This document shows positions 1 to 64,000 of a DNA stretch of 64,000 bases, one piece after another (the first letter of the stretch is position 1; every line of letters begins with the position of its first letter). The notes beneath the pieces are model-generated. The model did no database searches and was not told the origin of the DNA. It saw nothing but the letters and a program-made list of their open reading frames with translations. A program made the translations under genes and the position numbers. Origin of the DNA: a bacterium (lineage in GTDB: Bacteria > Verrucomicrobiota > Verrucomicrobiia > Verrucomicrobiales > Akkermansiaceae). The stretch covers positions 1 to 64,000 of the forward strand of contig JAAEZT010000010.1 of assembly GCA_018222765.1 (NCBI GenBank), read 5' to 3'.

Positions 1-2
1 AT

Positions 3-1712
3 GAGAAAAAGGACTTCCTTTATATTTTCTCTGACATGGTGGATCCCAAGATCCGACGCGAGGGAATCCGCTCCCTCTTTTCCCAAGGACTCCTCCGCTT
101 TCGGGATCACCGCGTCTTTTACAATCCTGCGATCATCGCCGCCGAGATTACCCTTCAGGAAAAAAACTCCGAAATCATTCTCCGACGCTCGGCTCCCAGC
201 ACTAAAGCTCCCTGGCTCATCACCAAACCTTTCGACCTCCCGGCCAATGAGGCAACCGCGAAACAACTCGTCCTCGGTCTCACCAATCTCTCAGCCGATG
301 CCGTCTTCGACGAATCGGCGCTTACTCTCCCCGAACCCCTTCCCGAGAATATCGACTTCTCAGTGTCCCTCCGATTCTATAATCCCGACGGCACGCTGGG
401 CACTCCGGTGAAGGCTTCGTTTTACCCTCCGGAAAAGGAAGAAGACCCTTTCGTTTACGCCGTCGTTCACGATGAACCTGAGCACCGACGCCCCGCAATC
501 CTGCGTATCCCCCGCGTTCAAGGCACTCCCCTCGCCTCCATTCCGCGCAACGTCAACGACCTCCGCGACCGCACCATCACCTCGCTACAGGTTGCCGATA
601 TCGACGGACTACAAATGACCGACGGACTGGGCCGTCATCTCAAACTCAAACTCGAGAAAGATCCCCATGAACGCGCCTTTCGTTGGCACGCCGAGGCCTA
701 TCAATTCCTCGACGAATCAGGAAGACGCGAAATCAACTACCAGGGACCGTGCAACGAAGAACAAGTGAATTCACTTTTCCTCACCCTCTTCAAAAACAAG
801 ATCAAGCAGTTCACCGATGATGCTGCCACGGCGATGAAACTCCCCGATTACGGCCTTGATCAACCGATCAGACAGATCGAATTCTCACTCCGAAACGGCG
901 AACTTGCCGAGTTTATCATCGGACAAAAGATTCTCCCCCACTATTACGCCGTTCGTGAAAAAGGCGGTAAGGTGATGGAAATCACCAGGACCGACTACGA
1001 TGAAGCCCTCAAAGGCAAGCTCACTGCGAACACCTCGCGAATCTTGCAATCTCCTCTCTCCGAAACCCAAATCGACCTCGATCTTTACGGTTTAAAAAAA
1101 GCTAAGACGGTTACCGTGAAGAACGATACCCAATCAGCAGATCTCAAAGTCGCGGTGAAAGGAAGAGCTCATTTTTACGCCCACCGCATGGGCTCCAGCA
1201 GAGTAGTCGAAATTGATCCCGGCAGCCTCGCCTCCATGCCGCTGGCCTCTTTCCGCTGGCAAAATACCGCGCTCTGGAATATCGACGCCTTCGAAGTCAA
1301 AGGCCTCGTCATCAAACGCGCCGGACAGCCCGTCCTTCAGTTAAATCAAAATTTCGTGCGCGAAAAATGGACTGCTCAGCAAGGCTCCACCAACGTCTCA
1401 GCCAAGCTCAACATCAACAAAGCAAACCGTTTCTTGAAACGTCTCACCGAATTAAAAGTCAACCGCTGGCTGGGACCTATTTCGGAAAACGCCTCCGAAC
1501 TTCTACAACAACCCGAGCTTGAAATCACCGTCCTCACCGAAAACATTGACGAGACCGGAAAAATTCAGGGGCTCACACCGCACACTCTCAAGCTTACTCC
1601 TGTCCCCGGACAAGCCAAACTTTTCCACTACGGAAGCAGTTCCACCAATGGCAGCTTCTTCCTCCTGACCGATGACTCCAAGAGGGCCCTCGAAGTTGAA
1701 TTACTGGAATAG
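3..1712 (+). CDS. DUF4340 domain-containing protein (5' end outside window)
   Basis: The reading frame is open from base 3 with no stop before the first ATG at 36, so the gene most likely begins outside the window. The visible part is about 569 residues. The N-terminal stretch, with the pattern APWLITKPFDLPANEATAKQ followed by a leucine-rich helix, matches the repeated unit of DUF4340 proteins. In that family it sits between a membrane anchor and a beta-rich domain; the anchor would lie upstream here. Family members commonly lie beside gliding or ABC-type export genes and act at the cell envelope, but their biochemical role is unknown. The downstream ion-channel gene is on the same strand 55 nt away. 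The family call is by pattern recognition; the function is not known. Confidence 0.7.
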   Translation, partial: EKKDFLYIFSDMVDPKIRREGIRSLFSQGLLRFRDHRVFYNPAIIAAEITLQEKNSEIILRRSAPSTKAPWLITKPFDLPANEATAKQLVLGLTNLSADAVFDESALTLPEPLPENIDFSVSLRFYNPDGTLGTPVKASFYPPEKEEDPFVYAVVHDEPEHRRPAILRIPRVQGTPLASIPRNVNDLRDRTITSLQVADIDGLQMTDGLGRHLKLKLEKDPHERAFRWHAEAYQFLDESGRREINYQGPCNEEQVNSLFLTLFKNKIKQFTDDAATAMKLPDYGLDQPIRQIEFSLRNGELAEFIIGQKILPHYYAVREKGGKVMEITRTDYDEALKGKLTANTSRILQSPLSETQIDLDLYGLKKAKTVTVKNDTQSADLKVAVKGRAHFYAHRMGSSRVVEIDPGSLASMPLASFRWQNTALWNIDAFEVKGLVIKRAGQPVLQLNQNFVREKWTAQQGSTNVSAKLNINKANRFLKRLTELKVNRWLGPISENASELLQQPELEITVLTENIDETGKIQGLTPHTLKLTPVPGQAKLFHYGSSSTNGSFFLLTDDSKRALEVELLE

Positions 1713-1767
1713 TCCGGCATGATATTTGAGCTTGCCGAATTACCGTCTTTAAACGATCTCACCTGCT

Positions 1768-2694
1768 GTGAAAAGGCTCTCCCAGCAAATTGTCTCATCC
1801 TCGCTTTTTAAGAGATTCATCATCGGCGTCATCGTTTTTGCCGGACTCCTTGTCGGTATCGAGACCCACCAACCAACCCTGGAGGCACACCATACTCTCT
1901 TCAAAACGCTCGACCTACTTGTCCTACTGATTTTCATCATCGAGATCGCGCTCAAGCTCATCGCCCACTCCCCCCGGCCACTCGATTTCTTCAAAGACCC
2001 TTGGAATGTCTTCGACTTTGTAATTGTGGCCGTCTGCCTGATCCCTGCGAGCCGGAGCTTGGGCCCCGTCCTGCGCCTCTTCCGGGTCCTCCGGGTCATG
2101 CGGCTGCTCTCCGCTGTTCCGAAATTACAGATCCTCGTTTCGGCACTTCTCAAAAGCCTTCCCTCCATGGTCTATGTCTCCCTTCTCCTGTTCCTCCTGT
2201 TTTACGTCTATGGTGTAGCAGGCGTACTCTTCTTCGGAGCAAATGACCCGGTGCATTTTGGCCATCTCGGCGACGCCCTCCTCTCCCTCTTCCGGATCGT
2301 CACCCTCGAAGACTGGACTGACGTGATGTATCTCCAAATCTACGGCTCGGACATCTATCAGGGATACAACCTCTCCGCTGCGGACCTTGCCGCCAACTAT
2401 CCTCCTCTGGAACCCCAGGCTCAACCCATTCTCGGAGTCATCTACTTCGTCAGCTTTGTCCTCCTTGGCACCATGATCATGCTCAATCTCGTCATCGGCG
2501 TGATCGTCAACGGCATGGATGACGCCCGCGTCGATGCCGAAATCGAGTCCATCAAAAGAGCAGAGGCCGCTTTGGAAAACTCCGACGATGCCTTAAGCCT
2601 CAAGAATCAAATTTCCGTCCTCTCCAATCAACTGCGCGACCTCAACAACGGCGTGACTCGACTTTCGAAATCAATCGAGAAGACCCCGAACTGA
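1768..2694 (+). CDS. Voltage-gated cation channel, single-domain (NaChBac/Nav-like, Ca-type filter)
   Basis: A 308-residue, six-helix channel subunit that should assemble as a homotetramer in the inner membrane. S4 (about residues 93-115) has arginines every third position (R103, R106, R109, R112). The selectivity filter is TLEDWTD (179-185), and S6 contains MIMLNLVIGVIVNGM. The C-terminus (about 255-300) has heptads consistent with the tetramerising coiled coil of bacterial Nav channels. The filter differs from the TLESWS type of bacterial sodium channels by acidic residues at positions 4 and 7, the change that makes engineered NavAb calcium selective. About 20 extra residues lie between filter and S6. 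The start is GTG at 1768 without a clear Shine-Dalgarno. Ion selectivity is inferred. Confidence 0.9.
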   Translation: MKRLSQQIVSSSLFKRFIIGVIVFAGLLVGIETHQPTLEAHHTLFKTLDLLVLLIFIIEIALKLIAHSPRPLDFFKDPWNVFDFVIVAVCLIPASRSLGPVLRLFRVLRVMRLLSAVPKLQILVSALLKSLPSMVYVSLLLFLLFYVYGVAGVLFFGANDPVHFGHLGDALLSLFRIVTLEDWTDVMYLQIYGSDIYQGYNLSAADLAANYPPLEPQAQPILGVIYFVSFVLLGTMIMLNLVIGVIVNGMDDARVDAEIESIKRAEAALENSDDALSLKNQISVLSNQLRDLNNGVTRLSKSIEKTPN

Positions 2695-2695
2695 C

Positions 2696-3460
2696 TCATC
2701 GCAAATTGACAGTCCGAAAAGTGTATCGCGGATCCATCTCCGCCATCACCTTTCTCAATTTCTCCTGCACAATGGCGCTCCCATAAAACGGGCCCGCTCC
2801 CGGACCTCCGCGGGTGTGAGTTTCAACTAAAACAAGCTCCTGCCCATCGATCAAGAAAGAGGGGTTTCCGCTATCTCCCTTGATAAGTTCCTTCCCCCAA
2901 CCATGGGTGTCAGCCACGTCGTGCTCAAAAGCGATCATCACTCGATTCACCAACCGTACTTTATGAAAAAAGAGGCGGCGATTCTGATCAGTCACCATTA
3001 CCGGCCTTCCGATCAACGGTGTCGGATCATCGACCACTGCCGGAAGAGGATATGCACGATAAGCCGCAGGAACGGGCTGATTCAATAAACCAACTGCGAC
3101 ATCTCCGTATACGTTCCGACATTGAATCAACGTTCTCTCGAGAAATTTCCCCCGACGGTCATGAAAAATCACCTTTCCTCCCACTGGCCGCTGAAAATGT
3201 GCCGCCATGACAACATGACGTTGGCTCACTAAAGTCGCGGTCTCACGCCGATCAAATGATACCCCGGAAAGATCCATTCCGTTGGACCAACCTCGAGACT
3301 TTAGGGAATCTCCATCACGACGATACATCCTGAAAATTTCCGGGTTCCCCTTCGGCGGTGGAAGAACCGGATCCCCAGGAGTTAGTTCTTGAGAACAAGA
3401 AGCCAACAAGCCCAAAGCCAGAAATCCGGACAGTTGGAGACACCGTGTCAGCCACATCAT
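2696..3460 (-). CDS. Lipoprotein trypsin-like serine protease
   Basis: 254 residues. The signal peptide ends in the lipobox LLASC (Cys22), so the protein should be a membrane-anchored lipoprotein. The chymotrypsin-fold triad is readable: His88 in VMAAHF, Asp120 in YGDVAVGLL and Ser197 in IKGDSGNPSF. Spacing fits the S1 peptidase family, and the domain is compact with no PDZ domain, unlike DegP. The ATG overlaps the stop of the VWA gene upstream in an ATGA junction (3457-3460), so the two are probably translated together. The substrate is unknown; a role in envelope surveillance with the VWA partner is only a guess from the coupling. Confidence 0.85.
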   Translation of the reverse strand: MMWLTRCLQLSGFLALGLLASCSQELTPGDPVLPPPKGNPEIFRMYRRDGDSLKSRGWSNGMDLSGVSFDRRETATLVSQRHVVMAAHFQRPVGGKVIFHDRRGKFLERTLIQCRNVYGDVAVGLLNQPVPAAYRAYPLPAVVDDPTPLIGRPVMVTDQNRRLFFHKVRLVNRVMIAFEHDVADTHGWGKELIKGDSGNPSFLIDGQELVLVETHTRGGPGAGPFYGSAIVQEKLRKVMAEMDPRYTFRTVNLR

Positions 3461-4512
3461 TTCTCGACCTGCTCGCGCTTCCCGCCTTCTTTGACAATCG
3501 TCATTTGCCCACCCGTCTCAAAGGCCAGATGTTTGAGATCCTTGATCGCTTTAGGAACCATCATCGCCACGCAATTAACCGTCACGCCCATTTTCTTGGC
3601 GCGCTTGGCCACTTCCTTGGCCCAGATATCCGATCCTTGGGCGGCGCCATCAGTCATGAAGTAAATCATCTGAGGTGGTGGATCCATATCGAGAGCCATA
3701 TTTAAGGGATTATCCCAAACCGTTCCCCCAATCAGCTTCGTCTCCTGCACGATTTTTTTGAGCTTCTTAATTTTAAGCGGTGTCATTTCCTCCCAAGGTA
3801 CCGGCTGTTTCTTTCCATCGTGCTCCCACTTCGAATGCCCATTCCCGTTTCTTGCCCATTTATATTCCTTCCTTCCGGAAGTCACCACTCCTCCCCTGAC
3901 GGTGTCGCCCGCGACCCATGCCGGTCCTGCAAAGAAAATCATCCCCAGATCGAGGCCCGGATTCATCTTATCAAGCGATTCACAAAGCTCGTCTCTCATC
4001 AACCCTTGCCGATTCTGCCCCTTCATTGATGCCGAAAAATCAATGACATACGCGATTCGCTCCGCGCTCACTTTTTGACCAAAGAATGTCGTCCCTCCGC
4101 CACCGCTGCCGAAACTATCACCCGTGGACCAACCATCACCAAAGTCCTCACCATTCCCAAAGTCCACCGAAGCATCAGGAACTTCAAATTCGGGAACAGG
4201 GACTGCAACCGGCGAACTTGTCGTCGATGCAATCACCCGGGACATTGAGGCACTTGGCGCAGAAGGTTTGCGGCTCACTTCTGTTTTATGAGTGGGCTTC
4301 TTCACCTCTTCGATTTCATCTACAGGAGCCGAGTATGAAACCATGGTTGGAGTTTCGTCCTTCTCAATATGAAACAAAATGATCGCGAGAATCAGTCCTA
4401 TTAACATCAACATCAAAATTGCGGTGATGAGACTCACCACAGTGGAGATCCGGCGTTGCCGGTTCAACTTGGCGCGAGCCGCACTGGTAGAATTAGAAGT
4501 GACCGAATTCAT
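3457..4512 (-). CDS. Membrane-anchored von Willebrand factor A domain protein
   Basis: 351 residues from the chosen ATG at 4512. A short basic N-terminus is followed by one transmembrane helix (about 22-48), a low-complexity Pro/Ser/Gly linker, then a VWA domain with the MIDAS motif DFSAS (Asp158, Ser160, Ser162) and a later MTDGAA segment that supplies the third metal-site loop. VWA domains of this kind bind partners through a divalent cation; it should face the periplasm. A longer form starting at TTG 4596 is possible and has GGAG five bases before it, but the added 28 residues precede the natural basic-plus-helix start. It overlaps the protease gene by 4 nt. Confidence 0.82.
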   Translation of the reverse strand: MNSVTSNSTSAARAKLNRQRRISTVVSLITAILMLMLIGLILAIILFHIEKDETPTMVSYSAPVDEIEEVKKPTHKTEVSRKPSAPSASMSRVIASTTSSPVAVPVPEFEVPDASVDFGNGEDFGDGWSTGDSFGSGGGGTTFFGQKVSAERIAYVIDFSASMKGQNRQGLMRDELCESLDKMNPGLDLGMIFFAGPAWVAGDTVRGGVVTSGRKEYKWARNGNGHSKWEHDGKKQPVPWEEMTPLKIKKLKKIVQETKLIGGTVWDNPLNMALDMDPPPQMIYFMTDGAAQGSDIWAKEVAKRAKKMGVTVNCVAMMVPKAIKDLKHLAFETGGQMTIVKEGGKREQVEK

Positions 4513-4784
4513 AGGATTGGGGTGATTGAAATTGTTCGGAGAATTTCCTAAAGCAGCTTTCGCCGTGATTCTCCGATTCTGAAATGAAAAAATCAATGAA
4601 GCTCCGCTATTTTTCAGTAAATCCTGAATCTGAACACTTTACCGCTATTATCTAATTCACTCTGGCGACCGAACCATAGCGCTGAAATTGTGAAAACCCC
4701 GATGCAAACACCATTTCAACTATCTCTCCCGATGAATTATTTTTCGCCTTTTCAATTACTCCCAAACTCTGAATATCCCGTATC

Positions 4785-5447
4785 ATGCGACTCGCCATTG
4801 GAGATATTCACGGATGCCTCACTTCACTCAGGACCATACTTGATGTCATGCAACCAACTCCCGATGATCTTATCGTGACTTTGGGAGATTATGTCGACCG
4901 CGGACCCGATTCCAAGGGGGTCATCGATGATCTTCTCGAGCTAAAGGAAACTCACAACTTCATTCACCTTATGGGAAACCATGAAATTCAGATGATTCGA
5001 GCGCTCGAAACAGATCAAGATCGGAGTCGCTTTCTGAGTGGAATGTGTGGCGGACAAGAGACCCTCGATTCTTACGGCGGAGGATTTGACAACGTCCCGG
5101 AAGAGCACTGGAACTTCATACGCTCCGCCGAGCTTTATCATGAATTAAAAGAGCACATCCTCGTTCATGCCGGAATCGAAGAGAATATCTCGGTCGATTC
5201 ACAAGATCAGGAAACCTACTACTACCAGCGCTTCCATAGCCAACAACCTCACCAATCCGGCAAGACTGTCGTCTGCGGCCACACTATCCAAGGAGACCTT
5301 CCAACCGACCTTGGCTACGCAATCTGCCTAGACACCTGCGCCTACGGCGGGGGCTGGCTCAGCGCTCTCGATGTCGACACCGGAAAAATTTGGCAAGCCA
5401 ACGAACAGGGACAATCACGAGAACTTCATCGTAACGATCTCGCCTAG
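4785..5447 (+). CDS. PPP-family metallophosphoesterase (Ser/Thr phosphatase or Ap4A hydrolase type)
   Basis: 220 residues containing the full dimetal set of the PPP family: GDIHG (Asp7, His9), GDYVDRG (Asp35, Arg39), GNHE (Asn65, His66), HAGI (His128) and CGHT (His166). The length matches small bacterial PPP enzymes such as PrpA, PrpE and the lambda phosphatase, which remove phosphate from proteins or cleave diadenosine tetraphosphate. It should be cytoplasmic, as no signal sequence is seen. It stands alone, divergent from the VWA gene and convergent with the C1 peptidase gene, so context does not settle the substrate. Confidence 0.88.
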   Translation: MRLAIGDIHGCLTSLRTILDVMQPTPDDLIVTLGDYVDRGPDSKGVIDDLLELKETHNFIHLMGNHEIQMIRALETDQDRSRFLSGMCGGQETLDSYGGGFDNVPEEHWNFIRSAELYHELKEHILVHAGIEENISVDSQDQETYYYQRFHSQQPHQSGKTVVCGHTIQGDLPTDLGYAICLDTCAYGGGWLSALDVDTGKIWQANEQGQSRELHRNDLA

Positions 5448-5480
5448 GCTACGGAGCTTGGACTTGAGTCCGAGCTAATC

Positions 5481-6920
5481 CTATTTCGAATCAATCCCCT
5501 TCGCCCCCGGATACCAGGCCGGAAGAACTTTCGCACTCTGATCAAAGATAGCCAGAGCCTCCTTGGGCACGTGCTTACGATGCACAATAATGGTGTAAAC
5601 GTGCTCGCTGAACCAATCATCATAAAGGGTCCAACGACCTTCATTGCCCTTCTCGTTCCCCCAGCTATTTTCCACCAACCACTTCGTAGGCTTGCCTTCT
5701 TTCAAATCAACCCCGGTCAGAACCATGGCGTGATTTGAGGCACCGGCCCCAAAGCGGGAACGCTCTGCTTTGGAGAGATCCAACTTCACATCAAAGAGAG
5801 TCTCGTAATCGTAAAGATCCACTTCCATCATACCATGCTCTCTCGACTGATCCTCACTCATATTCACCGCAAACCACATCGCTTGATTGGCGAGCACTGA
5901 CTTCACCGCAATCTCTTTCATCTGGGAGATTTCGATATTCACAAAATTCATATCGTCCTCGCCCACAATGTTGCGCGCACGATGAAAGCGGTAATGCGCA
6001 TTCATCTTCTGACTGGGATCATTATACAGGCAGACGAACTCATTCAGGTCGACACCCACAAATTCTTTGTAAAATGACTGCGGAGTATACTTCTTCGCTA
6101 AAGTGAGATTCTTGTCGGCAACCTCCACCGTCACGCCCTCCTTCTCATCTTTCGATTTCGCCTTATAGCGCCATTCGAATTCAGTCGGCGGCTCGCCCAG
6201 GTTGATCGCCAAAAAACGGTAGATCTCTTTCAAGCTCTTCTCCTTCATCGTCCGCAAAGCCTCCTCACCAGAGCCCGCTTCACCGGCCTTGATCAAAGCG
6301 GCCGCCTGCGAATGCAACAGCCGCGCGAGAACCTTGTTCATTGTCGAAGTATTCTCACTGCTATGCGTCTCCGGCATCACCGACGAAGGAACTGCGCCAT
6401 ACTTACCAATTAATCCGGTGACATAATTCCACCAGCCACCGTCACCAACCAACCATTCGTTGACGAGCAACCATTCGCGATCGAGACGATCCACATCACG
6501 AAGTTCAATGATATCCTCCAGGTAGAGATTCGATTTCTCCATTTTGTCCCAAAACTGAAGATAAGCATTGGAAAACTCGAATCCGTCCAGACCGAGTTCG
6601 TTGATGACCTTCGGACGCATCACATTAAAGCCCGCGAACATCCAGCACCGTCCCGAGGACTTCTGATTGGTAATCCCCTTCGTCTTAATCTTGTGACTGA
6701 AGTGCCCGTCCTCGCCTGCGACGATCTCACGATTTAACGCGAGTTTGTTGATTTCGGTACTAGTCACGGCATTGTGCCGCGCACGATCTCCGGCATCCAT
6801 TTCGTATCCATCGCGGAGGTCCTCAAGAAGTTCCGGGGTCAGGGCTCCGGGAGATTCGGCTCGGGTATTCATTGAAGTAACTAAACTGGCAGTGGCCAGA
6901 GCGATCAAATTTCGTTTCAT
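5481..6920 (-). CDS. Exported C1B cysteine peptidase (bleomycin hydrolase / aminopeptidase C type)
   Basis: 479 residues. The papain-like catalytic set is present: Cys92 in SSGRCWMFAG preceded by the oxyanion Gln86, His397 in ASNHAMVLTGV, and Asn418 in VENSWG. The order, spacing and length match the C1B family (PepC, bleomycin hydrolase), which in most bacteria is a cytoplasmic self-compartmentalising hexamer. Here an N-terminal segment of about 20 residues (MKRNLIALATASLVTSMNTR) resembles a cleavable signal peptide ending near A-x-S/R-A, suggesting export. No GTG- or TTG-based shorter start removes it cleanly. The gene is monocistronic, with an unassigned 280 nt region upstream. Confidence 0.88.
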   Translation of the reverse strand: MKRNLIALATASLVTSMNTRAESPGALTPELLEDLRDGYEMDAGDRARHNAVTSTEINKLALNREIVAGEDGHFSHKIKTKGITNQKSSGRCWMFAGFNVMRPKVINELGLDGFEFSNAYLQFWDKMEKSNLYLEDIIELRDVDRLDREWLLVNEWLVGDGGWWNYVTGLIGKYGAVPSSVMPETHSSENTSTMNKVLARLLHSQAAALIKAGEAGSGEEALRTMKEKSLKEIYRFLAINLGEPPTEFEWRYKAKSKDEKEGVTVEVADKNLTLAKKYTPQSFYKEFVGVDLNEFVCLYNDPSQKMNAHYRFHRARNIVGEDDMNFVNIEISQMKEIAVKSVLANQAMWFAVNMSEDQSREHGMMEVDLYDYETLFDVKLDLSKAERSRFGAGASNHAMVLTGVDLKEGKPTKWLVENSWGNEKGNEGRWTLYDDWFSEHVYTIIVHRKHVPKEALAIFDQSAKVLPAWYPGAKGIDSK

Positions 6921-7201
6921 GGCTTTCCACCTGTAATAGGATGGTCAGAAGCCCTTGCAAAGGTTCAATTTTCCCACCTTTTCAAGAAGCCTGCCTCCAA
7001 AGAATCAGGCCTTCTCCACCCTCACTATAAATAGATTTCCAGAGGCATTCGACGTCTGGATCACCTTCCTGAGACTGACTTGTTCGGCAGTTTCCCACAA
7101 TCTGCAGTAACGCCCGATTACATCGCTGTGTGGATTCTTGCGACCTTTCCGGAGATACCCCCCTCGTTAATCAAACACGAAAGGTCAACTGTTTCTGCGC
7201 T

Positions 7202-7597
7202 TCAGTCCCCGCCAACACTCTCGATGCGGACCTTGCCGCCGAAACGTGTCACTCCGCCGTCGTAGCTTAAGTGAAGCATCACCGGGGATCCGTTACTGCG
7301 TGAGGGACGGGTCATCATTCCGATCTCCGCGTCACCACCCACTACAAACGGAAGCTGTGCTGCCGGCACCACCGTCGATTTTCCATCGTGGTCAACCACG
7401 TTCAATGCTCCGTCGGAAGCGACCCTGATTGCGCTGGGAGCGCGCAGCATCCGGGACGCTTCCACGTACTTCTGATGGTAGAGATCGGACATAAATGCCG
7501 TTCTAGTTCTCCGCGGATGGCTGATCCAGGAGGACACTAACTGGGCTACAGCGAGGATCGCGACCAGAGCCAGAGTCAATTTTATGTATTTGTTCAT
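7202..7597 (-). CDS. Hypothetical membrane-anchored protein
   Basis: 131 residues from ATG 7597. The N-terminus MNKYIKLTLALVAILAVAQL is a signal anchor or signal peptide, followed by a small soluble domain with alternating hydrophobic residues, probably beta-rich. A TTG at 7621 would add eight residues and is less likely. No cysteine pair or catalytic motif is visible and I do not recognise the family. It precedes another unknown membrane protein on the same strand, but 170 nt separates them, so an operon is uncertain. Confidence 0.55.
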   Translation of the reverse strand: MNKYIKLTLALVAILAVAQLVSSWISHPRRTRTAFMSDLYHQKYVEASRMLRAPSAIRVASDGALNVVDHDGKSTVVPAAQLPFVVGGDAEIGMMTRPSRSNGSPVMLHLSYDGGVTRFGGKVRIESVGGD

Positions 7598-7766
7598 TTT
7601 GTGTGTTAAATACGCGCTCAACCCTTTTTTGTTTTTTAAATATCTGGGCTTTATGATGTCGCGACGCCTCCGAACCGTTGTTTGAAGTCGATAGAGTTCC
7701 GATCGCCGTCCAGGATTGAGGTAGTCGGACTATTCCAGACGTTACTTGGCTTGTCGATGTTTTGGT

Positions 7767-8273
7767 TCATTCCCATGGCGACTTTTTCGGGGAACCACTG
7801 GAGCCTGTATATCCCCATTCAGATTCCCATTCGTGTAATCCGGCAATCTCGGTTTCGTGGAAGCCTCGAACCTTGCCGTAATCGCATGTAACCTCGAATA
7901 CCACTTTCACTGGTTGCTCGCCTTTATCACGGAGATAGGCAGCCAACTCATTGGAATATTCGCCTATGCAGTGGCCTGGGAAATCCACAAATGATAAAAC
8001 AATCTGTGATTGCTTCATTCCATTCGTTTGGTCTGCCTTGACCTCCCAAGTCATCATGTATTCGCGGGTCTCTTTCTGGTCGATAAACGGCCCGACACTC
8101 GTCAAGAGAAACGTAAAGAGCCCCGTGAAAAGCAGCCCAGAAATGAGCGCCACGCTCGCCTTCTTGAATTTGGTCTTCGCCAACCAGCAGATGAACAGGG
8201 AGAGGCCAATGAACAAAGACAGCCCGCCGACAAAAAGGAACGGGCGAACGTCGATGTATCCAAGGAGTGTCAT
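7767..8273 (-). CDS. Hypothetical protein with two N-terminal membrane helices
   Basis: 168 residues from ATG 8273. Two hydrophobic helices (about residues 10-30 and 37-57) are followed by a soluble domain of about 100 residues with two conserved-looking cysteines (in FPGHCIGEY and VTCDYG) that could form a disulfide outside the cytoplasm. The tail is Ser/Gly/Pro-rich. A longer form from GTG 8345 has GGAG four bases upstream and adds 24 mostly polar residues; I cannot decide between the two. The family is not recognised. Codon use does not differ strikingly from its neighbours. Confidence 0.5.
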   Translation of the reverse strand: MTLLGYIDVRPFLFVGGLSLFIGLSLFICWLAKTKFKKASVALISGLLFTGLFTFLLTSVGPFIDQKETREYMMTWEVKADQTNGMKQSQIVLSFVDFPGHCIGEYSNELAAYLRDKGEQPVKVVFEVTCDYGKVRGFHETEIAGLHEWESEWGYTGSSGSPKKSPWE

Positions 8274-8531
8274 TCTTTGTTTTTCATCGAACAGCTTTAT
8301 TAGTAGCACGGTCGGGACCTTCCACCCTCTTTTTCCGTAACCCACCTTACTCCGACTAGCGGATTTTTATTTGTCTATCAGCAACTCTAGGCGACTCAAT
8401 TCACGACTCTTGAATTCTTCCCTTAGCCGAGGATTTGAAATTGTTCCTCGGGGGTTATTACGACTCCGTATTTCCTAACCTTCAAAGAGTCATAATGGCT
8501 TACCATTTAAAAGGAAGCCATGTTGATGACA

Positions 8532-9587
8532 TCATTTGTTGACGAATTTACGAATCACGATGGATTCCCGGCCACTTTCGTTCAACCTCTCCTGCCGTGC
8601 CTGCGGAATTTCTGACACGGGAATGACTTCGTATCCCAAGGACTCGGTGAAATAATCTGCGGCCCGATTGCTTAACGCAAAGACCCAGGGAATACCTCGT
8701 TCCCTGGCCCGTTCCTCCGCAGCCGTGACGAGGAGTTGGCCATATCCCAAACCGCCATGGTTTTGCTTCACGTAGAGACAAGCCACTTCAGCGCAACTTG
8801 GAGAGTCAGATGGGTGCAGCGCGACACAGCCCACGACATTGTCATCCACGGAGAGCACTAGGAAATCACCCAGCCCGGATTCGATCTCCTCATAGGACCG
8901 CGGCACCAGATGTGCGTCACGCATCGAGCGCCCGATCATCGCAAGCAATTCGGGAATATCCTCCACCTCAATCGGGCGGACCGTCAGGTAGTCATCGGCG
9001 TGCACCATCACCCCGACACCTTCGTTGGAAAAGAGCTCGTCCATCAAAACCCCTTGATGAGTCTGATCCAAAAGATGCACCCGCGGAATCCCCCGCTCAC
9101 AAGCTTCCGCAGCGGAATGAAACAAGCTGGCATCATTGCCATCCCAGGCGGCGGCATTCTCACGCGAAATGGCATGGATTCCCGCAAGTGCACCAGGCAA
9201 CATCACGATCAATTTAGCAGCTTCCACCGCACTGGCGAAATCCACCAGTTCATCAGACAAACCGTCCATACCTGGGGCTTCAATAAAGGCCAGCTGCCCG
9301 CGATTTAAAATCGCCTCCGCTTCCTCATGATTCAGAGACGAGGTCTGCCACTTGAGTTCCCCATCGATAAGGCGTTGTTCCAGTTCCGCTTCCCCGCTGC
9401 CTACCGATACAAGCACCAATTGAACCCCGACTTGCTGCAGCGCGGTGAGATCGAGCAAGGCTTCAGCCAGAGCGAGCTCAGTCATTGAGGCAGCATCAAC
9501 CACCAGCACGAAGATCTTTCCCCGGAAAGACGGAACATACTGCAGGACGGCGCGGAGGTCGCTTTGCACAGGGGTGACGATTAACAA
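8532..9587 (-). CDS. N-acetylglutamate synthase-like protein (amino acid kinase-like plus GNAT)
   Basis: 351 residues with two domains. Residues 1-205 follow the amino-acid-kinase fold as found in ArgA, including a segment GVLMDELFSNEGVGVMVHAD that corresponds to the ArgA/ArgB stretch before the acetyltransferase. Residues about 208-350 are a GNAT domain with the acetyl-CoA loop pattern QNHGGLGYGQLL. ArgA transfers acetyl from acetyl-CoA to glutamate as the first step of arginine synthesis. The kinase-like half lacks a clear glycine-rich ATP loop, as expected for the regulatory half of ArgA. It lies 4 nt downstream of lnt. An argD lies 36 kb away in this window. Another GNAT substrate remains possible. 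Confidence 0.72.
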   Translation of the reverse strand: MLIVTPVQSDLRAVLQYVPSFRGKIFVLVVDAASMTELALAEALLDLTALQQVGVQLVLVSVGSGEAELEQRLIDGELKWQTSSLNHEEAEAILNRGQLAFIEAPGMDGLSDELVDFASAVEAAKLIVMLPGALAGIHAISRENAAAWDGNDASLFHSAAEACERGIPRVHLLDQTHQGVLMDELFSNEGVGVMVHADDYLTVRPIEVEDIPELLAMIGRSMRDAHLVPRSYEEIESGLGDFLVLSVDDNVVGCVALHPSDSPSCAEVACLYVKQNHGGLGYGQLLVTAAEERARERGIPWVFALSNRAADYFTESLGYEVIPVSEIPQARQERLNESGRESIVIRKFVNK

Positions 9588-9591
9588 AGAC

Positions 9592-11343
9592 TCAGGACTT
9601 TCGCAAGCGAAGCGCGATCCCGGCCAAGAAACTCAGCGCCAGGCCAACTACCGCAAACCAATCGCCCCACAGGGCATAAAGGGTAAAGCCGGACTCACGG
9701 GGAATCCACACCGAGGCAAAAAGGGTCCCTTTCGTAAAATGACTCCCGGAGTCGTCCACCAAACGGCGATCCTCCCGCGTAAAAGGATCGAGAGTCGAGC
9801 CGGTTACAGAAATCACCCCGCCCACCCCGGAATTGGCACATCGGACCATTGGACGCCTCAGCTCGATACAACGGAAACGGGCATTGGCAAAATGCTGGGC
9901 CGCGCCCTCGCTTTGCTTAAACCATCCGTCATTGGTGATATTGACAATCACCTGAGGATACGCCCGCACCGACTTGCGCGTCAGGCGGCCCACCGTGTCT
10001 TCGAAACAAATGGAGGGAATGGCCTGCACGGTTTCCTCACCCACTTTGAGGTCGAGCGGTTCATGGCTTTCGCCAGAGGAAAAACTATCGATGAATGGCA
10101 CCCCGGCCACTTTCGCATAGAGTTCACGAAGATAGAGCACATCAGGGACCAGCTCCCCAAAAATCACCAGGTGATGCTTTCGGTAGGTCTCAAGATTCCT
10201 CTCCGAATCCAGAGTGATCATGGAGTTCCAATATCGGCCGTGCTCAACACGATGAACATATCTTCCTTCAACATATCCCTCCACTTCGTTGGCTCCCGCA
10301 ATGAAGGTGAAATCTCCCATTTCTCGAATGTCATCGAGCAGATCAGAAAGCGTCATCGTCTCGGGCACACGGGATCCATCTTCCAGAGTGAAGAACCGAT
10401 CGACCAAAGTTGCCTCGGGCCAGATAACCCAATCTGGCTTGCGAATCATCACCGGAGTATCACTCCCCTCTGCGGACGTGGCCTTCAGATCCGCATGGGT
10501 CTGCGCATCAAGTTCCGCCAGAGCACCACTGACCAGATCAGTAAAGCCTCCAAGAATTTCCTCACGGGGCCATTCCACTTTCCCGGCAGTCTGCGGAATG
10601 TTTTGCTGGGCCAACAACACCTTGGCTTCGATTTGCTCACCACTACCGGCGTGACTAAACCGAACCGATCCAACCGTAAATGATCCCATGATCAGCAACA
10701 TCGCGGTCGCGAAATCCCAATGCAGCAACTTCACCGACTGCTCTTTTGCTTGAAGATAAAAACGTCGCCCCACCTGTACTGCAACTGCGCTAAAGAAGAC
10801 GGGCAAGAATGACAGTCCATAGACGCCCACGAACTCGGCATTCTGAGCCATAATGAGATTGTTATGGAAGGCCACGCCGAGGCCATTCCACCCGAAACCC
10901 GTGAGCATCCAACCACGGATCCATTCCATGCCACACCACCAACCTCCGAGCATCGCGGCGTAGCCAAGGCTCCGCCACATCTCTCGGAAGCGCGCAGGAA
11001 TATCCGTAGCAACCTTAATTTCCTTGCGCCAGGGGTTGGCCGAGTTGGCGGCAAAGGCGCCGAAAATTCCGAAGTAAACCGCAAGATAGAGCGCCATTGT
11101 GACCGCGCCTAATCCGGTCACGGTCCAGATCCATTTGAGATTGATAAGCCAGAATCCCAGCCCGCTGAGAAAGCCAATTCCAAAGCCCGCCCGTCGTTTC
11201 TTCTCGGACCTGCTCGTCCACAGAAGGGGAAGCAGGATCCACATCCACCCCCAGACGATCCAACCCAAGTTAAAGGGAGGGAAGCACAACGCGAGAAGCG
11301 CACCGCTCCCTACCGCCAGTCCAGGTCGAAGATACTTCTTCAT
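9592..11343 (-). CDS. lnt: Apolipoprotein N-acyltransferase
   Basis: 583 residues. The N-terminal 225 residues contain about six or seven membrane helices, followed by a periplasmic nitrilase-type domain and a final helix near the C-terminus. The catalytic triad is readable: Glu310 in WPEAT, Lys389 in TYRKHHLV next to FGELVP, and Cys446 in SICFEDT. Lnt adds the third acyl chain to the N-terminal cysteine of lipoproteins, fitting the lipoproteins seen in this window. Its ATG shares one base with the TAA stop of the upstream mutase gene (TAATG at 11341-11345), so expression is probably coupled. It is somewhat longer than the E. coli enzyme (512 residues). Confidence 0.93.
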   Translation of the reverse strand: MKKYLRPGLAVGSGALLALCFPPFNLGWIVWGWMWILLPLLWTSRSEKKRRAGFGIGFLSGLGFWLINLKWIWTVTGLGAVTMALYLAVYFGIFGAFAANSANPWRKEIKVATDIPARFREMWRSLGYAAMLGGWWCGMEWIRGWMLTGFGWNGLGVAFHNNLIMAQNAEFVGVYGLSFLPVFFSAVAVQVGRRFYLQAKEQSVKLLHWDFATAMLLIMGSFTVGSVRFSHAGSGEQIEAKVLLAQQNIPQTAGKVEWPREEILGGFTDLVSGALAELDAQTHADLKATSAEGSDTPVMIRKPDWVIWPEATLVDRFFTLEDGSRVPETMTLSDLLDDIREMGDFTFIAGANEVEGYVEGRYVHRVEHGRYWNSMITLDSERNLETYRKHHLVIFGELVPDVLYLRELYAKVAGVPFIDSFSSGESHEPLDLKVGEETVQAIPSICFEDTVGRLTRKSVRAYPQVIVNITNDGWFKQSEGAAQHFANARFRCIELRRPMVRCANSGVGGVISVTGSTLDPFTREDRRLVDDSGSHFTKGTLFASVWIPRESGFTLYALWGDWFAVVGLALSFLAGIALRLRKS

Positions 11344-13244
11344 TAGCCCATCCGCTCGTAGGCGTCTTTTTCAAGCCAGGTCCAGAGATTCTCCAAGGAG
11401 GCCGAAACGGCCTCGCGGGAATCTCCTTTTCCGAAGAGGTAATATTTGATTTTAGGTTCGGTTCCCGAAGGACGTACCGCAAGGCGGCGACCATCCTCAA
11501 GATCGACGAAGAGCATCGCAGCCTCGGGAATTTCATCTCCCTCTTCGTCGTAGAACCCACCCTTGGCATAGTCCCGCACGCCGGCAGCGGCGGAACCATC
11601 TACTTCGGCCGGAGGATTTGTGCTGTAGGACTCGACAAGAGCCGCGATTTTACGCGCGCCCTCGCCGCCTTCCATCACGAGTGATTTCCCCATTTCGAGA
11701 TGCACTCCAAACTCTCCCCAAACCTGATCGCGCAAACCGGCGATGGTCGTGCCTTCACTCATGGCGTATGCCGCCAGTTCCGCGAACATGAGAGCCGAGG
11801 CGTTTCCATCCTTATCGCGCACAAAATCCGCTCCGAGGTATCCGTAGCTTTCCTCTCCGCCGAAGACAAAAAACTTGGAGTATTCAAGACGCAGCTTGCG
11901 ACTCTCTTCTTCCGAAAGGCTGCGGTAGTCCCCTTTCTTGTCGGCCGGAATGGCGTCCTCGTATTTCTTGAGCTTCTCACCGATGTATTTAAATCCGGTA
12001 AGGGTATTCACCACATTGATCCCGAAGTGATGGGCCACGGTATCTTGAAGTTCCGTCGTCACCAAGGTCTTCACCATCACCGCACGACTGCGGTTGCTTT
12101 CAGTGAGCCAGCCCAGGTCGAACATCGTCTTGATGCGATACCATCCAATAAGGGAACCGATTTGGTTTCCGGTCAGCAACTCCATTTCTCCGTCACCATT
12201 CCGAACCGCCACGCCCATGCGGTCGCAGTCAGGGTCGGTTCCGATGACCGCATCAGCGCCCACCTCTTCGGCGAGCTTGATGCCCATCGCGAGAGCGGGG
12301 CCATTTTCCGGATTAGGCGATTCCACCGTTGGGAATCTCCCGTCATGCGCGTCCTGCTCGGGAACGGTGATCACTTCGAAGCCCAACTCACGCAGCATTG
12401 GCACGATGATCACGCCGCCCGTGCCGTGAAGGTTGGTATAAACAACTTTGGCCTTTCGCCCTTCCAAAAGATCCGGACGTAGGAGGCAGCTGCGGACTTT
12501 GCCCATGTATACGCGGTCCATCTCCTCACCCAGCACGGTGAGCGCTCCGGGATCAGCGACCGGCAGGTAATCCTCGGTTTTCAATTCATTCACGCGGGCG
12601 ATAATCCCGCTTGCTTCAGGCTCCACGATTTGGCCGCCGTCGGAGATATAGGCTTTGAAGCCATTATCGTGCGAGGGATTGTGGCTCGCAGTAAGACACA
12701 CTCCACCAGCCGCGCGAAGATGACGAATTGCGAAAGAAATTTCCGGAGTGGCACGTGGCCCTTCGAAGAGATAGGCATCGCAACCAAGATCGGTAGCCAC
12801 CTTGGCGCAGGTCTCGGCGAAATCTCGGGAGAAATGACGGGTGTCGTGTCCGATCACAAAGGAAGCCCGCCCTTCACCTTGGTAGGCATCGCGAATGTAG
12901 CTCACATAACCAACCATCGCGCGTTTCAGATTGAAAAAATTCATGGTGGCGGTTCCGACACAAGGATGCTCGGGGCGATCGAGCGGACCACCTTTGCCCT
13001 CTTCGGCCCTGGTAATGACGCGTCCGACCGTGCGACCGCGCAACCCACCGGTCCCAAAAGCCAGAGTTTTGAAGAAGCGGTCGTCAATTTCCTGCCATTC
13101 TCCGGCGGTTACGAGTTCGGCAATCGCGGCCTCCCCAAGCGGTGACGAGGTTCCCTTCAAATAGAGGTCGATATTTCCTGATGTCTCGGCAGAGATTTCG
13201 CCATTGCTGACAGCTTGCTCTAAAAGGGGTTTCCAATCGCTCAT
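11343..13244 (-). CDS. Phospho-sugar mutase (phosphoglucomutase/phosphomannomutase family)
   Basis: 633 residues from ATG 13244. The alpha-D-phosphohexomutase signatures are in order: the phosphoserine loop TASHNPSHDNGFKAY (Ser187), the Mg-binding loop GTDPDCDRMG, the sugar-binding loop GGEESYG and the phosphate-binding loop RPSGTEPKIKYY. Length and the inserted segments fit the long PgcA/PGM2-like branch, which interconverts glucose-1- and glucose-6-phosphate. A longer reading frame begins at 13289, but it would overlap the divergent methyltransferase start; the ATG at 13244 leaves a 31 nt divergent spacer. It is followed without gap by lnt. Confidence 0.9.
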   Translation of the reverse strand: MSDWKPLLEQAVSNGEISAETSGNIDLYLKGTSSPLGEAAIAELVTAGEWQEIDDRFFKTLAFGTGGLRGRTVGRVITRAEEGKGGPLDRPEHPCVGTATMNFFNLKRAMVGYVSYIRDAYQGEGRASFVIGHDTRHFSRDFAETCAKVATDLGCDAYLFEGPRATPEISFAIRHLRAAGGVCLTASHNPSHDNGFKAYISDGGQIVEPEASGIIARVNELKTEDYLPVADPGALTVLGEEMDRVYMGKVRSCLLRPDLLEGRKAKVVYTNLHGTGGVIIVPMLRELGFEVITVPEQDAHDGRFPTVESPNPENGPALAMGIKLAEEVGADAVIGTDPDCDRMGVAVRNGDGEMELLTGNQIGSLIGWYRIKTMFDLGWLTESNRSRAVMVKTLVTTELQDTVAHHFGINVVNTLTGFKYIGEKLKKYEDAIPADKKGDYRSLSEEESRKLRLEYSKFFVFGGEESYGYLGADFVRDKDGNASALMFAELAAYAMSEGTTIAGLRDQVWGEFGVHLEMGKSLVMEGGEGARKIAALVESYSTNPPAEVDGSAAAGVRDYAKGGFYDEEGDEIPEAAMLFVDLEDGRRLAVRPSGTEPKIKYYLFGKGDSREAVSASLENLWTWLEKDAYERMG

Positions 13245-13275
13245 ATCTAGTGCGATGATAAAAGCCCGCTGCGCA

Positions 13276-14190
13276 ATGTCCAACTCCAACCCACGCCTTC
13301 AAAAATTGATCCAGACCGCCCTCGGCAAACGAGAGCACCTGCTCACCGGCGAGACCGACCTGGTGCGACTCATCGACGGCGACGGCGACGGGCTTCCCGG
13401 CATCATTCTCGAGAATTTCGGCCCCGGTTGGCTTATTTCGACTCAGGAGGGAAGATTGGACCGGCGAATTATGGACGAACTCTCACCTGTGGCTCCCTCC
13501 CTCTATTGGAAGCGGCTCGACCAACATCTCAAGGAAGCACCCCAGCATCTGAGCGGCACTGAGCTCCCGGAATTCTTCACCGGCAAGGAAAACGGTCTCA
13601 TCAGCCGTCTCTCATTTCAGTCCGGATACTCCCAGGGCATCTTCATCGATCAACGCGACAACCGGGCCCATCTACGCGAAATGGTCAAACCTGGCCAAAC
13701 TGTCCTCAACACCTTCTCTTATACCGGGTTTTTCTCGGTTGCCGCTGCGGATGCCGGAGCAACCACCACCACCCTCGATCTCTCGCAAGTCTATCTCGAC
13801 TGGGCGAAGGAGAACTTTCGCCTCAACCAGATCGAGGTCGAGAAGCACTATTTCTGCAAGGGCGACACCTTCCATTGGCTCAAACGATTCGCCAAGCAAG
13901 GACGTCGATTTGACTACATTGTTCTCGATCCTCCAACCTTCTCCCGCGACGACAAAGGAAAGGTTTTTCGAGTTGAGAAAGACTACGGAAGGCTTTTCAA
14001 GATGGCACTCGACTGCCTCGAGCCCGGCGGGACCATTTTGGCGTGCACAAATTTCCGCGGAATGCGCACGCACGAGTTCGAAGCCCATTTAGAGAAATCC
14101 AGCCCAAAACCGCTCCGGATGGTCTCTGCGGAAATGCCCGACGACTTCCCTGAAAGTCCCTACCTCAAATCGATTTGGGCAACAACCTAG
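13276..14190 (+). CDS. Class I SAM-dependent rRNA methyltransferase, RlmI-like
   Basis: 304 residues from ATG 13276. The core has the SAM-binding motif VLNTFSYTGFFSVAAA, an acidic residue at the end of strand 2 (TLDLSQ), and the catalytic-loop motif LDPPTFSR typical of the RlmI/RlmK group that methylates C5 of cytosine or N of guanine in 23S rRNA. The QGIFIDQRDNR segment before motif I is also typical. A well-formed N-terminal PUA domain is not evident, so the exact target is not fixed. It is transcribed away from the mutase gene with a very short spacer, and converges on dnaE with a 10 nt gap. Confidence 0.85.
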   Translation: MSNSNPRLQKLIQTALGKREHLLTGETDLVRLIDGDGDGLPGIILENFGPGWLISTQEGRLDRRIMDELSPVAPSLYWKRLDQHLKEAPQHLSGTELPEFFTGKENGLISRLSFQSGYSQGIFIDQRDNRAHLREMVKPGQTVLNTFSYTGFFSVAAADAGATTTTLDLSQVYLDWAKENFRLNQIEVEKHYFCKGDTFHWLKRFAKQGRRFDYIVLDPPTFSRDDKGKVFRVEKDYGRLFKMALDCLEPGGTILACTNFRGMRTHEFEAHLEKSSPKPLRMVSAEMPDDFPESPYLKSIWATT

Positions 14191-14200
14191 GGAAGTAGCA

Positions 14201-17200
14201 CTACCCCATCCAGCCAGCGAGTTCACGCTGGAGAGCCGGATTCAGATTCACGTTGAAACTTTCGGGTAACTCAATGGTCGCCCGCTTCCCGGCCCCGCTT
14301 TGAATGTGCATTAAGACAGGGACCTTTCCAGGATACTCGCGAAGAACCTCTTTGATCTTTTGGAGATCATCCGGATTGTTCCGCCCGGTCCAGAGAATCA
14401 GCTCCAGGGTCCCACCGACTTTCTTGCGCTTTGATTTCAGCTCTTTGATTTGAGATCCCGTCAGGCGTCGTTGCTCGGTCCGATCATCGACACTAACCTG
14501 CGCCTTGAATTGAATCACCTTACCCGCCTCCATCAGCCCGGCATCACGCGCCGGCAAATAGGACTCCGACCAACAAACCATTTCGCGATCCCCGGTAAAG
14601 TCCTGCAGGTAGACTACGCCAAATGGCTTCCCGGTTCGCGTGGTCTTGTGCTCCACCATGCGAATCATTCCCGCGAAGGGAAAACGAGCCCGCTTGTCGC
14701 TGAGATCCACTTCGTCGAGGAGGCCAAACTTGATGAACCGATCGGAATCGACGACGCCGCGAAACTTATCAAGCGGATGCCCGGTGACGTAAAATCCGAG
14801 GAGTTCCTTTTCGTGTTCCAATCGCTCGTCCTTCGGCCATTCCTCAATCGCCGGACTCTTATCCGTCACCGGTGGAGGTGCTGCGAATTGCATCGCGTCA
14901 AATAAACCGCCCTGCCCAGCGGCCCGGTCTTTTTGCGCACTACTGGCGCTAGCGACCACCTTTTCAACCCGCGCCGTCATCCCGGCGCGTGACTCACCGG
15001 TCCAGTCGAGGGCGCCGGCCTTAATGAGGTTTTCGAGAATGCGTTTATTAATCGTTTTGGAATCGAGACGGTTGCAAAAATCATCAAGCGATTCAAAGGG
15101 ACCGTTTTCCTCGCGATCCTTGATCGCCATGGTCATGGCACCGGCACCGACATTTTTGATCGCCGCTAATCCGTAGCGAATTCCCTGCCTCCCCCCCAGA
15201 ATCTCCTCAGGCGAGAATCGCAGCTGTGACTTGTTAAGATCCGGTGGAAGAATTTCAAAATTCATCCGCTGGCATTCGTTCACAAAGACACCAATTTTGT
15301 CAGTGTTGTTGATCTCGTTCGATAGCAGGCCCGACATGAACTCCACCGGGAAATTCGCCTTCAAATAACCGGTCCAATACGAAATAAATCCGTAACAGGC
15401 CGAGTGTGATTTATTGAAACCATAGCCTGCAAAACCCGCAATCTTATCGAAAATCAGGTTGGCATTGCGTGCGTCGATATCATTGGTCTCCTTCGCCCCC
15501 TTCACGAAAGTTTCCCGCTGTTTGTCCATTTCTTCCTTCTTTTTCTTACCCATCGCGCGGCGAAGAATATCCGCACCACCCAAAGTATAACCCGCGAGCA
15601 TCTTGGCGGCATTCTGAACCTGCTCCTGATAGATCATCACCCCGTAGGTGTCTCCGCAAATTTCTTCAAGGAGAGGATGTTCGTAATTGGGCTGCTTGCG
15701 CCCTTCCTTCACCTCGATCATTTGATCAATGTACTGCATCGCACCAGGACGATAGAGTGCGAGAAGGTCAATAATGTCCTCAATCTTGTTAATACCGTAC
15801 TTCCGGCAGGTTTCGACCATCCCGCCACTCTCCAACTGAAAGACTCCCATCGTCTCACCCGCATTGAGCATTTTAAAGGTGGCTTTGTCTTCCAGCGAAA
15901 TTCCGTAAATATCAAAGTCTGGCGTGTGCTTGTGAATGTGATCCACCGCCTCCTGGATCACAGTCATGTTTTTCAAGCCAAGGAAGTCCATTTTGAGCAA
16001 TCCCACATCGGTAATCGCTCCCATGTCATACTGGGTGACCACTTCCCCTTCATTACCCCGGGTCAACGGAACGTGTTCGTCGAGATTTCCATCGCCAATC
16101 ACCACCCCCGCCGCGTGCACCCCAACATTTCTGGTGAGGCCTTCCAGCTTCAAAGCATACTCCCAGAGTTGCTCATAGGTCGAACTACTTTCGATCAATT
16201 CCCTCAGCTCGGCTTTCTCCTCATACTCACCAGCCAGTTTCACTCCGGGCTTAGCCTCGATCATCTTGGAAATGGTATCCGCTTCCCCGTAACTAATACC
16301 CATCACCCGGGCGACGTCGCGGATCACCGACTTGGCTCCCAAGGTGCCGTAGGTGATGATATGGGAGACGCAGCGCTCTCCATACTTGCGACGGACATAC
16401 TCAATGACCTCGGGGCGACGGGTTTGACAGAAGTCGATATCAACATCGGGCGGACTCACCCGCTCGGGATTCAGGAATCGCTCGAAGAGCAGTCCGAAGC
16501 GTATCGGACAAATGTCGGTGATCAGCATGCAGTAAGCCACCAAGGATCCGGCAGCCGATCCCCGGCCGGGCCCCACCGGAATCTTGTTATTCTTGGCCCA
16601 AACAATAAAGTCAGCCGTGATCAGGAAATACGAAGAAAACTTGAGTTGGGTAATAATCCCCATCTCATACTCCAATCGCTCGATCAACTCGGGATCCTTG
16701 GCTCTCTCACCGTAGCGGAGTTCCAAACCCCGGTAGCACTCGGCCCGGAAGAATTCGTTCGGAGTCGAGCCATCTTCAGGCTGGAATTCGGGATATTTTT
16801 CGGACGAGGTCGGATCAAGAACAAACTCGACATTGCATCGCTCGGCAATCTCCAGGGTCGCATCGCATGCTCCGGGAATATCAGCAAAGAGGTCGCGCAT
16901 TTCCTCGGCCGTTTTAAAGTAGACTTCCGTCGGGTATCTCATGCGATTTTCGTCAATCACCAGTCGGCCGATTCCGATACAAATCATCACGTCATGTGCC
17001 TCGTGATCATCGCGGTTCAAAAAATGAACATCGTTCGCGGCGACAGTCTTCACGCCCATCTTTTCGGCAAAGCGAACCAACACCTCGTTGCACTTTGCCT
17101 GCTGCTCCATCCCGTGGTTGTGGACCTCAAAATAGAAATTTTCTTTCCCATAAATCTCTGCGAGTTCCACCGCAGTTTCCCATGCAATTTCCTCCTGATC

Positions 17201-17656
17201 TTGAAGAATCCACTCATTGACCGGACCGGAAATACACCCACTCAGGCAGATGATTCCTTCCGAGAATTTTTGAAGAAGTTCGCGATCCACCCGGGGCTTT
17301 CCGTAATAGGAACCTTCCAAATGACCCACAGAAACCAGTTTCTGCAAATTCACCCAACCGACGTTATTCTCCGCCAAGAGAGTCATGTGACAGGCACGCT
17401 TGCGGCCGGGGATTTCCTTTTTGTCCTCGATGCCCTCCGGTGCGAGGTAGATTTCACATCCCAGAATGGGCTTCACCCCGGCAGACTTACAGGCTTTGTA
17501 AAACGAGATCGCTCCGAAGAGATTCCCATGGTCGGTCATCGCCACCGCCGGCATTCCCAGCTCAGCAGCCCGGGCCGCCACGTCTTTGGTCCGGCAGGCT
17601 CCATCGAGAGTGGAATACTCGGTATGCAAATGAAGATGGACAAAGGAATCGGACAT
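14201..17656 (-). CDS. dnaE: DNA polymerase III subunit alpha
   Basis: About 1151 residues, the usual length of DnaE1. The N-terminal PHP domain starts with the HLHTEYS motif. The C-family polymerase core carries the catalytic aspartates in PPDVDIDF and the palm motif GPGRGSAAGSLVAY; tandem helix-hairpin-helix and OB-fold regions follow. This is the replicative polymerase of the chromosome. The start at ATG 17656 (MSDSFVHLHLHTEYS) is preceded by a G-rich stretch; an in-frame ATG four codons earlier (17668) is also possible. A 677-residue open frame on the opposite strand is a shadow caused by codon bias. Confidence 0.97.
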   Translation of the reverse strand: MSDSFVHLHLHTEYSTLDGACRTKDVAARAAELGMPAVAMTDHGNLFGAISFYKACKSAGVKPILGCEIYLAPEGIEDKKEIPGRKRACHMTLLAENNVGWVNLQKLVSVGHLEGSYYGKPRVDRELLQKFSEGIICLSGCISGPVNEWILQDQEEIAWETAVELAEIYGKENFYFEVHNHGMEQQAKCNEVLVRFAEKMGVKTVAANDVHFLNRDDHEAHDVMICIGIGRLVIDENRMRYPTEVYFKTAEEMRDLFADIPGACDATLEIAERCNVEFVLDPTSSEKYPEFQPEDGSTPNEFFRAECYRGLELRYGERAKDPELIERLEYEMGIITQLKFSSYFLITADFIVWAKNNKIPVGPGRGSAAGSLVAYCMLITDICPIRFGLLFERFLNPERVSPPDVDIDFCQTRRPEVIEYVRRKYGERCVSHIITYGTLGAKSVIRDVARVMGISYGEADTISKMIEAKPGVKLAGEYEEKAELRELIESSSTYEQLWEYALKLEGLTRNVGVHAAGVVIGDGNLDEHVPLTRGNEGEVVTQYDMGAITDVGLLKMDFLGLKNMTVIQEAVDHIHKHTPDFDIYGISLEDKATFKMLNAGETMGVFQLESGGMVETCRKYGINKIEDIIDLLALYRPGAMQYIDQMIEVKEGRKQPNYEHPLLEEICGDTYGVMIYQEQVQNAAKMLAGYTLGGADILRRAMGKKKKEEMDKQRETFVKGAKETNDIDARNANLIFDKIAGFAGYGFNKSHSACYGFISYWTGYLKANFPVEFMSGLLSNEINNTDKIGVFVNECQRMNFEILPPDLNKSQLRFSPEEILGGRQGIRYGLAAIKNVGAGAMTMAIKDREENGPFESLDDFCNRLDSKTINKRILENLIKAGALDWTGESRAGMTARVEKVVASASSAQKDRAAGQGGLFDAMQFAAPPPVTDKSPAIEEWPKDERLEHEKELLGFYVTGHPLDKFRGVVDSDRFIKFGLLDEVDLSDKRARFPFAGMIRMVEHKTTRTGKPFGVVYLQDFTGDREMVCWSESYLPARDAGLMEAGKVIQFKAQVSVDDRTEQRRLTGSQIKELKSKRKKVGGTLELILWTGRNNPDDLQKIKEVLREYPGKVPVLMHIQSGAGKRATIELPESFNVNLNPALQRELAGWMG

Positions 17657-17872
17657 CCCCGCCACCATGTCACGGAACGGGCAAGTTTGAACTCAGAACT
17701 GACGAGGTGAACACTTTGTGAATAAGTTTTCCTGATAATCCCAAATTTCCCTTCTCCAGGGTCAGCTCAAGCATTGGTCCGGATCGCTAAAAAAAATCTG
17801 GGCACGCCGAATAAATGTGGTTTAGTGCGGTCTGACGAGGGGTAATTCAACATCCTCGCAACCAAAGAAAAC

Positions 17873-18217
17873 ATGAAAACTACAATCGCAATGATCGCTG
17901 CTTTCGCAGCTTTCACCTCCGGAGCCATTGCCGCTCCAGTCGTGACAACCACAACCACCCAAGCGGAAGTTGTGGCTGCTGATGAAAAGACGACCGTTCT
18001 GGCCGTCACAGGATTACGGTGAGCATCCGGATGTTCTAGAAAAGTGCAGGCTGCACTTAAAGGAGTCAAGGGAGTCACCAAAGTTAAAGTCGGTAAAAAG
18101 ACCGGCACTAATGCTGACACCACCGTTACCGCTGGTAAAGACGTCAAAGTTGCCGACATGGTCGCCGCCCTTAAAAAGGTTGGTTACGGTGCCACTGAAA
18201 AGAAGGCAGATTCATAA
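17873..18217 (+). CDS. Candidate selenoprotein: exported heavy-metal-associated (HMA) domain protein with UGA at codon 50
   Basis: Read through one in-frame TGA (18020-18022), this is a 114-residue protein ending at TAA 18215. Residues 1-21 are a signal peptide ending AIAA. A short Thr/Ala linker follows, then an HMA-like ferredoxin fold: VTGLR-U50-ASGC54-SRKVQAALKGVKGVTKVKV, later VADMVAALKKVGYGA. In HMA proteins the U50 position is the first metal-binding cysteine (GMxC); the C-x-x-x-C spacing matches, as I recall it, a known C-x-x-G-C subgroup. A perfect hairpin with loop GGC begins 19 nt after the TGA and its loop lies 26 nt after it, as bacterial SECIS elements require. The frame stays open and HMA-like for 64 codons after the TGA. 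A nonsense mutation is the alternative. Confidence 0.75.
18042..18058 (+). promoter_or_regulatory. Candidate bacterial SECIS hairpin of the HMA gene
   Basis: AAGTGCA (18042-18048) pairs perfectly with TGCACTT (18052-18058) around the loop GGC. The loop starts 26 nt after the TGA, inside the 16-37 nt window reported for bacterial SECIS elements, and its first base is G. The tip, GCA-GG-C-TGC, closely resembles the E. coli fdhF SECIS tip as I remember it. SelB binding is inferred. Confidence 0.65.
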
Positions 18218-18265
18218 TCTGATTCAGTTTGATAAGAACTGAACCCTGATATTTTTCAAATTTAG

Positions 18266-18303
18266 AAACCCACGCTGTCCCACGACTGCGTGGGTTTTTT
18301 TTA
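18266..18303 (+). terminator. Rho-independent terminator after the HMA gene
   Basis: Stem AAACCCACGC (18266-18275) pairs with GCGTGGGTTT (18288-18297) around a 12 nt loop, followed by an uninterrupted run of T to about 18302. It lies 48 nt after the HMA stop codon, which supports the whole 345 nt frame, including the part after the TGA, being one transcription unit. Confidence 0.9.
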
Positions 18304-18370
18304 CCTTCCCATAATATCTTCTAATTGAAGATTACTATCAGAGGTTTGACAAACATAGGGGAAATTGACG

Positions 18371-18517
18371 ATGCTGCCTCCTTGCGCCGAGGCTCAAGTT
18401 TTCACCTTCCAGCGTGTTAACTCCAACATCGAGAAAACCCAGGAACGTCTTCGTGAAATCGGCCTACCGGAAAACCTTACTGACCGCTTGAGCGACGCCG
18501 CCCAGACAACGACCTAA
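18371..18517 (+). CDS. Possible 48-residue small protein
   Basis: ATG 18371 to TAA 18515 encodes 48 residues beginning MLPPCAEAQVFTF, with a charged helical middle (TQERLREIGLPENL). AGGGG lies nine bases before the ATG, a frame stop (TAG) lies just upstream, and third positions are C/G-rich like neighbouring genes. It sits alone between two strong terminators, so it should have its own promoter. I recognise no family. It could be a remnant of a longer gene or non-coding; comparative data are needed to call it real. Confidence 0.35.
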   Translation: MLPPCAEAQVFTFQRVNSNIEKTQERLREIGLPENLTDRLSDAAQTTT

Positions 18518-18553
18518 AGAACTGGAGATTTCTTCAATTCACTCTCCAAAGAG

Positions 18554-18586
18554 AAAGCCCCGGGAGTTTGCACTCACCGGGGCTTT
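18554..18586. terminator. Bidirectional terminator after rpoC
   Basis: Stem AAAGCCCCGG (18554-18563) pairs with CCGGGGCTTT (18577-18586) around a 13 nt loop. On the minus strand it follows the rpoC stop by about 20 nt and is trailed by CTCTTT. On the plus strand it follows the small ORF at 18371-18517 and is trailed by GTAATTCTT. It most likely ends the rpoBC transcript. Confidence 0.75.
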
Positions 18587-18606
18587 GTAATTCTTAGAGG
18601 CTGATC

Positions 18607-21600
18607 TTACTCACCTGACGCTTCGGCGGGAGGAGTGTCAGCAACTTCCGACGGAGGAGTAATCTCTTCACCTTCGGGTGTTTCAGGTTCTTCTCTCACG
18701 GGCTCAGGCTCTTCCACGGTCATTTCGAACTCTGAGCTCTTGTGAACGGGGAATCCGGTTCCAGCTGGGATGAGGTGCCCGAGAATGACGTTCTCCTTGA
18801 ATCCGCGAAGAGTATCAATCTTACCGAGAGTCGCGGCATCAGTCAGCACACGGGTAGTGTCCTGGAAGGACGCAGCCGAGATGAAGGATTCCGTCTCAAT
18901 CGAGGCCTTGGTGATTCCGAGGAGAACGGGCTCAGCTTCGGCAGGCTTACCACCCTCTGAAGTCACACGCTTGTTTTCGGCATTAAAGGTCGTCTTCTCA
19001 ACCTGGTCACCCCAAAGGAATTCGGTATCGCCCGGCTCGGTGATCTTCACCTTGCGAAGCATTTGACGGATGATGATCTCAATATGCTTATCGTTAATCT
19101 CCACACCCTGCGAACGGTAAACGGTCTGAACCTCATTATTGAGGTGCTCCTGCAGTGCCTGCGGTCCGCATGCCTCGAGGAGGTCTTCCGGAGCAACAGG
19201 TCCCTCAGTAATCTGATCGCCACGCAACACCGTATCTCCCTCACCAACAATCATGTGCTTGCCCATTGGAACAAGGTGATCAGCGGTTTCGCCGGATTCA
19301 AGGTGAGTTACGATGACCTTGCGCTTACCGCGGACAGTGCCTCCAAAGGAGATTTCACCGTCGAGCTTGGCAATGACACAGGCGTCCTTGGGACGACGAG
19401 CTTCGAAGAGTTCGGCAACCCGTGGAAGACCACCGGTAATGTCACCGGTCTTGGCAACTTTACGTGGAGTTCGTGCAAGCTGCGTTCCACCAGCGATCTT
19501 CTGCTTATCCTTCACCGCGAGGCGGGCTCCCACTGGAATCGAGTAGCTGTGAAGCACATCGCCGGACTTGGCATCAACGATCACAACCTGAGGGTGCAGA
19601 TCCTCTTTGTGTTCGGTAACGGTCATGCCCTTCTTACCGGTCTGCTTGTCTGTTTCAGACTGCACGGTAATTCCAGAAATCATGTCGCGGAACTCAACCT
19701 TACCACCGCTTTCAGCGATAATGGGGACAGAGTGCGGATCCCAAGTTAGGATCTTCTGCCCTTTCTTCACGTTCCCACCGTCTCCCACAGTAATGAAGGA
19801 ACCGATCACAACATTGTAGGATTCGAGTTCAAGACCATCGGCATCGCGGACGAGGATAGAACCACCTTTGTTGAGAACAACGTGGTTTCCTTCGACGTCT
19901 TCAACCGTACGAAGATCCTTGAAGTACATGACACCCTTGCTCTTGGACTTCACCTCGGGTTGCTTACTAGCACCGATGGCCACACCACCGGAGTGGAATG
20001 TCCGCATCGTGAGCTGTGTTCCAGGCTCACCAATCGACTGTGCGGCAATAATCCCGACAGCTTCACCGATCTTACCAAGGTTTCCGGTCGCTAGATTAAG
20101 GCCATAACAAGTTTGGCAACATCCACGTTCGGATTCACAAGTAAGCGGAGAGCGAATCTTGAGACGCTCGTGACCGACGTTCTCGACGGCTTTGGAAATT
20201 TCTTCATCCATTAACTGACCAATCTTGACGATGGTTTTCCCAGTGACAGGATCAACGATCTTCTCGCAGGAAGAACGACCAAAGATACGGGACTGCAGTG
20301 AAGCTGCTTCCTCGTCACCCGAGTAAATCGCGTGGACCGTGATCCCCTTTACGGTGCCACAATCCGGTTCGGTGATGATCACGTCTTGGGAGACATCAAC
20401 CAACTTGCGGGTCATGTATCCGGAGTCCGCAGTCTTAAGAGCGGTATCGGCGAGACCTTTTCGCGCTCCGTGGGTGGAGATGAAGTATTCCAACACCGAG
20501 AGGCCCTCACGGAAGTTCGAAGTAATGGGACGTTCGATAATCTCACCAGACGGCTTGGCCATCAAACCACGCATTCCGGAGAGCTGCTTAATCTGGTTCT
20601 TGTTACCACGAGCACCGGAGTCAACCATCATGAAGAGCGGGTTAGCTTTCTCGGAACCTTCGTTATACTCAAGCTTACGATAAAGAGCATTCGCGATGTT
20701 GTCGGAAGCGCGGGTCCAAACGTCGACCACCTTCTGGTAGCGCTCTCCGTCGGTGATGACACCATTACGGTAATGCTTGGAAACAGTCTCAATCTCAGCG
20801 TAAGCCTTCTTGAGTTCCTCGGGCTTCTCCTCGGGAATCACCATGTCGACGATACCAATGGAGCAACCGGAACGGGTCGCTTCAGCAAAGCCAAGGGACT
20901 TCAAGCGGTCCATGGTCTTTACAGTCTCGGGACCACCGGCACACTGATAGCAGCGCCAAATAATGTCTCCGATTTGCCCCTTGCCGACGTTATTGTTGAT
21001 GAAGCCAACTCCTTCGGGCCAGATTTCGTTGAAACGAACACGACCGGGAGTGGTTTCGAGAATCTTGGCTTCCTTGTCACCAAAGACAGTGTCCTTACCG
21101 TAGTCCGGGTTACGCACGCGGATATACTGGTGGTAGTCGACCTTGCGGTTGGCAATCGCGAACTCCACTTCAGTGGTGTTTTCGAAGAGGCTCAAGTGAC
21201 CTTGCTTTTCGATCTCTTTAGGAGTCCGAATTCGGGCCCAGGTGAGGTAGTAGGTTCCAAGAATAATATCCTGCGAAGGAGTAATCACGGGACGTCCGGA
21301 TGCCGGTGAGAAGATGTTGTTGGTCGCAAGCATAAGCTGGCGACACTCCATCTGGGCTTCAACCGAGAGTGGCACGTGCACCGCCATCTGGTCACCATCG
21401 AAATCAGCATTGTATGCTCCGCAAGTCAGCGGGTGCAAACGAATAGCAGATCCCTCAATAAGGACAGGTTCGAAAGCCTGGATGGACAAACGGTGAAGAG
21501 TCGGCGCGCGGTTCAGCATCACCGGATGACCTTTGGTCACTTCAGCAAGAATGTCCCAGACTTCGGTGGTCTTGCGGTCGATCATCTTCTTGGCTGAACG

Positions 21601-22794
21601 AACAGTATGGCAGTAGCCCAGTTCCTTCAGACGACGGATGATGAACGGCTCGAAGAGAGTCAAAGCCATCTTCTTGGGAAGACCGCACTGGTTCAGCTTA
21701 AGCTCAGGGCCAATCACGATCACGGAACGACCGGAGTAGTCCACTCGCTTACCAAGGAGATTCTGACGGAAACGTCCACCCTTACCTTTGAGCATATCGG
21801 AAAGCGACTTAAGAGCACGGTTGCCGGCGCCGGTCACGGCACGTCCATGACGCCCGTTATCGAAGAGGGCGTCAACCGCCTCCTGCAGCATGCGCTTCTC
21901 GTTTCGGATAATAACCTCAGGAGTCTTCAACTGCATCAAGTTGCGAAGACGATTGTTCCGGTTAATGACACGGCGATAGAGATCGTTCAGATCGGAAGTC
22001 GCAAAGCGGCCACCTTCCAAAGGAACCAGAGGACGAAGGTCGGGAGGAATGACAGGAAGAACCGTCATGATCATCCACTCGGGACGCGTGTTCGAGTAGA
22101 GGAATCCGCGGGCGAGCTTGAGGCGCTTGGCCAGCTTCTTGCGGTTCTGCTTCGAACGAGTCGCTTCCATGGCCTCTTCAAGCTCAACAATAAGCTTTTC
22201 AAGGTCGGTCTGACTGAGGAGATCACGAATCGCCTCGGCACCCATGCCGGCGCGGAAGGCTTCGTCACCGTAATCTTCCTCGGCGTCACGGAGTTCATTC
22301 TCGGTAAGGAGCTGGCCAGCCTCAAGAGGAGTTTTACCAGGCTCGGTCACAAGGTAGTCCTCATAGTAGATCACACGCTCAAGTTCACGCGCGGTCATGT
22401 CGAGGACAAGACCGATACGAGAAGGCATACACTTGTAGAACCAAATGTGGGAGACCGGAACAGCAAGGTCGATGTGGCCCATGCGCTCACGACGAACCCG
22501 AGAGAGGGTCACCTCAACACCACAACGGTCACAGACGGTGCCCTTGTGTTTGATGCGCTTGTATTTTCCGCAGGCACATTCCCAGTCGCGGGTCGGTCCG
22601 AAGATCCGCTCACAGAAGAGCCCGCCTTTTTCCGGCTTGAATGTCCGGTAGTTGATAGTTTCAGGATTGAGAACCTCGCCATTGGACCAAGACCGGATGG
22701 TCTCGGGATTGGCAACGGTAATAGAAACCTGGTCGAAGGGATCCGGCTTGGTATCCACTCCGTATAGTTCGCGAAGATTAGTTTCAACACTCAT
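18607..22794 (-). CDS. rpoC: DNA-directed RNA polymerase subunit beta'
   Basis: 1395 residues, normal length. Near the N-terminus is the zinc-binding cluster [19 protein letters not shown]. The absolutely conserved active-site loop [12 protein letters not shown] holds the three catalytic aspartates. The C-terminal tail after about residue 1365 is acidic and Pro/Glu-rich. It forms the catalytic core of RNA polymerase with RpoB, encoded 45 nt upstream. Long open frames on the opposite strand are shadows. It is the last gene of the secE-to-rpoC cluster and is followed by a terminator at 18554-18586. Confidence 0.98.
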
Positions 22795-22839
22795 GAGATC
22801 AGTTTAAGTAGTTTGGAATTTATGTTCTCTGGGTTGGAT

Positions 22840-26709
<3,870 letters not shown>

Positions 26710-26730
26710 AGTGTAATCCGGATGGAGTTT

Positions 26731-26755
26731 ACACCGGACCCACAGGGGCCGGTGT
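26731..26755. promoter_or_regulatory. Hairpin in the rpoB leader
   Basis: ACACCGG (26731-26737) pairs with CCGGTGT (26749-26755) around an 11 nt loop. It lies 22 nt before the rpoB ATG on the minus-strand transcript. A T-run follows only on the plus strand, where there is no gene to terminate. A role in rpoB translation or transcript processing is inferred. Confidence 0.4.
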
Positions 26756-26859
26756 TAGATTTTTTGGTTTGGAATTGCAATTCCGTTTGTGTGCGGTGAG
26801 CGGGCACGAACGGAGAACAGCTAATTTCAGTTGGTGAAACGGGCTGATCTCCGGCCGGG

Positions 26860-26887
26860 CCCAATCCCGGTCTAGACCGGGATTGGG
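26860..26887. promoter_or_regulatory. Perfect 28-nt palindrome between rplL and rpoB
   Basis: The arm CCCAATCCCGGTCT is mirrored exactly by its complement, centred on CTAG; the palindrome spans 26860-26887. As RNA it makes a 12 bp stem with a 4 nt loop. It starts 16 nt after the rplL stop on the minus strand and has no T-run, so it is better seen as a processing or attenuation site than as a full terminator. In E. coli the same gap has an attenuator and an RNase III site. Confidence 0.55.
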
Positions 26888-26903
26888 GTAAAATCCGGAG
26901 GGT

Positions 26904-27281
26904 CTACTTGAGCTCGACTTTGGCGCCGGCCTCTTCGAGAGCCTTTTTAGCTTCCTCAGCAGCATCCTTGGCGAGGCCTTCGGCCACAGCAACGGGGGCT
27001 GATTCAACAAGCTTCTTGGCTTCGGCAAGACCGAGACCGGAAGCAACTCCGCGAACAGCCTTAATGACAGCAATCTTGTTGCCACCGGCTTCTGCAAGAA
27101 CCACGTCGAATTCGGTCTTCTCTTCAGCTGGAGCTGCGTCGGCGGCTGGGCCGGCGGCTGCTGCTGCGACTGGAGCAGCGGCGGAAACGCCCCACTCTTC
27201 TTCAAGGTTCTTTACCAATTCGGCTGCTTCCAAAACGGAAAGCTTACCGAGCTCTTCTGCTAATTTTGTAATGTCTGACAT
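26904..27281 (-). CDS. rplL: 50S ribosomal protein L7/L12
   Basis: 125 residues with the standard layout: an N-terminal dimerisation helix pair (about 1-33), an Ala/Pro-rich hinge (about 34-52), and the C-terminal factor-binding domain beginning [12 protein letters not shown] and containing the [12 protein letters not shown] helix. It forms the multicopy stalk that recruits translation GTPases. It is encoded 151 nt after rplJ, whose product is the stalk base. An overlapping frame on the same strand (26729-27205) is a shadow. Confidence 0.97.
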
Positions 27282-27432
27282 TGTATTGTTTTGTCGGTAT
27301 CGTCGCGTTCAAGGCTTTTAAACATTTCAATCTCACTGCCGTAAGATCGACGAGGAACCAGTTTTGTTGTCCAGGAATTCCACTCTTCGATAAATCGATG
27401 ACCGGAAAACCATCCGTTCAAATTTGTTGGGT

Positions 27433-27945
27433 TTAGCCTTCGTTGGGGAACTTGGCTTTGATGACACGGGCCAGCGATCCGGCGGGCTCGTTGATGGTGC
27501 GAAGCAACTTGGTTGCCGGCGCGTTGATAGTAGAGAGAAGCATTCCAAGCATGACTTCCCGTGAAGGAAGACTCGCAAGTGCGGTGACTTGGGCGGCATC
27601 AAGAACCGATCCGTCGAGGATTCCGGCCTTGATTTCGGGCTTGTTGAATTCCTTGGCGAAATTGGCAACAGCTTTGGCCACACCACATACATCGGAATCT
27701 CCGGTAATGAAGGCGGTCTGCCCTACAAGGCTTTCGCTCAGGTCAGGAAGTCCGGCGTCAGCGAGAACACGCTTCATGAAGGTATTCTTGGCAACGTGGC
27801 ACTCGGCTCCGGCATCGGAAAGGCGACCGCGGAGTTCGTCAAACTCAGGAACAGTCACTCCGGTGTAGTCCACTACCAGGACGAAGGGAGACACGTCCAC
27901 GCGCTCCTTGATTTCATCGAGAATGTATTTTTTATCTGGGTTCAT
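27433..27945 (-). CDS. rplJ: 50S ribosomal protein L10
   Basis: 170 residues. The N-terminal domain binds 23S rRNA and L11; it contains the typical VVDYTGVTVPEFDELRGRL and VAKNTFMKR segments. The C-terminal helix carries L7/L12 dimers. It lies 9 nt after rplA and upstream of rplL. In many bacteria L10 or the L10-L12 complex represses its own mRNA, but only 9 nt separates it from rplA, so any such site would be inside rplA. Confidence 0.96.
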   Translation of the reverse strand: MNPDKKYILDEIKERVDVSPFVLVVDYTGVTVPEFDELRGRLSDAGAECHVAKNTFMKRVLADAGLPDLSESLVGQTAFITGDSDVCGVAKAVANFAKEFNKPEIKAGILDGSVLDAAQVTALASLPSREVMLGMLLSTINAPATKLLRTINEPAGSLARVIKAKFPNEG

Positions 27946-27954
27946 GGCAGTAGG

Positions 27955-28656
27955 TTAAGACGTGGTGTAAATGGATGGATCGAGGCTCAAACCGGGGAGC
28001 ATCGATGAGGAAATGGTGATATTCTCGATATAATTGCCTTTCGCTGAAGCGGGCTTGGCTTTCACGAGACTCTCAATGAGAGCGCCGGCATTTTCAGCAA
28101 TCTGCTCTTCGGAGAAGGAAGCTTTTCCGACCGCAGCAGCGATGTTGGCGTTTTTGTCGATCTTATAATCGATCCGACCGGCCTTGACCGCATTGACAGC
28201 TTTGGCAGTATCATCGGTAACCGTTCCAGTCTTGGGATTGGGCATCAGGCCGCGTGGTCCGAGAACCCTGGCAACCTTACGCACCTCAGTCATGGCATCG
28301 GGGGTGGCGATCGCAGCATCGAAATCTACATAGCCGCCTTGCACCTTCTTGATGAGTTCCTCGAATCCCACTTCATCAGCACCTGCCTCTTCAGCAGCCT
28401 TGGCCGCATCGCCTTGGGCGAATACGATCACGCGGACAGTCTTACCGGTTCCGTGGGGCAGGGCCACACTTCCGCGGACCATCTGGTCGCTTTTACGAGG
28501 ATCGACACCCATGTTCGCTGAAATGGTGACTGTTCCGTCAAACTTGGGCGCAGGGAACTTCTTAAGAAGAGCGGCAGCGTCTGCGAGGGAGTATTTCGCT
28601 CCTTCTTCGACGAGGGCTGCGGCCTTCGCGTAACGTTTACTTCTTTTATTGCTCAT
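27955..28656 (-). CDS. rplA: 50S ribosomal protein L1
   Basis: 233 residues, normal length. The two-domain L1 fold is recognised from the N-terminal [19 protein letters not shown], the [18 protein letters not shown] segment, the [15 protein letters not shown] loop and the C-terminal [12 protein letters not shown] strand. L1 forms the mobile stalk near the E site and often represses translation of the rplK-rplA mRNA. It sits 91 nt downstream of rplK and 9 nt upstream of rplJ. Confidence 0.97.
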
Positions 28657-28747
28657 TGTTTTTTTTGCAGTGCGATCGGATGGCCTATTAAACCCCCCTC
28701 CTGCTATTTGATTACCCTCCCCTCTTCAGAGTAGGGCGAGATTGGGT

Positions 28748-29173
28748 TTAGGCTTCGATTTCTAGGCCCATCTGGCGGGCAGTACCAGCCAAAATCTTGG
28801 CAGCCTGCTCGGGGTCGTTGGTATTGAGATCAACGATCTTGCGGTCGACGACTTCCATCAACTTGGCGCGTGACAGCGTGCCAACCTTAACTTTGTTGGG
28901 TTCACCTGAACCGGAAGCAAGTCCGGCAGCCTTCTTGAGAAGGACCGCTGCGGGCGGTTGCTTGGTAACGAAAGTGAAGCTGCTGTCTTTATAAACCGTG
29001 ATGATCGTCGGGAGGAGATCTCCGGCAGACGCCTGGGTCGCCGCGTTGAATTCCTTACAGAAACCCATGATATTAACTCCAGCCTGACCGAGTGCGGGAC
29101 CGACGGGAGGTGATGGATTTGCTTGTCCTGCCTGAATTTGCAGTTTGAGAACGGATTTTACTTCCTTAGCCAT
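28748..29173 (-). CDS. rplK: 50S ribosomal protein L11
   Basis: 141 residues. The N-terminal domain has the proline-rich motif [20 protein letters not shown] that contacts release factors and EF-G. The C-terminal domain binds the GTPase-centre rRNA ([15 protein letters not shown] region). The length is that of E. coli L11 (142). It is encoded downstream of nusG, with an 84 nt spacer, in the universal order. Confidence 0.97.
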
Positions 29174-29257
29174 GGTATTGAGTGAGTGATAAAGTTTTGC
29201 CCTACGGGCGGAGAGGTGTGGTGGGTTTTATTGAGATAAAGTCAAGAAAGAAACAAC

Positions 29258-29827
29258 TTAGCCCTTCTCAACCTGCCAGTATTCGAGCTCCACTGGGGTG
29301 GAACGACCAAAAATGGTAACCGCAACGCGGAGTTTGCCCTTTTCAGGATCAATTTCCTCTACAATGCCGTTTTGACTTTCAAAGGGGCCGTCGGAGACCT
29401 TTACGGTATCGCCAACTTCGAATTCGATGGACGGACGAACACTCCCTTCACGCTCCTCGATCTGACTGAGCATACTGGCCACTTCCTTGGCACGCATCGG
29501 GATCGGCTGGCTTTTGGCCCCGGCAAACCCGATGGCTCCATCGAGTTCCTGCATGAAATACCAGGTATCTTCGACTACCTCGTTGTTGGGCTGCAGAAGG
29601 TGCATGTTAATGATCACGTATCCTGGAAAGAATTTCTTCTTACTCTCGGTCTTTTTACCGGCACGGACTTCGGAGACCAATTCGGTAGGAACAAGAACAT
29701 TGAAGATCTTGTCGCCAAGCTCTTCCGATTCCACGAGACGCTCGATACGATTCTTCACCTTCTGCTCCTGACCGGAGAGAACGTGAACCACATACCATTG
29801 GTCTTTCGGTGCTGGAATGGTGGGCAT
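29258..29827 (-). CDS. nusG: Transcription termination/antitermination protein NusG
   Basis: 189 residues. The NGN domain begins with WYVVHVLSGQEQKVKNRIE and includes KKFFPGYVIINM. The C-terminal KOW domain contains VGDTVKVSDGPFESQNGIVE. NusG binds RNA polymerase and links it to Rho or to the ribosome. It lies 45 nt after secE and starts at ATG 29827. Its length is normal, with no large insertion like those of some other phyla. Confidence 0.97.
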   Translation of the reverse strand: MPTIPAPKDQWYVVHVLSGQEQKVKNRIERLVESEELGDKIFNVLVPTELVSEVRAGKKTESKKKFFPGYVIINMHLLQPNNEVVEDTWYFMQELDGAIGFAGAKSQPIPMRAKEVASMLSQIEEREGSVRPSIEFEVGDTVKVSDGPFESQNGIVEEIDPEKGKLRVAVTIFGRSTPVELEYWQVEKG

Positions 29828-29872
29828 GAGAGTAGTAAAAAGTGATGGGTAAATAAAATGGGACGAAGGCGC

Positions 29873-30100
29873 CTATCGGGCGAGACCTCCAATAAATGTC
29901 ACAGCTTGGGTATGAATGAGGTCCCAAAGGCTAACGTAGGCGGCGAGCAGGATGATGGCAACCAACACGACCAAAGTTGAATCAATCAATTCCTTGAATT
30001 TCTTAAATCCACGAACTTTTGGATCGGGATCCCACGGCCAAGATGCTTTGCGGAGCTCGGTTTTGACCTCACCGATGAATTTGAAGGTTTTTTGGAACAT
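29873..30100 (-). CDS. secE: Preprotein translocase subunit SecE
   Basis: 75 residues, the short single-helix form. An amphipathic N-terminal segment with the conserved pattern FIGEVKTELRKASWP is followed by one transmembrane helix (about 42-64, LVVLVAIILLAAYVSLWDLI). SecE clamps SecY in the protein translocation channel. It is encoded between tRNA-Trp and nusG, the standard position. Confidence 0.94.
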   Translation of the reverse strand: MFQKTFKFIGEVKTELRKASWPWDPDPKVRGFKKFKELIDSTLVVLVAIILLAAYVSLWDLIHTQAVTFIGGLAR

Positions 30101-30125
30101 GAACTTAAGTGATTGCTAATTGAAG

Positions 30126-30201
30126 TGGCAGGACAGGCGAGACTCGAACTCGCAACACCTGGTTTTGGAAACCAGTACTCTACCAATTGAGCTACTGTCC
30201 T
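30126..30201 (-). tRNA. trnW: tRNA-Trp (CCA)
   Basis: 76 nt including an encoded CCA at 30126-30128. The acceptor stem AGGACAG pairs with CTGTCCT. The anticodon stem-loop reads CTGGT-TTCCAAA-ACCAG, giving anticodon CCA. The T arm reads GCGAG-TTCGAGT-CTCGC. It sits between tuf and secE on the same strand, an arrangement shared by many bacteria. Confidence 0.96.
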
Positions 30202-30236
30202 TTTACTTTTAAAGATTTGTTTTTTGAGGCGACTGA

Positions 30237-30262
30237 GGGGGCACCCTTTGCAGAGTGCCCCC
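30237..30262. other. Strong hairpin between tuf and tRNA-Trp
   Basis: GGGGGCAC (30237-30244) pairs with GTGCCCCC (30255-30262) around a 10 nt loop, about 60 nt after the tuf stop on the minus strand. There is no adjacent T-run, so it is either a weak or Rho-assisted terminator or an RNA processing signal separating tuf mRNA from the tRNA and secE transcript. Confidence 0.5.
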
Positions 30263-30322
30263 ATTAAAACCAGCCTGACAGACTGTCACCCGAGCGGGAA
30301 AACAATCTATCGATTTTAGTGA

Positions 30323-31507
30323 TTATTCGAGAATGTCGCCCACTCGTCCGGCGCCAACGGTGCGGCCACCTTCACGAATCGCGAAGCGCATGGACTTCTC
30401 CATGGCAACCGGAGTGATCAATTCGATTGTGAGGCTGACGTTATCGCCAGGCATCACCATTTCAACTCCATCAGGGAGAGCAATAGAACCAGTCACGTCC
30501 GTTGTGCGGAAGTAGAACTGTGGACGGTAGTTGCTGAAGAATGGAGTGTGACGTCCACCTTCGTCCTTTGAAAGAACGTAAACTTCAGCAGTGAACTTGG
30601 TGTGAGGAGTCACAGAACCAGGCTTCACGATACACTGACCACGCTCAAGGTCGTCCTTCTTCAGTCCGCGGACAAGAAGACCGACGTTGTCCCCGGCACG
30701 ACCCTCGTCGAGCAACTTACGGAACATTTCGATGTCAGTGATGGTAGTCTTCTGAGTGTCGCGGATACCCACGATCTCAACTTCACCCATCTTCTCAATG
30801 ATACCACGCTCAATACGTCCGGTAGCAACGGTTCCACGTCCTTCAATCGAGAACACGTCCTCAATAGGCATGAGGAAGTCCTGATCAACCGGACGTTCAG
30901 GCTCAGGAATGTAGCTGTCAACAGCGTCCATGAGCTTGATGATGTTCTCCTTCTGGGCGGCGTCGCCTTCAAGAGCGCCAAGGGCGGAACCCTTGACAAT
31001 GGGGATGTCGTCCCCGGGAAATTCATACATGCTGAGCAGCTCGCGCACTTCCATTTCGACGAGTTCAAGAAGCTCCTCGTCGTCGACTTGGTCGGTCTTG
31101 TTGAGGAAGACCACAAGGGCGGGCACACCAACCTGACGGGCAAGCAGGATGTGCTCACGTGTCTGGGGCATTGGGCCGTCCGCGGCGGAAACCACGAGAA
31201 TACCTCCGTCCATCTGGGCGGCTCCGGTAATCATGTTCTTCACGTAGTCGGCGTGACCTGGACAGTCAACGTGCGCATAGTGACGAGTGTCGGTTTCATA
31301 TTCAACGTGTGCGGTGGAAATAGTAATTCCACGCGCCTTCTCCTCTGGAGCGGCGTCGATTTCGTCATAAGCCTTTGCTTCCCCACCCATCTTCTCAGCG
31401 AGGACGGTGGTGATAGCGGCGGTGAGGGTGGTTTTACCGTGGTCAACGTGGCCGATGGTGCCGACATTGACGTGAGGCTTATTCCTTTCGAACTGTTCTT
31501 TAGCCAT
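30323..31507 (-). CDS. tuf: Elongation factor Tu
   Basis: 394 residues from ATG 31507 ([20 protein letters not shown]). G1 is [10 protein letters not shown]3 is [20 protein letters not shown], and G4 is NKTD in [10 protein letters not shown]. Domains 2 and 3 are complete, ending [13 protein letters not shown]-Tu delivers aminoacyl-tRNA to the ribosome. The open frame extends to 31654, but those 49 codons run through the tRNA-Thr gene and are not translated. It is flanked by tRNA-Thr and tRNA-Trp genes. Confidence 0.98.
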
Positions 31508-31557
31508 TGTTCTGGTTGGTTTTAATTTAGCTGTTTTTGTCGTTTGGAGATTTCTGC

Positions 31558-31632
<75 letters not shown>

Positions 31633-31735
31633 AATTCCTACAAATTTCTATCAATCGCAGTCAGCATTGGGACAAGCGCACACAAGACCATTTCTAGGTT
31701 TTATCCGCCACTCCCCGCTGCTCAAAGCGAGCGGG

Positions 31736-31763
31736 AAGCTATCAAAGTCGGCCCCTCTGTCAA
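31736..31763 (-). promoter_or_regulatory. Candidate sigma-70-type promoter of the tRNA-Thr/tuf/ribosomal cluster
   Basis: On the minus strand a perfect -35 box TTGACA (31758-31763) is followed after 16 nt by TAGCTT (31736-31741) as a weak -10. The next bases, CCCGCTCG, form a GC-rich discriminator like those of stringently controlled tRNA and rRNA promoters. The start would fall near 31729, about 100 nt before the tRNA. The -10 matches the consensus at only three positions. Confidence 0.4.
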
Positions 31764-31868
31764 AAGTATTTTCAAAAGAATGTCTCTTTCGCTGGAAACC
31801 CCATAAAATGGAGGTTTTCGAGGGATTCCTCAAGCCAAAAAGTGGCGTTTGGAACCCTTTTTACCGAA

Positions 31869-32663
31869 TTATTCTTCAACTAAACGATTAAACCTCTCGA
31901 TTCGCTCCGTATGACCAGATTCTTCGTTGATATCGACAATCACGCCACAGAGCCTCACCGGGCCCTTGGCAACCGGAAATCGCGTCGGTAATCCTGTCCG
32001 AAAGCGCCAAACCACCGAATCCACCTCTCTCCCAAGGACCGACACATCTGGCCCACACATCCCGGCATCGGTCAAATAGGCCGTTCCACCAGGAAAAATC
32101 GTCTCATCCGCCGTCTGAACGTGGGTGTGTGTGCCCACCACGAGGGAAGCCAACCCATCCAGAGCCCGTCCCATCGCGATTTTTTCGCTTGTGGCCTCGG
32201 CATGGAAATCCACCACGATCATTTTCACCCCCTCTTCTTCCCGGAGACGGTTAATCTCGTCTTCCAGCATCGTTAAAGGGTTTTCCAGCGGCGGATTCAT
32301 AAAAGTCCGCCCCATCGCATTCAACACCGCCACTTTCCCCTTCGCCGTTTCCAGCACCACTGAGCCTTTCCCTGGCGCCTCCGCCGGAAAGTTGATCGGC
32401 CTCAATAGCCTCGGCTCCGTCGGAAAATAATCCAAAATATCGCGTTGGTCCCAAACATGATCCCCCGTCGTGACCACCGCAGCCCCTGCCCGCAGCAGAT
32501 CAATGCTGATTCTCGGGGTAATCCCCCGCCCTCCGGCGGCATTTTCACCGTTAATAATGATGAAATCCACTTCCTCCGCTTTCTTGATCTGCGCCAGTTG
32601 GCCAATCACCGCCGCACGGCCGGGTGAGCCAACCACATCTCCCAAAAATAAAACTCTCATCAT
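31869..32663 (-). CDS. YmdB-family metallophosphoesterase (TIGR00282 type)
   Basis: 264 residues. The sequence begins MMRVLFLGDVVGSPGR, with the dimetal ligands in GDVVG, NGENAAGGRGIT, GDHVWDQ, VDFHAEATSEK and VGTHTHVQTAD, exactly the motif series of the YmdB family. Members are cyclic-nucleotide (2',3'-cAMP) phosphodiesterases that influence RNA turnover and biofilm decisions in Bacillus. It is cytoplasmic and normal in length. The next ATG (32660) would serve equally well as the start. It is divergent from the amidase gene. Confidence 0.9.
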   Translation of the reverse strand: MMRVLFLGDVVGSPGRAAVIGQLAQIKKAEEVDFIIINGENAAGGRGITPRISIDLLRAGAAVVTTGDHVWDQRDILDYFPTEPRLLRPINFPAEAPGKGSVVLETAKGKVAVLNAMGRTFMNPPLENPLTMLEDEINRLREEEGVKMIVVDFHAEATSEKIAMGRALDGLASLVVGTHTHVQTADETIFPGGTAYLTDAGMCGPDVSVLGREVDSVVWRFRTGLPTRFPVAKGPVRLCGVIVDINEESGHTERIERFNRLVEE

Positions 32664-32718
32664 GGCACTACTTTTTTTTGAAGTTGCGAGCCCTTCGGCA
32701 ACGCTCCATCAGTGAAGC

Positions 32719-33930
32719 ATGACAAAAGGGGTCCGGACAACGTCAATCCACTGGATCGTGATCGCCCTCGTTGTTTTAGTCGCAGGGTATCTCCTCACTC
32801 GCAAAGGTGAGGAGGCTCTACCGCCTCCGCCTCAAACCAGCCTCCGGACCGAGCTTGCTCTGGCACAGCTCGGCATCCCGCCGGACTGGTCGCATTTGGA
32901 CCGCTTTCAGGATACCATTTCACGCGGCACCTTCCTCAAGCGCCTCGAAACGGTCTATACCACGGACGACAGCTGGAAAAAATGGATCGAGGTCTCTGCC
33001 ACCGAGGCCACCTTCATTACCGCGGAGGATCCTTTCATCCTCCGCTTTGCCAAATCCGACAAGAACTCTCCGGGGTCAATCTGGAATTGGAAAAAACGGT
33101 CTGAACTCCTCCCCTCAAGAAATCTTCCCCTCGAGGGCCTCATCATCACGATAGACCCCGGGCACATCGGTGGAGAATTTGCGAAAATCGAAAACCGCAA
33201 ACTCAACTATCCCAACACGCCCGTTATCGAGGAAGGTACTATGACCCTCCGCACCGCAAAGTATCTCAAACCACTTCTCGAAAATCTCGGCGCGAGCGTC
33301 TCTCTCACCCGAACCAAAACCGAACCCGTTACCCCGCTCCGCGCCAAAAACTTCCCCGATCCACAGCTCTTCTACCGCACCGCCGAAATCCGCGCCCGTG
33401 CCGACCTCATCAACAACCAGATCAAACCCGACCTGGTCATCTGCCTCCACTTTAATGGCTCGGGCTCTCCGGCACTCTCTTCCGGACAACACTTCCATAT
33501 CATCCTCCCTGGAGCCTTTCACGAATCCGAAATCGCGCACGACGACGAACGCTTCGAGATGCTCCAGCGCCTCCTCTCCGGCACCATCGATGAAGAACTC
33601 CCCCTCGCCGCCAGCATCGCCGCCTCCTTTGAGGAAGAGACCGATCTGCCAGCCTATACCTATCGGACCAATCACCAATTTTCTACCAATCTCGACAACA
33701 ATCCTTTCCTGTGGGCCCGCAACCTTCTCGCCACCCGCCTCTACCAATGCCCTGTCATTTTTCTGGAACCCTATGTCATGAACAGCACCGACTTTGTCGA
33801 ACGCATCAAGGCCGGTGACTACGAAGGATCCAAGTTCGTCGATGGCAAATCCCGCCGCTCGGTTTACCGCGAATATGCCCACGCCGTTGCAGACGGGCTC
33901 GCGAGACACTACACTTCGATTCATGACTAA
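32719..33930 (+). CDS. N-acetylmuramoyl-L-alanine amidase (Amidase_3)
   Basis: 403 residues. An N-terminal signal anchor (about 12-27) and a roughly 110-residue linker region precede an Amidase_3 domain from about 140. Zinc ligands are readable: His149 in TIDPGHIGG, Glu171 or 172 in VIEEGTM, and the His of CLHFNGSG; the pattern SLTRT is also typical. The enzyme cleaves the amide between MurNAc and the peptide stem and acts in the periplasm, usually at division. Its last 8 nt overlap the start of the SDR gene, so the two are cotranscribed. Confidence 0.88.
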   Translation: MTKGVRTTSIHWIVIALVVLVAGYLLTRKGEEALPPPPQTSLRTELALAQLGIPPDWSHLDRFQDTISRGTFLKRLETVYTTDDSWKKWIEVSATEATFITAEDPFILRFAKSDKNSPGSIWNWKKRSELLPSRNLPLEGLIITIDPGHIGGEFAKIENRKLNYPNTPVIEEGTMTLRTAKYLKPLLENLGASVSLTRTKTEPVTPLRAKNFPDPQLFYRTAEIRARADLINNQIKPDLVICLHFNGSGSPALSSGQHFHIILPGAFHESEIAHDDERFEMLQRLLSGTIDEELPLAASIAASFEEETDLPAYTYRTNHQFSTNLDNNPFLWARNLLATRLYQCPVIFLEPYVMNSTDFVERIKAGDYEGSKFVDGKSRRSVYREYAHAVADGLARHYTSIHD

Positions 33931-34711
33931 CCTTCTCATCGCAGGCGCCGGATTTCTCGGCTCGGAAATTGCCCGACAAGCGGCCCCGAATTTCAACGTC
34001 ACCACGCTTACCAAATCCGGCGGCGATGGCTCCCTCGCCTGCGATCTCTCCTCGGAGTCCGAAATCAAAAGGCTCCGTGAAATAATCCCCGCACCCGGTC
34101 TCATCATTCACTGTGCCAGCTCCGGCCGCGGCGGACCCGACGCCTACCAAGCGATCTTCGTCAATGGCACCCGCGTCCTCAAAGAAACCTTCCCGGAAGC
34201 CCATCTCCTCTTCACCTCCAGCACTTCGGTGTATCATCAAACCGAGGGAGAAACCGTCGATGAAACCAGCCCCACTTCTCCCGACCGCGAAACGAGCCGC
34301 CTTCTCTTGGAAGCCGAAAAACAAGTCGATACCGCCGCCCGCCTTGCCGGGCTTTACGGCCCCGAGCGCAGCGTTGTTCTTCGCAAATTCCTCGCCGACG
34401 AAGCCGTCATCGAAGAAGACGGCCGCCGCACCTTAAACCAAATCCACGTCTGCGACGCCGCCAGCGCCTGCCTCTTTCTCGCCAAGGGAAAACACTTCGG
34501 GATCCACAATGTCACCGACGACGAACCGATGAGCCAGCTTGAATGCTACCAGGGTCTCGCAAAGCACTTCAACAGACCCCTTCCTCCCACTGGCGAACGT
34601 AAGCTCTCCCGCAAACGCGCCTGGACCCACAAGTCCGTCCAAAACACGAAGCTCCGCGACCTCGGCTGGAAACCCAAACACCCAAGCTTCTTCGATTTCC
34701 TCAAGGACTAA
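33923..34711 (+). CDS. NAD-dependent epimerase/dehydratase family protein (extended SDR)
   Basis: 262 residues from ATG 33923. The N-terminal Rossmann motif is GAGFLGSEIA, followed by an SSTSVYH segment (the usual Ser/Tyr neighbourhood) and a C-terminal part rich in basic residues. The canonical YxxxK pair is not clear, so catalysis may be altered or it may bind NAD(P) without standard dehydratase chemistry. It resembles the YeeZ-like atypical SDR group. It overlaps the amidase gene by 8 nt; a link to envelope sugar metabolism is only suggested by that coupling. Confidence 0.75.
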   Translation: MTNLLIAGAGFLGSEIARQAAPNFNVTTLTKSGGDGSLACDLSSESEIKRLREIIPAPGLIIHCASSGRGGPDAYQAIFVNGTRVLKETFPEAHLLFTSSTSVYHQTEGETVDETSPTSPDRETSRLLLEAEKQVDTAARLAGLYGPERSVVLRKFLADEAVIEEDGRRTLNQIHVCDAASACLFLAKGKHFGIHNVTDDEPMSQLECYQGLAKHFNRPLPPTGERKLSRKRAWTHKSVQNTKLRDLGWKPKHPSFFDFLKD

Positions 34712-34954
34712 CCGCAGAGTCGAAAGAATTTCACATCAGAATATCACTCTCCTTCCAACGAGGAAAAGTCCTCTTCGGCATACTCGACAGGCTCATTAAT
34801 TGATACAGCACAATCGACTCAGGAGCTGCCCACAGGGAAGGTGGCGCGGGAAAAATAGAGAGTAACAATCGCATGATGAATAAGATCTGAAATCTGCGGA
34901 GGTCGACCCGAGAATTTTCCAAGCAAAAGATTGGCCCTGAACGAAGACAGACCT

Positions 34955-36700
34955 ATGTTTTTCTTCATGAGATCGGTGGTCCTGTTCCTCGCCGTCGCGG
35001 CCGGATACATCCTGCTTCAAGGATCTCCCGACTCATGGCATCCTATTCTTCGAGTTTGTCTTGCCGTCACCGCCCTCGTCATCGGCATCATAATTTGGGG
35101 AAAACGAGACAAACCCACCAGCACCGTGGCCCAACCAGCCCGTCCTCCCAAGTGGCTCGACTACCTCACTGTCGGGGTTGCTCTCCTCGTCGTAGAGTGC
35201 TTTTTTCTCTTCGTCCTCGCCACTGTTCCTGACAGGGCGGAAACACTCGCTCTCGATCTCGATTCCCATCTCCATCCGGAAGGGTATGAAACCGAAGAAG
35301 AATCCGGCTCCGGTGAAGGTGCGGGAAAAAGCTCCGGAGATCAACTCAGCTCAGGCAACTGGCTCTGGCGCGGAAAAGGTGAAATCCATCTTCAAAGCAA
35401 AGGCCGCGTTCGTCCGTCCAACCGCCCGGAAGTCTACCTCTGGCCTAAGAGCGACGAAGACTACAAGAATCTCAACAACAGCCAACGCTTCCTGAGAATC
35501 TTCACTCTAGCCACTTACAAGAACGCCGTTTGGTCACCTCTCGTCACCGTTCCCCGCACTCTCACCGCCGAAGATGGCCGGATCGCTCTCAATCCAAAAT
35601 CCAGAAGAACCGTCGAATACGAAATCTCACATCAGGAAAATGCCAAGGGACGGAGCCTTGTCGTCACCATTCCAACTCTCAACTCAATCGAAGTTCCCTT
35701 CCTCCGCGAAACCGCCGCAGACACTTTCCGCCTCCCTCCAATCGCCGCAGACAAGACCATTTATCGCTATGCAGCCACTTCCACTTTGGAAACCTTCGAC
35801 ACCATCCCGGAATCGGCCTCCTTTGAACCCGCCATCGACCCAAGAGGCGAGTATCTCCAACTTCCAAAAGACGATTTTCTCCGCGAGCGCCTCCACACTC
35901 TCGCTGCAACCTTCACCGGGTCACCCCGAGAATCACTAAGACAACTCCGCGCCCATCTCCTGCAAAATTGCACCTACTCGCTCGAAGTCGACATTCCTGA
36001 TGGGAGCGATCCACTCGAAGACTTCCTCTTCGAATCCCGCAAAGGCTACTGTGCTCATTTCTCCAGTGCCGGGGCCCTACTCGCCCGCGCATTGGGATTC
36101 CCCTCCCGCGTCGCCTTCGGATGGTCCGGAGGTCGCTACTACGAAGGACAAAACTTCTACGTCTTCCGAGGTCGCGAAGCACACGCCTGGACCGAAATTC
36201 ATCTCAAAGATCACGGCTGGGTCATCTTTGATACCACTCCGGTTTCACGGGGGGAAGGATCCCCCAGTGTCGCCAACCTAGATGAAGAATCGCCCACCGA
36301 TTTTAACGAAATGACGGACGAAGGCGTTACCGTCGGCTCGCTCGCTCCACTCAGAAACGCCGCCCTTGGCGTTGGCTCGATTGGCCTCGTTACCTTTATC
36401 ATTGCGGTCATTGCCCGTCGCCCCAAGGAAAAGGATGCCGCCACCCGCTCTACCGCCAACTACCTTCCACCCAGCCCTAGCTACCTCACCCTTTTCAAAC
36501 GAGCCTGCTCCACCCACGGATACCCCATGCCCGCCGGCCGTACCCTCCGCACGCACCTCGATCTCATCCCTGCCCCGGCCTTCGCCACTGACCTCCTGAA
36601 CTACCACTACGCCGTGCAATACGCCGACGCCCCAAGAGACAAAAAAAAGGAAAAGTCGCTGTCTCAACAGCTCCGCCGCTGGGAGAAAGAGAGGCCTTAG
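34955..36700 (+). CDS. Transglutaminase-like protein with N-terminal membrane helices
   Basis: 581 residues from ATG 34955. Three membrane helices in the first 95 residues are followed by an extracytoplasmic beta-rich region. The transglutaminase core has the triad Cys366 in RKGYCAHFSSA, His410 in REAHAWTEI and Asp426 in FDTTP. One further helix (about 460-480) and a cytoplasmic DUF4129-like tail complete it, the layout of TgpA/DUF3488 proteins. Relatives often sit next to MoxR ATPase and DUF58 genes, which are not seen here. TTG 34931 would add eight residues. Substrate unknown. Confidence 0.83.
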   Translation: MFFFMRSVVLFLAVAAGYILLQGSPDSWHPILRVCLAVTALVIGIIIWGKRDKPTSTVAQPARPPKWLDYLTVGVALLVVECFFLFVLATVPDRAETLALDLDSHLHPEGYETEEESGSGEGAGKSSGDQLSSGNWLWRGKGEIHLQSKGRVRPSNRPEVYLWPKSDEDYKNLNNSQRFLRIFTLATYKNAVWSPLVTVPRTLTAEDGRIALNPKSRRTVEYEISHQENAKGRSLVVTIPTLNSIEVPFLRETAADTFRLPPIAADKTIYRYAATSTLETFDTIPESASFEPAIDPRGEYLQLPKDDFLRERLHTLAATFTGSPRESLRQLRAHLLQNCTYSLEVDIPDGSDPLEDFLFESRKGYCAHFSSAGALLARALGFPSRVAFGWSGGRYYEGQNFYVFRGREAHAWTEIHLKDHGWVIFDTTPVSRGEGSPSVANLDEESPTDFNEMTDEGVTVGSLAPLRNAALGVGSIGLVTFIIAVIARRPKEKDAATRSTANYLPPSPSYLTLFKRACSTHGYPMPAGRTLRTHLDLIPAPAFATDLLNYHYAVQYADAPRDKKKEKSLSQQLRRWEKERP

Positions 36701-36719
36701 GTTCCAAGAGAGAGACCAA

Positions 36720-37010
36720 ATGAAAGGAATCGGAATCATTGGAGGAATGATCCGGGGTGTCATTCTTGGAGAAATTCTGCTCGGCCTGATGTCGAGCTCC
36801 GTTCTGCTCCCTCCTGTTCTTTATCTGGTCACCCCTCTTCTTTCTTTCGCCAACTACTCTCTCCCCCTGCTCATCTGCCTCCCCCGTGAAGAAGACCTCA
36901 TACTCGAAAGCTTCGGCGACTTGGCCCCTACTTCTCCAACCCTAGCCGCTTTGCCTTCGAAAAAGTCTGGGTCTGCCAGGACATATAGGAGTTACACTGC
37001 GAATAACTAA
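36720..37010 (+). CDS. Small hypothetical membrane protein
   Basis: 96 residues starting 19 nt after the transglutaminase stop, with a purine-rich AGAGAGA stretch before the ATG. Two hydrophobic stretches (about 5-25 and 27-52) suggest two membrane helices; the C-terminal third is polar and Ser/Thr-rich. The family is not recognised. It may be the last gene of the transglutaminase operon. Its last 4 nt overlap the end of convergent recQ. Confidence 0.5.
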   Translation: MKGIGIIGGMIRGVILGEILLGLMSSSVLLPPVLYLVTPLLSFANYSLPLLICLPREEDLILESFGDLAPTSPTLAALPSKKSGSARTYRSYTANN

Positions 37011-39118
37011 TCCACCTCCCGGATCACTTTCAAAAACGGTTCGAGATATTTAGTCGCCTTTGCTTCCCCGACCCCCTTCACCAGTAAACCTGCTTCCATC
37101 GTCGATGGCCTTAACCTCGCCAAATGCTCCAACGTTTGATTTGAAAAGATGACATAGGCCGGCACGCGTTCGGCTTTTGCCATGCGATTCCGGACATCCT
37201 TCAATCGCTCATAAAGCTTCGCATCAAATCCCAAGTCCTCCAAAACCACGCCATCATCCGTCACTTTAGAGCCCCCGCCTTGCACCGGCCACTCAAGAGC
37301 GTAGCTGGTCTTTCCTAACATCACTTGCTCGCCGCGTTGAGTGAGAGTCACGAGAGGATACTCGCCCATCTTGGTCACCAGCAGGCCACCTTCATGCAAA
37401 CTCCGCGCCAGCGCGTTGAGGTAAGCGGTGCCTTGTTCCTTGAGCATTCCGTAGGTTTTCAGCTCATGCAATCGCACGCGCAGCACTTCCTGCGACTTAC
37501 TCCCCACCAACATTTGCACAATTCGCCCTCGCCCAAAGATGCCTTCCCAACCCGTCGGGGTCCGACGTGACATCCGTGCCACACCGCTGAGAAATTTGCG
37601 CGCAATCAAATCCTCATCCTCGGTCGGCGCCCTTCGTTCACTGCTCTCCTCTCCCCGGCAAACATCGCAACTCCCGCACAGCGGCGCATTGATCTCACCA
37701 AAGTATTCCAGGACCCACTGCTGACGGCAGGTATTGCCATAGCAAAACTGGACCATCTTCTCCAGCTTCTCGCGATCCCGTCGTTCCTTTTCCTCCAACG
37801 CCGCTTCATCCAGCACCAAATCCCGAGCCAGCACTTCCGGCTTGAGTAACCTCGTCCCCTTCGCCCGCGATCCCGGCACATCGAAGCGCTCGATCCATCG
37901 ACCTCTCAGCAATGATCCCAGCGCCGCCCCAACCGCCATACCATTCTTAGCTCCGATCGCCTCCTTGATCTGATCCAAGGTTTCATGCGTCTCAAAATTC
38001 TCGTCCGCGTGATTGAGAAAGCATTGGTAGACATCGCGAATCATCCCCGCGCCGGGATTCACACCATCAATGAAAAATTCCTGCGTCCGGGTGTCAGCGT
38101 AATTGAATAGCAACTCACAAAAAGCCGCCTCCCCGTCACGTCCTGCACGACCCGCTTCCTGATAGTAAGCCTCAACCGATCCCGGGATTTCAAAGTGTAC
38201 TACGAAGCGCACATCCGAGCGATCGATTCCCATGCCGAAAGCATTCGTCGCCACCGCGATGTCCGCCTTTTTGGAAATAAAAGTATTTTGGGTATCTTCA
38301 CGCTCCTGGTCACTCATCCCACCATGATAGGCGACACACTTCAGCCCCCATGAATGAATCGTCTCGGCCACTTCCTCAACTTTCTTTCGCGTGGCACAAT
38401 AAACGATCCCTGTCTTGTGCGCCTTCAGCACCTTTTGCAGTCGCGCGTATTTCTGCGCCACTTTCTCCACCGCCGTCACGGTAAAACTAAGATTCGGACG
38501 CTCAAAACCGCTGATATTTTCGAAAGGCTCACGAAGTTGCAGCACCTTCCGAATATCCTCCCGTACTATTGGTGTGGCCGTCGCGGTAAGAGCCACACAC
38601 TGGGGACGACCGAGCGCCTCCAGCGCTTTCCCCAGCCTCATGTAATCCGGCCGAAAATCGTGTCCCCATTGGCTCAAGCAGTGCGCCTCATCAATCGCCA
38701 CCATCTCAATAGAAACATCTTTCAAGGCGTCCATAAACGAAGAGGCCTTAAATCGCTCCGGCGCAATGTATACCAGTCGATAATCCCCCCTCCGCATTCC
38801 ATCCAGTCGTTCTTTCTGTTCCGGCCAACTTAAGGTCGAATTAATCAAGGTCACGGCAACGTCCCGCTCAACCAGCGCATCAACCTGATCTTTCATCAGC
38901 GCGATCAGCGGGCTCACTACCAAGGTCACCCCTTCCCGACAAAGCGCTGGCAGTTGGTAACAGAGTGACTTACCACCCCCCGTCGGCATGACCACCGAGC
39001 CGTCCTGTCCCGAGAGAATATCCCCGATCACCACTTCCTGCCCGTCGAGGAAGTCTTCGAATCCAAAGACTTCCCTCAAAACTTCCCGCGCGCGACCAAG
39101 AGATGACATCACAGCCAT
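37007..39118 (-). CDS. recQ: ATP-dependent DNA helicase RecQ
   Basis: 703 residues. Walker A is MPTGGGKSLCYQ (Lys50) and Walker B is DEAHC. The remaining SF2 motifs, including QEAGRAGRDG, are intact. The RecQ-C zinc module is readable as C-x4-C and C-x2-C in CYGNTC and CGSCDVC. An RQC winged helix and a C-terminal HRDC domain (RVPAYVIFSNQTL and after) complete the E. coli-like architecture, with a slightly larger size. It unwinds 3'-to-5' in recombinational repair. An ATG three codons later (39109) is an alternative start. Confidence 0.95.
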   Translation of the reverse strand: MAVMSSLGRAREVLREVFGFEDFLDGQEVVIGDILSGQDGSVVMPTGGGKSLCYQLPALCREGVTLVVSPLIALMKDQVDALVERDVAVTLINSTLSWPEQKERLDGMRRGDYRLVYIAPERFKASSFMDALKDVSIEMVAIDEAHCLSQWGHDFRPDYMRLGKALEALGRPQCVALTATATPIVREDIRKVLQLREPFENISGFERPNLSFTVTAVEKVAQKYARLQKVLKAHKTGIVYCATRKKVEEVAETIHSWGLKCVAYHGGMSDQEREDTQNTFISKKADIAVATNAFGMGIDRSDVRFVVHFEIPGSVEAYYQEAGRAGRDGEAAFCELLFNYADTRTQEFFIDGVNPGAGMIRDVYQCFLNHADENFETHETLDQIKEAIGAKNGMAVGAALGSLLRGRWIERFDVPGSRAKGTRLLKPEVLARDLVLDEAALEEKERRDREKLEKMVQFCYGNTCRQQWVLEYFGEINAPLCGSCDVCRGEESSERRAPTEDEDLIARKFLSGVARMSRRTPTGWEGIFGRGRIVQMLVGSKSQEVLRVRLHELKTYGMLKEQGTAYLNALARSLHEGGLLVTKMGEYPLVTLTQRGEQVMLGKTSYALEWPVQGGGSKVTDDGVVLEDLGFDAKLYERLKDVRNRMAKAERVPAYVIFSNQTLEHLARLRPSTMEAGLLVKGVGEAKATKYLEPFLKVIREVD

Positions 39119-39204
39119 TCAAATGAACACCTATCGAAAGTGCAAGAAAATCAATTCAGTTGCATGGTTTTGGAGAAATGGCACGTTCGCGTCCGCCAAA
39201 ACAA

Positions 39205-40170
39205 ATGAAAACAATATCACTCATCACAGCCGTATCGCTTCTTACCTCTACCTTTAGCTTTGCCGGCGGAGAGGGCTGGACCAGCGACTTCGCAGCAGCC
39301 AAGGCCCAAGCCGCAAAAGAGGGCAAGGACCTCCTCATCGACTTCACCGGCTCCGACTGGTGCGGCTGGTGCATCAAACTCAACGAGGAAGTCTTCCAAC
39401 ACGATCCCTTCAAGAAAGGCGTCGCTGATAAATTCGTCCTCGTGGAACTCGATTACCCACGGGACAAATCGAAGTTAGACGAAAAGACGATTAAGCAGAA
39501 TGATGAGCTTAAGAGCACTTACGAACCAAGAGGATTTCCGACCATCCTCCTCACCGACGCCAGTGGAAAACCATACGCTCAAACCGGGTATCAAAAAGGG
39601 GGGCCCGAGGCCTACGTGAAGCACCTCGACGAGCTTCGTGCTAAAAAAACAGATCTCAAGAAGAGCTTCGAAGCCGCCGACAAGCTTGAAGGCGTCGCCA
39701 AAGCCAAGGCTCTTGTCGAGGCTCTCGGCACACTCGAACCCCAGCATCACAAACATTACTCGGATACAATTGAAGCGATCGAAAAGGCCGACCCAAAAGA
39801 CGAATCCGGTTTTGTTAAGGAACAAAAATTCCGTGCTGCAAAATCAGATCTCGAAAAGCAGCTGAGCACCGCCATGCGGGCCCAAAAACCCGACGATGCG
39901 ATAAATGCTGTCGATAGCTTCATCGCCAAGCACAATCCCGAAGGCGCCGAGAAGCAGGAAATCCTCGCGAACAAAGTCAACATTTACATGTCCCAGCAGA
40001 AATTGGACGAAGCCGAAAAAGCCCTCGACGAGATCATTGCAGTCGATGCGAAATCCCAGATGGGAACTTCCGCAGCTGGATTCAAACCCAGGCTAGCAGA
40101 AATGAAAAAGAAGGCTGCGGCAAAGAATACCGAAGAAGCTGCGGACAAGCCTGCAGAGAAATCCGAATAG
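39205..40170 (+). CDS. Exported thioredoxin-fold protein with helical C-terminal domain
   Basis: 321 residues from ATG 39205. A signal peptide (1-20, ending SFA) is followed by a thioredoxin domain with the redox motif C53-GW-C56 in GSDWCGWCIKL and the cis-proline in PRGFPT. The C-terminal 170 residues are helical and Lys/Glu-rich and may form TPR-like repeats. Domains of this type (Thioredoxin_7) are common as periplasmic disulfide reductases in Verrucomicrobia and Planctomycetes. A strong terminator at 40199-40232 ends the unit. Both active-site cysteines are ordinary Cys, unlike the two UGA genes of this window. Confidence 0.85.
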   Translation: MKTISLITAVSLLTSTFSFAGGEGWTSDFAAAKAQAAKEGKDLLIDFTGSDWCGWCIKLNEEVFQHDPFKKGVADKFVLVELDYPRDKSKLDEKTIKQNDELKSTYEPRGFPTILLTDASGKPYAQTGYQKGGPEAYVKHLDELRAKKTDLKKSFEAADKLEGVAKAKALVEALGTLEPQHHKHYSDTIEAIEKADPKDESGFVKEQKFRAAKSDLEKQLSTAMRAQKPDDAINAVDSFIAKHNPEGAEKQEILANKVNIYMSQQKLDEAEKALDEIIAVDAKSQMGTSAAGFKPRLAEMKKKAAAKNTEEAADKPAEKSE

Positions 40171-40198
40171 CTTTAACAATCACAACTCCACTTAAAAG

Positions 40199-40232
40199 CG
40201 CGCAGGGACAAGCAAGCCCTGCGCGTTTTTTT
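40199..40232 (+). terminator. Rho-independent terminator after the thioredoxin-fold gene
   Basis: CGCGCAGGG (40199-40207) pairs with CCCTGCGCG (40217-40225) around a 9 nt loop, followed by seven T. It begins 28 nt after the stop codon on the plus strand. The convergent cytochrome gene ends just beyond it. Confidence 0.92.
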
Positions 40233-40240
40233 ATTTCGTC

Positions 40241-41641
40241 CTACTCGGTCTCAACTTCATAGACAAAGCGGAAATAACGCGCCCCTTGTGTCGCAGGCAT
40301 TGATCTCGTTACCATCCCGGCGTTGTCCGCCGTCACCGGAGTTCCCTCGCTCCAATTCACTAAATCTTCCGAGATTTTCAAAAGATACTTCGTCCGGGGC
40401 ACTCCCGGTGTGCTCACCGTCACCCTGGGATTTCCATTCACCATCTGCACTCCCACTTCGGTTTCATCGGCAGTCAAAAGAATCACCGACAATCCACCTT
40501 CTTCCCCGAAGGGCGACGACCACTTTTCGTCGGTATACACCGAAGTCCCAGTCAAGGTTCCCATAAACTTCACCAAGGCCTCTTTCTGGGCCTGACTCAG
40601 ATTCAAACGCTGGCCTCCCATGGGCTGAGTCACACCCGGACGGGGCGGCGGGCCTGCCAAACGACGATCCAATCCCGCGGTCACTGCGGGAATAGCGCTG
40701 TAGTGGTTCACGACATCCAACAATGAGCTCAGCGAAGCATTGTGCATGAATCCCCCATGCGGAGTACCGTCGGCCGACACCACATCGCGTAAACTCGGAG
40801 ACCGGGTGACAGTGAAGTCCAACCCTCCTGCCAAAGTCCCCGTCACTCCGTTATGTCCGCTGTTCGGATCGATATCGAATTCCGGCGCTTGGTGACAGGC
40901 ATTGCACCCCGCCCCGCCACCCGGAGCATTCGGTGGGCTCATGAAAATACGCTTCCCGTCGTTTTCTTCAGCCGTGAAATTTTGAAAAGGAGCGTTGGGA
41001 TTATTTACTTGAGTAAGCCCTTCGTCGTATTTGCTGTCAAATGATTGAATGCTACGCACGAATTGCGCCAAGGCTCCCTGGACCCGCGCCTCGGTGATCT
41101 CGCCATCTCCATAGAGTCCGGTGAAGAGCACCCGATAAAGCTCGATGGCCTCCAGCCGATCCACCAAATATGAAAAATCCGGATTCCCTCCCGTTCCGCT
41201 GAATCCCATCTCAACATGATCCTGAATCGGCATCGTCACTTGGTCTTCCAGTGTCTCAACTCTCTCATCCCAGAAGAAATTACGCTCACGTCCGAAGCGC
41301 GCATTGATCAGACGCATCGAATGCCGCCCCGTGGCCCCGGCCACTCCCTGACTTGCGATATCAGGATCACCAAAGCCATGCTCCTGCTGGTGACATGACG
41401 AGCAAGATACCGTTCCATCCACCGAAAGTCTCGGGTCATAAAAAAGCACTCGTCCCAGAGTCGCGCCAATATTAGAAATGCGATTATCTTCCGGCGTATT
41501 GTCCTTTTGAATATAGGCCGGCCGGTCCTGGTTCACATATTCATGAAGTAAAGTCAGATCGAGAACCCCGTTCTGGGCCATCGCTGAGCTGATCATTGTG
41601 TAGAAGATTGTTTGAGCCTTCATGCGGAACATTATCCACAT
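40241..41641 (-). CDS. Di-heme cytochrome c peroxidase (CcpA/MauG family)
   Basis: 466 residues. Two CxxCH heme sites, C80SSCH84 and C246NACH250, are spaced as in di-heme bacterial peroxidases. An N-terminal signal segment ends near SAMAQ, so the protein should be periplasmic, where the family reduces hydrogen peroxide with electrons from cytochrome c, or oxidises protein residues in MauG-like members. After about residue 385 an extra tail with the LVNW...FFRF-like pattern appears, a short beta domain common at the C-terminus of verrucomicrobial secreted proteins. The start could also be ATG 41623. Confidence 0.88.
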   Translation of the reverse strand: MWIMFRMKAQTIFYTMISSAMAQNGVLDLTLLHEYVNQDRPAYIQKDNTPEDNRISNIGATLGRVLFYDPRLSVDGTVSCSSCHQQEHGFGDPDIASQGVAGATGRHSMRLINARFGRERNFFWDERVETLEDQVTMPIQDHVEMGFSGTGGNPDFSYLVDRLEAIELYRVLFTGLYGDGEITEARVQGALAQFVRSIQSFDSKYDEGLTQVNNPNAPFQNFTAEENDGKRIFMSPPNAPGGGAGCNACHQAPEFDIDPNSGHNGVTGTLAGGLDFTVTRSPSLRDVVSADGTPHGGFMHNASLSSLLDVVNHYSAIPAVTAGLDRRLAGPPPRPGVTQPMGGQRLNLSQAQKEALVKFMGTLTGTSVYTDEKWSSPFGEEGGLSVILLTADETEVGVQMVNGNPRVTVSTPGVPRTKYLLKISEDLVNWSEGTPVTADNAGMVTRSMPATQGARYFRFVYEVETE

Positions 41642-41697
41642 GAAAGTTTAAGGGATGATGACGCGAGGCCACCAAAAGTGTTAAGAGTTGGTAAACT

Positions 41698-43998
41698 CTA
41701 GAAAATAAAATCATCTTCTCCGAGAATCTGCACCTCGGTCTCCAACTCCACGCCGCGCTCGGCTCTCGCGGTCGCTTTAATCTGATCGATCAGGGCCAGA
41801 ACGTCCGCAGCCTTGGCCTGTCCACGGTTCACAATAAAGTTGCCGTGCTCAGGTGACACTTCGGCTTTTCCAACTCCCGATTCCTTGAGGCCCAACTCAT
41901 CAATGAGCTGCCCTGCACCCATAATTTCGGGATTTTTAAAGGTGCATCCCGCACTCGCTGCTTTTGGCTGCGTGGCATTGCGATGATGGCGCGATTCATC
42001 AAGCAGTTCCTGAATTCGTTCTCCGTTTGATTCTTCACCCTGAAAGGTTGCCGAGAGTGCGTAGTTCCGGCGAAACTCGGGCACGCTGCGATATCTCGCA
42101 TCGATTTCCTCCCGGCTCCGCGTTCTCACTTCGCCGTCTTCGTCGAAAAACGTCGCGTCGATCACCTGATCAAAAGTCTCGATTCCCATCGCGCCCGCAT
42201 TCATCCGCAGCCCTCCGCCAACATTTCCGGGAATTCCTTCCATCCACTCGAATCCGCCAATGCCATTTTCACGGGCCACGCTGGCAACTTTCTTAAATCG
42301 CGCTCCCGCTCCAGCCCGAATAATATTTCCTGCCGCCACCACTTCGCCAAAGGAACCTCCTTTGGGATGAATCACCGCGCCACGAATCCCTCCATCACGA
42401 ACCAAGAGATTGGATCCCCGCCCTACCACGCGGACCGGAATCCCCCGTGCCCGACAAAAGTTCACCGCATTGGCAAAGCTCTCGAAGTCACTCGGCTCGA
42501 TCCAAAACTGAGCCGGACCCCCTACGCGGATCGTGGTATGTTTCGACATCGGCTCATAGAGCTTCACATTCTCCACCCCGGCCTCGCCTTTGATCTCCTC
42601 AATCACCTTGAGATCTCTCACCAGCTTGTTTCCCGCCTCGTGGACATTCCCAGCCCCCAGAGTAAGAAAAAGATCGTCCTCCGCCAAAAGATTCCCGATG
42701 TGATGATGCGCCGTTTCAAGGTCTGGTAGATAAACCGCTTTCGTATCCCCATGAGCATGCACCGCATCCACAATGGTCTGCCCGCTCACACCCTCAATCG
42801 GATCTTCACTCGCCGCATAAACCCGCGTCACAAAAACCAAATCCGCAGCTTGTAGAGCTTTCCCAAATTCATCGGCTAACTTCTGCGTCCGGCTATATCG
42901 ATGCGGTTGAAAAAGAACCACCACACGCCCGCGGTCAAAAGTCCGCGCCGTCTGCAGTGTCGCCGCGACTTCCGTCGGATGATGCCCATAGTCATCCACC
43001 ACCCGAAATCGTTTCGAAAGATACTTCGTTTCGAAGCGCCTCTTCGCGCCCGCGAAGGAACTCAGCGCCCGCGCCGCTTTTTGAAAGTCGACTCCGCACA
43101 ATTTCCCGATCACAAGCGCTCCCAAAGCATTCAGAACATTATGCAATCCGGGGATCCCCAACTGCACGCGCCCATATTCCTCTCCCCGGAAACTCACGGT
43201 GAAACTCACCGTTCCGACCTGCTCTAAAATATCCGTGGCGGTCCAATCGGCGTCATTCCAGCCGTATGAAATCGAACCCGCTCGCGGTCCGCACAAACTC
43301 GTCGCCTCCTCGCACTCCGCACAATAAACCGACGCTCCGCTCGTCTGATCCAGAAGCGTATTGAAGACCTCCCGAATCTGCTCAATCCCACGCGTGTAAA
43401 AATCCAGATGCTCTTCCTCCACATTGAGAACGATGACATGCTTCGGCTTGTAGAGCGCAAGCGTTCCGTCCGACTCATCACCTTCCGCGACCAAAAAATC
43501 CCCTTCCTCGTTCCACTCGGCATTCGACCCCAACACCGGAATCTCCGCACCCACATAATGACACGGCGCGAGTTCCCCCTTCCTCAAAATATGGGCAATC
43601 ATCGACGAAGTCGTTGTCTTGCCATGCGTCCCGGAAACAATCACGCCCGACTTGGTATGCAAAATCGCCGCGAGGCATTCCGCCCGTCGAAAAGTCGAAG
43701 TTCCGGCATCCGTCGCCGCCGCCAAAGCCGGATTCTCTGGACGAATCGCAGACGAATAGATCACCGCGTCCACGCCCTTCACAGCCTCCGCCGAATGCGG
43801 AGTCGAAAATTCCAATCCGCTGATCCGCAAACGCTCGGTCTCTCCCGAAGTCACCCGGTCAGATCCGCTCACCCGGTGTCCCATCTCCAGCAAAAGACGA
43901 GCCAACCCGCTCATCCCGGATCCGGCCACTCCAATCAAATGCACCCGCAAAGGTTCATCCCGATTGAGAAGCTTTTCGCTGAATTCCTCGATGGTCAT
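41698..43998 (-). CDS. murC-murB: MurC-MurB fusion: UDP-MurNAc-L-alanine ligase and UDP-MurNAc dehydrogenase
   Basis: 766 residues combining two consecutive cell-wall enzymes. Residues 1-460 are MurC: the VAGSGMSGLA UDP loop, the ATP loop GTHGKTTT (123-130), and EEEHLDF and DDYGHHPTE motifs. Residues about 478-766 are MurB: TTIRVGGPAQ, GRGSNLLVRDGG, GIPGNVGGGLRMNAGAMG and the catalytic-site region SAGCTFKNP. In the last, Cys685 stands where E. coli MurB has Ser229; a Cys variant is known in other MurBs. The fusion joins reduction of enolpyruvyl-UDP-GlcNAc to L-alanine addition. It overlaps murG by 4 nt. Confidence 0.95.
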   Translation of the reverse strand: MTIEEFSEKLLNRDEPLRVHLIGVAGSGMSGLARLLLEMGHRVSGSDRVTSGETERLRISGLEFSTPHSAEAVKGVDAVIYSSAIRPENPALAAATDAGTSTFRRAECLAAILHTKSGVIVSGTHGKTTTSSMIAHILRKGELAPCHYVGAEIPVLGSNAEWNEEGDFLVAEGDESDGTLALYKPKHVIVLNVEEEHLDFYTRGIEQIREVFNTLLDQTSGASVYCAECEEATSLCGPRAGSISYGWNDADWTATDILEQVGTVSFTVSFRGEEYGRVQLGIPGLHNVLNALGALVIGKLCGVDFQKAARALSSFAGAKRRFETKYLSKRFRVVDDYGHHPTEVAATLQTARTFDRGRVVVLFQPHRYSRTQKLADEFGKALQAADLVFVTRVYAASEDPIEGVSGQTIVDAVHAHGDTKAVYLPDLETAHHHIGNLLAEDDLFLTLGAGNVHEAGNKLVRDLKVIEEIKGEAGVENVKLYEPMSKHTTIRVGGPAQFWIEPSDFESFANAVNFCRARGIPVRVVGRGSNLLVRDGGIRGAVIHPKGGSFGEVVAAGNIIRAGAGARFKKVASVARENGIGGFEWMEGIPGNVGGGLRMNAGAMGIETFDQVIDATFFDEDGEVRTRSREEIDARYRSVPEFRRNYALSATFQGEESNGERIQELLDESRHHRNATQPKAASAGCTFKNPEIMGAGQLIDELGLKESGVGKAEVSPEHGNFIVNRGQAKAADVLALIDQIKATARAERGVELETEVQILGEDDFIF

Positions 43999-45065
43999 CC
44001 TTCTATCACAGTGGCGATTTTCTCCGCGGCATCAGGCACCGCAAGCGATTTCATAGCAGCCGACATCGTCTCAATGATCTCTTCATTGAGACCGGTCAGC
44101 ATGTCCCGAATGCCTTCCTCGTTTAATTCATCCTGCTGCTTGAGAACGGCAGCATTCGCTTCTTCATAGACTTCGGCATTCGCGGTCTGATGATCATCGG
44201 CGGCAAAAGGATAAGGCACTAACAAGGCAGGCAAGCCCACCCGGCTCAACTCGGTCAAGGAAGATGCTCCCGAACGGGCCACGCAGAAATCCGCAGCCGC
44301 GTAGGCCGACGGCATTTGGTCACAAAATGACAAAACCTTGTATCCTTCCCGATCTCCTACCTGCGCCTTCACGCGGTCAAAATCCGCCTGCCCTGCCAAA
44401 TGCAGCACCTGCCAATCAGTCCCCTTGCTTCCCGTCGCCACCAGCTCGTTGAGATTCTGCGCTCCCTGACTTCCACCCATCACGAGCAAAGTCTTTTTCT
44501 TAGGATCGAGATCAAAAACATAACAAGCCGCATGCCGACTCGGCAAAGTCTCCAGTTCATCGCGCACTGGCGTCCCGGTAATTCTCGTTTCGACTTTCGG
44601 AAAATGCTCCGCCGCGACTTCCATCCCCAACAGCACCTCGGTGCAGCACTCGGCTGTCATTAAATTAGAACGCCCCGGCACCGCATTAGAATCGTGCACA
44701 TAAGTCCGCACTCCAAGTTTCGAACCGGCATACACCGGCGGAAAAGAAGTAAAGCCTCCCATTCCCAAAACAACATCAGCATTCTCCCGCTGAATAATGG
44801 CCCGACATTGCTTGATCGTCTTCCGCAGCCCGAAGAGGAAGGGAATCATTCTCAGCGAAAAAGTCGGTGGTTTCGCAATCGCTTTCACCGTCTCGAAGTT
44901 CAGGTTGGAATATTTCTCGGAAGCCTGGGCATCGACCTTCTTTTCTGAAATCAACAGGAGGACCTCGTGCCCCCTCGATTTCAACTCCTGTGCGACTGCA
45001 ATTCCGGGGAAGAGATGCCCTCCGGTTCCTCCGCAGGCGATAATGATGTTCAAAGGATTAGACAC
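43995..45065 (-). CDS. murG: UDP-GlcNAc:undecaprenyl-PP-MurNAc-pentapeptide GlcNAc transferase
   Basis: 356 residues, normal length. The N-terminal loop IIACGGTGGHLFPGIAVAQEL contains the diagnostic GGTGGH motif. The second glycine-rich loop GMGGFTSFPPVYAG and the C-terminal UDP-GlcNAc site (MGGSQGAQNLNELV, later VARSGASSLTELSRVGLPAL) are intact. MurG makes lipid II on the inner face of the membrane. It overlaps the MurC-MurB gene through ATGA, so the three activities are coupled. Confidence 0.96.
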   Translation of the reverse strand: MSNPLNIIIACGGTGGHLFPGIAVAQELKSRGHEVLLLISEKKVDAQASEKYSNLNFETVKAIAKPPTFSLRMIPFLFGLRKTIKQCRAIIQRENADVVLGMGGFTSFPPVYAGSKLGVRTYVHDSNAVPGRSNLMTAECCTEVLLGMEVAAEHFPKVETRITGTPVRDELETLPSRHAACYVFDLDPKKKTLLVMGGSQGAQNLNELVATGSKGTDWQVLHLAGQADFDRVKAQVGDREGYKVLSFCDQMPSAYAAADFCVARSGASSLTELSRVGLPALLVPYPFAADDHQTANAEVYEEANAAVLKQQDELNEEGIRDMLTGLNEEIIETMSAAMKSLAVPDAAEKIATVIEG

Positions 45066-45356
45066 GTTGGAAAAGTTGAGGATGAAAGGTTGGTGCAGAT
45101 GTTCAACCGCGAAATATCAGAAAGCTTCGCTTCCGGGGATTGACACGGCGTCTTCGCTCAGGCATCAGACGTCCCGTGAGTAAAAAAATTCAAATTGTTG
45201 TCATTCGACGGGCCGCCCTGTGGCTGGCCTCGGCGCGTGTGCAGTGATTGATTTTTGATCGTTGAACTCGGAGGCGCCCGGCAAGTGACGCTTCCTCGAG
45301 TAAATTCTCACCCATCGAAACGTCGCGACCTTGGCCCTGTTTTTCCCAGGCCATTC

Positions 45357-45704
45357 ATGAAATCGACTACCCAAAAATCCGAAGTAAGAGGCAACGCCCT
45401 CAGGCTGATCTCCATTGTGTTCTTCGCCTTGAACATCTTTGTAGTCCGCACGCTCGCGCTCGTATATATTGGCTGCACCGAATGGCAGGCCACGCTCTTT
45501 CGGGGTTTGGCAGGAATCATTTTCGTCGCTTTTTCCATCGGATTCGGGCAGGGCGTGCAATGGAAGCCTCTCTTTAAAAGCCAGCACATAGTCTTGCGCA
45601 GGGTCCTCGGAGACAGCCTCACTCTTGTTACAACCTATATGGTCAATCGTCAGACTTCCAAAATCAGCCTACCCATGGCATCACCTCAACCAACAAACTC
45701 ATGA
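45357..45704 (+). pseudogene. EamA/DMT transporter fragment
   Basis: The frame from ATG 45357 gives 115 residues. Residues about 10-80 (GNALRLISIVFFALNIFVVR, then TEWQATLFRGLAGIIFVAFS) resemble the first two or three helices of EamA-family drug/metabolite exporters, which normally have ten helices and about 300 residues. After RRVLGDSLTLVTTY the similarity ends and the frame stops just over the argD start. Either a 3' deletion has removed most of the gene or it is a decayed copy. No frame in the next kilobase continues it. Confidence 0.55.
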
Positions 45705-46915
45705 CAACGTCAGAAAAAACACAGAAGTATCTTCTCCAAACATATGGACGGTTTCCCCTCACCATTGTGCGAGGCAGCGGAACCAAGGTGTGGGACGACC
45801 GCGGGCGTGAGTATCTCGACTTCTGTGCGGGCATTGCCACCTGCTCGATCGGCCACTGCCATCCGGCTCTTTCCAAAGCGGTCGCAGACCAGGCGCAGAC
45901 GCTCATGCACTGCTCAAATCTCTATGCTGGAGATAATCAAGCCGACCTCGCCGAGCTTCTTGTCGAAGGCATTATCGGCGAGCCCGGGAAGGTCTTTTTT
46001 TCCAACTCCGGCGCGGAAGCCAACGACGGCCTGATCAAACTCGCACGGAGATTTGGAGCCGAAAGCGACCGGCACGAAATCATCACCTTCAGCAAAGGTT
46101 TCCACGGTCGAACCATCGGAGCAATGTCTGCCACTGCACAGGGAAAAATCCACGGCGGCTTCGGACCACTTTTCCCTGGCTTCGTTTATTCCGATTTTAA
46201 TGACCTCGCGGCCGCCAAAGCCGCCATCACCGACAAAACGGCAGCCCTCCTCGTCGAACCCATCCAGGGCGAAGGCGGAGTGAATGTCGCCACCAAGGAA
46301 TTCCTCGAAGGTCTCGCCGCCCTCGCCAAAGAGCACAATCTTCTCCTTCTCTTGGATGAAGTCCAAACCGGCTTCGGCCGGACCGGCGAAATCAACGGCT
46401 GGGAACCCATCGCTCCCGACATCCAACCCGACGCCGTCTCCTGGGCCAAAGGAATGGGTGGGGGATTCCCCATCGGAGGCTTTTGGGTTTCGGATAAGCA
46501 CGCCCCCCTCCTCGGCCCCGGCAGTCACGGCTCTACCTACGGCGGCAACGCCCTCGCCTGCGCCGCCTCCCTCGCGGTCGTGCAAACAATCATCTCGGAA
46601 AACCTCATCGAGAACGTCAAAAAAAGAGAAACCCAAATCCGTGAAACCATCGCGGCCTGGAATCATCCCGCTATCAACTGCGTCAAAGGCCACGGTCTCC
46701 TCCTCGGAGCCAAACTCGACGAGAGCAAGCTCAACATTCCAGAAGGAAAGGTGCCCTCGATCTACCTCACCATCGCCCTCATCGAAGCAGGGTCCCTCCA
46801 CGCGCCCGCCGGCCCCGACGTCGTCCGCCTCATCCCACCGCTCAACGTCACCGCGGAGGAAGTCGATCAGATGCTCGAAATCCTCAAGTCAGTCTTGGAC
46901 AACCATCTAAAGTAG
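45701..46915 (+). CDS. argD: Acetylornithine aminotransferase
   Basis: 404 residues, class-III aminotransferase. SNSGAEANDGLIKLARR is the PLP-phosphate and substrate region, LLLDEVQTGFGRTG contains the cofactor Asp, and Lys250 in VSWAKGMGGGFPIGG is the Schiff-base lysine. The sequence follows ArgD, which transaminates N-acetylglutamate semialdehyde in arginine synthesis; related activities such as succinylornithine or ornithine transaminase cannot be excluded. The GTEVWD-type start region is normal. Its ATG overlaps the end of the EamA fragment, and it converges with the deaminase gene. Confidence 0.92.
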   Translation: MTTSEKTQKYLLQTYGRFPLTIVRGSGTKVWDDRGREYLDFCAGIATCSIGHCHPALSKAVADQAQTLMHCSNLYAGDNQADLAELLVEGIIGEPGKVFFSNSGAEANDGLIKLARRFGAESDRHEIITFSKGFHGRTIGAMSATAQGKIHGGFGPLFPGFVYSDFNDLAAAKAAITDKTAALLVEPIQGEGGVNVATKEFLEGLAALAKEHNLLLLLDEVQTGFGRTGEINGWEPIAPDIQPDAVSWAKGMGGGFPIGGFWVSDKHAPLLGPGSHGSTYGGNALACAASLAVVQTIISENLIENVKKRETQIRETIAAWNHPAINCVKGHGLLLGAKLDESKLNIPEGKVPSIYLTIALIEAGSLHAPAGPDVVRLIPPLNVTAEEVDQMLEILKSVLDNHLK

Positions 46916-46935
46916 CCGAAAGCTCCAACTTTTAA

Positions 46936-47529
46936 CTACTTCCCCCCACCGTTGTAGATCGCCCCGCCATTCCGCAGGTAATTCTGCAGCGGCTTGGTCG
47001 CCGCTTCGCGTTCGATGTCCCGGAAAACCGTGATCCCGCGCTTTTCCAACTCCTCCGGCCAGCTATCCAGCTTCGGACCTTCGTCAAATCCGACCTTTTC
47101 GGCATCCGAGGTTCGGGCCCCACACACTACGCTTTTCACTCCGGACCAGGGAATCGCTCCCAGACACATCGAACAAGGCTCGACACTGGTCACAAGTTGC
47201 AAATTAGGTCGCAGCGATTTACTCAGGTCATGGGTTTTCAAGATGTTCTGTGCAAAAGACAACGCGAGAATCTCGGCATGAGAAATAGAGTATCCTGATT
47301 CCACCACTCGATTCACTCCGAGAGAAACCAGCTCACCTGTATCAGAATCAAACACCGCCGCACCGAACGGGCCTCCGGATTCCCGGGAAACATTCTCGTC
47401 CGCCAGCTTAATCGCCAAAGCCATGCGGGATTCGATGGTTGGAAATATTTCGTTCAACGAGCCTTCAAAATCACCGATCCAATTCGGAAGATTTACCCGA
47501 ACACTGAGAGTATGAGAAAGAGGGTTCAT
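46936..47529 (-). CDS. Nucleoside deaminase (CMP/dCMP deaminase superfamily)
   Basis: 197 residues. The zinc site is complete: His85-Ala-Glu87 in SISHAEILAL and C119SMC122 in VEPCSMCLGAI. The fold is that of guanine and cytosine deaminases and TadA-like enzymes. The N-terminal 35 residues and the C-terminal tail are longer than in TadA and no tRNA-binding pattern is evident, so a free-base or nucleoside deaminase is more likely. It is monocistronic and cytoplasmic. Confidence 0.83.
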   Translation of the reverse strand: MNPLSHTLSVRVNLPNWIGDFEGSLNEIFPTIESRMALAIKLADENVSRESGGPFGAAVFDSDTGELVSLGVNRVVESGYSISHAEILALSFAQNILKTHDLSKSLRPNLQLVTSVEPCSMCLGAIPWSGVKSVVCGARTSDAEKVGFDEGPKLDSWPEELEKRGITVFRDIEREAATKPLQNYLRNGGAIYNGGGK

Positions 47530-47648
47530 TCAATAAAGAGACTTGGCTTCCCTGAAACCTAACCTACTCGGCTCCCCAAAGACACCTTTACTCCCGAATT
47601 TTCCATCATTGATCCCTCAGGGATGAATTTGCAGACTCCTACGCTTTC

Positions 47649-50255
47649 ATGAAAAAATCTTGCCTCCTGACCCTCGTCACGGTCATCGCCATTCCCGTTC
47701 TGGGACAACTCTCAAAGGACGGCTCTCAACGAAAAGCTCCACCCAAAAGCTGGACCAAGTTTGAATGGACTCAAAAGAAAGATATCCTCCTCAAACATTT
47801 CGCTCCGACCACCGAGGAGCTCGCTGCCATCGACAAGGCCCTCCCCACCAGACCTTCGGTCGAACCGAAAATTCCCCGCCGCATTCTCCTCTTCTACAAA
47901 TGCGACTACCCGCACACCTCAATCGCCACCGGCATCGCGGCTTTTGAAAAAATGGGCCAGACCACCAAAGCCTTCACAGTCGACAGCACCGACGACCCCG
48001 AAAAGTTCTCCGCGCAAAACCTCGCGCAATACGACGCCATCCTTCTCAACAACTCCGTTGGTTACGAAAACTTCCTTAACAAGACCCAACGTCAGGCTCT
48101 TCTCGATTTCGTTAAATCCGGAAATGGTCTCATCGGCATCCACGCCGCTGCCGATGCCTGCAAGGAGTGGAAACCCGGCGCCGATCTCATGGGCGCCGTC
48201 TTCGAATGCCACCCTTGGACCTCCAAAGGAACTTGGGCTCTCAAAGTAGAATCTCCTCTTCATCCACTCAACACGGCCTTCGCCGAAACAGGCGACTTCA
48301 TCAACGACGAGATTTATCACTACCGCAACGGTTCCTTTTCCACCGACAGATCCCGCGTCCTCCTGAGTCTCGACATGGAACAGCCGCGCAATTTTTTAGG
48401 TAGAGGACTTCAGAAAAAAAATGCCGGGGTCATTAAAAAAGAAAACAATTATCCCGTCGCTTGGCTCCACCAACATGGCAAAGGCCGCGTCTTCTATTCC
48501 AACCTAGGCCACAACCATTCGACCTACTGGAATCCCAAAGTCCTACAACACTATCTCGACGGCATCCAATACGCCCTCGGCGATCTCGAAGCCGACGCCA
48601 CGCCTTCCGGGAAACTTTCCCTCACTACCGTCGCCCCCGCCCCAGCCAAGCGCATCGTATTTCTAGCCGGTCGACCATCCCATAAATCTGGCGATCACGA
48701 ATTCCGCGCCGGCTGCCTCCTTCTCGCCAAAGCTCTCAACACCCAGAGCGACCTCCCCGTGAAGGCCGAGGTCATTTCTGGCTGGCCCAAAGACGACACG
48801 GTGCTCGATGGTGCCGCCGCCCTTGTCATCTACTGCGATTCCGACTCCGTCCACCGCGAGCAATACAAGCGTCTTATGGAACTCCACGAAGAAGGATCCG
48901 GCATCTTCTTTATGCACTACGGCGTGCACCCCAAGAAACCCGAGGACGGCAAAAATTATTACCTCCCCACCGTCGGTGGCTTCATGGAATCCGGCTTCTC
49001 AGTAAACCCAAAATGGGCTGCTGACCTCAACGCAAACTCCGATCATCCTGTCCGACGCGGTTGCGAAGAACCCGTTCCCGTTTACGACGAATGGTATTAC
49101 TCCCTTCGCTTCGCTAAAAATGCCATCCCTCTCGTCACAGCCATCCCCACCAAAGACAACATGGTTGTTGGATCCAATCTCTGGAACGAAAATGCCACCA
49201 AGAACTATGGCCAACCTCAAAACCTCGTCTGGGGATTTGAGGACTCCGACGGCACCCGCGGCGGCGGCTTCACCGGCGGACACTACCATCGCAACTGGGT
49301 CATCGACGGCTATCGCAAGATGATCCTCAACACCATCGTCTGGATTGCCGGCATGGATGTTCCTGAAGGCGGCGTGAAGTCCGAAAAAATCACCGAAGAA
49401 CAAATCAACGCCAATCTCGATCAAAAGGAAAACATGACGCACATCAAGCTCCCCTTGAAAACCGCCATGGACTACCGCCTCGCCGAACTCCGCTCCCGCG
49501 CCGAGCGAAAGAAATCCGCCAAAGACAAAAAATCACCACCAAAAGAAAAAACCCCATCCATTGACGAGCCACTCTCCATCACTCCTTGGCGTCTGCTTTT
49601 AGACAAAGACCTCGTCCAGTGGGAAAAGTGGCTCGGTGTTTCCGGCGAAAACAAAGCTCCACTTGGACTCAACAATGATCCGCTCAAGGTCTTCTCAGTC
49701 ATCGAAGAAAAAGGTAAACCAATCCTCAAGATTTCTGGTCAACTCGATGGCGCTCTCACCACAAAAAAAGAATTCGAGAACTACCACCTCTCACTCCAGT
49801 TCAAATGGGGCGAAAAGAAATGGGAACCCCGCCTCAAATCAAAGCGCAACTCCGGCCTCCTTCTGCACAGTGTCGGCAACCACGGAACGATCCTATCCGC
49901 CTGGAAAAAATCGCTTGAATATCAAATCCAGGAAGGTTCTACGGGCAGATTTAATTCGACCGTCGGAACAACAACCGGCTCCAACACCGCAAAGCACGAA
50001 CTACACGAAAAGCCCCACGGTGAATGGAATACTATCGACGTCTACACCATCGCCAACCAGATGATTTTCCTCATCAATGGTAAGATTAGCCATATTCTCC
50101 AAAAAACTCGCGAGGTGACACAGCACGGGCTCACTCCCCTCACTCGGGGCCAGATCCAACTCCAATCCGAGGGTTCCGAAATCTTCTTCCGAGATATCAG
50201 GATCCGCAATCTTCCCGAATTCCCCCCGGCGGTCAAAGCCGTCATCACAAAGTAA
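47649..50255 (+). CDS. Secreted protein with two ThuA domains and a DUF1080 domain
   Basis: 868 residues. A signal peptide (1-19, ending VLG) is followed by a first ThuA-like domain (about 75-320, RRILLFYKCDYPHTS and IGIHAAADACKEW), a second (about 335-585, KRIVFLAGRPSHKSG and GGHYHRNW), and a Lys-rich linker. The C-terminal DUF1080 domain (about 660-865) has a concanavalin-like lectin/glucanase fold. ThuA is a class-I glutamine-amidotransferase-like fold linked to trehalose or disaccharide use; DUF1080 is called 3-keto-disaccharide hydrolase in some families. The role is probably in breaking down a polysaccharide or glycoside. It converges with the sulfatase gene. Confidence 0.85.
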   Translation: MKKSCLLTLVTVIAIPVLGQLSKDGSQRKAPPKSWTKFEWTQKKDILLKHFAPTTEELAAIDKALPTRPSVEPKIPRRILLFYKCDYPHTSIATGIAAFEKMGQTTKAFTVDSTDDPEKFSAQNLAQYDAILLNNSVGYENFLNKTQRQALLDFVKSGNGLIGIHAAADACKEWKPGADLMGAVFECHPWTSKGTWALKVESPLHPLNTAFAETGDFINDEIYHYRNGSFSTDRSRVLLSLDMEQPRNFLGRGLQKKNAGVIKKENNYPVAWLHQHGKGRVFYSNLGHNHSTYWNPKVLQHYLDGIQYALGDLEADATPSGKLSLTTVAPAPAKRIVFLAGRPSHKSGDHEFRAGCLLLAKALNTQSDLPVKAEVISGWPKDDTVLDGAAALVIYCDSDSVHREQYKRLMELHEEGSGIFFMHYGVHPKKPEDGKNYYLPTVGGFMESGFSVNPKWAADLNANSDHPVRRGCEEPVPVYDEWYYSLRFAKNAIPLVTAIPTKDNMVVGSNLWNENATKNYGQPQNLVWGFEDSDGTRGGGFTGGHYHRNWVIDGYRKMILNTIVWIAGMDVPEGGVKSEKITEEQINANLDQKENMTHIKLPLKTAMDYRLAELRSRAERKKSAKDKKSPPKEKTPSIDEPLSITPWRLLLDKDLVQWEKWLGVSGENKAPLGLNNDPLKVFSVIEEKGKPILKISGQLDGALTTKKEFENYHLSLQFKWGEKKWEPRLKSKRNSGLLLHSVGNHGTILSAWKKSLEYQIQEGSTGRFNSTVGTTTGSNTAKHELHEKPHGEWNTIDVYTIANQMIFLINGKISHILQKTREVTQHGLTPLTRGQIQLQSEGSEIFFRDIRIRNLPEFPPAVKAVITK

Positions 50256-50330
50256 CCGAAAGTTTTATTTTTGGCACCCGCAAGCAGGCCGCAGAGAACC
50301 CTGGCTCCGCGCCAAAATTGAAAATCTTGG

Positions 50331-52802
50331 CTACTTTTTCTTTGGCGGCATGAAGCTTCCTGCTCCGGGCGTAAAGTCCCACGGGTCGGTCTTCTCTCCC
50401 AATTTCTCTAAGAACGCACCCGAAGAAAACGCGAGGAAGAAATTCTCATCACCCTTCGCATGCCGCGTCCGCGCATACACCGCCTTCATCTCCGGCAAGA
50501 CCGACTTCGCGGATTCCCCCATCAACTCAATCGCTCGACACGCCCGCAAGGCCACCGCCCAAGTCGGGTTGTCCAACTCGTTCACCAGAACCTTGAAGGC
50601 GTTGGGACGAGAGGCTTTTCTCTGAGCCAACATAGCCGCCGCCTCGATTCGAACATCAGCAGCAGAATCATTAAGCAATCCTCTTATCAACTTCATCACT
50701 GGCTCACCTATTTCCCTATCCCGTAGGGAAATCACCCCCCAAAACCTTTTTGCTGGATCATCTGACGACAAAGCCTTCACTCCCACCTCAACATTCCGCC
50801 CCACTGAATCAGCCACTTCCCACACCCCCTTTAGATAAGGACCAAAAACTAGTTCTTTCCCAATAATTGTATCCGCAATCGGAAGCTTTGAATCATTCAC
50901 CCAATCAGCCATCACCCCTTCGGGTAAACATCCAACATCTCCAGTTTCCCAGCGGAGGCGTCGCAAGGCCCTTCGAGCATCACCCAAAGCCTTGCCTTCT
51001 TGTGAAGTCATTTTCTGATCTAGGATATTCCGAACATTCTCCGGATCAGCCTCACAATCATAAAACTCCTCAGCCTTCCTCGACGACAGCAAGTAATGCG
51101 CTTGTCCCACGGACAATTTCATCCCCGTTTCTTGATACCGATACATCTCCTGACGAATCTCGCCCAAATCCGAAAACACCGACCGCTGATTCCACGAATA
51201 ATGCGGATGGTAATTCCGAATATACAACCACCGGCCACTCCTTACCGATCGCGAACAATCAAACACTTCATCCACCCGGTCCCGCGCGCCATAAACCCAT
51301 TCCCTTTCTTGCCCTTTACCAATCACACGACTCTTCGACATCACCTTGGGCACCTCCAAACCCGCCAAACTCAACACCGTCGGCGCAAAGTCCACAAAGC
51401 TCACCAGACGATCCGTCTTTTCTCCTGCCTTCGGCGCACCAGCCACCAAATGCCGCCATTTCTGGGGCACCCTAATCATCAAAGGCACGCGCATCCCCGA
51501 GTCCGTCAGCAATCTCTTATGACGCGGCATTCCTGAACCATGGTCGGAGTAAAAAAAGACAATGGTCTCTTCTGCCAAGCCATCATCTTCCAACTCCTTG
51601 AGAATCCGACCGACATTCTGATCCATCACAGTGACGCAATCATGATACCGCGCCAACCCTTTCCGCACGACCGGAGTGTCGGGATAGTACGAAGGAACTC
51701 TTACTTCCTTCGGGTCGTGGACCTCACCAGGCGACAGCTTCGATTGCACCTCTTTCTGAAACACCTCATGCGGCCAAACCATCGTGCGCGATTGATGCGA
51801 GGTCATGTCATTAAAAATCGCAAAGAACGGCTGCCCGTCCCTCTTCCCCCGCCAATGTGCCTTCCCACTTGAATCATCCCAACACGCCTCGATCAAGCGC
51901 CCCGCGTCCGCCGAGTTGTAATCGGTCTTCACATTGTTCGTGGTGTAATATCCCGCCTCCCGTAAATACTCCGGAAAGCCGCGAACCCCCTTCGGTAATG
52001 GAAAAGCGGAACGCATCTGCCCCGTCCCCGTCGTGGTGGGATACATCCCCGTGATCAAACACGAGCGCGACGGCGAGCACACCGGATAAGCCGCAAAGGC
52101 ATGGGTGTATAAAATACTCTCCTTCGCAAAGGCATCGAGATTAGGCGTAATGGCATCCTTGTCGCCATAGCATCCCAGAGTCGGACTCATGTCCTCCGCC
52201 ACGATCCACAAAATATTCGGCCGCTCCACCTTCCCTGTCTTAGCGGCAATTTCCCGAGCCCGAATATTCCGAAACTTCACCACCCCGCCTTTGCCATGAT
52301 GCTGAATGCCAAAGTATCCCTTTAACTGCTTCCCGTTCTTCAAATCTGAAACCAACTCGCCATTCACCCAGGTCCGAATCCGCTCTCCCTCGGCTCTCAC
52401 CCGGAAGTGATTCCACTCCCCCTCTTTAAGGACGCCCTTCTCCTTGCTTAACCATCCGCCAAGCCCAATCCCGTAGACTCCTCCCGGAATCTTTCGGTCA
52501 ATCTCGACCTGATACCCCTTCGGCTTCCCTTTTTCTCCCTGGCATCGGAAAGCTAATCCCGAGTTAAATCCCTCATATTCCGGCAGCATTACTTCAAGCT
52601 CCGCCTCAAAATCACTCATTTGAATATCCGACGTGACCCAAACGTTCAACTTGGACATTAAATGCAACTCGCCATTCTTCGCCTCGAACTGCTCCGCCTT
52701 CGCCCGTGGAGTCCAGCCTTTCGTCGATTTCCCATCGAATAACTCCACCCACTCGCCCTGCACCAAACCCATTCCCATCAACAAGATCGCCAAGAATTTC
52801 AT
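50331..52802 (-). CDS. Secreted sulfatase fused to a DUF1080 domain
   Basis: 823 residues from ATG 52802. A signal peptide (about 1-16) is followed by an N-terminal DUF1080 domain (about 17-185), then an arylsulfatase domain from about 195 beginning RPNILWIVAEDMSPTLGCYG. The formylglycine motif is C242-SPSR in AAYPVCSPSRSCLITG, so the enzyme needs an FGE-type or anSME maturase. The last 120 residues are HEAT-like helices. Such sulfatases remove sulfate esters from marine polysaccharides or mucins. DUF1080 may bind the glycan. The GTG at 52814 would add four residues. Confidence 0.9.
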   Translation of the reverse strand: MKFLAILLMGMGLVQGEWVELFDGKSTKGWTPRAKAEQFEAKNGELHLMSKLNVWVTSDIQMSDFEAELEVMLPEYEGFNSGLAFRCQGEKGKPKGYQVEIDRKIPGGVYGIGLGGWLSKEKGVLKEGEWNHFRVRAEGERIRTWVNGELVSDLKNGKQLKGYFGIQHHGKGGVVKFRNIRAREIAAKTGKVERPNILWIVAEDMSPTLGCYGDKDAITPNLDAFAKESILYTHAFAAYPVCSPSRSCLITGMYPTTTGTGQMRSAFPLPKGVRGFPEYLREAGYYTTNNVKTDYNSADAGRLIEACWDDSSGKAHWRGKRDGQPFFAIFNDMTSHQSRTMVWPHEVFQKEVQSKLSPGEVHDPKEVRVPSYYPDTPVVRKGLARYHDCVTVMDQNVGRILKELEDDGLAEETIVFFYSDHGSGMPRHKRLLTDSGMRVPLMIRVPQKWRHLVAGAPKAGEKTDRLVSFVDFAPTVLSLAGLEVPKVMSKSRVIGKGQEREWVYGARDRVDEVFDCSRSVRSGRWLYIRNYHPHYSWNQRSVFSDLGEIRQEMYRYQETGMKLSVGQAHYLLSSRKAEEFYDCEADPENVRNILDQKMTSQEGKALGDARRALRRLRWETGDVGCLPEGVMADWVNDSKLPIADTIIGKELVFGPYLKGVWEVADSVGRNVEVGVKALSSDDPAKRFWGVISLRDREIGEPVMKLIRGLLNDSAADVRIEAAAMLAQRKASRPNAFKVLVNELDNPTWAVALRACRAIELMGESAKSVLPEMKAVYARTRHAKGDENFFLAFSSGAFLEKLGEKTDPWDFTPGAGSFMPPKKK

Positions 52803-52956
52803 GCCCCATCCCACACCATTCCGCCCCGCACCTCCAAGCTATAAATCAACCTCAATCTCCCCTGCCTGAAAAGCCACCAATAATCCTTGGCAAGGCAGAC
52901 TTCCTGCATACTCTCCGGAATCCATGCGGGGAATCTCACCTCCCCGCTCCCACTTG

Positions 52957-54759
52957 ATGATGCTTTTTCGAACGATCAACCTCGTAACCTGCCTTGCCTC
53001 AGTCCTCTTACTGACGACCTGCAAGCGCCCTTTCAGCGACCGAGCTCAGGATCTCTCTGTCTTCCGGTTTTCCGAAAATGGCGCCCCGGTTACCATGGAT
53101 CCCGTCCAGTCGGCGACGCAATACGCCAATCTGATGACCACAAGCATCTACGACCAACTCTATGAATACAAATATCTTGCCCGCCCTTACGAACTGAAGC
53201 CACGGCTCGCGGAAGCCATGCCGGAAGTCAGCGAGGACGGTCTGACCTACACTTACCGAATCAAAAAAGGCATCCTCTTCGCCGACAACGAATGTTTCCC
53301 CGCAGGGAAAGGGCGCGAAGTCACTGCAAACGACTTTGTCTACTCCATGCGACGCCTTTTCGATCCCAAGGCAAGATCCCAAGGAGCGTGGCTCTGGCAG
53401 GGAAAAATCAAAGGGCTCGACGAATGGAAGGAAGAAGGCGCCGACTACTCGAAGTCGATTGAAGGACTTAAAGCTCTCGACGATTACACCATTCAGATCA
53501 TCTTGAACAAACCTTTCCCCCAGCTCACTTACACCTTTGCGATGGGCTTTTCTTCGGTCACCCCAAGAGAGGCCGTCGAATATTACGGCAAAGAGTTTGG
53601 ACTTAATCCGGTTGGCAGCGGCCCCTATAAGCTCAAATCCTTCAGCACCAAAAAAGCCATCTTGGTCCGAAACGAAAACTACCGTGAGGAGATCTTCAGC
53701 CTCGAAGAAGAAGGATACGACCCGAAAACCCAGAGCGGGTTCGGTCTGGAAAGATTGGAAGGCAAGAAGCTCCCTATCATGGACACGACTGAGGTTTATT
53801 TCATGGAGGAATCAATGACCCGATGGAATTCCCTCAACAAAGGAACGGAAATCCACTTCGGCGGCATTCCTACCGAGCTCACCCACATGGTTGCGGAGGA
53901 ACTCAACCCTCTCGTCCTAAAGCCTAAATATGCCGAAAAATTCACGGCGATGAACCTCCCCGACCTTGGGACGGTTTACCTCTACTTGAATATGTCGGAC
54001 CCCAAAATTGGCCACCATTCCGATCCCGAACAAAACCGCCGCAACCTCCTTTTAAGAAAGGCCATCAGCGCCGCCTACGATTGGCCACAACGAAGCCGTC
54101 GATTCTACAACGGCACGGCCGCACTCTTCCCTGGCACGATCCCGCCTGGCCTCGACGGCTACGACGAGGCCTTTACCCCGGAAATGACCGAGCCCGATTA
54201 CGAAAAAGCTAAAGCCTACCTTAAGGAAGGGGGGTGGAACGCCGACAACCTTCCCGTGCTCGACTATAATGGCACCGCCAGTGTGCAAAACAAACAAATG
54301 TACGAACAGTTTCGTGGGTGGATGGAGAAGATTGGCTATCCACGCAAGAAAATCCCCTACGTTTCTTTCGCCACTTTCGGTGACTTCAACAAAGCGGTCA
54401 AACAACGCAACTGCACTTTGATCGGAATGGCCTGGGGATTGGACTATCCCGACGCCGAGAACGTCCTCCAGCTTTTCTACGGACCAAATGGCAGCCCGGG
54501 ATCAAATTCCTCCAACTTCAATGATCCGGCGTATAACGAGATGTTTGAGAAATCCGTCGTCATGCAACCCGGCCCGGAACGAACCGAAATTTACAAGAAA
54601 CTCAATCAGATCATCATCGACGATGTCCCCGCGGTATGCGGAATCTCAAGAAACACCCCATTCATCTGGCACAAGAACGTGGTCTTCTTACCCTCTCGTA
54701 ATCCTCACGGGAGCCTCTTTAAATACGCTCTCGTCTTTGACGAATCGGACGACCAGTAG
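52957..54759 (+). CDS. oppA: Oligopeptide ABC transporter substrate-binding lipoprotein
   Basis: 600 residues from ATG 52957. The N-terminus MMLFRTINLVTCLASVLLLTTC ends in the lipobox LTTC, so it is a lipoprotein. The mature part is a cluster-C solute-binding protein (SBP_bac_5), with the early PLTYTFAMG-type and DYPDAENVLQLFYGPNGSPG segments typical of OppA/DppA. It captures peptides and delivers them to the permease encoded immediately downstream (7 nt). It is larger than E. coli OppA (543). The in-frame ATG at 52924 would put 11 residues ahead of the signal and is less likely. Confidence 0.9.
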   Translation: MMLFRTINLVTCLASVLLLTTCKRPFSDRAQDLSVFRFSENGAPVTMDPVQSATQYANLMTTSIYDQLYEYKYLARPYELKPRLAEAMPEVSEDGLTYTYRIKKGILFADNECFPAGKGREVTANDFVYSMRRLFDPKARSQGAWLWQGKIKGLDEWKEEGADYSKSIEGLKALDDYTIQIILNKPFPQLTYTFAMGFSSVTPREAVEYYGKEFGLNPVGSGPYKLKSFSTKKAILVRNENYREEIFSLEEEGYDPKTQSGFGLERLEGKKLPIMDTTEVYFMEESMTRWNSLNKGTEIHFGGIPTELTHMVAEELNPLVLKPKYAEKFTAMNLPDLGTVYLYLNMSDPKIGHHSDPEQNRRNLLLRKAISAAYDWPQRSRRFYNGTAALFPGTIPPGLDGYDEAFTPEMTEPDYEKAKAYLKEGGWNADNLPVLDYNGTASVQNKQMYEQFRGWMEKIGYPRKKIPYVSFATFGDFNKAVKQRNCTLIGMAWGLDYPDAENVLQLFYGPNGSPGSNSSNFNDPAYNEMFEKSVVMQPGPERTEIYKKLNQIIIDDVPAVCGISRNTPFIWHKNVVFLPSRNPHGSLFKYALVFDESDDQ

Positions 54760-54765
54760 ACAAGT

Positions 54766-55770
54766 ATGGAAACGCTACAATTTGCTCTTAGAAAACTGCT
54801 CTACTCAGTCCCGCTGCTGTTTGGGGTGACTTTTATCAGCTTCTTCCTAATGGTCTACCACGGCCCGGATCTGACTTATACCATCCTCGGGAAAAACCCA
54901 ACACCGGAACAAATCGCCGAAGTCCATCGCGAGCTTGGGTATGACCAGCCCTTTCTCAAGCGTTACTTTCTCTTCCTCAAGGAAATCATCACCTTTGATT
55001 TCGGCTCTTCCATTTCCTCCGGAGAAAAAGTCTCCTCCATCCTAAAGAAAAGTGTCCCGGTCTCCTTCATGGTCGCCCTGCCGGCATTCATCCTTTCCAA
55101 CGCCCTCGGCATCATTCTTGCCCTCTATGCCGCCAATCATCGGGGAAAGAAAAACGACAAAATTATCATGGTCATGGCCGCCGGAGGAATGAGCGTCAGC
55201 TTTCTCATGGTTGTCATCGCCTTCCAAATTATGTTCTGCACGAGCTATGGTCTGGTGGACTGGTTCCCCGTTCAGGGGTGGATCTCGCCTCCGCCAGATT
55301 ACCCCGACGCCACCACCGGTGAAATCCTCTACTACTATTGGTATTACTACTGGTCTCATGTCACGGTCCCCACCCTTGCGAGCGTATTCGTCGCCTTGGG
55401 ATACAACACCCGTTTCTTCCGCGCCGTCATTGTTGAGGAACTCAACAAAGACTACGTCCGGACCGCCCGGGCATACGGAGTGAGCAATCGTAAGATCATG
55501 ATCAAGCATGTCCTCAAAAATGCCCTGATCCCGATCTCAACACGCATCATCATCACCATTCCCTTCGTGATCATTGCCGGCAACCTCGTCGTGGAAAAGT
55601 TCTTCGGTATTCCCGGAGTTGGCCTGGTCACTTACGACGCAATCACGAACGGCGATCTTCCTATTGTGAAAGCGGTCGTCACCTCCACCGCTGTGCTTTA
55701 CGTCATCGCACTCATTCTCACGGATATCGTCTACAAGATGATCGACCCACGAACCTCATACAACCAATAA
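54766..55770 (+). CDS. oppB: Oligopeptide ABC transporter permease, OppB type
   Basis: 334 residues. Six membrane helices with the DppB/OppB start (LRKLLYSVPLLFGVTFISFF) and the EAA loop ELNKDYVRTARAYGVSNRKI that docks onto the ATPase. An extended periplasmic loop around residues 160-200 is longer than in E. coli OppB (306). It forms the membrane channel with OppC. Encoded 6 nt after oppA and 9 nt before oppC, so the five genes are surely one operon. Confidence 0.94.
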   Translation: METLQFALRKLLYSVPLLFGVTFISFFLMVYHGPDLTYTILGKNPTPEQIAEVHRELGYDQPFLKRYFLFLKEIITFDFGSSISSGEKVSSILKKSVPVSFMVALPAFILSNALGIILALYAANHRGKKNDKIIMVMAAGGMSVSFLMVVIAFQIMFCTSYGLVDWFPVQGWISPPPDYPDATTGEILYYYWYYYWSHVTVPTLASVFVALGYNTRFFRAVIVEELNKDYVRTARAYGVSNRKIMIKHVLKNALIPISTRIIITIPFVIIAGNLVVEKFFGIPGVGLVTYDAITNGDLPIVKAVVTSTAVLYVIALILTDIVYKMIDPRTSYNQ

Positions 55771-55779
55771 CCCGGAATC

Positions 55780-56664
55780 ATGAGTGAAGAAAACATCAGC
55801 ACCGGCCGGGATTCTCTCTGGAGCAAAAGTCGACGCAAATTGATGCGCGACCGCGCCGGAGTTGCCGCCATGATCGTCGTAGGAGTTTACGGACTCATCG
55901 CAATTCTGGTCTACCTTGGACTGATTGGCGAAAACTGGAGCACTCTGGGCGAGGAGGGATTTGGAGGGATGAGTTCAGAACATTGGTTTGGCACCAACAT
56001 CAATGGGCAGGACATTTTCTCACGCGCCATTCAGGGCATCAAGACTGCCTTCGAAGTCGGCCTGGTTGTGGCCGTCACGGCGACAGCCATCGGAGGAATT
56101 CTCGGCGCCATCGCGGGCTACTTTCACCGCACAATCATAGATGAGGTCATTATGTGGCTCTACGGCTGTATCGACGCCATCCCCTTCTACCTTTTCGTAG
56201 CCGCCGTCGCCTTTTCGCTAAAGGGGACCGAGCTCCAACCTTGGGGAATGCATATCGCCATGATCGCTACCTTCTGGTCAAGCACCTGCCGGATCGTGCG
56301 AGGCGAAGTCATTAAAATTCGCGGTCTCGAATACATCCAGGCCGCCAAAGCCGTCGGCGTAGGACCACTCACCATCGTCCGCCGCCACGTCATGCCCAAC
56401 ACCACGCATATCCTGCTGGTGCAATCGACCATCGCCTTCGTTGGCGCCATCAAGAGCGAGGTCATCCTCACCTTTCTGGGGCTGGGCGTCGTCGATGGAG
56501 TCAGTTGGGGCACGATGCTCTCCGAGTCCACCAGTGACGTCCTTCGCGGGCACTTTGGCAACTTCCTCGGAGCCTCCGGATTCCTCTTCGTTCTCGTAAT
56601 CGCCTTCAACATGTTCGCCGATGCCTTACAAGACGCGCTCGACCCCAAGAAAGTTAGCTCCTGA
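55780..56664 (+). CDS. oppC: Oligopeptide ABC transporter permease, OppC type
   Basis: 294 residues. An N-terminal cytoplasmic segment (WSKSRRKLMRDRAGVAAMI) leads into six membrane helices. The EAA loop is VIKIRGLEYIQAAKAVGVGP. LGTDxxGRDxxSR-like wording appears here as FGTNINGQDIFSRAIQG, the OppC signature. It pairs with OppB to form the permease. 9 nt after oppB, 7 nt before oppD. Confidence 0.94.
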   Translation: MSEENISTGRDSLWSKSRRKLMRDRAGVAAMIVVGVYGLIAILVYLGLIGENWSTLGEEGFGGMSSEHWFGTNINGQDIFSRAIQGIKTAFEVGLVVAVTATAIGGILGAIAGYFHRTIIDEVIMWLYGCIDAIPFYLFVAAVAFSLKGTELQPWGMHIAMIATFWSSTCRIVRGEVIKIRGLEYIQAAKAVGVGPLTIVRRHVMPNTTHILLVQSTIAFVGAIKSEVILTFLGLGVVDGVSWGTMLSESTSDVLRGHFGNFLGASGFLFVLVIAFNMFADALQDALDPKKVSS

Positions 56665-56671
56665 ATCGACC

Positions 56672-57655
56672 ATGTCTGAATCCACATCCAAACCCGTCCT
56701 CAGCATTCAAGATCTCGTCGTCGAGTTCAAGACCGAGGCCGGCCTCATCCGGGCACTCGACGGTGTCAGCTTCGACGTCCAGGAAGGAGAAGCACTCGGC
56801 ATCGTCGGCGAATCCGGCTGCGGGAAATCTGTCACCGCCCTCTCTATCCTCAAACTCATCCCGAGCCCTCCGGGACGCATTGCCGGTGGTAGCATCAAGC
56901 TCGACGACATTGATGTCGTCAATCAACCCGACGACGAAATGCGCAAAGTTCGCGGATCACTGGCCTCCATGATTTTCCAGGAGCCCATGACCGCTCTCAA
57001 CCCGGTCTTTACCATCGGCAACCAGATGGTCGAAATCATCCGCGTGCACCAGAAGGTTTCGAAGGCTGAAGCCAAGAGGCAGGCCATCGAAATGTTGCGC
57101 ACCGTGAACATCGAATCACCCGAGCAACGCATCGACCAATACCCCCACGAACTGTCCGGAGGAATGCGGCAGCGGGTCATGATTGCCATGGCCCTCTCCT
57201 GCAGTCCCAAACTCCTCATCGCCGACGAACCCACCACCGCACTCGACGTCACGGTGCAAGCCCAAGTCATGGAGGAAATCAACCGCCTCCAACGCGAAAT
57301 GAATATGGGGCTCATCCTGATCACCCACGACCTCGGCGTGATCGCAGAAAGCTGCACCCGCGTCGTCGTGATGTATTGCGGAAAGATCATCGAAATGGCG
57401 GAAACCGAGGAACTCTTTAGAAACCCGCGCCACCCCTACACCCGCGGCCTACTCGATTCCATCCCGCGCATCCGCGAGAAAAAACTTGAGACCCTGCCCA
57501 TCATTGAAGGAATGGTCCCCGACCTCGCCAATCTCCCCAAGGGATGCCGCTTTGCAGATCGTTGCCCCAAAGCCGAAGATCATTGCCGGGAAAGCGAACC
57601 ACCTTTGGAAGACACCGAAAGCGGTGGAAAAGTCGCCTGTTTCATCCCCAACTAA
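56672..57655 (+). CDS. oppD: Oligopeptide ABC transporter ATPase, OppD type
   Basis: 327 residues from ATG 56672. Walker A is GESGCGKSV, the signature is LSGGMRQRVMIAMALS and Walker B is LLIADEPTTALD, followed by the H-loop ITHD. The C-terminal oligo_HPY extension (RHPYTRGLL, then CRFADRCP with conserved Cys residues) marks OppD/DppD and often carries a 4Fe-4S cluster. The open frame extends 17 codons upstream into oppC but these are unlikely to be translated. It powers peptide import with OppF. Confidence 0.94.
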   Translation: MSESTSKPVLSIQDLVVEFKTEAGLIRALDGVSFDVQEGEALGIVGESGCGKSVTALSILKLIPSPPGRIAGGSIKLDDIDVVNQPDDEMRKVRGSLASMIFQEPMTALNPVFTIGNQMVEIIRVHQKVSKAEAKRQAIEMLRTVNIESPEQRIDQYPHELSGGMRQRVMIAMALSCSPKLLIADEPTTALDVTVQAQVMEEINRLQREMNMGLILITHDLGVIAESCTRVVVMYCGKIIEMAETEELFRNPRHPYTRGLLDSIPRIREKKLETLPIIEGMVPDLANLPKGCRFADRCPKAEDHCRESEPPLEDTESGGKVACFIPN

Positions 57656-57663
57656 GCAAACTC

Positions 57664-58644
57664 ATGGAATTGCCACTCGTACAGGTAAAAAACCTCAAAA
57701 CACACTACCCGATCAAAGGCGGCCTGCTGAACCGTCCCATCGGTGCGGTCAAAGCGGTGAACGGAGTCAGCCTCGATATTCAGGCGGGCCAGACTTTCGG
57801 ACTCGTGGGTGAATCAGGTTGTGGAAAATCAACCTTCGGCCGTTCCATCTTACGCCTTCAGCATGTCACCGCCGGCGAAGTGCAAATCAACGGAAAGGAC
57901 ATTCTCGGCCTCGATCGTCAGGAGCTGGTCAAAGCACGGGCGGACATGCAGATCATCTTCCAGGATCCCTACGGTTCCCTGAACCCGCGCATGACCATTC
58001 GCCAAATCGTGCGAGAACCGCTCGACACCCACAAGGTCGGCGAAAAGGCCGACCGCGACGCTGAAGTCATGCGGCTCCTCGAAATCTGCGGACTACGTCG
58101 ATCCGTCGCCGACCGTTACCCTCACGAATTCTCCGGCGGACAACGCCAGCGCATCGGCATCGCCCGTGCTCTGGCCCTCAAACCGAAATTCATCGTCGCC
58201 GACGAACCGGTCTCCGCCCTCGACGTCTCGGTGCAAAGCCAGGTCCTCAACCTCATCAGCCACCTGCAAAAAGAATTTGGAATCTCCTTCCTCTTCATCT
58301 CGCACGATCTCGCCGTCGTCCAACATATCAGCCACGAAGTCGGCGTGATGTATTTTGGCGAACTTGTCGAGCGGGCCCCTGCCGAAGAACTCTACGCCGC
58401 GCCCAAACATCCGTATACCCAGGCCCTGCTGAAAGCCATTCCCCAGCCAGATCCCGGACGCGAAAAGGAACAGGTTCCGCTCACCGGCGACATCCCCTCG
58501 CACAATGATCCACCCAAAGGCTGCCCTTTCCAACCCCGCTGCCCCGTCGCCAAGCCCGAATGCGCCGAAAGCAAACCTCCCCTCAAACCAGTCGACGTCG
58601 AAGAGACCCCGTCCAAGCACTTGGTTGCCTGCTGGCTCTACTAA
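57664..58644 (+). CDS. oppF: Oligopeptide ABC transporter ATPase, OppF type
   Basis: 326 residues from ATG 57664. Walker A is GESGCGKST, the signature is FSGGQRQRIGIARALAL and Walker B is FIVADEPVSALD. The C-terminal oligo_HPY region (KHPYTQALL, CPFQPRCP) is typical of OppF/DppF. The open frame extends 40 codons upstream inside oppD; the ATG chosen fits the family start. The operon order is A-B-C-D-F, complete. A short gene with an in-frame TGA follows 82 nt downstream. Confidence 0.94.
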   Translation: MELPLVQVKNLKTHYPIKGGLLNRPIGAVKAVNGVSLDIQAGQTFGLVGESGCGKSTFGRSILRLQHVTAGEVQINGKDILGLDRQELVKARADMQIIFQDPYGSLNPRMTIRQIVREPLDTHKVGEKADRDAEVMRLLEICGLRRSVADRYPHEFSGGQRQRIGIARALALKPKFIVADEPVSALDVSVQSQVLNLISHLQKEFGISFLFISHDLAVVQHISHEVGVMYFGELVERAPAEELYAAPKHPYTQALLKAIPQPDPGREKEQVPLTGDIPSHNDPPKGCPFQPRCPVAKPECAESKPPLKPVDVEETPSKHLVACWLY

Positions 58645-58726
58645 GGCCTGGAAACGCCCAATACGAAGCCGCTCAACAACAAATAATCTCGCTGGCCAAT
58701 TCCGGAATCCCATCCAAAATATCCCC

Positions 58727-58939
58727 ATGCAACTCGAGATCGAATACTGCGCCCAGTGAAATTACCTTCCCGAAGCTGACCGTGTGTCGGCTGAAATCGA
58801 ACAAGCCACCGGCAGGCAGGCCAAGCTCGTTGCCGGAGCCGGCGGCATTTTCGAAATCCGCAAAGACGGCGAGGTTATCTGGAAAAAACAACACAGCGGC
58901 CACTTCCCCAAAACCGGCGAAGCCGCTGCTCTTTTCTAG
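58727..58939 (+). CDS. SelW-like (Rdx family) selenoprotein with UGA at codon 11
   Basis: Read through the TGA at 58757-58759, this is a 70-residue protein with the Rdx/SelW layout: MQLEIEYC8-AQ-U11-NYLPEADRVSAEI, then the family block GGIFEIRKDGEVIWKK, HSGHFPKTGEAAALF, ending at TAG 58937. SelW-family proteins have a thioredoxin-like fold and the redox motif C-x-x-U or C-x-x-C at exactly this place. A candidate SECIS hairpin with G at loop position 2 lies 21 nt after the TGA. Without readthrough the first part is only 10 codons. The start ATG has no clear Shine-Dalgarno. Probably a selenol redox protein; it may share the opp transcript. Confidence 0.87.
58774..58792 (+). promoter_or_regulatory. 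Candidate bacterial SECIS hairpin of the SelW-like gene
   Basis: AGCTGAC (58774-58780) pairs with GTCGGCT (58786-58792) with one U-G wobble. The loop is CGTGT, so G is its second base; the loop begins 21 nt after the TGA. Both fit the published constraints on bacterial SECIS elements (16-37 nt, G in the first two loop bases). Confidence 0.6.
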
Positions 58940-58974
58940 GGGAAAGTTGTTCCCTACTGCGGAGCTTTAGGTTC

Positions 58975-59018
58975 AGTCCGGGCCCATCTCGTGCCTTTTG
59001 CGCCCCGGGCTCTTTTAT
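58975..59018 (+). terminator. Terminator after the opp-SelW operon
   Basis: AGTCCGGG (58975-58982) pairs with CCCGGGCT (59004-59011, one G-U) around a 21 nt loop, with inner pairs GGGC/GCCC likely, followed by CTTTTATT. It lies 35 nt after the SelW-like stop on the plus strand, consistent with the operon ending there. It overlaps the end of the convergent SGNH hydrolase gene. Confidence 0.7.
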
Positions 59019-59665
59019 TGCGACAGGGCCTTCTTCACCGTTTCCCCGACCCGCTTACCCTGTAAATCAATCGCTCCCGGTTTGAAATGATAAGGATCTT
59101 TGTAATACTCCGGATGGCCTTTTGAAATGCCATACAGATCATTGATCGTCGCTCCATATTTTTGAGCCAGCTCCTGCACGATACGATTCCGGTCATCAAT
59201 CCTCGAATTCAACTTGTTTTGATTACTAGTCGATTGAAGCGGTGTCGAGAGAGCCAGGATGAGCTTCGCTTTCGGCGCTTTCTTTCGAATCAGCTGCAAG
59301 GCCTTTTCATAACCTTCACGATATTCATCTTCGGAGTATCCCATGCCATGGAGGCCATTGTTAAAATGAATCACAGCATACTGGTAGTGACTGAACATCG
59401 CATCCAGCTGGGCAAAAAAGGCCGGGTCGGACACACAAGCCGAAGTCGCAAAGCGCGCACAGCTCGCCTTTCCCTGCAATTGCTTCTCAGCCACCTTAAA
59501 ATACCCTTTGGTAATCGAATCTCCCACCAACATTACCCGAGGGAGTTTCTTATCCGTGGCTTTGGCGATCCAAATATCACACCACTCGGTTCCTTCTCGA
59601 TGAATCGTTGTTTCCGCCCAAATTGGCAGCACCATCACAACGGATAAGATCAGCATTTTTATCAT
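59015..59665 (-). CDS. SGNH/GDSL-family hydrolase, exported
   Basis: 216 residues. A signal peptide (1-17, ending IWA) is followed by the SGNH blocks: the nucleophile Ser in VMLVGDSITKGYF, Asn in HFNNGLHGMGYSED, and the Asp-His pair in KDPYHFKPGAIDL. Enzymes of this fold de-esterify lipids or O-acetylated glycans and act outside the cytoplasm. It starts the base after the rsgA stop on the same strand, so the two may be cotranscribed, although their roles are unrelated. The internal Met4 is another possible start. Confidence 0.82.
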   Translation of the reverse strand: MIKMLILSVVMVLPIWAETTIHREGTEWCDIWIAKATDKKLPRVMLVGDSITKGYFKVAEKQLQGKASCARFATSACVSDPAFFAQLDAMFSHYQYAVIHFNNGLHGMGYSEDEYREGYEKALQLIRKKAPKAKLILALSTPLQSTSNQNKLNSRIDDRNRIVQELAQKYGATINDLYGISKGHPEYYKDPYHFKPGAIDLQGKRVGETVKKALSQ

Positions 59666-60772
59666 CTATAATTCTCCACGTTCTTCTTTGTCGAGCTCGA
59701 TACGGTCTTCGCGGTTCCGGGCTTTCACCCGGACATTACGCTTCCCCCAACGCTCGACAATCATCTGCCTTTTCTTGCGGCGAAAATTCAACTCTTCCAC
59801 TTCTTCATCAAGCTGAAGAAAGCCCTCATAGCGCCGCATATCCAACTCCCCGGCCTTCACCGCCGCTTCAATGGCGCAGCCCTTGTCGCCCTGATGTTTG
59901 CAGTCACGAAACTTGCATTGAAGAGTCAGCTCTTCGACGTCGGCGAAACTCTCGCGGAGCGTCTTTTCATCGGTCCACATCTGGACTTCACGAATCCCGG
60001 GATTGTCGACCAACATTCCACCTTCCGGCAAAACCACCAGCTCTCGAGCCACCGTGGTGTGACGACCTTTTCCGGTCACCTCATTCACCTCGCCAGTCCA
60101 CAACCATTCCTCACCGAGGAGCTGATTTACCAAAGTCGATTTTCCCACGCCACTCGAACCAACCATCGTCAATGTGATTCCCGGTTTCAAATAACCACGC
60201 AAGACATCCAAGCCTTCCTTTCGGGTCGCACTCGTCACATAAACTTCAGACTCCGGCATCAGCTCCTGAATCTCCTCCCGCGCCTTTTCATTAACCTCCT
60301 CCTCAAAAAGATCCGACTTATTGACCAGCACCACACAATCCGCCCCGCTGCGCGAGACAATCGTGTAGTAGCGCTCCATCCGGCGCAGGTTGAAATCCGA
60401 TCCCGCATCCGTCACCACCACCACGACATCGACATTGGCGGCCATGACTTGTTCCTGACTACTTTTTCCCGGAGCCTTCCGTGAAAAACAGGTCCGACGT
60501 GGAAGTCTTGCCCGGATGATGTGTTCGTCTTCATCCCCGGCCCCCAACTCAATCGCGACCCAATCGCCCACCGCCGGCAGGTCCGCATCACAGGTCGCCT
60601 CATGCCAGACCTTGCCTCCCACCACACAGTCCACTTCCTCCCCTTCATTGAGCAAAGCCGAGAAGTTGATCTTAGTCTCACGAATCAACCGCCCCAAAAC
60701 CCACTTCTCATCCGCAATCTCTGCATAAGAATCCGCAAAGAAGTCAGTCCATCCCAGTTCAGCGAGAGTCAT
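59666..60772 (-). CDS. rsgA: Ribosome small-subunit-dependent GTPase A
   Basis: 368 residues from ATG 60772. The circularly permuted GTPase order is clear: G4 VNKSD (about 151-154) comes before G1 GSSGVGKSTLVN (about 205-215) and the T-rich G2, then G3 DNPGIRE. The N-terminal OB domain and the C-terminal zinc knuckle (C286, C291, H293, C299 in CKFRDCKHQGDKGC) are present. RsgA matures the 30S subunit. A TTG five codons earlier (60787) is the frame start but is less likely. A 265 nt divergent region to the rhomboid gene holds a structured RNA candidate. Confidence 0.94.
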   Translation of the reverse strand: MTLAELGWTDFFADSYAEIADEKWVLGRLIRETKINFSALLNEGEEVDCVVGGKVWHEATCDADLPAVGDWVAIELGAGDEDEHIIRARLPRRTCFSRKAPGKSSQEQVMAANVDVVVVVTDAGSDFNLRRMERYYTIVSRSGADCVVLVNKSDLFEEEVNEKAREEIQELMPESEVYVTSATRKEGLDVLRGYLKPGITLTMVGSSGVGKSTLVNQLLGEEWLWTGEVNEVTGKGRHTTVARELVVLPEGGMLVDNPGIREVQMWTDEKTLRESFADVEELTLQCKFRDCKHQGDKGCAIEAAVKAGELDMRRYEGFLQLDEEVEELNFRRKKRQMIVERWGKRNVRVKARNREDRIELDKEERGEL

Positions 60773-60871
60773 CTGGCCAGAGTTCAAACCGGATCGGCCC
60801 GAAGCGAAAGAGCCAAATCCTGCTTTGTAACCACTCTGGGGATGCCCAGCACGTCTCCTTAAAATACACGC

Positions 60872-60906
60872 GGGCAGGAATTTCTCGACAAAATAGGTCG
60901 CTGCCC
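60872..60906 (+). ncRNA. Candidate structured leader RNA upstream of the rhomboid gene
   Basis: GGGCAG (60872-60877) pairs with CTGCCC (60901-60906), enclosing CGAC (60886-60889) paired with GTCG (60897-60900) around a 7 nt loop. A terminator-like hairpin follows 30 nt on. Together these make a two-stem leader ending in an intrinsic terminator, about 70 nt before the rhomboid ATG; it could be an attenuator, a riboswitch or a small RNA. I match no known class. Confidence 0.35.
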
Positions 60907-60936
60907 AGTAGTCTATTCCACCTGCCCCCCCTAAGG

Positions 60937-60976
60937 AGCCGGAGGCCTGTCAAAAGGACTCCGGCTTTTTCTTTTC
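60937..60976 (+). terminator. Intrinsic terminator in the rsgA-rhomboid divergent region
   Basis: AGCCGGAG (60937-60944) pairs with CTCCGGCT (60959-60966) around a 14 nt loop, followed by TTTTCTTTT. It is oriented with the plus strand, yet no plus-strand gene lies within 1.9 kb upstream, so it ends either an unannotated small transcript or an attenuated rhomboid leader. Confidence 0.7.
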
Positions 60977-61046
60977 CGCAATCAGACTTTCGCCCTGCAC
61001 AAAAGCCTGTAGATTCTCCCGCGTGGGACACGCAGATCGAGACTAC

Positions 61047-61934
61047 ATGAAACCCGGCTATGAGCCCCCCCGTCCACCACAGGGGCCTGGTTATGGCAGA
61101 CCTCCGGGAGCCTTCGACGGAGCCCCGGTGACCAGATGGCTCTTCGTTTCCAATATCGCCGTCTTTTTCCTCAATATCCTTCTCACCTCCGAGGGACAAA
61201 TCCCACCACTGACTTTATGGGGATATTTCAGTGTCGATCAGGGGTTTTACCACCTTCAAATCTGGCGCGTCCTCACCTTCCAATTCCTCCATGCTGACAT
61301 TGGTCATCTTCTCTCAAACATGATCGGCATTTATTTCTTCGCGCCCCACTTGGAGCGGTGGATGAGTAGCCGGATCTTCACCTTTTATTATCTTCTTTGC
61401 GGGATCGCAGGGGTTCTCTTCTATACCTTCCTCGCCCTTTTCACCAATCTCTTTGGCGAATACGGAACCATGAACCCAATGGTTGGTGCCTCGGCTGGGA
61501 TCTTCGGAATTCTGGCCGCCTTCTACTTCATCGCCCCAAATGCCCGGGTCCTTCTTTTCTTCGTCATCCCCATGAAGATGCGGACTCTGGGAATTATTTT
61601 CTTCGCCTACGAGGTCCTCAATATCATCGGGCGCGGAGGGAATTATGGCGGATCAGTAGGCCACCTCGGCGGCGCCCTCCTTGGAATCCTCATCATGAAA
61701 AATTCCACCGCCAAGAAATTGCTCACCTCCCTGGCCGCCATCGGCACCGGAACTAGCACGAAGAGCCACTCAAAAGGGAAATTTAAGGACGCCCAGATTG
61801 TTCGCGAGAGCAATCGCTCACCCATTGAGATTACCGAAGAAGTGAACCGCATCCTCGATAAAATTTCCCAGGAGGGCATCCAATCCCTCACTCCCAAAGA
61901 ACGTGAAACCCTCGACCGCTCCCGCAAAAATTAA
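61047..61934 (+). CDS. Rhomboid family intramembrane serine protease
   Basis: 295 residues from ATG 61047. A Pro/Gly-rich N-terminus (about 1-28) precedes six membrane helices. The catalytic dyad is Ser149 in VGASAGIFG and His206 in GGSVGHLGGALLG; the HADIGHLLSNM segment of helix 2 is also typical. Rhomboids cut transmembrane substrates inside the bilayer. The C-terminal 70 residues are cytoplasmic and charged. GTG 61023 would add eight residues. The TAA stop overlaps the mazG ATG (TAATG), so the two are coupled. Confidence 0.9.
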   Translation: MKPGYEPPRPPQGPGYGRPPGAFDGAPVTRWLFVSNIAVFFLNILLTSEGQIPPLTLWGYFSVDQGFYHLQIWRVLTFQFLHADIGHLLSNMIGIYFFAPHLERWMSSRIFTFYYLLCGIAGVLFYTFLALFTNLFGEYGTMNPMVGASAGIFGILAAFYFIAPNARVLLFFVIPMKMRTLGIIFFAYEVLNIIGRGGNYGGSVGHLGGALLGILIMKNSTAKKLLTSLAAIGTGTSTKSHSKGKFKDAQIVRESNRSPIEITEEVNRILDKISQEGIQSLTPKERETLDRSRKN

Positions 61935-62746
61935 TGACCGATGAAGAAATGATCTCCTGCCCGGAGCCCGACCGCCAAATCGACCGCCTCCGCGCTATCA
62001 TGCATCGTCTTCGGGCCCCCGGCGGTTGTCCTTGGGACGCCGAACAAACCCACGACTCACTCGTCTCCAATCTCATTGAGGAGACCTACGAAACCGTTGC
62101 CGCAATCAAGGCCAAGGACGACGAAAATCTCGAGGAAGAACTCGGCGACCTTCTCTTGCAGGTTGTCTTTCACGCCGAGCTCGCAGAGGAAGGCAATCGC
62201 TTCGATCTCAACGACATCGCCCGCGGCATCAGCGATAAACTCGTCCGCCGTCATCCCCACGTCTATGGCGATTCTGCCGTCGGCACCACCGATGGTGTTC
62301 TGGTCCAGTGGGAAGACATCAAGCGCGCCGAAAAAGGCGACGAAGAAAAACCCTACCTCCACGGGGTTGGCAAAGGCCTCCCCGCCCTCCTCCGCTCTGC
62401 CAAGCTCCAGAAGAAAGCCAGCAAGGTCGGCTTCGACTGGCCCTGCACCGTTGGTATTGTCGAAAAGATCGACGAGGAACTCGCCGAGGTCCGCGAGGAG
62501 CTCGCTAATCACACCGAGGGGGAGAAAGCTTCTCCCGAACTTCAGGCCGAGATCGGCGACCTTCTCTTCATTGTCACCAATCTCGCCCGCAAACTCGGCG
62601 TCGACCCCGAAGTCGCTCTCGAAGGCACTAACGAAAAGTTCCTCCACCGCTTCGCCCAAATCGAAAAGGGACTCAAGGAACAAGGTTCCTCACTCGAGGA
62701 AGCCAGCCTCGAAGAAATGAATGAGATCTGGAACGCCGCGAAGTAG
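61934..62746 (+). CDS. mazG: Nucleoside triphosphate pyrophosphohydrolase
   Basis: 270 residues. The family signature is present in the first copy: LRAPGGCPWDAEQTHDSLVS, then EETYETVAAI and EEELGDLLLQVVFHAELAEE, where the Glu/Asp residues bind magnesium. The second MazG-like repeat (ELQAEIGDLLFIVTNLARKL) follows, giving the tandem layout of E. coli MazG (263 residues). It cleaves dNTPs and NTPs to monophosphate and pyrophosphate, clearing damaged nucleotides. It shares one base with the rhomboid stop. Confidence 0.95.
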   Translation: MTDEEMISCPEPDRQIDRLRAIMHRLRAPGGCPWDAEQTHDSLVSNLIEETYETVAAIKAKDDENLEEELGDLLLQVVFHAELAEEGNRFDLNDIARGISDKLVRRHPHVYGDSAVGTTDGVLVQWEDIKRAEKGDEEKPYLHGVGKGLPALLRSAKLQKKASKVGFDWPCTVGIVEKIDEELAEVREELANHTEGEKASPELQAEIGDLLFIVTNLARKLGVDPEVALEGTNEKFLHRFAQIEKGLKEQGSSLEEASLEEMNEIWNAAK

Positions 62747-62917
62747 GGCTCATGACAAACGACCACTGCAGTTAAAATAGCAAAAGGCCCCTCCTCTCAG
62801 CTTCCTCTCATGAACAGAGGGTTTCCAAGAATCGAAGCAAAGCCATCACCAGCAAGTCCGGGAATCATCTTCCTGATCCGCCTCACACTCTTCGTCGCAC
62901 TTTCTTAATCAAGAAAT

Positions 62918-62949
62918 GACATCCTCAAATTGTCTTATTGGAGGATGTC
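62918..62949. repeat. Inverted repeat in the mazG-surface protein gap
   Basis: GACATCCTC (62918-62926) and GAGGATGTC (62941-62949) are perfect complements around a 14 nt A/T-rich loop. No T-run follows on the plus strand, and the next gene starts 83 nt later, so an operator-like or leader role is as likely as termination. The rest of 62747-63031 shows nothing I can name. Confidence 0.4.
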
Positions 62950-63031
62950 TCATGCTGAACTATATTTGATGTTTCCTCTCATCTTGTATCCTGATTCACT
63001 GATCGGGATTCACTAAATCATCTCTTAGTTT

Positions 63032-64000
63032 ATGTTCCGGCCCACTGGCACCTCTCTCGTCCTAGGCGTCCTCGTTCTGGGATCACTGCCCATCCAGGCG
63101 GCCGGGCTATCAACGGGTTCCCGGATCAGGGTCTCAACAAATCAAGGTGCATTTAACCTCTCGGTTTTCCCGGGTAAAGCCGGCTTTGACGCCTTCAATG
63201 AATCTCCGGTCACCTCGGGCGTCTTTGGTGATGGCACCGTGATAGACTACCGGTTTTTCCACAGTCCCTCGGACACGATTTCTAGTTACGCCGACAGCGG
63301 AGCCGGATTGATCGGCGGGGCCAGTTCTCCCGCAGCCAACATTTGGGATGCCGGGCTGAAATGGGCCCACCTTTGGTCGACCAACGACCCCGGCGTCAGT
63401 TACAACACCACTCCCAATGTCTCGACTGCCGACATCACCTTTGCCCGGTCAGCCAATCTTACCGGATCCATCGATATCTCGGGATTGGATTCAGGAACGA
63501 TCTACATTCCTCACGGAACATTTATCAATCAGTGGAATCTAACCCTTACGATGACTGGTCCGGGGCAGCCCACTCTGACTACCTCTGACTTTCAAAACTC
63601 CAACGGCCCAAGCGTCAATTACGCCTGGATCACCGACTTTTCGTTCACCGATGCAGCGCTCTACGACAAGATCACGTATACCTACACCAACCAGGATCTC
63701 GATGGCTCCCGAGCGCGATTCATGGGTGTCATCCTTGATGGCATCGCCACCGCAGTCACTCCACCCGAAGTTGCCAATATCTCCGCAAGCGAGATCGGGG
63801 CAAGCTCCGCCACCATCGGCGGGGAATACCTGCAAAGCGGCGGCGGGAGTCCGACAGCCACTCTCTTTTGGGGAATCTCCGACGGCGGAACGACCGCTGG
63901 GAATTGGGATCACTCTCTCATCATCGAGGATCGCTCGGACCCTTTCGCCTCCGAGATTAATGGACTCACTCCTGCCACGACCTATTACTTCAGAGCATAC
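63032..64000 (+). CDS. Secreted surface protein with FN3-like repeats (3' end outside window)
   Basis: The frame is open from ATG 63032 to the window end: 323 residues without a stop. A signal peptide (about 1-24, ending QAA) is followed by a beta-rich region of about 215 residues with no motif I recognise. From about residue 244 a repeat of the form SASEIGASSATIGGEYLQSG ... FWGISDGGTTAGNWD ... INGLTPATTYYFRAY begins; this FN3-like unit is often found in tandem in very large verrucomicrobial surface or secreted proteins. The gene is therefore likely much longer. No cell-wall anchor or PEP-CTERM is visible here. Confidence 0.8.
   Translation, partial: MFRPTGTSLVLGVLVLGSLPIQAAGLSTGSRIRVSTNQGAFNLSVFPGKAGFDAFNESPVTSGVFGDGTVIDYRFFHSPSDTISSYADSGAGLIGGASSPAANIWDAGLKWAHLWSTNDPGVSYNTTPNVSTADITFARSANLTGSIDISGLDSGTIYIPHGTFINQWNLTLTMTGPGQPTLTTSDFQNSNGPSVNYAWITDFSFTDAALYDKITYTYTNQDLDGSRARFMGVILDGIATAVTPPEVANISASEIGASSATIGGEYLQSGGGSPTATLFWGISDGGTTAGNWDHSLIIEDRSDPFASEINGLTPATTYYFRAY

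Follow-up and report, generated by a model that had tools for sequence, protein, structure and literature searches.

The results indicated that the gene at 17873-18217 (+) very probably encodes a selenoprotein, as judged from the sequences of the locus and of its relatives. The window, i.e., the whole stretch of DNA that was analysed, comprised 64,000 nucleotides from a bacterium of the Akkermansiaceae. In the proposed mechanism, selenocysteine would be inserted at the UGA at 18020 by SelB and tRNA-Sec, with the hairpin at 18042-18058 as the guiding element, and the product would be a small exported protein of the HMA fold, probably periplasmic in this organism.

Structure of the read-through gene

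The coding sequence started with ATG at 17873, contained one in-frame TGA as codon 50 (18020-18022) and ended with TAA at 18215-18217, which left 64 codons past the TGA. When the TGA was read as selenocysteine, the product consisted of 114 residues with Sec at residue 50, in which an apparent signal peptide was followed by a linker and then by the HMA domain. Residues 1-21 (MKTTIAMIAAFAAFTSGAIAA, encoded at 17873-17935, +), inspected by eye, resembled a cleavable signal peptide and probably form one, and the HMA domain occupied residues 42-105 (17996-18187, +), spanning the TGA. A strong Rho-independent terminator, consisting of a hairpin and a T-run, was found at 18264-18299 (+; -22.3 kcal/mol, z -6.7). 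These features agreed with the preliminary description, which had placed a signal peptide upstream of a single in-frame TGA, the TGA itself at the first metal-ligand position, and 64 codons of HMA sequence with a terminator downstream. The gene stood alone between large frames that inspection by eye assigned to dnaE and rpoC, and a search of its own genome revealed one copy of the 114-residue HMA gene. Rfam gave only sub-threshold matches at the locus.

In a six-frame view, the gene was divided into a frame of 49 residues up to the TGA and a frame of 57 residues beyond it. Two competing frames were present at the locus, one of 90 residues at 17970-18242 (+), already pointed out as an overlapping frame in the preliminary description, and one of 130 residues on the antisense strand at 17767-18159 (-); neither had a Pfam match at E 0.1. 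Comparison of 17 sequences, including that of the window, gave a pN/pS for the sense frame of 0.29 just before the TGA and 0.40 after it, as sums over all pairs of sequences, which are not independent of each other. Purifying selection acts on the sense frame both before and after the TGA.

HMA domains canonically hold two soft ligands in a GMxCxxC loop. The Pfam HMA model (PF00403) matched residues 42-105 of the window protein with an E-value of 4e-4 and a score of 21.1 bits, below the cut-off of 24.8 bits. Despite this score, the sequences clearly point to kinship with HMA domains, because the profile of A1, an alignment of 30 read-through members, matched solved chains of MerP and bacterial CopA at E 1e-13 or better, the MerP chains at E 7e-14. 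By sequence, the domain is grouped with MerP, CopZ and the N-terminal domains of CopA. The observed loop, GLxUxxxC, kept both ligand positions with one extra residue relative to GMxCxxC; the first position was occupied by the TGA (18020-18022, +) and the second by Cys54 (18032-18034, +), which was invariant in all 30 rows of A1. The motif U-A-S-G-C given in the preliminary description was recovered, with the refinement that its spacing is U-x-x-x-C and not the usual CxxC. Among the 58 Sec sites collected, 56 had the U-x-x-x-C spacing and two (L142 and L144) had UxxC, and the motif was preceded by G-[LMV]-x.

Conservation of the TGA codon among relatives

The Cys form of the protein was used in the first search, which covered 192 relatives. 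Matches were found in 41 genomes, 36 of them with a match that held one in-frame TGA and the other five with Cys-type HMA domains only. All of the best 33 rows by E-value carried a single TGA within the matched region, always at the equivalent motif position of the alignment, and no Cys codon, other residue or frameshift was found at that position in these rows. Homologues of the read-through translation, which the preliminary description had proposed to search for, were thus abundant in their Sec form. A stop, a frameshift or a non-Cys residue at this codon in close relatives, which it had regarded as evidence against a selenoprotein, was absent from the best 33 rows, and one distant member, L143, appeared to be frame-broken at a point downstream of the codon. 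Across the remaining 29 rows of A1, the identity to the window protein was 27-70%.

A search of 386 genomes of the order with the A1 profile gave matches in 122, and members with the TGA made up 49 of the best 50 rows; the odd one (G121) was a CxxC domain with TGA codons upstream. Across the phylum, the profile found HMA domains in 79 of the 387 sampled genomes, with at most 12 candidates scored per genome. Among the matches listed, the window's own row alone had an in-frame TGA (G236 had TAA), and an in-frame TGA is therefore no general feature of HMA genes. In the genus of the window, every match listed contained the TGA, and no Cys version exceeded the thresholds in either search. In the search of the 192 relatives, nothing matched in five genomes of the window's genus, of which one, G024, had a UxxC member according to the profile.

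The 58 Sec sites were assembled from 44 genomes. Because they were selected for a TGA at the motif, and the 17 later additions also by a loose downstream protein pattern, the TGA in 58 of 58 is no test, and the unselected counts are the 33 of 33 and 49 of 50 best rows. Loci L047 to L051, L076 and L106 to L131 were dropped as duplicates. The TGA-flagged rows of G284 and G121 were left out because the TGA lay upstream of a CxxC HMA frame. In 57 of the 58 sites, between 54 and 72 open codons followed the UGA. The frame of L143 (G176:C126) ended 40 codons past the UGA, a frameshift after the motif having probably removed the second half of the domain. The named carriers in the species collection were metagenome-assembled Akkermansiaceae, Verrucomicrobiales and Verrucomicrobiaceae (4 loci), and a search of plasmids gave no match to the family. 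As judged from the aligned sequences, the TGA at the motif is more than chance.

A SECIS-type hairpin downstream of the UGA

A bacterial SECIS is a hairpin just past the UGA with a G at the start of its apical loop. In the window, a 7-bp hairpin (18042-18058, +) started 19 nt after the UGA, with 18042-18048 paired to 18052-18058 and the loop GGC at 18049-18051. With the first base of the UGA numbered 0, bases 22-28 paired with bases 32-38 around a three-base loop of the GGC/GTC type. The pairs were formed, from the innermost to the outermost, in 50, 50, 50, 50, 50, 45 and 43 of 50 distinct sequences, and the first loop base (G29) was G in all 50. The two UxxC sites, L142 and L144, were outside this table of pairs and outside alignment A3 but were counted within the 52 Sec sites described below. 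Exactly the same helix was predicted by RNAalifold. Overall, 96.6% of the pair cells were formed, compared with 18-53% when the partner was slid by 1-3 bases. Two-sided changes occurred in three of the seven pairs and amounted to 14 cells, against a mean of 2.8 after shuffling (0 of 500 shuffles as high). The clearest example came from L057 and L061, in which GTGC...GCAC was replaced by GCGC...GCGC, a change that altered the amino acid on one side and was silent on the other. Codon usage was also restricted at the stem: the Val codon was GTG in 48 of 48 cases, compared with 18% in the remainder of these genes, and the codon for the Ala after the loop was GCA (48) or GCG (2).

Shuffles that preserved the codons showed that the native sequence folded better than the mean in all 35 distinct sequences from the first 41 sites, and at 18 of these 35 no more than 25 of 500 shuffles were as stable. 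The window's own hairpin was not significant individually, since 82 of 500 codon-preserving shuffles were as stable. In the same register, the 39 distinct Cys-type HMA sites taken from the collected loci as a control reached at most 5 of the 7 pairs, and 51 of the 52 Sec sites had 6 or 7. The one exception, with 4 pairs, is taken to be L144, which is without the standard stem. Since the Cys sites were without the hairpin and the Sec sites had it, the hairpin tracks the UGA and not the HMA sequence. The family thus showed the position, the loop G (G29) and the covariation of a SECIS, with L144 excepted. L144 itself (G034:C3) was a distant Sec-HMA protein with the spacing UGGC, and a different hairpin folded after its UGA.

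Selenocysteine machinery and other readings of the TGA

The genes for selenocysteine insertion, for which the preliminary description had suggested a check, were all present in the genome of the window: selA (488 bits), selB (272 bits, with positions 2-362 of the 581-position model matched, in an open frame of 647 residues), selD (374 bits, G000:C60:58831-59760, L158:2332-3261) and tRNA-Sec (54 bits with Rfam; tRNA-SeC(tca) with ARAGORN). The selD gene had an in-frame TGA of its own in GGUASK, as do the genes for Sec-containing selenophosphate synthetases. About 1.3 kb beyond selB, another HMA protein was encoded (G000:C87, L069:6366-6854, -), which was of the Cys type (LVCSSCS). In the comparison among relatives, tRNA-Sec was found in 27 of 36 gene-bearing genomes and in 48 of 156 others (Fisher p 2e-6, with kinship ignored). 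With the profile, a member later came to light in five of the others, of which four had tRNA-Sec, and the counts changed to 31 of 41 and 44 of 151 (p 1e-7, again with kinship ignored). No tRNA-Sec above the cut-off was found in nine of the 36 gene-bearing genomes; seven of the nine had selA above the cut-off, G099 had two pieces below it and G001 had none. G111, in which a member was found later, had neither tRNA-Sec nor selA. The genomes lacking tRNA-Sec were drafts of 61-93% estimated completeness, except for G026 with 97%, and a missing tRNA-Sec is weak evidence because of the draft state of these assemblies.

If the TGA were a real stop, as the relic of a pseudogene, a sequencing error or the border of two unrelated short frames, the six-frame view with only its 49- and 57-residue frames would be as expected. 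Chance, error and pseudogene were rejected because of the conservation of the TGA in the best 33 rows, the frame, which continued for 54 to 72 codons past the TGA at 57 of 58 sites and had a pN/pS of 0.40 there, and the hairpin that tracks the TGA sites; with the Sec machinery also present, a real stop is extremely improbable. A genome-wide reassignment of UGA to a sense codon, without selenium, had no support other than the in-frame TGA itself. Of the window's 33 non-overlapping frames with 200 or more residues, 7 ended in TGA (these were mechanical frames, not all of them proven genes), the tRNA-Trp in the window had the anticodon CCA, and tRNA-Sec was present. Reassignment was rejected on the TGA stops and the tRNA-Trp, and its probability is considered negligible.

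The antisense frame at 17767-18159 could be imagined as the real gene, with the sense frame as its shadow, since it was open over 390 bases, overlapping frames clustered with it in many relatives, and its pN/pS was also below 1 (0.38 and 0.48). Both its openness and its low ratio are explained by the fact that the two frames share their third codon positions. The antisense gene was rejected as highly unlikely on three grounds: it had no Pfam match at E 0.1, the sense pN/pS was lower on both sides of the TGA (0.29 and 0.40), and L026, L028, L043 and L046 had retained no 70-residue antisense frame.

Putative function of the Sec-Cys pair

For the product of the read-through gene, the proposed role is to scavenge or carry a soft metal outside the cytoplasm, and the metal would be bound by the Sec50 selenolate and the Cys54 thiolate. 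A pair of soft ligands in that location suggests that the metal would be one such as Cu(I), Ag(I) or Hg(II). We infer such a role for the pair with slight preference, and the statement as a whole, that the gene encodes a selenoprotein and that its function involves a soft metal, is regarded as fairly probable. No metal-resistance family was found among the 20 neighbours scanned with Pfam at other loci, one of which had no match; the neighbours were varied housekeeping genes, and therefore there was no operon support for a metal role.

The main rival to metal binding is a selenoprotein whose Sec-Cys pair has a redox role, cycling through a selenenylsulfide, with the HMA fold as a mere scaffold. 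Oxidoreductases constitute most selenoproteins of known function, according to the GOS survey (PMC2398784), the extra residue of U-x-x-x-C departs from the CxxC metal loop, and the 20 neighbours scanned included no metal genes. However, the domain is of the HMA type and not thioredoxin-like, and it retains a GM/GLxC-type motif along with its second Cys. E-values of 1e-3 or better were obtained with the CopZ and MerP models for 28 to 30 of the 30 members, although the window protein scored below the cut-offs of these models. In addition, no gene for a redox partner stood out alongside. The redox role is considered possible, at odds clearly below even, and soft-metal binding is the preferred reading.

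For heavy-metal-linked selenoproteins in general, Sec has been suggested as a possible metal ligand, and their precise roles have been said to need study, in a recent review (PMC13188914). The bacterium and many relatives appear to share a small exported protein of the metal-binding kind with selenocysteine as one ligand residue. These proteins form a small and well-defined family with dozens of natural variants, so that the effects of the selenolate and of the widened loop would be measurable against the Cys form.

Comparison with known families

The window protein scored below the cut-off of all 13 NCBIfam models that it matched at E 10 or better. Among six related proteins, only the two-domain protein L059 passed one model, NF047957 (CopZ-family metallochaperone), with which the whole protein, in two matched stretches, scored 101.8 bits (cut-off 85 bits). 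MerP (TIGR02052) and CopZ (NF047957, NF033795) are likewise free-standing HMA domains with two soft ligands, but they have Cys and not Sec, the CxxC spacing, and the context of a mer or cop operon. No such context was seen for the family here, either next to the window gene (dnaE and rpoC, by eye) or among the 20 neighbours elsewhere, and the window protein reached 20.8 bits with the MerP model, against a cut-off of 92.55 bits.

The preliminary description had also considered Sec in an exported HMA protein to be rare and little studied, which needs tempering, as NF041115, NF045683 and a "MerP" of the GOS survey had already been recognised. NF041115 (UxxU_metal_bind, metal-binding (seleno)protein) is likewise HMA-like, and all 30 members of A1 matched it at E 1e-3 or better. 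Its motif is UxxU by name, whereas the family here has one Sec per domain in U-x-x-x-C, and the window protein scored 36.1 bits against a cut-off of 95 bits; a table in the review lists a protein of this type with two Sec (PMC13188914). NF045683 (MerT_CopZ_Se, MerT/CopZ fusion-like heavy metal transport selenoprotein) has a CopZ-like part and was matched weakly by 24 of the 30 members. It describes a fusion of 235 positions with a cut-off of 375 bits, whereas the proteins here are stand-alone, and two members scored 25.6 and 31.9 bits. Earlier examples of Sec in HMA-type proteins also include a cation ATPase with UxxC and a Sec-containing "MerP" in the GOS survey (PMC2398784). The latter ("Mercuric transport protein MerP", Table 2), likened to the present family by name alone, is an HMA-type selenoprotein by its name and was listed with 2 sequences from 1 sample and 0 Cys homologues; the family here may coincide with these two sequences or differ from them. 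Among the titles and abstract openings listed by literature searches, there was no stand-alone exported Sec family of the U-x-x-x-C type whose hairpin covaries, and no such family was found in the 2026 review (PMC13188914) when it was looked up under UxxxC, PF00403, MerP and MerT. The Sec-HMA kind is thus already known, and the stand-alone exported U-x-x-x-C family is a further variant of it, with no NCBIfam model that accepts the window protein.

Cys homologues aligned with the U at 39 Cys HMA sites, two of which had the same spacing. These candidate orthologues, in G366 (L078/L155) and G134 (L153), were small HMA proteins with apparent export signals and the same C-x-x-x-C spacing (CAVGC and CPTKC, respectively), but they had a Cys codon in place of the TGA and were without the hairpin (4 and 3 of the 7 pairs). 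Small exported-looking CxxC proteins, such as L147 and L148, also occurred in the order.

Variants and paralogues

Tandem Sec-HMA copies were found in G085 and G104, and two proteins combined two HMA-U domains, with a separate UGA and hairpin for each domain, namely L059:1151-1726 (G134) and L054:1479-2042 (G078, -). A mechanical frame search cuts or misses such genes, including those for the proteins with two Sec domains. Tentatively, Sec may be practically obligatory in this exported HMA protein, the copies elsewhere multiplying as tandem genes and two-Sec double-domain proteins, and U-x-x-x-C may constitute a distinct selenolate-thiolate site, for a soft metal or for redox chemistry, beyond that of the CxxC proteins. 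L153, a Cys paralogue in G134 whose motif has identical spacing, is a possible counter-case to an obligatory Sec. The tree of Sec and Cys domains (71 columns, 84 rows) was poorly resolved, with five changes needed for the Sec label, and no history of gain or loss was drawn for this reason. In L059, two further in-frame TGA codons were observed near the N-terminus. Lipoprotein-like paralogues were recognised by eye in several relatives. The lipoprotein-like Sec-HMA subgroup comprised six loci (L138-L142 and L145) and adjoined related genes, namely one for adenylosuccinate lyase (identified with Pfam on the L138 copy only) and one for a protein of roughly 293 residues that had no match in Pfam.
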